A stretch of DNA of 29,044 nt from positions 1 to 29,044 of IMG/VR virus record IMGVR_UViG_3300034106_002653. One strand, given 5' to 3'. The notes under the pieces are model-generated. The model searched no databases. It was not told the DNA's origin and saw nothing but the letters and a program-made list of their open reading frames with translations. Source of the DNA: a virus. The translations under genes and the position numbers were made by a program. Positions 1 through 29,044 of the stretch are shown here, piece after piece (within the stretch, counting starts at the first letter, position 1; each line of letters starts with the position of its first letter).

Positions 1-717
1 GTCACTGGTGGTGTAGATAGCCAAACTGTTTTATTAGCCTGGAAATGGTTTGGTAAAAACTATATACCCACCAGCGTCCGATATAACACAGATTTAAACT
101 CTCATGATTTAGAAACATTAGATGTTTTTTCAGCCAGAGAAAACATGGAAGTCCAGTATCTGGATTTTGATTTACTAGGTTTTTATGAACACGAATATTT
201 CAGACTGGCAGACGTTTACAAAATAACTAGTCCGCACTTTGGTGCTCACTTGGGTATGACTGAACATCTGGACGGAACTGTAATTTTTAGCGGGGATAGA
301 TTGACCAAAGCTAAAGCAGTTATTGGGTATAACAACATTTGTTTGTATAATGCTAGTTTACAACGCTCAACTGTTCCTTACTTTTTATCACAAACGCCTG
401 AAATTGCTTATAGTAATATATATGAACTTTCTCAGAATTTGTCAAGCGAGTATCATAAGGAAACAAATCAATATAACAAAAAGATAATATCATTGCAATC
501 AGTTGGAATTCCGATTATACCGCAAATCACTAAATATACAGGTTTTGAACGGGTAAAAGACTTTTACGACCAGTACGCCTATAAAATTTCAAATAGACTC
601 AAACTTAAATATTCAAACAAACCCAGTAAAAGACCCTATGACCTATTGCTCAGATATCCACTAGAAGAAAAATTTGGTTGCAATAATTTTAAATATATCA
701 TAAACAAACTTCCGTAA
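1..717 (+). CDS. PP-loop ATP-pyrophosphatase (asparagine-synthase/adenine-nucleotide alpha-hydrolase type), 5'-truncated
   Basis: The reading frame is open from base 1, so the gene starts before the window; the first in-frame ATG (145) is internal. At least 238 residues are visible. The N-terminal visible residues TGGVDSQTVLLAW match the PP-loop signature (S/T-G-G-x-D-S) that binds ATP pyrophosphate in N-type ATP pyrophosphatases, a fold shared by asparagine synthase, QueC and related AMP-forming ligases. A second block around HLGMTEHLDGTVIFSGD fits the asparagine-synthase-like part of the family, where this region helps shape the active site. The substrate cannot be named from sequence alone. 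The gene ends with TAA at 715-717 and is followed by a hairpin terminator at 821-846, so it closes an upstream transcription unit. The family call is fairly safe, the exact reaction is not. Confidence 0.72.
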   Translation, partial: VTGGVDSQTVLLAWKWFGKNYIPTSVRYNTDLNSHDLETLDVFSARENMEVQYLDFDLLGFYEHEYFRLADVYKITSPHFGAHLGMTEHLDGTVIFSGDRLTKAKAVIGYNNICLYNASLQRSTVPYFLSQTPEIAYSNIYELSQNLSSEYHKETNQYNKKIISLQSVGIPIIPQITKYTGFERVKDFYDQYAYKISNRLKLKYSNKPSKRPYDLLLRYPLEEKFGCNNFKYIINKLP

Positions 718-804
718 TATATAACCATAAACTAAAAGCACTTATTACGCATAATAGTAAGATACTTGGTGTAAACTATAAAAGTATTTGGATTTTTTTG
801 TCTC

Positions 805-812
805 AATAAATA
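805..812 (+). promoter_or_regulatory. Late-promoter-like motif AATAAATA upstream of porin
   Basis: AATAAATATT resembles the T4 late promoter TATAAATA and recurs before several late-type genes of the window. It lies about 50 bases before the porin start, and a transcript from it would pass through the 821-840 palindrome. The match is weak on its own. Confidence 0.35.
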
Positions 813-820
813 TTAATCTA

Positions 821-846
821 GCCTGTTAAATTTAACAGGCATTTTT
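821..846 (+). terminator. Rho-independent terminator after the PP-loop gene
   Basis: GCCTGTTAAATTTAACAGGC is a perfect 20-base palindrome, followed by ATTTTT. It lies between the PP-loop gene and the porin and would insulate the cargo gene from upstream transcription. The AT-rich centre means the actual loop is probably a few bases. Confidence 0.7.
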
Positions 847-862
847 ACATAAGGAAAAAAGC

Positions 863-1774
863 ATGAAGAAAATTATAATGGCAACTTTATTGATGGGGCT
901 AGTTTCAGTTGCTAGTGCTCAGGTAACAATAAACGGAAAAGTCAGCGCATTTGTTGATAACTCTAAAGTTGGTAATGGTTCTACCAGTACTCAACTTGTT
1001 ACTGAACCAACCAGCAACTTTGCACTATCAGTTAAAGAAAAAATGGGCCGTGATTTGTTTGCCCGAGCCACTGTAGAAACATCATTGAAGGGTAACACCT
1101 TTGGAGGTGATGATACTAGAGTTGGTGATCGTCAAGCAACAGTCGGTCTTGCCAATAAGTTTGGTAGTGTTGACTTAGGTCGCAATGTACACAGCCACTT
1201 CTTAGCAATCACTAAAAATGATGTTTTCGGAACATTGTATGGTAGTGTTGCAGGTGATGTACACAATCTACGCGGATTGCGTTTAGCAGATGCTGTATAT
1301 GCTACAATGGTTCCTGTTAAGGGTTCTGTAGTTGCGTATGAGCGTACACTAAATGGTCCTGGCGCAGACGCTGAAGTTTTTGCCGGCTCAACTAAAATCG
1401 CAAGATTACATGTTGATGTTGCACGTTTCCAACAAGGAACAGAAAAGAGCACAGTATTCGGTGCTCAAACTAAATTGATGGGAACTACAGTAGCGTATGT
1501 ATACAGCGACAACGAAGGTCTAGTAACTAGCAAAGGTCAAACGCTTGGTGTAGCACGTGATATGGGTCATATCACTGCAAAGGCAAGTTATGGCCGTACA
1601 AATACAGACACAACTGCTTACAATGTTGGTGCTGATTACAATTTAAGCAAGCGTACTGCTTTGCATGTTGTATATCGCAATGTTGATAGAAGTGCTGTAA
1701 GTTGTTTAGCTATTGGCTGTCCTGCAGCCAATGGTACTAGTGGATTTGGTGTTGGTGTAACACACAAGTTTTAA
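863..1774 (+). CDS. Outer-membrane porin, Gram-negative (Burkholderiales-type) general porin family
   Basis: The 303-residue protein starts with a classic Sec signal peptide (MKKIIMATLLMGLVSVASA, cleavage before QVTINGK) and ends in a terminal phenylalanine (VGVTHKF), the signal read by the BAM complex for beta-barrel insertion. The start QVTINGKVSAF, the alternating hydrophobic strands, and the glycine-rich turns (GSVDLGRN, VGLANKFGS, YNVGADYNLSKRTALHVVY) fit 16-strand general porins of betaproteobacteria. These are usually about 340-390 residues, so this one is short and probably has trimmed surface loops. The ribosome site is AAGGA at 851-855. The gene stands alone between two terminators, like a moron cassette. 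It probably forms an open pore in the host outer membrane. Selectivity, for example for phosphate, cannot be read from sequence. Family call is confident; role is inference. Confidence 0.88.
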   Translation: MKKIIMATLLMGLVSVASAQVTINGKVSAFVDNSKVGNGSTSTQLVTEPTSNFALSVKEKMGRDLFARATVETSLKGNTFGGDDTRVGDRQATVGLANKFGSVDLGRNVHSHFLAITKNDVFGTLYGSVAGDVHNLRGLRLADAVYATMVPVKGSVVAYERTLNGPGADAEVFAGSTKIARLHVDVARFQQGTEKSTVFGAQTKLMGTTVAYVYSDNEGLVTSKGQTLGVARDMGHITAKASYGRTNTDTTAYNVGADYNLSKRTALHVVYRNVDRSAVSCLAIGCPAANGTSGFGVGVTHKF

Positions 1775-1792
1775 TTTTATCTTTGCCAAAAT

Positions 1793-1819
1793 ACAAAAGG
1801 GGCCATTGGCCCCTTTTGT
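1793..1819 (+). terminator. Strong hairpin terminator after porin
   Basis: ACAAAAGGGGCC - ATT - GGCCCCTTTTGT forms a perfect 12-bp stem with a 3-base loop, A-rich on the 5' arm and T-rich on the 3' arm, so it could act on either strand. It separates the porin from pstS. Its 3' arm overlaps the first repeat of the candidate PHO box. Confidence 0.85.
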
Positions 1820-1843
1820 CATAAACTGTCACAATTTTGTCAT
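1816..1843 (+). promoter_or_regulatory. Candidate PHO box (PhoB-type direct repeats) upstream of pstS
   Basis: Three heptamers TTGTCAT (1816-1822), CTGTCAC (1826-1832) and TTGTCAT (1837-1843) follow each other with 10- and 11-base periods. The enterobacterial PHO box consists of CTGTCAT-like heptamers repeated at an 11-base period. The position, about 56 bases before the pstS start, suits activation by host PhoB under phosphate starvation. A possible -10 element overlaps TGTAAATA at 1863-1870. The repeat pattern is seen directly; PhoB binding is inferred. Confidence 0.65.
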
Positions 1844-1862
1844 AATTTCTTAACACTTTTTT

Positions 1863-1870
1863 TGTAAATA
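1863..1870 (+). promoter_or_regulatory. Late-promoter-like / possible -10 motif TGTAAATA before pstS
   Basis: TGTAAATAC lies 28 bases before the pstS ATG and matches the motif before the 12306 gene. It may be a weak late promoter or the -10 of a PhoB-activated promoter. Confidence 0.35.
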
Positions 1871-1898
1871 CAGTTGTTCAACACACAAGGAGACAAGT

Positions 1899-2888
1899 AT
1901 GAACAAAATAATTGCTATGGTATTAGCAGCCGTATCATTCACGGCACACGCACAGACAATTAATGGAGCCGGGGCAACATTCCCGGCTCCGCTTTATGCT
2001 AAGTGGGCAGATGCCTATAATAAAGAAACTGGTATTAGATTAAATTATCAAAGTGTAGGATCAGGTGCAGGCATAAGACAAATTGAAGCCAAGACAGTAG
2101 CGTTCGGTGCAAGTGATATGCCATTAAAAGACGACAAATTATCTAGCATGGGTGCAACACAGTTCCCTACAGTAATTGGTGGAGTAGTACCTGTCATTAA
2201 TCTGAAAGAAGTCAAGCCTGGCGAAATGAAACTCACCGGACAAGTAATTGCAGATATCTATTTAGGTAAGATTAAAAAGTGGGATGATCCTGCTATTGCA
2301 AACCTTAATCCATCATTAAAACTACCCAATCAAGATATTGCTGTAGTTCGTCGTGCAGATGGTAGCGGCACGACATTCTTATGGACAAACTATCTAAGCA
2401 AAGTTAATAGCGAATTTAAAGAAACAATTGGAGAAGGTACTGCTGTTAACTGGAAAGTTGGTGTAGGTGGCAAGGGTAATGAGGGCGTTAGTGCTATGGT
2501 TCGTCAACTACCCGGTGCACTAGGTTATGTTGAGTATGCTTATGTCAAACAAACTAAAATGAATTGGGTGCAGATGCAGAATAAAGATGGTCAGTGGGTA
2601 GCTCCTGATGATTTAACATTCAAGGCTGCGGCAGCAAATGCTACATGGGAAAAAACATTTTTCCAAGTATTAACTGATCAACCTGGCAGGACTGCATGGC
2701 CTGTTACAGGTGCCACATTCATCATCATGTATCTAAAGAATGACAAACCACAAGAAGCACAAGAAGCATTAAAATTCTTTAGATGGGCTTTTGCTAAGGG
2801 CGATAAGATGGCAGAAGAACTTGATTATGTTCCTCTACCAGACAGTGTTGTAGCGTTAGTAGAAAAAGAAATAAGTAAAATTAAATAA
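1899..2888 (+). CDS. pstS: Phosphate ABC transporter periplasmic phosphate-binding protein PstS
   Basis: The 329-residue protein has a signal peptide (MNKIIAMVLAAVSFTAHA, then QTINGAGATF). Its length is close to E. coli PstS (346). Phosphate-contacting segments of the family are all present: GAGATFPAPLYAKW near the mature N-terminus, the GSGAGIRQIE loop, GASDMPLKDD, and RADGSGTTFLWTNYLS, which carries the Arg and Ser/Gly/Thr ligands. It would bind Pi in the periplasm and hand it to the host PstCAB transporter, since no transporter genes are visible here. The ribosome site is AAGGAG at 1887-1892. A candidate PHO box lies upstream and a terminator downstream. Phage-carried pstS is well known in marine cyanophages. 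Here it sits next to lipid-remodelling-type genes, which strengthens a phosphate-starvation role. Confidence 0.96.
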   Translation: MNKIIAMVLAAVSFTAHAQTINGAGATFPAPLYAKWADAYNKETGIRLNYQSVGSGAGIRQIEAKTVAFGASDMPLKDDKLSSMGATQFPTVIGGVVPVINLKEVKPGEMKLTGQVIADIYLGKIKKWDDPAIANLNPSLKLPNQDIAVVRRADGSGTTFLWTNYLSKVNSEFKETIGEGTAVNWKVGVGGKGNEGVSAMVRQLPGALGYVEYAYVKQTKMNWVQMQNKDGQWVAPDDLTFKAAAANATWEKTFFQVLTDQPGRTAWPVTGATFIIMYLKNDKPQEAQEALKFFRWAFAKGDKMAEELDYVPLPDSVVALVEKEISKIK

Positions 2889-2892
2889 ACCG

Positions 2893-2930
2893 ACCACAAG
2901 ATAAGGTGGTGCTGGATATCCGTAACCAGC
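2893..2930 (+). other. Two abutting hairpins in the pstS 3' untranslated region
   Basis: ACCAC (2893-2897) pairs with GTGGT (2906-2910), and GCTGG (2911-2915) pairs with CCAGC (2926-2930). The stems directly abut each other and the terminator stem that starts at 2931, so all three could stack coaxially. They may stabilise the pstS mRNA 3' end. No known RNA family is recognised. Confidence 0.45.
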
Positions 2931-2951
2931 AGGCCCGAAAGGGCCTTTTTT
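2931..2951 (+). terminator. Rho-independent terminator after pstS
   Basis: AGGCCC - GAAA - GGGCCT followed by a T run: a 6-bp GC-rich stem with a GNRA tetraloop. This is a textbook intrinsic terminator ending the pstS transcript. Confidence 0.9.
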
Positions 2952-2977
2952 TATAATAGGTTTGTAATTAATAACAC

Positions 2978-2985
2978 GATAAATA
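2978..2985 (+). promoter_or_regulatory. Late-promoter-like motif GATAAATA before plcP-like gene
   Basis: GATAAATA ends only 5 bases before the ATG at 2991, and no Shine-Dalgarno fits between. A transcript from a T4-type late promoter would start at or next to the start codon, giving a leaderless mRNA. Confidence 0.55.
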
Positions 2986-2990
2986 TTCGT

Positions 2991-3839
2991 ATGACACCAA
3001 AGACTTATCGCGCCATTTTTGTCAGTGATGTTCATTTAGGCACTAGAGATAGTAAAGCCGAACAACTAAATAATTTTCTCAAGCACAACACTTGTGAAAC
3101 ATTGTACTTAGTGGGTGATATTTTGGATGTTTGGCGTATACAGCAAAACAAATGGCGCTGGAAGCAAAGCCATACTAATGTTGTCAGACGAATATTAGGT
3201 CATGCTAAACGTGGTACTCGCGTGATTTATGTGGCAGGCAATCATGATGAATTTTTACGACCACTCATGCCTTATAATATCGGCTTTGGTAATGTTGAAG
3301 TAACCAACCAAACTGAACACATAGGTGTAGATGGCAAACATTATCTTGTAATACACGGAGATTTATTTGATGGAATTACTAGATTAGCGCCGTGGTTAGC
3401 ATTTTTAGGTGACAAAGCATACGATGTGGTATTATGGTTAAACAACAAGTTCAATTGGTGGCGTCATAAATTTGGATTTGGTTATTGGAGTTTGAGTCAA
3501 TATTTGAAACAGCGAGTGAAAAAGGCTGTTGACTTTATATTTCAGTTTGAAAAAAATTTAGTTGCTTATTGTAAGAAGCGTGGTTTTGATGGTGTGATCT
3601 GTGGGCACATTCATCATGCTGAAATAAAAGAAATTGATGGCATTGTTTATATGAATGATGGCGACTGGGTAGAATCTATGACTGCATTGGTTGAACACCA
3701 CGATGGCCACTGGGAAATCGTAATTTGGACTAAGGAGAGTGACAATGTGGTTACTAATTTTGATAGCAGTACACATAAACAATCCCGCCGACGTGCCGGG
3801 CAAAGCAGTGATAAAATTTCAGACACAGACGGAGTGTGA
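2991..3839 (+). CDS. plcP: Calcineurin-like metallophosphoesterase, PlcP-type phospholipase C / LpxH-like
   Basis: The 282-residue protein carries the full binuclear-metal set: D13 and H15 in SDVHLG, D43 in VGDILD, N84/H85 in GNHDE, H122 in HGD, and H206/H208 in GHIHH. Databases often label this family UDP-2,3-diacylglucosamine diphosphatase (LpxH-like). The same family includes PlcP of Sinorhizobium and marine heterotrophs, a phospholipase C that degrades phospholipids to diacylglycerol under phosphate starvation. Two context points favour PlcP: pstS is just upstream, and the GT4 gene downstream resembles the partner often adjacent to plcP in bacteria. The last ~30 residues, after WEIVIWTKES, extend past the usual family end and overlap the start of the next gene. 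There is no signal peptide, so it is likely cytosolic or membrane-peripheral. The enzyme class is sure; PlcP rather than LpxH is an inference. Confidence 0.8.
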   Translation: MTPKTYRAIFVSDVHLGTRDSKAEQLNNFLKHNTCETLYLVGDILDVWRIQQNKWRWKQSHTNVVRRILGHAKRGTRVIYVAGNHDEFLRPLMPYNIGFGNVEVTNQTEHIGVDGKHYLVIHGDLFDGITRLAPWLAFLGDKAYDVVLWLNNKFNWWRHKFGFGYWSLSQYLKQRVKKAVDFIFQFEKNLVAYCKKRGFDGVICGHIHHAEIKEIDGIVYMNDGDWVESMTALVEHHDGHWEIVIWTKESDNVVTNFDSSTHKQSRRRAGQSSDKISDTDGV

Positions 3840-3957
3840 ACAGGCATTAAAATCAGTAGAATACTGGTTAAAGTTTGATAGTTTTAAGATACAAGGAGGT
3901 TGTTATGAAAGTAAGAAAGTTGATCAAAAAACATTACAAGGCTTGCGTCCAGCATAA
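3745..3957 (+). CDS. Small protein with hydrophobic N-terminus, unknown function
   Basis: A 70-residue protein read in another frame from within the 3' end of the metallophosphoesterase gene, overlapping it by 95 bases. ATG 3745 is preferred over the GTG at 3739 because AAGGAG (3732-3737) sits 7 bases upstream. The N-terminus MWLLILIAVHI is hydrophobic and could be a short membrane anchor or signal. The rest is hydrophilic, with a cysteine in TECEQAL and another in GGCYES. No family is recognised. It lies between plcP and the glycosyltransferase and would be co-transcribed with both, so a membrane-associated accessory role is possible but unproven. Confidence 0.6.
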   Translation: MWLLILIAVHINNPADVPGKAVIKFQTQTECEQALKSVEYWLKFDSFKIQGGCYESKKVDQKTLQGLRPA

Positions 3958-4036
3958 TCAAGCTCGGGAAAAAAAGACTTGGTTAAAACTTTTAAAGAAA
4001 AGTCTACATCATAAACATACAGAATCTATAAAGTGA
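3905..4036 (+). CDS. Very small basic protein (43 residues), unknown
   Basis: ATG 3905 follows a near-perfect ribosome site AAGGAGGT (3893-3900). The frame runs 43 codons to TGA at 4034-4036, which overlaps the GTG start of the glycosyltransferase (GTGA). The product is very rich in lysine and histidine (start MKVRKLIKKHYKACV, end KHTESIK), with one tryptophan. It begins inside the 3' end of the preceding 70-residue gene in another frame. The strong ribosome site and the coupled stop/start argue for real translation. Alternatively it may act mainly as a leader that couples translation of the glycosyltransferase. No family is recognised. Confidence 0.55.
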   Translation: MKVRKLIKKHYKACVQHNQAREKKTWLKLLKKSLHHKHTESIK

Positions 4037-5031
4037 AAACTATACTGATTATAACTGATAATTTACCAAATCAAATAAATGGTGTCGTTACAACCTACAA
4101 AAATATTGAGGCTATGGCGCTTCACGACAATTATCGTGTTGTTTTTATTGATCCCGGGAGGTTCCGCTATATTGGTTGCCCTGGCTACAACGAAGTCAAG
4201 ATTGCCTTTCCCAGGAAGATCGGCCAGGCGATTGAGAAGATATCTCCGGATCATATCCATATCGCCACCGAAGGTCCTGTGGGTTTGTGTGCTAGACAAT
4301 ATCTTGACAAACACGGTTATCGCTACAATACTGCTTATCATACTAAGTTTCCAGAAGGAATTAGAAAGTTATTTGGAATACCTGAAAGTATTACTTGGCC
4401 TTTAGTTAGATGGTTTCACAAACATTCAGGTAAAGTATTGACCACCACTGACAGTATGGTGAATGAACTGCGTGAGCATGGATTTGATGGAGAAATTGTT
4501 AGCTGGACTAGAGGCGTTGATAGAAAGGTTTTTAATTCTTCTCAAAGAAATAGAAATGACGATGTTAAATTGTTGGTCTGTGTAAGCCGAGTTAGTAAAG
4601 AAAAAAATCTAGAAGATTTCTTTAAATTAGAATATCCTAACAGTTATAAAATAATGGTAGGGGATGGACCAATGTTGGAAACATATAAGAAGAAATACCC
4701 CGATATACAATTTGTAGGTTTTAAAACAGGTCATGAATTGGCATATTACTATGCTAATGCTGATGTATTTGTTTTTCCAAGTCAATGGGAAACATTTGGT
4801 ATTGTTATGATAGAAGCAATGGCATGCGGTACACCGGTGGCAGCATATAGATGTCAGGGACCAATGGATGTAATTGACGAGGGTATCACTGGCTATATGG
4901 AACAAGAGTTATCTATTGCAATCCAGCGTTGTTTGCATTTGGATAGGCAGATAGTTTTAAATGGAAGTCAACGATGGAGTTGGCAACAGGCTTGGGAAAT
5001 ATTTAAAAACAACTTAGTCCCTATCAAGTAA
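4033..5031 (+). CDS. agt: GT4-family glycosyltransferase, Agt-like (diacylglycerol glycosyltransferase candidate)
   Basis: The 332-residue protein starts at GTG 4033, overlapping the preceding stop. It has the GT-B two-domain layout: an N-terminal acceptor domain (TDNLPNQINGVVTTYKN, then HIATEGPVGLCAR and TAYHTKFPE) and a C-terminal nucleotide-sugar domain (VCVSRVSKEKN, VGDGPML, and the E-x7-E motif in WETFGIVMIEAMACGTP). The N-terminal pattern matches bacterial GT4 enzymes encoded beside PlcP, including Agrobacterium-type Agt, which glycosylates diacylglycerol under phosphate limitation. The sugar donor (UDP-Glc or UDP-GlcA) cannot be told. With PlcP it would turn phospholipid into phosphorus-free glycolipid. 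It could instead modify LPS. A stretch at about 4150-4290 is visibly GC-richer than the rest. The GT4 call is sure, the Agt role is inferred. Confidence 0.82.
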   Translation: MKTILIITDNLPNQINGVVTTYKNIEAMALHDNYRVVFIDPGRFRYIGCPGYNEVKIAFPRKIGQAIEKISPDHIHIATEGPVGLCARQYLDKHGYRYNTAYHTKFPEGIRKLFGIPESITWPLVRWFHKHSGKVLTTTDSMVNELREHGFDGEIVSWTRGVDRKVFNSSQRNRNDDVKLLVCVSRVSKEKNLEDFFKLEYPNSYKIMVGDGPMLETYKKKYPDIQFVGFKTGHELAYYYANADVFVFPSQWETFGIVMIEAMACGTPVAAYRCQGPMDVIDEGITGYMEQELSIAIQRCLHLDRQIVLNGSQRWSWQQAWEIFKNNLVPIK

Positions 5032-5053
5032 TATACGACTATATTGAGACGGA

Positions 5054-5061
5054 AATAAATA
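5054..5061 (+). promoter_or_regulatory. Late-promoter-like motif AATAAATA before hldC-like gene
   Basis: AATAAATAC ends 8 bases before ATG 5070, without a Shine-Dalgarno in between. It follows the same near-leaderless arrangement as at 2978 and 21915. Confidence 0.5.
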
Positions 5062-5069
5062 CCTCTACT

Positions 5070-5456
5070 ATGGTATTAGTGAACGGCACCTTTGATATTA
5101 TACACTCTGGGCATTTGGCACTATTAAATTACGCTAAGTCTTTGACTGATAATTTGGTCGTAGCGATTGATTCTGATCGTAGAGTTAAAGAATTAAAAGG
5201 ATCATCAAGACCTATCAATTCACAAGACGAACGCAAATTACTGCTAGAAAATCTCAAAGCTGTTGACAAAGTTGTAATATTTGATTCGGACCAAGAATTG
5301 ATAGCATTGGTAGAACAATGTGATATTATGGTAAAGGGTAGTGACTATATCGGAAAACCCATTGTCGGTGAATATTTTTGTAGGGAAATTATTTTCTTTG
5401 ATAGATTAGATGGATACTCAACAACAGAAAAAATTCACAGTATTATTAATCGGTGA
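5070..5456 (+). CDS. hldC: Heptose-1-phosphate adenylyltransferase-like cytidylyltransferase (HldE C-domain / HldC type)
   Basis: A 128-residue single-domain nucleotidyltransferase. NGTFDIIHSGH (residues 5-15) carries the HxGH catalytic motif, and GYSTTEKI near the C-terminus is the family's closing signature. It matches the RfaE/HldE domain II family, which transfers AMP from ATP to heptose 1-phosphate to make ADP-heptose. The length is typical for a stand-alone domain. The HldA-like kinase that follows overlaps it by 47 bases in another frame, so the two halves of a normal HldE are separate here and in inverted order. The exact sugar is uncertain. A glycerol-3-phosphate cytidylyltransferase would also carry HxGH, but the kinase neighbour favours the heptose type. 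Confidence 0.82.
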   Translation: MVLVNGTFDIIHSGHLALLNYAKSLTDNLVVAIDSDRRVKELKGSSRPINSQDERKLLLENLKAVDKVVIFDSDQELIALVEQCDIMVKGSDYIGKPIVGEYFCREIIFFDRLDGYSTTEKIHSIINR

Positions 5457-6162
5457 CAGTTGTATTGATGAGTACCACTTTGGTACTGTTGATAGAATTA
5501 GTCCTGAAGCACCTGTGCCTGTTTTCAAACTGACTAAAAAAATATCTAAGCCGGGCATGGCAGCAAATGTAAAAGAAAACTTATTGATGCTAGGATTAGA
5601 TGTTTGCTTTGTGACCAAAGGTAATTCAACTAAGATAAGATTAATTGACGCTAAAAGCAAGCAGCATATCGTTAGAGTTGACGATGATATAAAGTCTGAT
5701 CCACTAACTATAAATGAAATTTCAATAGACTTACACAACATTGATGCCGTTGTCGTTAGTGATTACAACAAAGGATTAGTAACTTATGATTTGGTAAAAT
5801 CTATCAGGAAGAAATATTTAGGTCCTATTTTTATAGATACCAAAAAACATGACCTCAAAGAGTTTGAAGGTTGTGTTGTAAAGATAAACGAAACAGAATT
5901 TTCAAAAGCAAACAGCACAACCAGTTCACTTATAGTGACACAAGGAAACAAAGGTTGTACATATAACGGTGTGCAGTTTCCTGCCCGTGAAACTGAAGTA
6001 GTAGATGTTACTGGGTGCGGAGATACTTTTTTGGCTGCGTTAGTGTTTATGTTTTTAGAAACCAATGATATAGTTAAAGCAATTGAGTTTGCCAATAAAG
6101 CTGCAAGTGTAACAGTTCAACATTTGGGCGTGTATGCACCCAAATTAGAGGAAATAAAATGA
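5410..6162 (+). CDS. hldA: PfkB-family sugar kinase, HldE N-domain (HldA) type
   Basis: A 250-residue ribokinase-fold protein. Its start GDSCIDEYHFG...RISPEAPVPV is the hallmark of the HldE/RfaE kinase domain, followed by GMAANVKENL. The catalytic loop is DVTGCGDTF (residues 199-207), where D205 is the expected base; the usual GAGDT is GCGDT here. The E. coli kinase domain is about 318 residues, so this form is shortened, mainly in the middle. It would phosphorylate heptose 7-phosphate at C1, upstream of the HldC-like step. GmhA is not seen, so a host intermediate may be used. ATG 5410 lies inside hldC and no later start preserves the GDSCID motif. The following cupin starts 4 bases before its end (ATGA). 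Confidence 0.84.
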   Translation: MDTQQQKKFTVLLIGDSCIDEYHFGTVDRISPEAPVPVFKLTKKISKPGMAANVKENLLMLGLDVCFVTKGNSTKIRLIDAKSKQHIVRVDDDIKSDPLTINEISIDLHNIDAVVVSDYNKGLVTYDLVKSIRKKYLGPIFIDTKKHDLKEFEGCVVKINETEFSKANSTTSSLIVTQGNKGCTYNGVQFPARETEVVDVTGCGDTFLAALVFMFLETNDIVKAIEFANKAASVTVQHLGVYAPKLEEIK

Positions 6163-6515
6163 GACTAGAAGGATTCGTTGAGAAAGGTTGGGGGCATGAA
6201 TTTATATTTGCTACCAATGAAAAGTATTGTGGTAAGCTTTTAAAGTTTAACAAAGATGCTAAGTTTAGCATGCACTTTCATGCCGAGAAAGATGAATCGT
6301 GGTATATATTGAGTGGTAAATTTAAAATAGTTTTTATTGAAACAAAAGATGCCAGCATACATGACATTATACTTGAACAGGGTGCAACATGGCGCAATAG
6401 ACCTTTACAACCGCATCAGGTAATTTGTTTAGAAGAAGGTACAATCATTGAAGTAAGCACGCCTGATAGTGTTGAAGATAATTACCGAGTACTACCCGGA
6501 GATAGCCAAAAGTGA
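6159..6515 (+). CDS. Cupin-domain protein, sugar-phosphate isomerase-like
   Basis: A 118-residue single cupin. KFSMHFHAEKDESWYILSG is cupin motif 1 (metal-binding His-x-His and Glu), and WRNRPLQPHQVICLEEGTIIEVS is motif 2 with the third histidine. The overall pattern, starting with EKGWGHEFIFATNEKYCGKLL, resembles the cupin half of type II phosphomannose isomerases and related sugar cupins. It probably binds a metal and a sugar phosphate or nucleotide sugar. It is translationally coupled to the kinase upstream (ATGA) and to the HAD gene downstream, so a shared sugar pathway is likely. The reaction is not determined. Confidence 0.7.
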   Translation: MRLEGFVEKGWGHEFIFATNEKYCGKLLKFNKDAKFSMHFHAEKDESWYILSGKFKIVFIETKDASIHDIILEQGATWRNRPLQPHQVICLEEGTIIEVSTPDSVEDNYRVLPGDSQK

Positions 6516-7003
6516 AAAAATTATACTTAGACATGGATGGGGTAGTTGCTGATTTTGACAGGTACGCACTAGAGACATTAGGCGTTCCACCATCCAATGG
6601 CGTTTATCCTTTTGAGATTTGGAATCAATTGATTCAAAATCCTCGGTTATACAGAGACTTGCAAAAAACACCATATGCTGATATACTTGTTACCAAGTGT
6701 CAAAAGTTTGCCATAGACAACTATTATGAAATTATGTTCTTAACAGCAGTGCCAAAGGGCAATGATGTACATTGGGCATTCTATGACAAAGTACTTTGGG
6801 CACAAGCTTACTTCCCAAACATACCTGTACACTTTGGACCCTATAGTAAAGATAAGCATATACATTGCAACACGGGTGACATTCTAATAGACGATAGACA
6901 ATCAAATATTGTAGAATGGCAACAAGCAGGTGGCATTGCAATACATCATGTAGATATAACCACAACACTTAGTCAATTAAATGAATATTCAAACCGCCGT
7001 TGA
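6512..7003 (+). CDS. HAD-family 5'(3')-deoxyribonucleotidase-like phosphatase
   Basis: The 163-residue protein starts at GTG 6512, overlapping the preceding TGA (GTGA). LYLDMDGVVADF is HAD motif I, with nucleophile and acid/base aspartates. MFLTAVPKG gives motif II (Thr), and GDILIDDRQSNIVEWQ gives motif IV with its DD pair. This pattern is that of 5'(3')-deoxyribonucleotidases common in T4-like phages, which release Pi from dNMPs. Given the heptose-type neighbours, a sugar-phosphatase role (GmhB-like) is an alternative, but the DMDGV-ADF motif fits nucleotidases better. Either way it frees phosphate. Confidence 0.78.
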   Translation: MKKLYLDMDGVVADFDRYALETLGVPPSNGVYPFEIWNQLIQNPRLYRDLQKTPYADILVTKCQKFAIDNYYEIMFLTAVPKGNDVHWAFYDKVLWAQAYFPNIPVHFGPYSKDKHIHCNTGDILIDDRQSNIVEWQQAGGIAIHHVDITTTLSQLNEYSNRR

Positions 7004-7235
7004 TTTTCAAAAAGTAAGTGACCAACTACGCCGAGATTTGCGTAGTATTGGGTACAACCCTGACCTTAATAAAATGTTTCTGAATATTGAAAAAATGGTT
7101 AGTGAGTTGAGTAAAATAGAAGTTCTAGCCAGGCGAAACCCCAAATCAAACATGACCTTAGACAAGGTAAATGAAATCAACAAGGCTATTGACCATTTAG
7201 AAAAGCTCATATTAATGGCCAAGATCATGTCCTAA
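6981..7235 (+). CDS. Small helical protein, unknown
   Basis: An 84-residue protein overlapping the end of the HAD gene by 23 bases. It is rich in charged and aliphatic residues in heptad-like spacing (LNKMFLNIEKMVSELSKI and NEINKAIDHLEKLILM), so it is probably all-helical and may form a coiled coil. There is no signal peptide or membrane segment, and no family is recognised. It ends the operon just before the first early sigma70 promoter (7238). Confidence 0.6.
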   Translation: MNIQTAVDFQKVSDQLRRDLRSIGYNPDLNKMFLNIEKMVSELSKIEVLARRNPKSNMTLDKVNEINKAIDHLEKLILMAKIMS

Positions 7236-7237
7236 AT

Positions 7238-7266
7238 TTGACAATAAATCAATTTGGGCGTATACT
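7238..7266 (+). promoter_or_regulatory. Early sigma70-type promoter 1 (TTGACA-17-TATACT)
   Basis: -35 TTGACA (7238-7243), 17-base spacer, -10 TATACT (7261-7266). The -35 lies 61 bases before ATG 7299, the same distance as in promoter 2. The two promoter regions are near-copies over about 56 bases. Confidence 0.85.
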
Positions 7267-7298
7267 ACATGTATTGACAGTTAACTAACGGGGCAAAC

Positions 7299-7568
7299 AT
7301 GTACGCAATAATGACCGAGCAACAAAAGCGTGAAGTCCGCATGTATGGCTGTACTGAAGCCGAAATGCGTGAGGCAGTAGAGCAAAGTTTGACCTTTCGG
7401 TTCTCGGGCCCTGCTATGTACGCCGCTAGTCTTATGTCTGATTGTCAGGAACTGTTGTCCTCTGACAACGGCGGGTTCTACGATTTTATGGTCGTTGAGG
7501 ATGTCCGTCAAATGCTCAACCGTGCTAAGTGGATCCTTTTTGAATACTGCGACACAGTCCGCGGTTGA
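7299..7568 (+). CDS. Early-region small protein, unknown (89 residues)
   Basis: It is driven by a near-consensus sigma70 promoter. The ribosome site is weak (GGGGC about 7 bases upstream). The sequence is mixed alpha-helical and hydrophilic: MTEQQKREVRMYGCTEAEMREAVEQ, then GPAMYAASLMSDCQELLS, then a C-terminal helix with VRQMLNRAKWILFEYC. There are three cysteines and no recognised domain. Codon use is visibly more GC-rich than in the upstream sugar genes. Placement after an early promoter suggests a host-takeover or middle-gene function, which is inference. Confidence 0.65.
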   Translation: MYAIMTEQQKREVRMYGCTEAEMREAVEQSLTFRFSGPAMYAASLMSDCQELLSSDNGGFYDFMVVEDVRQMLNRAKWILFEYCDTVRG

Positions 7569-7593
7569 CAATAAATGGATTTGGGTATATAAT
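7565..7593 (+). promoter_or_regulatory. Early sigma70-type promoter 2 (consensus TTGACA-17-TATAAT)
   Basis: -35 TTGACA (7565-7570), 17-base spacer, -10 TATAAT (7588-7593): a perfect consensus match. It overlaps the stop of the preceding gene and precedes ATG 7626 by 61 bases from the -35. Confidence 0.92.
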
Positions 7594-7625
7594 ACATACA
7601 TAGACAGTTAGATAAAGGACTCAAA

Positions 7626-7892
7626 ATGTTTGTCGTTTTTCACACCGAATTCCCGCATCAGGATAAGCGTTATTTCAAGACCAAGGCAGGTGCCAAGCGT
7701 AGTGCAACCTGCAGTAATCGTAACGCAGGAAAGTTTGTTTACAACTTTGTTGAAGAATCCTGGTTCGAACTCAAGTATGGACCGGTTGGTACCAAGGTCG
7801 TCAAGAACCTGATGACTGGTCAGAATGTTGTGATCGCCGAGGATACGCCTTGGTGTTGCAACCCGGCTAGCGAAACTTACTGGAGCATGTAA
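7626..7892 (+). CDS. Early-region small protein, unknown (88 residues)
   Basis: It lies directly downstream of a perfect sigma70 promoter, with ribosome site AAGGA (7615-7619). The protein starts MFVVFHTEFPHQDKRYFKTK and is basic in its N-terminal half (AGAKRSATCSNRNAGK), so nucleic-acid contact is conceivable. The C-terminus contains a vicinal WCCNP motif. No family is recognised. Two bases separate its stop from the next gene, so the two are co-expressed. Codon use is GC-enriched, consistent with strong early expression. Confidence 0.65.
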   Translation: MFVVFHTEFPHQDKRYFKTKAGAKRSATCSNRNAGKFVYNFVEESWFELKYGPVGTKVVKNLMTGQNVVIAEDTPWCCNPASETYWSM

Positions 7893-7894
7893 TC

Positions 7895-8164
7895 ATGTCT
7901 AAAGAATTTACGATTAAATTTTACTCTGATCCTGGCCATGGCTGGGGTGCAGTAAAGCGCAAGGTTCTGTTTGACCTTGGCATCGCCGACAAGATTTCTC
8001 ATTTCAGTTATCAAAAGGGTGATACTGTATACCTTGAGGAAGATTGTGACCTTTCTACCTTGGTAACTACACTGGCTACCAAAGGCACTGTAATCAAGTA
8101 TGTTGAAAAGCATACCGATAATCGTAGCCCAATTCGCTCCTATGAGTGCTTTCGGGCAATCTAA
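7895..8164 (+). CDS. Early-region small protein, unknown (89 residues)
   Basis: It follows the 7626 gene after two bases. It starts MSKEFTIKFYSDPGHGWGAVK and is mostly alternating beta-like segments (FTIKFY, GDTVYLEEDCDLSTLV, TVIKYVEKH). The pattern 'SDPGHGWGAV' is striking and resembles small phage-encoded proteins of unknown function. No catalytic motif is evident. The end RSYECFRAI is immediately followed by the third early promoter. Confidence 0.65.
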   Translation: MSKEFTIKFYSDPGHGWGAVKRKVLFDLGIADKISHFSYQKGDTVYLEEDCDLSTLVTTLATKGTVIKYVEKHTDNRSPIRSYECFRAI

Positions 8165-8168
8165 GCAG

Positions 8169-8197
8169 TTGACGATAAATCCTAGTTGATATATACT
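8169..8197 (+). promoter_or_regulatory. Early sigma70-type promoter 3 (TTGACG-17-TATACT)
   Basis: -35 TTGACG (8169-8174), 17-base spacer, -10 TATACT (8192-8197). It shares the ATAAAT right after the -35 with promoters 1 and 2 and precedes the MoxR ATPase start by 62 bases from the -35. Confidence 0.85.
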
Positions 8198-8230
8198 TCA
8201 AACATCAAAACTTTTTTAACGGAGTAAACA

Positions 8231-9328
8231 ATGGCTCAAGTATCTGACAATCTCACTATCACTAGTGTTCAGGCCCGCAAGGCAATTCTCAAGGCATTCA
8301 ATGCCAATCGTCCTGTTTTCTTGTGGGGTCCTCCCGGCATCGGTAAGAGTGAGGTAGTTGCTGAAGTCGCCGAAGAACTCGGTGGCTTGGTAATTGATTT
8401 GCGTATGGCTCAAATGGAGCCTACTGATATTCGTGGTATCCCTTACTTTAACCGCGATAATGGTAAGATGGACTGGGCTCCCCCAGTTGATCTTCCCGAT
8501 GAGGAACTTGCTAGTCAGTATCCCATCGTTGTATTGTTCCTTGATGAAATGAACAGTGCCCCGCCCGCAGTACAGGCAGCGGGTTATCAACTTATTCTTA
8601 ACCGTCGTGTTGGCAAGTATAAGTTGCCCGACAATGTTCGTATTGTTGCGGCAGGTAACCGCGATAGTGACAAGGGTGTTACTTATCGCATGCCGATGCC
8701 CCTTGCTAACCGTTTCGTTCACATTGAAATGCGCCCCGATTTTGCTTCATGGCAAAACTGGGCTGTGAACAAGGGCATTCACAAGGATGTGGTTGGTTAC
8801 TTGTCCTTCGCAAAGCAGGACATTTATGACTTTGATAGCAAGTCTAGTAGCCGTGCATTCGCTACCCCCCGTAGTTGGGTTTTCGTTAGCGACCTGATCA
8901 AGGACGAGGATGTTGATAACGACACTTTGTTCAATCTGGTTGCAGGTGCTATCGGTGAAGGTCTTGCTGTTAAGTTTATGGCTCACCGCAAGATTGCAGG
9001 CAAGATGCCCGAGCCATCTGACATTCTCAGCGGTAAGGTCAAGGATCTCGCAGTCAAGGAAGTGTCCGCTATGTACTCACTGACCATTTCAATGTGCTAT
9101 GAATTGAAGGATGCACTTGACAACAAGCGAGTGGACAACAAAGAGTTCCACAAGATGGCAGACAACTTCTTTAACTACATCATGGCTAACTTTGAGACTG
9201 AGTTGGTTGTGATGGGTGCTAAGATCGCACTTAAGACTTACAAGCTTCCGATTGAACCTAGTCAGTTGAAGAATTTTGACGAGTTCCACAAGAAGTATGG
9301 TAAGTACATTGTTGAGGCAGGTAACTAA
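8231..9328 (+). CDS. MoxR-type AAA+ ATPase
   Basis: A 365-residue AAA+ ATPase. Walker A is GPPGIGKS (residues 33-40), Walker B FLDEMNSAP (D105/E106), sensor-1 AAGN (N143), and the arginine-finger region is MPLANRF (R161). The early PTDIRGIP segment and the LANRF motif fit the MoxR/RavA branch, whose members act as hexameric chaperones with VWA-domain partners. A VWA protein is encoded two genes downstream. The ribosome site is GGAG at 8221-8224. It would be transcribed from promoter 3 and end at the 9368-9393 terminator. A chaperone or remodelling role, perhaps in host takeover or virion assembly, is inferred. Confidence 0.9.
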   Translation: MAQVSDNLTITSVQARKAILKAFNANRPVFLWGPPGIGKSEVVAEVAEELGGLVIDLRMAQMEPTDIRGIPYFNRDNGKMDWAPPVDLPDEELASQYPIVVLFLDEMNSAPPAVQAAGYQLILNRRVGKYKLPDNVRIVAAGNRDSDKGVTYRMPMPLANRFVHIEMRPDFASWQNWAVNKGIHKDVVGYLSFAKQDIYDFDSKSSSRAFATPRSWVFVSDLIKDEDVDNDTLFNLVAGAIGEGLAVKFMAHRKIAGKMPEPSDILSGKVKDLAVKEVSAMYSLTISMCYELKDALDNKRVDNKEFHKMADNFFNYIMANFETELVVMGAKIALKTYKLPIEPSQLKNFDEFHKKYGKYIVEAGN

Positions 9329-9347
9329 GATTATCTGTTTACTCCCG

Positions 9348-9361
9348 GGGTAGCAATACCC
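9348..9361 (+). other. Small hairpin GGGTA-GCAA-TACCC after the MoxR gene
   Basis: A 5-bp stem closed by a GCAA (GNRA) tetraloop, just upstream of the terminator at 9368. It is probably part of the 3' end structure of the ATPase mRNA. Confidence 0.45.
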
Positions 9362-9367
9362 TCTTTG

Positions 9368-9393
9368 GGGTGGGGTAACACCCACCCTTTTTT
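9368..9393 (+). terminator. Rho-independent terminator after the MoxR ATPase
   Basis: GGGTGGG - GTAACA - CCCACCC followed by TTTTTT. The 7-bp GC-rich stem separates the ATPase from the acidic small gene. Confidence 0.85.
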
Positions 9394-9408
9394 AATTTAG
9401 GAAATTCT

Positions 9409-9660
9409 ATGACTGATAAGAAACTTCCAAACGGTTTGAAACTTGTTTTTGCACCGGGTGCGTTTGATAATTTTGAGGGCACCCAAGAAGAATTGGATAA
9501 CCTAATCAAAGAGATTGAAGATGGATTTGCTGACGGAAGTTTCCTTGAGAAGGCAACACCCGTTGATATTGAAGATGGTACATGGTCCGAAGAAGAAATT
9601 GAACAACTAGAAAATTTCATTGATCAAGTGGAAAACGGTGGCAACCGCAGTACACATTAA
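9409..9660 (+). CDS. Small highly acidic protein, unknown (83 residues)
   Basis: It sits between the MoxR ATPase and the VWA protein. The ribosome site is TAGGAA (9399-9404). After a short start (MTDKKLPNGLKLVFAPGAFDNFEG) it is strongly acidic (QEELDNLIKEIEDGFADG and GTWSEEEIEQLENFIDQVE), mostly helical, with no signal peptide. Its position suggests an adaptor for the ATPase/VWA pair, or a DNA-mimic-type inhibitor as acidic early phage proteins often are. Neither can be shown from sequence. Confidence 0.65.
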   Translation: MTDKKLPNGLKLVFAPGAFDNFEGTQEELDNLIKEIEDGFADGSFLEKATPVDIEDGTWSEEEIEQLENFIDQVENGGNRSTH

Positions 9661-9661
9661 T

Positions 9662-9690
9662 TTGACAAATATTCGGTTTTCCGCTAGAAT
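9662..9690 (+). promoter_or_regulatory. Early sigma70-type promoter 4 (TTGACA-17-TAGAAT)
   Basis: -35 TTGACA (9662-9667), 17-base spacer, -10 TAGAAT (9685-9690). It directly precedes the VWA gene, whose ribosome site is TAGGAG (9706-9711). Confidence 0.85.
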
Positions 9691-9717
9691 ATGTGTATTA
9701 TCTGATAGGAGTCCACA

Positions 9718-11001
9718 ATGAGTGATGTAATTGCCCCTGCTAAAAAGAAGCGTAAGAGTAGCAAAAAGTTTGAAAATCTGATCGGCCCCACTGATCCTAA
9801 AATTGATGCACAAGCCCGTGAGCGGCTGGTTACTGCCCGAATCGGTTTGTTGCTTCGGCACTCATTTTTCGGTAACCTTGCAACACGCCTTCAATTGACC
9901 AACGCCGATGAGTGGTGTGGTACAGCGGCTACTGACGGTCTGAAGTTTTATTACAATAGCCGTTTCATTATGATGCTCAAGCCCAAAGAGGTTGAGTTTC
10001 TTGTAGGTCATGAAGTGTTGCATGTGGTTTATGATCACATGGATCGCCGTGGTACACGTGATCCGCAAATCTGGAACATTGCCGATGACTATGCTGTTAA
10101 TGCTGACTTGAAGCGCCATAAGGTTGGCCAGTTCATTACTACTGTGCCTTGCTTGTATGAATCTAAGTATGATGGCAAGCCTGCTGAGGAAATCTATGAT
10201 GACCTCATGAAGAATGCGCAAAAGATTTCCATTGATGATTTGGTTGATCAAATGATTGACGACCATATGGACAATGAGAGTGACGACGGCGACGGTGAAG
10301 ATGAGAAGGACGGTAAGGGTAAGCGTCCCAAGATGAGTCCTGAGGAACGTGAACGTGTCCGTCAAGAGGTCAAGCAAGCAATTCTTAACGCCGCACAATC
10401 AGCCGAAGCAGGTAGTTTGCCCAAAGGTGTTGAACGCCTGATCAAGCAACATACTAATCCTGTCATGCCGTGGCGTGAACTGATTCAGACTAACTTGACC
10501 AGTGCTATCCGTACTGACTTTAGTTGGATGCGTCCTTCACGCCGTGGTTGGCATATGGATGCAGTCATGCCCGGTATGACCCCCGGTGAAGAAATTGATG
10601 TTACAGTAGCCATTGATATGTCAGGTTCTATTTCTAACAAGCAGGCTCAGGCTTTCTTGGGTGAGATTGCGGGCATGATGGAAGCGTTTGATGGTTACAA
10701 GGTTCATGTATTCTGTTTTGATACGGAAATCTATAATCCTGCTGACTTCACCAGTGAGAATATGGATACGATTGATGGCTATGAACCAATGGGTGGTGGT
10801 GGCACTGACTTTGATGCTATCTTCCGATATCTCAAGGAAAATGCAATTGAACCCAAGCGATTGATTGTGTTCACTGATGGATATCCTTGCGGTAGTTGGG
10901 GCGACCCTGACTATTGCGACACTACATGGATCATTCACGGAGACCCCGATCCTAATCCCCCGTTCGGGACGTTTGCCCTCTATGATGATAAAGTCAACTG
11001 A
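9718..11001 (+). CDS. Putative metallopeptidase plus VWA-like protein (DUF2201 type), MoxR partner
   Basis: A 427-residue two-domain protein. The N-terminal domain carries HEVLH (residues 98-102, an HExxH zinc motif) with the downstream DDYAVNADL helix typical of DUF2201 putative metallopeptidases. A charged linker (residues ~178-215, DDGDGEDEKDGKGKRPK) follows. The C-terminal VWA-like domain has a complete MIDAS: D300-M-S302-G-S304, T363 in GGGGTDFD, and D387 in VFTDG. Proteins of this type are paired with MoxR ATPases in bacteria, which matches the upstream ATPase. It is driven by its own early promoter. The zinc motif suggests peptidase activity, but the family is biochemically little known. 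Its 3' end overlaps the next gene by 20 bases. Confidence 0.87.
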   Translation: MSDVIAPAKKKRKSSKKFENLIGPTDPKIDAQARERLVTARIGLLLRHSFFGNLATRLQLTNADEWCGTAATDGLKFYYNSRFIMMLKPKEVEFLVGHEVLHVVYDHMDRRGTRDPQIWNIADDYAVNADLKRHKVGQFITTVPCLYESKYDGKPAEEIYDDLMKNAQKISIDDLVDQMIDDHMDNESDDGDGEDEKDGKGKRPKMSPEERERVRQEVKQAILNAAQSAEAGSLPKGVERLIKQHTNPVMPWRELIQTNLTSAIRTDFSWMRPSRRGWHMDAVMPGMTPGEEIDVTVAIDMSGSISNKQAQAFLGEIAGMMEAFDGYKVHVFCFDTEIYNPADFTSENMDTIDGYEPMGGGGTDFDAIFRYLKENAIEPKRLIVFTDGYPCGSWGDPDYCDTTWIIHGDPDPNPPFGTFALYDDKVN

Positions 11002-11236
11002 GGAAATTATCATCTATGAAAGCCCCGACGGGGGCAAGACGGTCTACGCTAAAAAACCTGGCGAGACCGTTCGCCATCTACATAGTGTAGATCCTGTATG
11101 GCAAAAAGAACAAGAGTTGCAAATACGCTGGGTAAATTTAAAAGAAGCCGTGTTCATGGCTGACAGTGATCCAACATTAAACGATGCTATAAGTAAAGTG
11201 GAGATGTTATATGCTCTCAAGAAAAAAGAATGTTAA
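10982..11236 (+). CDS. Small protein, unknown (84 residues)
   Basis: The first plausible start is the double ATG at 10982/10985, overlapping the end of the VWA gene; the open frame further upstream is only a shadow of that gene. The N-terminus reads MMIKSTEEIIIYESPDGGKTVY, with a short beta-hairpin-like segment (IIIYESPDGGKTVYAKKPGE), then a helical, mildly acidic C-terminus (DPTLNDAISKVEMLYAL). No domain is recognised. It overlaps the next gene by 26 bases, so both are part of one operon. Confidence 0.6.
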   Translation: MMIKSTEEIIIYESPDGGKTVYAKKPGETVRHLHSVDPVWQKEQELQIRWVNLKEAVFMADSDPTLNDAISKVEMLYALKKKEC

Positions 11237-11582
11237 ACATTATTTGGCAATGTGGGACATGCTGGGCCTTGAATGCATATTTGATGTGGGTCAGGCAAAA
11301 GCCGAAATTGAAAGATGGGAAAAGGAAGCGATATGGTCAAAATTAAAAGAACAATCACACCGTGAAAAACCAAATCCTATTCCTCTCAACATGATGATTT
11401 TGCGAGCCAAATTTAATAGCCAACGCAGTTATGAAATTTACGAATTCAACAGCACCATGACTGAGAATCAATTACGGAAAGAGTTTGCTAAAAATCCGCA
11501 ACCTCTTGTTGATTGGATTCGGGAAAACGGGCATAAAATTTATAGTGATTACGAAAAGACTAAAAGGAAAATGATTGTATGA
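11211..11582 (+). CDS. Hypothetical protein (123 residues)
   Basis: It starts at ATG 11211 inside the preceding gene and ends overlapping the next (ATGA). Content: a tryptophan-rich helical start (HYLAMWDMLGLECIFDVG, then IERWEKEAIWSKL), a central segment NPIPLNMMILRAKFNSQ, and a basic end (DYEKTKRKMIV). No signal, membrane span or catalytic motif is visible. It looks like one of the small conserved accessory genes of T4-like phages, but no family name can be given. Confidence 0.62.
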   Translation: MLSRKKNVKHYLAMWDMLGLECIFDVGQAKAEIERWEKEAIWSKLKEQSHREKPNPIPLNMMILRAKFNSQRSYEIYEFNSTMTENQLRKEFAKNPQPLVDWIRENGHKIYSDYEKTKRKMIV

Positions 11583-11992
11583 TGCTCATCGGTACAAGTT
11601 TTGGCGGGTGTCTTAAATCTATTCTTGCAGGCGAAGTGTCCGAGGAAGATGTTTTATTGATAATCACACGCACACGAGCCAAAGACCTTGAGGGTGTGTT
11701 AAAGGTAGCTGAAGGATACTACCGTGACGGTAATAATTATGTCAGCCACCCTTCTAATTATGTGTTCAGTAAAGATGTAAATTTAGAAGATGTTAAATCG
11801 CTTACAGCCAGACTTTACCTAGCCGGTAAAATTCATCAGCCTAGAAATTATGGGCACGATACTGGATTTATACACGGTGATATGTCTAGAATGGCATTGT
11901 GGATGGAAGTTAATCCTATTGGTTTGAATGATAATCCCGCTGTCATTGAAGCCTACGAAAAATATAAAGTATTAGATAGTCTTACTAAATGA
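11579..11992 (+). CDS. Hypothetical protein (137 residues)
   Basis: It is coupled to both neighbours by ATGA overlaps. It starts MMLIGTSFGGCLKSILAGEV, followed by SEEDVLLIITRTRAKD, YYRDGNNYVSHPSNY and a C-terminal segment with NPAVIEAYEKYKVLD. The compact alpha/beta appearance and the conserved-looking FGGCLKSIL and RTRAKDLEG stretches resemble small proteins widely shared among aquatic T4-like phages. The function is unknown. Confidence 0.65.
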   Translation: MMLIGTSFGGCLKSILAGEVSEEDVLLIITRTRAKDLEGVLKVAEGYYRDGNNYVSHPSNYVFSKDVNLEDVKSLTARLYLAGKIHQPRNYGHDTGFIHGDMSRMALWMEVNPIGLNDNPAVIEAYEKYKVLDSLTK

Positions 11993-12249
11993 TTGAATAT
12001 TCTATAGATGAAATTACTTGGTTTACTGAGCGGCAGTTAGACTATAAGCCGATCCATTTTATTATAGCCAATGCTGCTATATACGACACATCATTGGATG
12101 AAATCGTAGAATGGATATATAATAACCTCTCAGGTAGATTTACTATTTTGGATGGTAATGAATTTATAAGTTTGTCCAAATCTCAGTATTATAAATTTGC
12201 ATTTGAAGATCCGCAAGAAGCTACATACTTTACCTTGCGTTGGTCTTAA
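11989..12249 (+). CDS. Hypothetical protein (86 residues)
   Basis: It overlaps the preceding stop (ATGA at 11989) and ends this coupled set of genes. It is rich in aromatic residues (ITWFTERQLDYKPIHF, EWIYNN, SQYYKFAFEDPQEATYF) and mildly acidic. Without a signal peptide it should be cytosolic. The final DPQEATYFTLRW resembles a short beta-strand/helix end seen in small phage proteins with a ferredoxin-like fold, but this is only an impression. Function unknown. Confidence 0.62.
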   Translation: MIEYSIDEITWFTERQLDYKPIHFIIANAAIYDTSLDEIVEWIYNNLSGRFTILDGNEFISLSKSQYYKFAFEDPQEATYFTLRWS

Positions 12250-12275
12250 CTTTTTTTCTGCATCTATCTTCTAAC

Positions 12276-12283
12276 TGTAAATA
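12276..12283 (+). promoter_or_regulatory. Late-promoter-like motif TGTAAATA before the 12306 gene
   Basis: TGTAAATAC, the same variant as before pstS, lies 22 bases before ATG 12306; a good ribosome site AAGGAG (12292-12297) follows. It is the first clear start of a new transcription unit after the 10982-12249 operon. Confidence 0.45.
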
Positions 12284-12305
12284 CAAGCTATAAGGAGAAC
12301 ACAGT

Positions 12306-12965
12306 ATGAGTTTTACACGACACGTTGGGAAACACGGTGACCGCAAAGTAGCAGTTATTTTCCGTGAAGTTCCCGGAGAACCTCATATGTGCTTGGTTAC
12401 ATATACTGAAACATTGAACCAACATATTCACGACCCAATGATGAAGTGCATTGAAAGTGATATTGGTCAAAGTAGCGAGAATCTAGCCGACGCATTAAAT
12501 CGCACTTTCACAAAAGATGGTAGACCCATGTTACAGGTATTGCACATGGAAGGACAGCTTAAGAAGGTCAACACAGAATTGATTGTTATGACACCGCAAT
12601 CTAATACCAAGATCAAGCTCAACGAATTGAATAAGATTCTTGATGAGATGAAACAAGGTGAAGATGCTGTGAAGCGTTTGGCTGAAATGGATAAGTCTAT
12701 GGGCTTGCAGGATCCACAAGATGTTGTGCGCAGAATGCGTGGAAATCAAAACACTAATAATGTACCTTCTACCCAAGGATTAATGGGTGATATGGACTTG
12801 GCAAATAATTTGCGTCAACAGGCTGCTAAAATGGCTGCTGAGGCAAAAGGATTAATTGCTGAAAGTGAACGCCTCTTAAAAGAAGCTGCATCAATGGATC
12901 CTACTCCTGCTATTGAAACTAAAGTTACTAAAACTAGAAAGACAAAAACCAAAGTTAGTGCATAA
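12306..12965 (+). CDS. Conserved T4-like phage protein of unknown function, helical C-terminus (219 residues)
   Basis: It has an N-terminal globular domain (MSFTRHVGKHGDRKVAVIFREVP, HMCLVTYTETLNQHIHD, IGQSSENLADALNR) and a long helical region (KLNELNKILDEMKQGEDAVK, then LRQQAAKMAAEAKGLIAESE) that probably forms a coiled coil. The C-terminus is a short basic tail (KVTKTRKTKTKV). I recognise this arrangement as a protein shared by cyanophage-like T4 relatives, always without known function. The basic tail and coiled coil hint at oligomerisation and nucleic-acid contact, which is inference. It overlaps the next gene by one base (TAATG). Confidence 0.7.
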   Translation: MSFTRHVGKHGDRKVAVIFREVPGEPHMCLVTYTETLNQHIHDPMMKCIESDIGQSSENLADALNRTFTKDGRPMLQVLHMEGQLKKVNTELIVMTPQSNTKIKLNELNKILDEMKQGEDAVKRLAEMDKSMGLQDPQDVVRRMRGNQNTNNVPSTQGLMGDMDLANNLRQQAAKMAAEAKGLIAESERLLKEAASMDPTPAIETKVTKTRKTKTKVSA

Positions 12966-13261
12966 TGAGCCCAGAATTCGTATCTAAATGGGAACATATT
13001 CTTGAAGATATAGAGAAACAAAAAATACCAGTACAGTTTATCAAAAAAATAATTGTTAAATTAGAAGGTAAAAGACAAACAACAATTAATGTTGAAAAGT
13101 TTCTAAATCAAGGACTTGAACCCGATCAAATTGAAGAAGCAGTTGGACGCAGATTGCATGAATTAGATGAGGAAATTGTTAGCGTAGAATTTGTGCTAAA
13201 CGTTCAAAATATAGCAGACACAGTACAACCTGAGACAGACAAACTACTTAATAAACTATGA
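12965..13261 (+). CDS. Small helical protein, unknown (98 residues)
   Basis: It starts in the TAATG overlap with the 12306 gene and ends in an ATGA overlap with DHFR. It is mostly helical: SKWEHILEDIEKQKIPVQF, a basic middle (KLEGKRQTTINVEKFLNQ), then an acidic half (EPDQIEEAVGRRLHELDEE). No domain is recognised. The tight coupling to its upstream neighbour suggests that the two proteins work together. Confidence 0.62.
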   Translation: MSPEFVSKWEHILEDIEKQKIPVQFIKKIIVKLEGKRQTTINVEKFLNQGLEPDQIEEAVGRRLHELDEEIVSVEFVLNVQNIADTVQPETDKLLNKL

Positions 13262-13713
13262 AACTAATTGTAGCATGTGACCCAAACGGTGGAATAGGCT
13301 ACAACAACAAATTGCCCTGGAGTAACATTCAGGGCGATTTGCCAAGATTTAAACATCTTACTAACAATGGTGTTGTAGTCATGGGTAGAAATACTTGGGA
13401 AAGTCTACCTAAGAAACCATTATCCGGCAGATTGAATTTAATTGTGTCATCACAAGAATTGATTCTTCCGCCTGGCGCAATAAGAATAAGTGACTTATCG
13501 CATTTTACTCAATTTAAAAATGTTTGGATAATTGGTGGAGCAAAACTTATTAATAGTTGTTGGGATTTAATAGATGAAATTTATTTAACAAGAACTATAT
13601 CCGAATACACTTGTGATACTTTTATAGATTTAGTACAATTAAAAGAAACATTTTCTATGGTCTCAATGCAAGAACATCCAGACCATACATACGAAATTTG
13701 GAAAAAACGATGA
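13258..13713 (+). CDS. folA: Dihydrofolate reductase
   Basis: The 151-residue length is typical (E. coli 159). MKLIVACDPNGGIGYNNKLPW is the substrate-binding start with the conserved GIG-xxN-xLPW, GDLPRFKHLT carries the Asp/Glu region, VVMGRNTWESLPKKPLSGR binds NADPH, and WIIGGAKL is the second cofactor loop. It reduces dihydrofolate to tetrahydrofolate, needed because thymidylate synthase oxidises the cofactor. It overlaps both neighbours (ATGA at each end), and thymidylate synthase follows immediately, as in T4 (frd-td). Confidence 0.95.
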   Translation: MKLIVACDPNGGIGYNNKLPWSNIQGDLPRFKHLTNNGVVVMGRNTWESLPKKPLSGRLNLIVSSQELILPPGAIRISDLSHFTQFKNVWIIGGAKLINSCWDLIDEIYLTRTISEYTCDTFIDLVQLKETFSMVSMQEHPDHTYEIWKKR

Positions 13714-14615
13714 AGCAATATCACGAATTATTACAAGATATATTAGATAATGGAGAACTAAAAGATGATAGAACTGGTGTTGGCACCTATAGTGTTTTTG
13801 GCCGTCATCTTCGCTTTGATTTGCGTAGAGGCTTTCCCGCTATCACTACTAAAAAGCTTGCATGGAAAGCTTGTGTCGGTGAACTTCTCTGGTTTATTGA
13901 AGGGAGTGGTGACGAACGTAGATTGGCAGAACTCACCCACGGTAAGGATAACACAGAAGGAAAGGTTACTATCTGGACGCCAAATGCGCTTGCACCCTAT
14001 TGGAAGCCGAAAGCGAAATATGAAGGTGACCTCGGCAGGGTATACGGCGTACAGTGGCGCCATTGGCAAAAGAATACGGAGAGGTGGAACTTCGGTAAAG
14101 CGCACCTCGGCGGTGATCGGGTAGCAGTTGATAGAACTGAAGTAGATCAATTAAAGAATTTGATTGAAGGATTGCAAAATGATCCCAACGGTCGTAGACA
14201 TATTTTAAGTGCTTGGAATGTTGCCGAAATGGATCAAATGGCATTACCGCCCTGTCATGTCATGAGTCAATTCTATGTCAATAAAAATAAAGAATTGAGC
14301 TGCCACATGTATCAAAGAAGTCAGGATGTTTTTTTGGGTGCCCCATTTAATTATGCGAGTTATGCGTTACTAACTCATTTGATTGCACATCATTGTGGAT
14401 ACAAAGTAGGTGAATTAGTTATTAGCACTGGCGATACGCATATTTACAAAGACCACGTTGAACAGGTCAAAGAGCAATTAACAAGAACAGAATTCCCATT
14501 GCCTACTCTATCTTTGAACAAGGATAAAACTAATATTTTTGATATATCAATGGAAGATATTACACTAGAAGGATATCAATGTCATGGCCCACTTAAAGCC
14601 AAAATGGCTGTTTGA
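13710..14615 (+). CDS. thyA: Thymidylate synthase
   Basis: The 301-residue protein starts at ATG 13710, overlapping the DHFR stop; an in-frame TTG at 13698 is rejected. Conserved parts: DDRTGVGTYSVFGRHLRFDL (folate/dUMP pocket), LWFIEG, DLGRVYGVQWRHW, RRHILSAWN, catalytic cysteine in LPPCHVMSQFYV, YQRSQDVFLGAPFNYASY, and GDTHIYKDH. It methylates dUMP to dTMP. It is longer than E. coli ThyA (264), with an insertion between IWTPNALAPYW and VDQLKNLI. The DNA of that insertion (~13970-14125) is markedly GC-richer than the flanks. The td-intron site (within QRSQDVFLG) is uninterrupted. Confidence 0.96.
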   Translation: MKQYHELLQDILDNGELKDDRTGVGTYSVFGRHLRFDLRRGFPAITTKKLAWKACVGELLWFIEGSGDERRLAELTHGKDNTEGKVTIWTPNALAPYWKPKAKYEGDLGRVYGVQWRHWQKNTERWNFGKAHLGGDRVAVDRTEVDQLKNLIEGLQNDPNGRRHILSAWNVAEMDQMALPPCHVMSQFYVNKNKELSCHMYQRSQDVFLGAPFNYASYALLTHLIAHHCGYKVGELVISTGDTHIYKDHVEQVKEQLTRTEFPLPTLSLNKDKTNIFDISMEDITLEGYQCHGPLKAKMAV

Positions 14616-14616
14616 A

Positions 14617-14880
14617 ATGGATGAGTTTGCAACCTCAAAAAATTACAGAGTCCATGTACATACAATAACCATGGGTGATGTAGAAGATCCTGAAATTTAT
14701 ATTGCAGAACCAATTTATAAATGGCAACAAACTGAAAAAGGCAAGTGGGTAATGAGGCATTCTATGCCCAGTCCCACATATCACAAAAAAGTTGATTACA
14801 GAGCATATGGGTACGAATATCATATTTGTGCTTATCTAACTGAAAAAGACTATACTTACTATAGGTTAAAATATGAGTAA
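14617..14880 (+). CDS. Small protein, unknown (87 residues)
   Basis: The start is placed at ATG 14617, right after the thymidylate synthase stop; an earlier in-frame ATG at 14584 lies in the synthase gene and would add 11 residues. The sequence is rich in tyrosine, histidine and tryptophan (NYRVHVHTITMGDVEDPEIY, EPIYKWQQTEKGKWVM, YRAYGYEYHICAYL), suggesting a small beta-rich protein. No family is recognised. It overlaps the epimerase gene by 8 bases. Confidence 0.6.
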   Translation: MDEFATSKNYRVHVHTITMGDVEDPEIYIAEPIYKWQQTEKGKWVMRHSMPSPTYHKKVDYRAYGYEYHICAYLTEKDYTYYRLKYE

Positions 14881-15859
14881 AATATTAGTTACTGGTGGGT
14901 TAGGTTTAATAGGCCACCATGTAGTACACAAACTACAAAAATTAAATCAGAATGTAGTTGTAACAGATATCAAAACAAATTATGGAATTATTCCACAAGA
15001 TGAAATTGATTATCTGATGACAGAACGGATGAAAAAGATTCCATATACTAATTTTTACAGATATGATATTTGTGATTATAGAAATATGGAATATCTTTTT
15101 GCTAGCAATAAGTTTGATACAATCATACACATGGCTAGCTTCCCTAGACAAAAAGTAGTTAATGCTAATCCCATATGGGGTAGTCAAGTAATGAGTGAAG
15201 GCTTGCTTAATCTACTTGAATTAAGCAAAAAATTCAAAGTAAAGAAATTTATCTATATCAGTTCAAGTATGGTCTATGGTGACTTTACTGATGATGTAAC
15301 TGAAGATTATAACTGCAAACCACAAGGACAATATGGAATACTCAAACTCGCCGGGGAACACCTGGTTAAAGATTACACTCGCAGAGGCTGTTTTGATCAT
15401 GTTATCATTCGCCCTAGTGCTGTTTACGGCCCGCTTGATGTGGAAGATAGAGTTATTGCGAAATTCATGCTCACTGCAATGCGCGGTGGAGTGCTCAAGG
15501 TTAATGGAGCAACAGAGACCCTTGACTTCACCTATGTTGAAGACGCAGCCGAAGGAATCGTCAGAGCAAGCTTAAGTGAAAACACTAATAACAAAACTTA
15601 CAATATAACAAAATCACATAGCCGTAGTTTACTGTATGCTGCTGAATTGGCAGTTAAAATTGCAGGTAAAGGAACGATTGAAGTTCAGGATAAAGATGTT
15701 GATTTTCCAAGTCGCGGAGCATTGAACATTGATAGTGCCCGCAAAGATTTTGATTATGATCCTAAGGTTGATGTAGAAGAAGGATTTCAACTATACTATG
15801 ACTGGCTTAACAATAGCCCATTTTGGTCTTCAAAGACAAAGCAAGCAACTGAGGGATGA
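14873..15859 (+). CDS. NAD-dependent sugar epimerase/dehydratase (extended SDR)
   Basis: A 328-residue extended short-chain dehydrogenase. The NAD site is TGGLGLIGHH (GxxGxxG) at the N-terminus. IIHMASFPRQ follows, the catalytic Ser lies in ISSSMVYGDF, and the Y-x3-K pair is in QYGILKLAGEHL. VIIRPSAVYGP and LDFTYVEDAAEGIV are the usual substrate-domain motifs. It acts on a nucleotide sugar (UDP-glucose/-GlcNAc epimerase or dTDP-glucose dehydratase type); the substrate is not predictable. An aminotransferase overlaps its 3' end by 62 bases, so the pair probably makes an amino-sugar or other modified sugar. The stretch ~15340-15570 is GC-richer than the flanks. Confidence 0.88.
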   Translation: MSKILVTGGLGLIGHHVVHKLQKLNQNVVVTDIKTNYGIIPQDEIDYLMTERMKKIPYTNFYRYDICDYRNMEYLFASNKFDTIIHMASFPRQKVVNANPIWGSQVMSEGLLNLLELSKKFKVKKFIYISSSMVYGDFTDDVTEDYNCKPQGQYGILKLAGEHLVKDYTRRGCFDHVIIRPSAVYGPLDVEDRVIAKFMLTAMRGGVLKVNGATETLDFTYVEDAAEGIVRASLSENTNNKTYNITKSHSRSLLYAAELAVKIAGKGTIEVQDKDVDFPSRGALNIDSARKDFDYDPKVDVEEGFQLYYDWLNNSPFWSSKTKQATEG

Positions 15860-16877
15860 ATTACTAGATGCAACTGATCAGGTATTACAATCTGGTCAGT
15901 TCCTAGACGGGCCTTTTACTAGACAATTTGAGAATTGGCTTAGGTTTAAAACCGGCAGTGATTACGCCATTACCGTGCATAGTGGCACACAAGCGTTAGA
16001 AATTATTGCTGAATATATTAAAATTAAGCACTTATATTTTGGCAATTTTGAACCTCCAGTGGTCTTACCAAATATAAGCTATCCAGCTACATTAAATGCC
16101 TTTGTCAGTAAGGATATTAATATAGAACTAAGAGATACTGACAAATATGGCATTCTATCAGAGAAATCAATGACAGTAGCGGAAACATATTGTTTAGTTG
16201 GTTTGTATGGTAGAAGTCCGTGGCATGATTTAGAATTTACAGACGGTAAAAACATTATTGTTGATGGTGCGCAGCATTGGTTAGTAGCGGATGGCAATAT
16301 TGGTTTAGCTATGTCTATAAGTTTTGACCCAACTAAAAATTTGCCTAGCACTGGTAATGGAGGGGCTATCGTCACTAACGATCAAGATTTTTATAATTAC
16401 GCCGTTAAACAAAGAAATAATGGCAAACCTAATTTTGATTTTGCTGGAAGTAACACAAAAATGAGTGAGCAAGATTGTGCTCAAATACTAGTTAGAACCA
16501 AATATTTAGATAGCTGGCAACACCGTAGAGAACAAATACGACAATTTTATGTTAATGAATTGAGTAATTATGTTAAGTGTTTAAGTGACGATTTTGATAT
16601 TCCGCATAGCAATCAAAAGTTTGTTATTTACACTCCTGAGCATAGAAACAGTTTGCATACGCATTTATTAGTATCGGGTATAGACAGCAAAATACATTAT
16701 GATTATACCCTAGCAGAACTAGAAATTGCATCTAACATTAAAATAAAACCCAACATGTTAAGCACTAGTTTTATGCTTATGCGCGGTGTACTAAGTTTAC
16801 CAATTTATCCTGAATTGACGGACAATGAAGTAGAATACATTGTTAATAAGGTAAAAGAGTTTTATAAACACGCATAA
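15798..16877 (+). CDS. DegT/DnrJ/EryC1-type PLP-dependent sugar aminotransferase
   Basis: A 359-residue protein. IAHFGLQRQSKQLRDELL and VLQSGQFLDGPFTRQFE are the typical start of the family (so ATG 15798, inside the epimerase gene, is the right start). VHSGTQALEI binds the PLP phosphate, IIVDGAQHW gives the ring Asp and His, and the Schiff-base lysine is in SFDPTKNLPSTGNGGAIVT. It transfers an amino group, usually from glutamate, to a keto nucleotide sugar made by the epimerase/dehydratase upstream. The product probably ends up in a surface glycan or glycosylated virion protein. It is somewhat divergent, and the sugar specificity is unknown. Confidence 0.87.
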   Translation: MTGLTIAHFGLQRQSKQLRDELLDATDQVLQSGQFLDGPFTRQFENWLRFKTGSDYAITVHSGTQALEIIAEYIKIKHLYFGNFEPPVVLPNISYPATLNAFVSKDINIELRDTDKYGILSEKSMTVAETYCLVGLYGRSPWHDLEFTDGKNIIVDGAQHWLVADGNIGLAMSISFDPTKNLPSTGNGGAIVTNDQDFYNYAVKQRNNGKPNFDFAGSNTKMSEQDCAQILVRTKYLDSWQHRREQIRQFYVNELSNYVKCLSDDFDIPHSNQKFVIYTPEHRNSLHTHLLVSGIDSKIHYDYTLAELEIASNIKIKPNMLSTSFMLMRGVLSLPIYPELTDNEVEYIVNKVKEFYKHA

Positions 16878-16880
16878 ATA
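16873..16880 (+). promoter_or_regulatory. Late-promoter-like motif CATAAATA before the lysis genes
   Basis: CATAAATA overlaps the aminotransferase stop and ends 5 bases before ATG 16886; AGGA (16881-16884) is too close to the start to be a normal ribosome site. Confidence 0.5.
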
Positions 16881-16885
16881 AGGAT

Positions 16886-17383
16886 ATGTTTATACTTTCT
16901 GTTTTACCTGAATTCATAATACACTTAATTTTTGCTATAGGCATATTGGGACTAATCGCTGGTTTCGTACTAGGATTTGTTCCCTTGATCGGTAAATACA
17001 AATTACCAGTTCAGATTATTAGTATTTTAGTTTTTTCATTAGGGCTTTACCTTGAAGGGGGACTGGCTGACTACAAAGAATGGGAACTAAAAGTCAAAGA
17101 AATGGAAGCCAAAGTTGCAAAGGCTGAGGCTGAGTCTGCAAGACTAAACACAGAACTGCAAGCGTCAGTTGCAGACAAAGGGAAAGTAATCAAAGAAAAG
17201 GGCGAGACTATCATCAAGTATGTTGATAGATATAAAGACCGTACAGTCCTTCAAACAGTTGAGGGCCCTGAAAGAGTTCGCGTTGAAGAAGTTATCAAGT
17301 ATGTAGAAAACTGTCCCGTGCCTAAAGAGTTGTTAGACATACATAATAACGCAGCAAAATTGAATAAAGGGGATAAGAAATGA
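16886..17383 (+). CDS. i-spanin-like inner-membrane protein with two TM segments and a coiled coil
   Basis: The 165-residue protein has two hydrophobic segments (about 8-32 and 40-58), a charged linker (GGLADYKEWELK), a heptad-rich coiled coil (KEMEAKVAKAEAESARLNTEL) and a C-terminal domain ending ENCPVPKELLDIHNN. i-Spanins anchor in the inner membrane and reach across the periplasm by coiled coil to an outer-membrane lipoprotein partner. The next gene encodes such a lipoprotein and overlaps by 4 bases, which supports this. Classic Rz has one TM segment; two suggest either a holin-like hairpin fused to a spanin stalk or an uncleaved signal plus TM. The spanin call is good, the holin part is speculative. 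Confidence 0.72.
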   Translation: MFILSVLPEFIIHLIFAIGILGLIAGFVLGFVPLIGKYKLPVQIISILVFSLGLYLEGGLADYKEWELKVKEMEAKVAKAEAESARLNTELQASVADKGKVIKEKGETIIKYVDRYKDRTVLQTVEGPERVRVEEVIKYVENCPVPKELLDIHNNAAKLNKGDKK

Positions 17384-17655
17384 AGTTACTAATTCTTATT
17401 CCTGTTTTTCTATTATCCGGCTGTGCAATGTTTAAAACAACAGTTCCAGTGGTACAGAAGTTTCCCGATTCAGTACCTGAGTTAATGAAAAAATGTGAAG
17501 ATTTAAAAACTGTTGAAGGAACTTCAGTTCCTATTACTGATATGCTAAAAGTGATTGTTGAGAACTATTCATTGTATTACCAATGTTCTAATAAAGTAGA
17601 TGGTTGGCAAGAATGGTATAATGAACAGAAAAAGATTTTTGACAGCGTAAAATAG
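17380..17655 (+). CDS. o-spanin-like lipoprotein (91 residues)
   Basis: The signal peptide ends in a lipobox (MKLLILIPVFLLSGC), cleaved before the cysteine at 15. The mature part AMFKTTVPVVQKF, then DSVPELMKKCEDL is short and helical, with no inner-membrane retention Asp at +2, so it should sort to the outer membrane. It is coupled to the i-spanin gene by an ATGA overlap. In Gram-negative phages such pairs fuse inner and outer membranes at lysis. It is longer than many o-spanins, but the context is convincing. Confidence 0.75.
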   Translation: MKLLILIPVFLLSGCAMFKTTVPVVQKFPDSVPELMKKCEDLKTVEGTSVPITDMLKVIVENYSLYYQCSNKVDGWQEWYNEQKKIFDSVK

Positions 17656-17674
17656 TCGTATATTAAGGAATACT

Positions 17675-17935
17675 ATGAAAAATTTAATTATTTTATCTAT
17701 GGCCTCATTGTTTTCAGTTGGTTGTGCTACAAACCACAATCAATTGTATTATGACGCAGCTAAAGCAATCAGCAAAGATAACACTATGAGCCAAACTGCA
17801 TGTTGGTCAGCTATCAGCGAAATTGCAAAAAATGCAGACAATAGTGCTAAAGTTGGAGCCATAAGTCTAGCAGAAAAGTGTAAAAATAGCCCAATGGCTA
17901 TTGAAGCCCCTAAGCGAAACATATTTGGATTCTGA
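17675..17935 (+). CDS. Second small lipoprotein (86 residues)
   Basis: The signal peptide and lipobox are MKNLIILSMASLFSVGC, followed by ATNHNQLYYDAAKAISKDN and a helical, serine/alanine-rich body with two further cysteines (TACWSAI and EKCKNS) that could form a disulfide. The end PKRNIFGF is basic and aromatic. The ribosome site is AAGGA (17664-17668). It follows the spanin pair and may be a third lysis protein or a superinfection-exclusion lipoprotein; no direct evidence separates these. Confidence 0.68.
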   Translation: MKNLIILSMASLFSVGCATNHNQLYYDAAKAISKDNTMSQTACWSAISEIAKNADNSAKVGAISLAEKCKNSPMAIEAPKRNIFGF

Positions 17936-17941
17936 TAAATA
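17934..17941 (+). promoter_or_regulatory. Late-promoter-like motif GATAAATA before virion genes
   Basis: GATAAATAC overlaps the stop of the lipoprotein gene and lies 23 bases before ATG 17965, a distance that allows a normal leader. Confidence 0.5.
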
Positions 17942-17964
17942 CATTATCAATTTGGATTTTTAAT

Positions 17965-18504
17965 ATGTCAGCACAAGAAGTTATTTTAGTTGGTACATTA
18001 CCCAATGACGGTACAGGTGACCCGTTACGAGTTGCCTTCCAGAAAATCAACAACAATTTTAGTAACTTATTTGCTACGACAATAACTACATCAAATGCAT
18101 ATTCCATAGGAAATATTGCAGGCCAAGTGATTTTTGAAACCCCTGCAAATGCATTTAGTCAGGGTATATTCAATATTCGCAGTAATGATCCTGGAACAGT
18201 TGACTCTCAAAACATTACACTAAAAGCTAGCATCAATAATGCTAACACCAATGTCAAGTGGACAGGATATGCAACAACATTTGATGGTACTCCTATTACT
18301 AGTTATGACATGGACATAGTAGGTGGGAATGTTAGAATTCTTGTTAATCCATTGCGTGACGCGGTATTGTTTCATTTTATATCTAGTGAAGTAACATTTG
18401 TTGGTATACCTGAACCGGGTTTATTAATTCAACTAGACGGGTACGCTCCCAATAATGTTATGTCTACTGAAAATCTGGTAGACATTGCTACAGAGAATGT
18501 CTAA
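17965..18504 (+). CDS. Virion structural protein, tail-fibre/baseplate attachment type (179 residues)
   Basis: The start VGTLPNDGTGDPLRVAFQKI, followed by NNNFSNLF, is a recurring N-terminal motif of phage tail and baseplate attachment proteins (GT-xxNDGTGDPLR-AF-KIN-NF). The rest is beta-rich (IAGQVIFETPAN, ITLKASINNANTNVKW, YDMDIVGGNVRIL), with a C-terminal jelly-roll-like stretch (GLLIQLDGYAPNN). The protein is probably part of the virion, perhaps a short fibre or connector. It overlaps the next gene by one base (TAATG). Confidence 0.7.
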   Translation: MSAQEVILVGTLPNDGTGDPLRVAFQKINNNFSNLFATTITTSNAYSIGNIAGQVIFETPANAFSQGIFNIRSNDPGTVDSQNITLKASINNANTNVKWTGYATTFDGTPITSYDMDIVGGNVRILVNPLRDAVLFHFISSEVTFVGIPEPGLLIQLDGYAPNNVMSTENLVDIATENV

Positions 18505-18899
18505 TGAGAGCTAGAGAATTTGTCACCGAATCAACGGGTAGCATTTTACCTGAGGTTCAAAGAACCTTACCTGCTGCTTGGGTTATCAGTTCGTTACAAA
18601 ATAATGACTTCTATAAACAATATAGATTTGGTGTTGCTTTAGCAGGTGCCAAAGGTGCTGAACAACGCAAAAAAGATAGTGTACCTGAATATGCAACTAC
18701 AACCGTTTGGGGAGAAAATGAAGTAGTTGTATCATACGCAGGAGTTGATTCTTTAGAAAAATATTTACATGATGCTCTTAGACAAATGAACATCCCCATT
18801 GGCGATGCAAAATTAGTAACTACTGAAAAAAGCGAAGAACCAGTAGGCACTGGCATCAAAAGTACATTAAAACCTTTCAGTGGATATAAAAGAAAATGA
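18504..18899 (+). CDS. Small protein with capsid-targeting-like N-terminus (131 residues), first of a pair
   Basis: The N-terminus MRAREFVTESTG resembles the short capsid-targeting peptide of T4 internal proteins, which ends in a prohead-protease site of the (I/L)-x-E type; here VTE could serve. The core (LPAAWVISSLQNNDFYKQYR, WGENEVVVSYAGVDSLEKYL) is alpha/beta and unrecognised. The C-terminus STLKPFSGYKRK is almost the same as that of the following protein. Both genes overlap by ATGA. Conserved ends with unrelated cores suggest that the ends are sorting signals, possibly for packaging into the prohead. That role is inferred. Confidence 0.6.
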   Translation: MRAREFVTESTGSILPEVQRTLPAAWVISSLQNNDFYKQYRFGVALAGAKGAEQRKKDSVPEYATTTVWGENEVVVSYAGVDSLEKYLHDALRQMNIPIGDAKLVTTEKSEEPVGTGIKSTLKPFSGYKRK

Positions 18900-19279
18900 G
18901 AGCCCAAGAATTTATAACTATTTCTGAGTCCAAAAAAACAGGGCATTTGAAAAATTACCAAAGATATGCTACTAAAGGTCTGCATAAGTTCCGTGACGAA
19001 ACATTAGCAGATAGGTTATATGAATTAAACCGTATTATGATGGCTGCAGCCGCAACAGATGGCACATTTGTACCAGACATGGATCATGAAAGTTGGGCCG
19101 GCAGATATGACATAGCAGCTCCATATACCGTTGAAGAAAACAACATGTTAAAAATGGCATACGCTGCGAATGGAACAGAATTTAAAGACTTGAATAATGG
19201 GGACTTGAGAAGTCAAGAACACCCCACAACTAATAAAACTAGTACATTAAAACCATTTAAGGGCTATAAGAAAAAATAA
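18896..19279 (+). CDS. Small protein with capsid-targeting-like N-terminus (127 residues), second of the pair
   Basis: It starts MRAQEFITISESKK, close to the start of the preceding protein, and ends STLKPFKGYKKK, close to its end. The middle (RYATKGLHKFRDETLADRLY, DMDHESWAGRYDIAAPYTVE) has no similarity to it that I can see. Possible prohead-protease-type sites are ISE and the like. The core includes a helix-rich region with MMAAAATDGTFVP. As for its partner, an internal virion role is likely but unproven. Confidence 0.6.
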   Translation: MRAQEFITISESKKTGHLKNYQRYATKGLHKFRDETLADRLYELNRIMMAAAATDGTFVPDMDHESWAGRYDIAAPYTVEENNMLKMAYAANGTEFKDLNNGDLRSQEHPTTNKTSTLKPFKGYKKK

Positions 19280-19325
19280 TTGCGTGCTTGTGTTGAATAA
19301 GTAGATTCATAAAATAGGATTTTTA

Positions 19326-20024
19326 ATGAAGAACTTAATTGACATAAACACGACTTTGGACCTAATCAAATTAAAGTTTTATAATGAATGGTTGTACACC
19401 GCTCACATTTACGATGAAGGTGACAGTCAATTTCACAAAGATTTAACTACTCAAGTAGTTCAAACTTACATAGACCCTCTGAATTTACCTAAAGATTCTA
19501 AAATCTTAGATTTAGGTTGTGGCCCGGGCTATTTCTTAGACGAAATGAAAAGTCGTGGATATACCGATCTGACCGGAGTCACACTAAGTCCCGGTGATAT
19601 TGAATTATGCCAAAGTAAGGGTCATACTGTTAAGACCTATGACTTAAGTTTTATCCCTCAAAAAGACGGATATTATGATGAATCCGTGGACTTTATTTTC
19701 TTGCGTCATGCATTAGAACATAGCCCATATCCTATTTTTAGTTTGATGGAATACAACCGTATTCTTAAACAAGGTGGCAAGATTTATATTGAAGTTCCCC
19801 AGCCCGATTGTGATAGAAAGCATGAGTTCAACTTAAATCATTACAGCATATTAGGATCTACGCAATTAGCAGCATTGTTGCAGCGCACCGGGTTTGATAT
19901 TAATCAGTTTAATAATTTAGAATTTGATTTAAACATGCAGGGTCAAGACGGTCAACCCGTTCCTGTCAAAGAAAAATATTTCTGTATTGTTGCTACTAAA
20001 GCAAGACCATTAGATATTAAATAA
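19326..20024 (+). CDS. Class I SAM-dependent methyltransferase (232 residues)
   Basis: Motif I is SKILDLGCGPGYFLDEM, the acidic motif-II position follows the GVTLSPGDIELC segment, and VDFIFLRHALEHSPYPIFSL plus RILKQGGKIYIEVPQPD are the post-motifs of methyltransf_11/23 enzymes. There is no DNA-methylase N/DPPY motif, so the target is more likely a small molecule, lipid or sugar than DNA. GHSPYP-like HALEHSPYP is typical of glycan- and lipid-modifying methyltransferases. It sits among virion genes and may modify a fibre or surface glycan. The ribosome site is AGGA (19315-19318). Confidence 0.85.
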   Translation: MKNLIDINTTLDLIKLKFYNEWLYTAHIYDEGDSQFHKDLTTQVVQTYIDPLNLPKDSKILDLGCGPGYFLDEMKSRGYTDLTGVTLSPGDIELCQSKGHTVKTYDLSFIPQKDGYYDESVDFIFLRHALEHSPYPIFSLMEYNRILKQGGKIYIEVPQPDCDRKHEFNLNHYSILGSTQLAALLQRTGFDINQFNNLEFDLNMQGQDGQPVPVKEKYFCIVATKARPLDIK

Positions 20025-20026
20025 AC

Positions 20027-20034
20027 GATAAATA
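20027..20034 (+). promoter_or_regulatory. Late-promoter-like motif GATAAATA before the GNV-repeat protein
   Basis: GATAAATAC lies 24 bases before ATG 20059, with a ribosome site AAGGTGAG (20045-20052), a good late-gene arrangement. Confidence 0.55.
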
Positions 20035-20058
20035 CTCTCATAACAAGGTGAGAGTTAA

Positions 20059-21900
20059 ATGGAACCAAATCCCAGCAATGTAAGTCCCTGGTACTTACGA
20101 AACATCAACCAGGCACTAGCCTTAGATGAAGCCTCAGGTAATGTGTATGTTAGAACCGGGTTTACTGGCAATATTGTTATTGATGGAAACGTCAACATTC
20201 CTGGGAATGTTGACTCACATGTTTCACAAATTGGAACAAGTGGTGAATTAACAGTTCCTTGGATGCCGGTCAGTATAGACGGCAACAGCAATGTTACTAT
20301 ATCAGGTGGTAATGTCAATGCCATAGTAACAGGTACTGTAGCAGTTAGTAGTATTACAGGAAATATTGCGGGTATCACAGGTAATGTTACGGTAGTAGAT
20401 GGTGGCGGTAGTCTTACTATTGACGGCAATGTCGGTGTGACAGGTAATGTTAATATCGGCACTATGCCTAATGTTAATGCCAGTGTGTCAGGAAATGTAG
20501 GTGTAACAAGTTTAGGTAATGTTGTTCTAACAGGTAATACTCTACCAGTAAGTGGTAATGTTGGTGTTACAGGTAATGTCAATATAGGCACGATGCCCAA
20601 TGTCAACGCTAACATCACTGGTGGTAATGTAACAGTGCAGCAAGGTACTAGTCCTTGGGTAGTGTCAGGTAATGTCAACGCAACATTAGACAGTAATGCC
20701 AATGTTATTATTTCAGGATTTAGCGGAGCAACAAGTGACGCATTTGGTCGTTTGCGTGTAAGCAATCCCTATACACTATTTGATACCAACAGTCGTTATT
20801 ACGACCATCAACAGTTTAGTAGTGCTATCAATGGTATAGCAAATGTTGTTTATGTAGCTAACCAAAGTAGTTTTCAACTCAATGTGGGGTCATCTGTGAA
20901 CGATAGTGTGATAAGAGAAACAATGAAAGTATTTCCTTATCAGCCAGGTAAGAGCCAACTAACATTGCTTACATTCTGTATGAATACACCAAAAACAAAT
21001 CTACGCCAGCGTGTGGGATTGTTTGGTGCTAATGATGGTGTATTCTTTGAAAACGATGGCACATATAACTATATGGTCATTCGTTCAGCATCTACTGGTG
21101 TAGAAGAAAGAGTAAGACAAGATGCTTGGAATGGTGATAGATTGAACGGTGCAGGTGGTGCTAACAATCCATCAGGTATTACATTATATCCAAATCGCAC
21201 ACAGATTTATTACGCTGATGTTGAGTGGTTGGGTGTAGGTAATGTACGTGTGGGATTTATCATTAACGGGCAGTATATTATATGCCACACATTCCAACAC
21301 GCTAATCAAACTGGCAATACCAAAGTGTATATGACTACGGCTACATTGCCGATTCGTTATGAGATTACTAACACGGGTGCAACTGCCGGTGCTAGTCAAA
21401 TGACACAAATTTGTAGCACTGTTATTAGTGAAGGTGGTTATAATAGTTTTGGTACTACTCAAAGCGCTGGTACAGGTACTACAGCAAAACGTCTGTCCAA
21501 CGCCAACACTTATTATCCTATTGTTAGCATTAAATTAAACTCCAGCAGATTGGACAGTATAGTATTTCCCCGACAGATTGACGTACTGAGTCCTAGTGTA
21601 AACTACTATCGTTGGGTATTGTTACAGAATCCAACACTGACTGGTGCTACTTTTGCTTCTACTAGCCCCACTGGCACGGTAGACATTGACTTAGCGGCTA
21701 CTGCTATATCAGGTGGAATAGAAATTCAGTCAGGCTACGCTGCCAGCAGAGAACTTGCACAACTCAGTGCTGTGGATTATTTTCAGTTTCAGTTAGGTAG
21801 AACTTTAGCCGGCGTCAGTGATGTTGTTACATTAGCGATTGCCGCTACCGCAAACAACGCTGATGTGTTGGCTGAACTAGGTTGGCAAGAATTAACTTAA
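20059..21900 (+). CDS. Virion structural protein with N-terminal GNV repeats (613 residues)
   Basis: Residues ~30-225 are built of glycine/asparagine/valine repeats (GNVNIPGNV, ITGNVTV, SGNVGVTGNVNIGTMPNVNA), the kind of repeat that forms beta-helix-like shafts in phage fibres. The rest (~230-613) is a globular beta-rich domain with AFGRLRVSNPYTLFDTNS, TMKVFPYQPGKSQL, GLFGANDGVFFENDGT and a C-terminal DYFQFQLGRTL. This two-part form (repeat shaft plus globular head) is seen in putative structural proteins of aquatic T4-like phages. No enzymatic motif is present. It lacks introns or breaks. Exact place in the virion unknown. Confidence 0.75.
   Translation: MEPNPSNVSPWYLRNINQALALDEASGNVYVRTGFTGNIVIDGNVNIPGNVDSHVSQIGTSGELTVPWMPVSIDGNSNVTISGGNVNAIVTGTVAVSSITGNIAGITGNVTVVDGGGSLTIDGNVGVTGNVNIGTMPNVNASVSGNVGVTSLGNVVLTGNTLPVSGNVGVTGNVNIGTMPNVNANITGGNVTVQQGTSPWVVSGNVNATLDSNANVIISGFSGATSDAFGRLRVSNPYTLFDTNSRYYDHQQFSSAINGIANVVYVANQSSFQLNVGSSVNDSVIRETMKVFPYQPGKSQLTLLTFCMNTPKTNLRQRVGLFGANDGVFFENDGTYNYMVIRSASTGVEERVRQDAWNGDRLNGAGGANNPSGITLYPNRTQIYYADVEWLGVGNVRVGFIINGQYIICHTFQHANQTGNTKVYMTTATLPIRYEITNTGATAGASQMTQICSTVISEGGYNSFGTTQSAGTGTTAKRLSNANTYYPIVSIKLNSSRLDSIVFPRQIDVLSPSVNYYRWVLLQNPTLTGATFASTSPTGTVDIDLAATAISGGIEIQSGYAASRELAQLSAVDYFQFQLGRTLAGVSDVVTLAIAATANNADVLAELGWQELT
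20431..20610 (+). repeat. Direct repeat in structural gene, 51-base units
   Basis: Two 51-base copies, 20431-20481 and 20560-20610, both encode VGVTGNVNIGTMPNVNA. They differ mostly at third codon positions, so protein sequence has been kept while DNA drifted. This fits shaft-repeat growth by duplication. Confidence 0.8.
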
Positions 21901-21914
21901 TAGGTTAATGCCCA

Positions 21915-21922
21915 AATAAATA
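21915..21922 (+). promoter_or_regulatory. Late-promoter-like motif AATAAATA before terminase N-part
   Basis: AATAAATAC ends 6 bases before ATG 21929, with no Shine-Dalgarno between; a transcript from it would be nearly leaderless. Confidence 0.55.
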
Positions 21923-21928
21923 CTCACT

Positions 21929-22852
21929 ATGAGTAACGCACCTTCCTTAGTTAAGGATCCATACACCAAAACTGTCTTTAAGACGGATAAAGAACTACAG
22001 GACTTTATCAAGTGTTGTGATCCTGATACCGGTTATCTATATTTTATGGATAACTTCTTTTATATTCAACATCCTACTAAGGGCAGTATGTTGTATCACC
22101 CATGGGATTATCAAAAAAAGTTAATTCACACATATCACAATTATAGATATTCTATTTCATTGATGCCACGACAGAGTGGTAAGTCAACAAGTGCAGCTGG
22201 ATATCTATTGTGGTATGCTATGTTTGTACCAGACAGTACAATTCTTATTGCGGCACATAAGTACACCGGCGCACAGGAAATTATGCAGCGTATTCGCTAT
22301 GCATATGAAAACTGTCCCGATCATATTAAGGCAGGCGTGACTACTTATAATAAAGGGTCCCTCGATTTTGAGAATGGTTCTAGAATCGTGTCAGCAACCA
22401 CGACAGAAAATACAGGTCGTGGTATGTCTATTTCATTGCTATACTTAGACGAGTTTGCATTCGTTAGACCTTCCATTGCTGAATTATTTTGGACTTCTAT
22501 CACGCCTACCTTATCTACTGGTGGTAAAGCAATTATTACAAGTACTCCAAACAGTGATGAAGATCAATTTGCATTGATTTGGAAAGGTGCCAACAAAACA
22601 CTAGATGAGTATGGAAATGAAACTGAACTAGGAATTAACGGCTTTAAATCATATCGGGCTTATTGGAATGAACAGCCCGGTCGTGATCAGAAATGGGCTG
22701 ATGAAATGAAAGCCCAGTTGGGTGAAGATAGATTTAACCGAGAAATTGGTTGTTTTGCACCAAGTACCAGAATGACTCTTAGAGATTCATCCGGTAATAT
22801 TATTACTGCTACCATGGCAGAATTGGAGAAAATGCTAAATGGTGATAAATAA
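21929..22852 (+). CDS. Terminase large subunit, N-terminal (ATPase) part fused to intein N-fragment
   Basis: A 307-residue protein. Residues 1-274 are the T4 gp17-type ATPase domain: Walker A RQSGKST (81-87), Walker B LYLDEFAF (D174/E175) and the coupling motif TSTPN (205-209). At C275, after the conserved NREIG, the extein stops and a 33-residue intein N-fragment begins (CFAPSTRMTLRDSSGN, ending in LEKMLNGDK and TAA). C275 is intein residue 1, the first splicing nucleophile. The nuclease half of the terminase is encoded separately at 23565. The missing residues GCEF..., where a T4 terminase continues, resume exactly at the intein C-fragment junction. The ATPase powers DNA packaging into the prohead. 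Confidence 0.92.
   Translation: MSNAPSLVKDPYTKTVFKTDKELQDFIKCCDPDTGYLYFMDNFFYIQHPTKGSMLYHPWDYQKKLIHTYHNYRYSISLMPRQSGKSTSAAGYLLWYAMFVPDSTILIAAHKYTGAQEIMQRIRYAYENCPDHIKAGVTTYNKGSLDFENGSRIVSATTTENTGRGMSISLLYLDEFAFVRPSIAELFWTSITPTLSTGGKAIITSTPNSDEDQFALIWKGANKTLDEYGNETELGINGFKSYRAYWNEQPGRDQKWADEMKAQLGEDRFNREIGCFAPSTRMTLRDSSGNIITATMAELEKMLNGDK
22751..22849 (+). other. Split-intein N-fragment (IntN, 33 residues)
   Basis: It starts at the TGT for Cys1 (22751-22753) and runs to the stop at 22850. It holds intein block A (CFAPSTRMTLRDSSGN) only. The break just after block A matches the atypical split site known from the AceL-TerL intein (short IntN, long IntC) rather than the usual split near residue 100. 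The domain limits are exact at the 5' end; the 3' end is simply the end of the gene. Confidence 0.88.
22844..22851 (+). promoter_or_regulatory. Late-promoter-like motif GATAAATA at the end of IntN
   Basis: GATAAATA spans the stop codon of the terminase N-gene. A T4-type start 6-7 bases downstream would begin the mRNA at the hairpin 22857-22886, giving the endonuclease gene its own transcript. Confidence 0.45.
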
Positions 22853-22856
22853 AAGT

Positions 22857-22900
22857 GTAGTTCGCGGGACGGCAATCCCCAACTACTCTAACGCTATAGA
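22857..22900 (+). promoter_or_regulatory. Paired hairpins before the homing endonuclease gene
   Basis: GTAGTT (22857-22862) pairs with AACTAC (22881-22886), with GGGA/TCCC (22866-22869/22876-22879) inside. A second small stem, TCTA (22887-22890)/TAGA (22897-22900), directly touches the ribosome site GGAG (22901-22904). Such structures could restrict translation of the endonuclease on long transcripts. Confidence 0.45.
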
Positions 22901-22912
22901 GGAGCAATCAGC

Positions 22913-23587
22913 ATGACTATTTATTCACCGCACAAAATTCCTGACGGATATTATGTTTATGCATATCTGAGGGAAAATGGAACACCTTATTACATTGGCA
23001 AAGGCAAAAATAAACGTGCCTGGCAATTACATGAAAATATTAAACGACCTTTATATAAAAACATTGTTATATTAGAACAGGGACTTACGGAAGTAGAAGC
23101 TATTTCATTAGAATGCCAAATGATACAGTTATACGGTAGAAAAGATTTAGGTACGGGTATATTAAGAAATAGAACTGACGGCGGAGAAGGAACTACAAAT
23201 AGTATTCCGTGGAATAAGGGGTTAAGATTACCTGGTCACGGTGGCCGTAATAAAGGAACATTATGGTCAGATGACGAGAGAGAATCTCAGCGCAAAGCAA
23301 GATTCAACCCAAACTACTATAATTATTTAAAAGATCCTATTAGGTGTAAGAATATAAGCGTTGCTCAAAAGGGCAGAGTAGGCATAAACCTGGGTAAAAA
23401 ATGGTATAACAATGGGGTCAATGAATTTTATGGGGATACTATACCGGCTGGATTTAACGCAGGACGATTGATAACCAACCAATCAAGAAAAGGATTGAAG
23501 TGGTTTAATAATGGAGTAGAAAATCGTCAATTTAGGGAAGGATCTCAACCTGAGGGGTTCGTATATGGTAGAATTACTAAAAAATAA
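22913..23587 (+). CDS. GIY-YIG homing endonuclease, free-standing between intein halves
   Basis: The 224-residue protein has an N-terminal GIY-YIG nuclease domain: YYVYAYL (GIY position), PYYIGKG (YIG), the arginine in KNKRAWQLH, and the catalytic glutamate in SLECQMIQLYG, then NRTDGGEG. A NUMOD3-like central part (WNKGLRLPGHGGRNKG, VAQKGRVG) and two C-terminal DNA-binding-type repeats (KKWYNNGVNEFYG...GFNAGR and LKWFNNGVENRQF...GFVYGR) follow. These are typical of phage homing endonucleases. The gene lies exactly where an endonuclease domain would sit in an unsplit intein. It would cut an intein-free terminase gene and so spread the element. Its 3' end overlaps the IntC gene by 23 bases and encodes the IntC ribosome site. 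Preceded by GGAG. Confidence 0.92.
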   Translation: MTIYSPHKIPDGYYVYAYLRENGTPYYIGKGKNKRAWQLHENIKRPLYKNIVILEQGLTEVEAISLECQMIQLYGRKDLGTGILRNRTDGGEGTTNSIPWNKGLRLPGHGGRNKGTLWSDDERESQRKARFNPNYYNYLKDPIRCKNISVAQKGRVGINLGKKWYNNGVNEFYGDTIPAGFNAGRLITNQSRKGLKWFNNGVENRQFREGSQPEGFVYGRITKK

Positions 23588-23897
23588 ATTAGGTTTAGAA
23601 GTGTTGACGGATACCGGTTGGCAGACATTTGAAGGTCTTGTTAACAAAGGAGCTATGCATACTATAATAGTAAATTTAGAAAATACTCAATTAACTCTGA
23701 CTCCTGATCATGAGGTATTTACAGATTCTTTTACAAAATTAAAAGCAGAACAGCTTACACCAGGAATTCAGGTCAGAACAGTAACTGGTTTGCAAAAGGT
23801 ATTATCAGTAAAGGAAAATGCTATTGAAATAGTATATGACCTTGTGAATGTTGGAACTAATAGAAGATTCTATGCCAACGGGATACTATGTTCCAAT
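23565..23897 (+). other. Split-intein C-fragment (IntC, 111 residues)
   Basis: It runs from the start codon to the AAT of Asn111 (23895-23897). The +1 extein residue is Cys (TGC 23898-23900). Together with the 33-residue IntN it makes a 144-residue mini-intein without an endonuclease domain. The sequence lacks any LAGLIDADG or HNH insertion, as expected when the endonuclease is encoded separately. Confidence 0.88.
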
Positions 23898-24623
23898 TGC
23901 GAATTTATTATTGCAGATGAAACATTAATCAATCCTAATACTTTAATTCAATTAGAAGGTGTAGAGCCTATTCATAGAATGGGTCAAATCCGATGGTATA
24001 AGAAACCCGAGAAAGGTAATATATATGTTGTAGGGCTAGATCCAAGCTTGGGCACCGGCGGTGATCCATCAGCTATACAAATATTTGAAGCAAATACTAC
24101 TACGCAAATAGGAGAATGGAAGCATAATAAAACTGACATTCCTAGTCAAATCAAACTTATAGCAGATATCAACAAATATATTGTAGAATGCACTAATGAA
24201 CCTAACAGTCTTTATTACAGTATAGAAAATAATAGTATAGGTGAAGCCGCACTAATTTCATTGAATGAATACGGTGAAAGTAACATTCCTGGCATCTTTT
24301 TGTCCGAGCCCGGTAAAAAGCGCAAAGGTTTCAATACTACACAAAAGGTAAAACTAGCTGCATGTGCTAAATTTAAAACATTGCTAGAAAGCAAAAAAAT
24401 GAAGGTTCATAGTAAATCATTGATTAGTGAACTTAAAAGCTTTATAGCTAATGGTGGCAGCTATGCAGCTAAAATCGGGGATACCGACGATTTGGTCATG
24501 GCCGCACTTCTTGTAGTCAGAATTTTACAGCAATTGAGTGATTATCATTATAATTTAGAAGCACAAATCAAGGATCATGATGAAATCATTGCTCCTCTGC
24601 CCTTCTTTGCCGTAATTAGTTGA
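23565..24623 (+). CDS. Intein C-fragment fused to terminase large subunit C-terminal (nuclease) part
   Basis: A 352-residue protein. Residues 1-111 are the intein C-fragment, with block B TLTPDHEVF (TxxH) and blocks F/G VYDLVNVG...RRFYANGILCSN. Splicing would occur between N111 and C112, where the terminase resumes as CEFIIADETLI. Residues 112-352 are the RNase H-like nuclease of gp17-type terminases: D159 in GLDPS, E221 in SIENNS, D308/D309 in GDTDDLV. The start ATG 23565 lies in the endonuclease gene; GAGGGG (23552-23557) is 7 bases upstream. Joined with the N-part it would give a 515-residue terminase. The usual penultimate His is Ser, and the usual block-F His is Arg, unusual for an active intein. 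Confidence 0.92.
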   Translation: MVELLKNKLGLEVLTDTGWQTFEGLVNKGAMHTIIVNLENTQLTLTPDHEVFTDSFTKLKAEQLTPGIQVRTVTGLQKVLSVKENAIEIVYDLVNVGTNRRFYANGILCSNCEFIIADETLINPNTLIQLEGVEPIHRMGQIRWYKKPEKGNIYVVGLDPSLGTGGDPSAIQIFEANTTTQIGEWKHNKTDIPSQIKLIADINKYIVECTNEPNSLYYSIENNSIGEAALISLNEYGESNIPGIFLSEPGKKRKGFNTTQKVKLAACAKFKTLLESKKMKVHSKSLISELKSFIANGGSYAAKIGDTDDLVMAALLVVRILQQLSDYHYNLEAQIKDHDEIIAPLPFFAVIS

Positions 24624-24629
24624 TAAATA
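24622..24629 (+). promoter_or_regulatory. Late-promoter-like motif GATAAATA before the 24637 gene
   Basis: GATAAATAC overlaps the terminase stop and ends 7 bases before ATG 24637, again with no room for a Shine-Dalgarno. Confidence 0.55.
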
Positions 24630-24636
24630 CAATACT

Positions 24637-26661
24637 ATGCCAATTAGCAATAATTCTTTAAACAACCGTCTATACGACCTACTGAAAGTTCAAGGATTTG
24701 ATCCTGTTCCAAAAAATAGTAAGGGAGAGACGATTCCAGTTAGTGATGATGCAGATGTGATTAAATTTACCTACAAACAAGATGGTAAAGAAATCGGACC
24801 TGCATGGGTGACAGTTGATGGTAATCAACAATTAAAAGTATATTACGATAACAAGTTACTAAACACATTAAAAGAAGATGACATGAATCCTAAAAGTTTC
24901 ATGGATTTTTTAATACAATTGAAAAAATGGGCGCAACGCCGTCAATTAGGATTTCAAACAATTAACCAAGACCGCTTATCTGATGATATGTCTAAGAGGG
25001 AATATATGAAGCAAAAAGAAAAAATTTCTGAGGGATACTACCCAATGGGTAAAAGTGCTAGCTACAATGATGCAATTCCTACTGTTAAAATTGTACTACA
25101 GCACACACGCCAAATACAAGAAGGCGAACAAAGATTTAGAAATATTGCTAAAATCTTTTTAGAGAATAGTCAAGGTGAAAGAATATTAGCCCCAACTACT
25201 CGTCCAGGAATCGCACAAGTTTATGCTAGACATTTGGCAGAAGGCGGAATACCAAACGATGAGCGTTGGAATCATATCAAGAGCCTTTGTGAAGAATATA
25301 GTAAGATGGCAGGCTTTGTCCGTGCTGTTCGCGGCAATCAGTTCAATGAAAGTGCTCAGAAATTAGTTGAAGCAGGTCTTGGTCACTATCAAAGTTTGCG
25401 TGAGTCATTGAGCAAGATGCGCGGCAGTCGTGGATACAACGCATATTTTGAAAGCTGGACTCCTACATTAATGGAGACTGAAAATGATGAATCTAATTTA
25501 AACGAATTATTCGTACAAGAAACACTAGATCCAAGAATTGAAAGTGTGATGCCAATTCTTAGCAAACTAAGTAAGAACTTAGGTGAGATGAAGGAAGTTA
25601 GTGAGTTGGCAGAATGGGCAGATAACTTGCTAGAAGGCGGCGACGGTGGTGAAGCCAGCGAAGAAACTGATGTTTATACAGCAGGTGACGCAGGCGAAGG
25701 TGGTGCAGAAGATAATCCATTAGATGAAGCTGCAGGTGCAGAAACATTAGCACACAATCAGGCAACTGAAAAATCTAGATTAGATGCATTTGATTTAGAC
25801 GAAGCTGACGATGCAGAAGTTGCACACAAGAAAACTCAAATGCCTGCATTTATGCGTAAGCAAAGTGGCGATCCTGACTGGAAGACAACTACAAAAGATT
25901 TAGAAAAAGCTAAAGAGCGTAACATCAGCGGTAAAGAAGGTTTAGCCGCATTGACAAAACGCTTAGATCAAATTGATGAACAAGAAGTTGAAGAAAGCGG
26001 TCTACAAGCATATCTTGGTAACAAGAAGTATGGTAAAGAAGGTATGGACGCATTGCGTCAAGCAGGTAGAGATGGTGCTAGCAAAGAAAAAATGGCAAAG
26101 ATCCGTGCCAAGTATGACAAGTTAGATGAAGTAAGTGTGGCGGAAGGGTTAGATTCAGAAAAAAAAGCAAGACTTAAAGACCTAATTGATGCATATAGTG
26201 ATGCAACTGATCCTGAGTATATGGGTGACGAGGACTCTGACGATATTATTGCACAAATTCGTGCAGAGTTTGGTGACAGCACTGCCGATAGCATTGTTAA
26301 CGGTCCTAGTATGCATTTCCCAAGACCTGGTCATTCAATGGGTCACGATGACTTAGAGTTTAGACAAATGCGTAAAAACATGTCACCTAATAGAATAACT
26401 AAATTAGGTAAACTTCACAAACAAGATAGTGATGCAATGAAGCGTGACATTAAAAGTAAACTTGATGTGGAAGAGGATTTAGACGCCAACCAAAAGCGTG
26501 TAGGTCAATTAGGCCCATACGAAAAGGTAGGACCAAAAGGTGCAATGGGCAAGTTAGTTGGTGCTAATGAAAATTTCATTAATACTGATGCACAAGCTGT
26601 AGTCACAGAAAACGATCCAGATGAATTACAAGAACTAAAGGCTTTACTAAAAAGAGTATGA
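24637..26661 (+). CDS. Large acidic protein, probable virion or prohead-associated protein (674 residues)
   Basis: The N-terminal third (RLYDLLKVQGFDPVPKNSKG, FMDFLIQLKKWAQRRQLGF, KISEGYYPMGKSASYNDAIP) continues with a conserved-looking helical block (VLQHTRQIQEGEQRFRNIAK, APTTRPGIAQVYARHLAEGG). I recognise it as a protein found next to the terminase in aquatic T4-like phages, without known function. The C-terminal half is low-complexity and strongly acidic (GGDGGEASEETDVYTAG, AEDNPLDEAAGAETL), with repeated short helices. Several (I/L)-x-E sites, such as ISE and LAE, could be cut by a prohead protease. An internal or scaffold-like role is an inference. The gene ends TGA at 26659, 3 bases before the fibre gene start. 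Confidence 0.68.
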   Translation: MPISNNSLNNRLYDLLKVQGFDPVPKNSKGETIPVSDDADVIKFTYKQDGKEIGPAWVTVDGNQQLKVYYDNKLLNTLKEDDMNPKSFMDFLIQLKKWAQRRQLGFQTINQDRLSDDMSKREYMKQKEKISEGYYPMGKSASYNDAIPTVKIVLQHTRQIQEGEQRFRNIAKIFLENSQGERILAPTTRPGIAQVYARHLAEGGIPNDERWNHIKSLCEEYSKMAGFVRAVRGNQFNESAQKLVEAGLGHYQSLRESLSKMRGSRGYNAYFESWTPTLMETENDESNLNELFVQETLDPRIESVMPILSKLSKNLGEMKEVSELAEWADNLLEGGDGGEASEETDVYTAGDAGEGGAEDNPLDEAAGAETLAHNQATEKSRLDAFDLDEADDAEVAHKKTQMPAFMRKQSGDPDWKTTTKDLEKAKERNISGKEGLAALTKRLDQIDEQEVEESGLQAYLGNKKYGKEGMDALRQAGRDGASKEKMAKIRAKYDKLDEVSVAEGLDSEKKARLKDLIDAYSDATDPEYMGDEDSDDIIAQIRAEFGDSTADSIVNGPSMHFPRPGHSMGHDDLEFRQMRKNMSPNRITKLGKLHKQDSDAMKRDIKSKLDVEEDLDANQKRVGQLGPYEKVGPKGAMGKLVGANENFINTDAQAVVTENDPDELQELKALLKRV

Positions 26662-26664
26662 TGA

Positions 26665-29044
26665 ATGACTACCAGAATAGCCAGCACCAATATTCAAAGT
26701 AACACGATTCTGACAACTAACCTTGCTCAGAGCACAATTGATGCTTTGCAAGGTAGTGCAGTTCCCACAATCACACAAATACAAATTACCACTAGTGGGT
26801 ATGTAGTCAAAGATGACACAGCCGTTAGTACCAGTGGTGGTTATATCAAGATTACTGGGACTAACTTTACTGCTGGTTCGCAAGTTGTAATTGGTAGTAC
26901 ACCTGCAACTAGCGTGGGTTTTGTAAATAGCACCACTCTGAATGTTCAAGTGCCAGCCCTGGCAGCTGGCACATATGTGGTTTATGTGACCATAAACACT
27001 GGCAGCGTGGCTATCATGGTTAATGGACTGACTTATAGTGGTGATCCCGCATGGGTTACTGGTAGCACATTAACCAGTGGGCAAGTAGATAGTGCAATTA
27101 GCATACAATTGAGTGCTACTGGTGATGCTCCAGTTACATATGCACTTCAAGCGGGCAGTAGTTTGCCCGCAGGACTAACTTTAACCAGTGGTGGGTTGTT
27201 GAGTGGCACTGTAACTGGAATCACAGTTGAAACCACTTACAACTTTACTATAGAAGCCATTGATGCTCAGGCTCAGGAAAGTCCCAGAACATTTAGTATT
27301 ACGATTACAGCAAGTGATCAATTTTTTGAGTATGTTACTACATTGTTGAGTGCTGCTAACCCCAGTAGTACATTCGTCACTGATGCCAGTACAAACAATT
27401 TTGCTGTTAGTGTGTTTGGCGATACACGACCCAATAGTTTTGGCCCCTACACACCGGGATATTATAGTGCATATTTTGATACAAGCGGAGATTCTTTAAC
27501 AGTTCCGTATGGATCTACTCTAGCTTTGGGAACTAGTAATTGCACAATTGAGTTTTGGGCTTATTTAGTATCTTATCCTCAGGAATTTAACAATGTAGTT
27601 GATGTAAGAGAAGGTGCAGGAACATACTCAACTGATGCTATTTCATTTGGATTCACGAATGCAGGGGCAATTACATTTTATGCAGGAAGTTACAGTCCTA
27701 ATTCTCCTGTTACAGAAACAGCGGCCGCATTAATTTCATTGAATGCTTGGAATCACGTTGCACTGGTTAGATCATCAGGCACTACAAAAATTTACTTAAA
27801 TGGTGTAGAAAGATCAACAACAGCAAATTCCTGGAATCAAACATCAGGGACTGCTAGTTTGTTATATATCGCTAACGCATTGGTGTCAAGGCAAGTAAAC
27901 GGATACATATCAAACCTTCGTATTGTCAAAGGTGTCGCTGTCTACACAGGATCGTTTATACCTCCAACTTCACCATTGGCTGCAACACAATCTTCAGGCA
28001 CAAATATCTCTGTAATTACAGGCACACAAACGGCCCTGCTAACATGTCAAAGCAACAGATTCATTGACGCAAGCACAAATAACTTCACTATTACTCGCAA
28101 TGGTGACACACTGATATCAGGATTTGATCCATTTGCACCCCTCAGTGCATACAGCACTTATGGTTCGGGATATTTTGATGGTACTGGTGATTATCTTAGT
28201 GTACCGGATAACGAAGCATTTAATTTTACGGGAGACTTTACCATTGAATGTTGGTTGTACCCTACATCTCATCCCACCGCAGTTTATTTAATAGGGCAAG
28301 CCGCAAGTACCGATTATGCTCCCGTGTTATTATATCTTTCAAACGGTCGGCCTGGTATTGGTGTGTCACCTAATGGTAGTTCATGGACCATAAACACGTT
28401 CGTTGCAACTGCCTTAACACTAAACACTTGGTCTCATGTAGCCGTGGTGAGAAGCGGGAATAAATGGAGTATATATGTAAACGGTGTTGAAAATGTTATA
28501 GCAGCATCAACAGCAGTAACCCCATATAATTCTACTGACCCATTAGGCATAGGCGGTGAAGCAGCTGGCTCACTCACGTATCCATATGTTGGGTACATTT
28601 CTGATGTTCGTATTGTAAAAGGTACCGCAGTTTATACATCAGCTTTCACACCACCTGCTGCTCCATTAACAGCCATTTCCAACACTCAACTATTAACACT
28701 ACAAAACAATCAGCCCAACAACAACTCAATGTTCTTGGACGGCAGTACCAATAACTTCCCTATCACCCGAAACGGCAACGCCACACAAGGCAGTTTCTCA
28801 CCTTATGGTGGGGGCTGGAGTAGTTATAGTGGTAGCGTTAGTAATTGCGTTGGCATCTATTTAAACGGACAAACAGACTTTGCTTTTGGTACTGGTGATT
28901 TTACTATAGAAATGTGGGTCAATCTGGCTGCTAAAACTCCAGGTCAAGTTATTTACGATTCACGACCTGATAGCACTCAAGGGGTATATCCTTGCGTTTA
29001 TGTTGACGGTGCAGTAAATAAGTTAAAATTTTACGTAAGCAGTG
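26665..29044 (+). CDS. Long adhesin/tail-fibre protein with TIG-like, putative-Ig and LamG repeats, 3'-truncated
   Basis: It starts at ATG 26665 and stays open to the end of the window (793 codons visible). Residues ~55-125 resemble a TIG/IPT Ig-like fold (IKITGTNFTAGSQVVIGS), and ~140-215 a putative-Ig (He_PIG) domain (YALQAGSSLPAGLTLTSGG). Then come three LamG/concanavalin-like units beginning near residues 240, 468 and 692, each marked by D-x-STNNF, a YFD-GDYL-type strand, HVALVRS or HVAVVRS, and IVKG(V/T)AVYT. The unit length is about 225 residues. LamG-like lectin domains bind carbohydrate, so this is probably a receptor-binding fibre or a surface-decorating protein. There is no signal peptide. 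The third LamG is cut by the window edge. Confidence 0.82.
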   Translation, partial: MTTRIASTNIQSNTILTTNLAQSTIDALQGSAVPTITQIQITTSGYVVKDDTAVSTSGGYIKITGTNFTAGSQVVIGSTPATSVGFVNSTTLNVQVPALAAGTYVVYVTINTGSVAIMVNGLTYSGDPAWVTGSTLTSGQVDSAISIQLSATGDAPVTYALQAGSSLPAGLTLTSGGLLSGTVTGITVETTYNFTIEAIDAQAQESPRTFSITITASDQFFEYVTTLLSAANPSSTFVTDASTNNFAVSVFGDTRPNSFGPYTPGYYSAYFDTSGDSLTVPYGSTLALGTSNCTIEFWAYLVSYPQEFNNVVDVREGAGTYSTDAISFGFTNAGAITFYAGSYSPNSPVTETAAALISLNAWNHVALVRSSGTTKIYLNGVERSTTANSWNQTSGTASLLYIANALVSRQVNGYISNLRIVKGVAVYTGSFIPPTSPLAATQSSGTNISVITGTQTALLTCQSNRFIDASTNNFTITRNGDTLISGFDPFAPLSAYSTYGSGYFDGTGDYLSVPDNEAFNFTGDFTIECWLYPTSHPTAVYLIGQAASTDYAPVLLYLSNGRPGIGVSPNGSSWTINTFVATALTLNTWSHVAVVRSGNKWSIYVNGVENVIAASTAVTPYNSTDPLGIGGEAAGSLTYPYVGYISDVRIVKGTAVYTSAFTPPAAPLTAISNTQLLTLQNNQPNNNSMFLDGSTNNFPITRNGNATQGSFSPYGGGWSSYSGSVSNCVGIYLNGQTDFAFGTGDFTIEMWVNLAAKTPGQVIYDSRPDSTQGVYPCVYVDGAVNKLKFYVSS
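27382..29044 (+). repeat. Tandem LamG-like domain repeats in fibre gene (~680 bases per unit)
   Basis: Units begin at about 27382, 28066 and 28738, each encoding D(A/G)STNNF. The copies are well diverged at DNA level, so this is an old protein-domain repeat and not a recent DNA duplication. The last unit is incomplete because the window ends. Confidence 0.75.

What the first reader, a model, noticed from the sequence alone, without database searches (positions are those of the whole stretch)
23850..23900. Intein C-fragment lacks both usual helper histidines
The block-F His is Arg (NRRFYAN) and the penultimate block-G His is Ser (LCSN followed by Cys). Asn111 and Cys+1 are kept, as is block B TxxH. 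Inteins without the penultimate His exist but need compensating residues, so either chemistry is altered or splicing is slow. It is a candidate for a new catalytic variant.
Basis: partly seen in the sequence, partly recalled or inferred. Interest (0 to 1): 0.6.

Follow-up and report, generated by a model that had tools for sequence, protein, structure and literature searches.

The report
Split terminase intein without helper histidines
A phage DNA-packaging gene is broken into two halves that are probably rejoined at the protein level by a split intein; this intein lacks both histidines that usually help the last cutting step, but so do many of its relatives, so it looks like a stable, working variant of a known kind rather than a defect or a new chemistry.

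Summary
In the 111-aa C-intein (23565-23897) the block F position F:13 is Arg100 and the penultimate residue G:6 is Ser110; Asn111, Cys+1 and block B TPDH are kept. It belongs to a naturally split class 1 intein in a phage terminase large subunit (TerL): a 33-aa N-intein (22751-22849), a GIY-YIG-like homing endonuclease gene in the gap, then the C-intein. Empty-site relatives put the insertion exactly at ...REIG^CEF. "New catalytic variant" is only partly supported. At this TerL site 88 of 93 distinct alleles lack the penultimate His (72 Ser, 15 Lys, 1 Asn) and 40 of 93 lack both histidines, including unsplit versions. The Ser is held while its codon changed at least 23 times; the block F residue changed between His and non-His at least 14 times. 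Both intein halves are under purifying selection (dN/dS about 0.1). Published work shows neither His is universally needed. What remains open is how Asn cyclizes when both are missing; I found no splicing assay for this family. By-product: a covarying hairpin plus GATAAATA-like motif precedes endonuclease genes in at least 120 viral stretches.

The parts
21929..22750 (+). TerL N-extein (ATPase part, 274 aa)
   Evidence: Pfam Terminase_6N E=2e-15; continuous in intein-free relatives with the C-extein
22751..22849 (+). N-intein, 33 aa, begins with Cys1 (CFAPSTRMTLRD...), block A; stop at 22850-22852
   Evidence: Boundary set by intein-free relatives (REIGCEF) and by contiguous mini-inteins L016, L027, L085
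22844..22851 (+). GATAAATA, candidate late-type promoter of the endonuclease cassette; overlaps the last codons of the N-intein
   Evidence: Found 5 times on + and 0 on - in the window, each just before a gene; ATAAATA conserved upstream of the hairpin elsewhere
22857..22886 (+). Hairpin GUAGUUCGCGGGACGGCAAUCCCCAACUAC upstream of the endonuclease gene
   Evidence: Covarying inner stem in 63 distinct copies
22913..23587 (+). GIY-YIG-like homing endonuclease ORF (224 aa) in the gap between the intein halves
   Evidence: phrog_314 homing endonuclease E=1.5e-6; motif GYYVYAYLRENGTPYYIGKG
23565..23897 (+). C-intein, 111 aa (blocks B, F, G); start overlaps the endonuclease ORF
   Evidence: PDB matches VidaL 5e-7 and CatC 2.5e-6
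23700..23711 (+). Block B T46-P-D-H49
   Evidence: invariant T, D, H in A1
23838..23840 (+). Block F Asp92 (F:4), invariant
23862..23864 (+). Arg100 (F:13), normally His
23865..23867 (+). Arg101 (F:14), nearly invariant in this family
   Evidence: 67 of 72 penultimate-Ser alleles
23892..23894 (+). Ser110 (G:6), normally His
   Evidence: 72 of 93 same-site alleles have Ser; all four TCN codons used
23895..23900 (+). Asn111 (G:7) and Cys+1
   Evidence: invariant in A1
23898..24623 (+). TerL C-extein (RNase H-like nuclease part)
   Evidence: Pfam Terminase_6C E=4.7e-6

Best explanation
This is a functional, naturally and atypically split class 1 intein (33-aa N-part, 111-aa C-part) that trans-splices the two halves of a phage terminase large subunit. 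A homing-endonuclease cassette sits at the split point. Splicing should follow the standard route: Cys1 thioester, transfer to Cys+1, Asn111 cyclization, S-N shift. The Asn step runs without the F:13 and G:6 histidines. Inferred, not shown: a small hydroxyl residue (Ser110) is the evolved default at G:6, the F:13 position mostly needs a basic or polar side chain (His, Arg, Lys, Asn), and Asp92 (F:4), Arg101 (F:14) and the block B Thr/His do the remaining positioning.
For: Exact insertion in TerL shown by intein-free relatives. Full set of intein residues Cys1, B:TxxH, F:Asp, Asn, Cys+1. Unsplit versions of the same intein exist, one with the identical Arg/Ser pair (L071, NRRFYANDILCSNC) and others with Lys/Ser (L016, L085). 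AlphaFold model of L071 (pLDDT 89.8) gives a HINT fold, best Foldseek match VidaL 6vgv E=1e-10, TM 0.81; VIA Z 20.9. dN/dS of C-intein 0.11-0.17 in the closest pairs where dS is measurable. Ser kept through at least 23 codon changes on the tree; amino acid at G:6 changed only about 6 times among 91 alleles, F:13 His/non-His at least 14 times. Scans blind to the tail gave the same picture: 76 of 80 alleles without penultimate His. Literature: F:13 and G:6 His not required in all inteins (PMC4031507); penultimate Gly/Lys/Ser in mycobacteriophage inteins, and putting His back slowed one (PMC5050341); Npu DnaE IntC ends FIASN and splices with a half-life of about 1 min (PMC4031507); Cat-TerL is fast (PMC11766414) with ...DNLYYTNGIVSH, no F:13 His.
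Against: No splicing has been measured for any member of this family. Every characterised example cited keeps at least one of the two histidines. The tree rests on 111 columns and many forks are unresolved.
Confidence: 0.82

Rival explanations
1. A genuinely altered Asn-cyclization mechanism has evolved in this clade: a basic residue at F:13 plus Arg101 replaces His chemistry (charge stabilisation instead of proton transfer), so the double-loss inteins form a mechanistic subtype.
For: Among penultimate-Ser alleles without F:13 His, 27 of 39 have Arg or Lys; Lys and AGA-Arg are two or more base changes from His codons; F:14 Arg in 38 of 39.
Against: 9 of 39 have Asn, others Gln, Tyr, Ala, so a positive charge is not obligatory; F:14 Arg is about as common in His-bearing alleles (29 of 33); covariation test underpowered (about 6 independent pairs).
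Confidence: 0.3
2. The intein is degenerating or slow, and the two TerL chains work unjoined or with little joined product.
For: Two canonical helper residues are gone; TerL ATPase and nuclease halves are separable domains in principle.
Against: Purifying selection on both intein halves, invariant catalytic residues, Ser held through codon turnover, unsplit versions with the same residues in which failure to splice would leave an insert inside TerL.
Confidence: 0.08
3. The gap is an RNA intron rather than a split intein: the endonuclease ORF lies in a self-splicing intron and the intein is translated in one piece.
For: Phage ICP1 terL is spliced as RNA next to an endonuclease gene (PMC10448857); group I introns often carry GIY-YIG genes.
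Against: No intron family match in Rfam up to E=5; own start codons with Shine-Dalgarno-like GAGG before the endonuclease ORF and before the C-intein; three unrelated endonuclease types and gap lengths of 185-1032 nt fill the same place.
Confidence: 0.06

Closest known systems
Atypically split TerL inteins AceL-TerL, GOS-TerL and consensus Cat-TerL (CatC, PDB 6dsl)
   Same: TerL, short N-intein (25-37 aa) and about 104-115 aa C-intein; C-extein starts Cys-Glu; no His at F:13 in Cat (DNLYYTNGIVSH)
   Different: Cat keeps the penultimate His (SH before the mutated Asn); here it is Ser; sequence similarity is only weak (E=2.5e-6)
VidaL intein (PDB 6vgv)
   Same: Best fold and sequence match; Arg at F:14 (NHRYYGDGIVSH)
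   Different: Has both F:13 and G:6 His; 20% identity over the fold
Npu/Ssp DnaE split inteins
   Same: Penultimate residue not His (Ser in Npu, PDB 4lx3)
   Different: Keep block F His (DHNF); typical split site (long N, 36-aa C); Arg B:11 reported to assist in Ssp (PMC4031507), B:11 is Glu here and variable in the family
Mycobacteriophage class 1 inteins lacking penultimate His (PMC5050341)
   Same: Phage inteins with Gly, Lys or Ser at G:6; TerL is a favoured host gene
   Different: Other insertion sites; the block F His was proposed to take over there
Fractured genes (split intein halves flanking a homing endonuclease gene; Dassa et al. 2009, known to me and cited in PMC6892783)
   Same: Same gene order; some relatives here carry a DUF7487 / VSR-like (by my reading) endonuclease in the gap (L002, L054)
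   Different: Here a GIY-YIG-like gene fills the gap, in others HNH; the split lies between blocks A and B

Membership tests
Class 1 inteins | Cys/Ser/Thr at position 1 and +1, C-terminal Asn/Gln | tested here: met
   Cys1 (22751-22753), Asn111, Cys+1; invariant in relatives
Class 1 inteins | Block B Thr-x-x-His and block F Asp | tested here: met
   T46, H49, D92 invariant
Class 1 inteins | HINT fold | tested here: met
   AlphaFold model of the contiguous relative L071 with the same Arg/Ser pair; 6vgv TM 0.81, many inteins Z>15. The window's own two-chain complex was not modelled
Class 1 inteins | Helper His at F:13 and G:6 (usual, not obligatory, so not a bar to membership) | tested here: not met
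   Arg100 and Ser110; published as dispensable in some inteins
Atypically split TerL inteins | Split between blocks A and B with a short N-intein, in TerL | tested here: met
   33 + 111 aa, Terminase_6N and 6C flanks
Atypically split TerL inteins | Trans-splicing activity | not testable with these tools
   needs protein experiment
Group I/II intron (rival) | Conserved intron RNA core | tested here: not met
   no Rfam match to an intron in 21900-24700 up to E=5; divergent cores could be missed

The most novel reading that the evidence does not exclude
A large natural clade of phage inteins has dispensed with both histidines of Asn cyclization and kept splicing for a long time, using a Ser/basic-residue solution; it would be the first well-populated set for testing what Asn cyclization minimally needs.
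Probability: 0.35. Interest if true: 0.55.

Novelty: new variant of a known kind. Interest (0 to 1): 0.36.

Why it matters
The role of the two helper histidines is a standing question because mutating them has different effects in different inteins. Here nature offers dozens of alleles at one insertion site with the same scaffold and +1 residue, in which F:13 alternates His/Arg/Lys/Asn and G:6 is Ser, Lys or His, some split and some contiguous. That makes the contribution of each position directly testable by comparing close relatives. A 33-aa N-intein is also of a size useful for chemical protein labelling.

Tried and rejected
Searching for a hidden substitute His: His32 is not conserved. Arg at B:11, as in DnaE: position is Glu and variable in the family. 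Tree-aware covariation to find a compensating residue: only about 6 independent pairs, so no column could be decided; raw associations (Phe at F:15, Pro in block B) are confounded by clade. Intron reading: no Rfam match. The first distant-relative scan used a pattern containing SNCEFII, which favours Ser, so I repeated it with alignments cut before block F; one alignment was too diverse to scan. N-intein-only rows misaligned in A5 and were dropped. Dassa et al. 2009 could not be read.

Full report
What is there. ORF 21929-22852 encodes the ATPase part of a T4-type terminase large subunit (Terminase_6N, E=2e-15) and ORF 23565-24623 ends in the nuclease part (Terminase_6C, E=4.7e-6). Between them lies a 224-aa ORF (22913-23587) that matches homing-endonuclease families and carries a GIY-YIG-like motif. 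More than 50 related viral contigs have an uninterrupted TerL in which residue 274 of the first ORF is followed directly by Cys112 of the second, which fixes the intein ends: N-intein 33 aa (22751-22849), C-intein 111 aa (23565-23897). Unsplit versions of the same intein occur at the same TerL site in L016, L027, L071, L085, L125 and L134, 132-157 aa long.

The observation. The C-intein ends ...DLVNVGTNRRFYANGILCSN|CEF. Arg100 occupies F:13 and Ser110 occupies G:6; Asn111, Cys+1, block B TPDH and block F Asp92 are intact.

How unusual is it? In the first twelve aligned relatives Ser110, Arg101, Asp92, Asn111 and Cys112 are invariant, while position 100 is Lys, His or Arg. I collected relatives in four viral scans; the last two used alignments that stop before block F, so they cannot favour Ser. 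Of 93 distinct alleles at this TerL site the penultimate residue is Ser in 72, Lys in 15, His in 5, Asn in 1; 40 lack both histidines, 48 have only the block F His, 3 only the penultimate His, 2 both. In the tail-blind subset 76 of 80 lack the penultimate His and 31 of 80 lack both. At other insertion sites picked up by the same searches 27 of 31 keep the penultimate His. A few of the 93 (for example the Campylobacter phage intein) were assigned to the site by the C-extein motif only.

Selection. On a tree of 91 alleles built without the two positions, His/non-His at F:13 changed at least 14 times, the amino acid at G:6 about 6 times, and the Ser codon (TCA/TCC/TCT/TCG) at least 23 times among the Ser alleles. 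Pairwise dN/dS of the C-intein is 0.11-0.17 in the closest pairs (window-L001, window-L004, L001-L004, L005-L009), against near-saturated dS in the exteins. So Ser110 is maintained, position 100 is free to vary among a few residues, and the intein is not decaying. Among 39 Ser alleles without F:13 His, 15 have Arg, 12 Lys, 9 Asn, and one each Gln, Tyr, Ala; Arg at F:14 is near universal but about equally so in His-bearing alleles. A tree-aware search for a compensating column had too few independent changes to decide.

Fold. The predicted structure of the contiguous relative L071, which has the same Arg/Ser pair, is confident (pLDDT 89.8, pTM 0.83) and matches inteins throughout; the first Foldseek hit is VidaL (6vgv, E=1e-10, TM 0.81), also Z 20.9 by VIA-align. 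By sequence the window's own joined halves match VidaL (5e-7) and CatC (2.5e-6).

Known precedent. [quoted passage not shown] PMC5050341 reports Gly, Lys and Ser at G:6 in mycobacteriophage inteins, a Gly-to-His change that slowed splicing, and the proposal that a block F His can stand in. The Npu DnaE C-intein in the PDB ends GFIASN and splices with a half-life of about a minute (PMC4031507). Cat-TerL, a relative at a Cys-Glu C-extein, lacks the F:13 His and is among the fast inteins (PMC11766414). I found no published assay of an intein lacking both, but my literature access was limited to open papers.

Mechanism. Shown: gene anatomy, exact junctions, conservation of the catalytic set, fold by prediction on a relative, purifying selection. 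Inferred: trans-splicing itself, and that Asn cyclization is driven by positioning (Asp F:4, Arg F:14, block B) with Ser at G:6 and a mostly basic F:13 residue rather than by a His pair.

The split. The endonuclease in the gap is GIY-YIG-like in the window, L001, L004, L005, L007 and L008; HNH-like in L003, L013 and L018; and a DUF7487 nuclease (VSR-like by my reading) in L002, L012 and L054; in L009 only a remnant is left. Different endonucleases therefore have used the same break point. In the window the last codons of the N-intein overlap a GATAAATA motif followed by a hairpin, the start of an endonuclease cassette described under Noticed in passing.

Verdict. The double loss of histidines in a large, conserved natural set is the part worth an experiment.

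Noticed in passing
window 22844-22912; L301-L393 and others: A conserved element, ATAAATA-like motif + hairpin GTAGTTCGCGG-N-CCAACTACTCTAACGC + Shine-Dalgarno, sits mostly 22-26 nt before homing endonuclease genes. Of 60 downstream ORFs 34 match phrog_314 and 25 phrog_655, both homing endonucleases (GIY-YIG and HNH types). No Rfam match. It resembles in kind the hairpins known upstream of T4-type endonuclease genes (PMC2988022), but it does not cover the ribosome binding site.
   Followed up: yes
window 2978, 17934, 20027, 22844, 24622: GATAAATA occurs five times on the + strand and never on the - strand, each time shortly before a gene start: a candidate late promoter of this phage.
   Followed up: partly
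L024, L071, L105, L212, L215, L241, L261, L269, L273: A second TerL intein at the DEFA (Walker B) site, often ending His-Gln or Lys-Asn before Cys-Asp; L024 and L071 carry inteins at both TerL sites.
   Followed up: partly
L179, L182, L185, L197, L202, L208-L217, L220, L222, L230: Alleles at the same TerL site with penultimate Lys (VKN^CEF); 14 of the 15 distinct Lys alleles keep the block F His, unlike the Ser alleles.
   Followed up: partly
window 863-6515: Run of host-like genes in this viral contig: Gram-negative porin, phosphate-binding-type PBP (PstS-like), metallophosphoesterase, glycosyltransferase, cytidylyltransferase and PfkB kinase (RfaE-like halves), cupin.
   Followed up: no
L009 3762-4011: Endonuclease cassette reduced to a 185-nt remnant between intact intein halves: the intein stays split after losing its endonuclease.
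   Followed up: no
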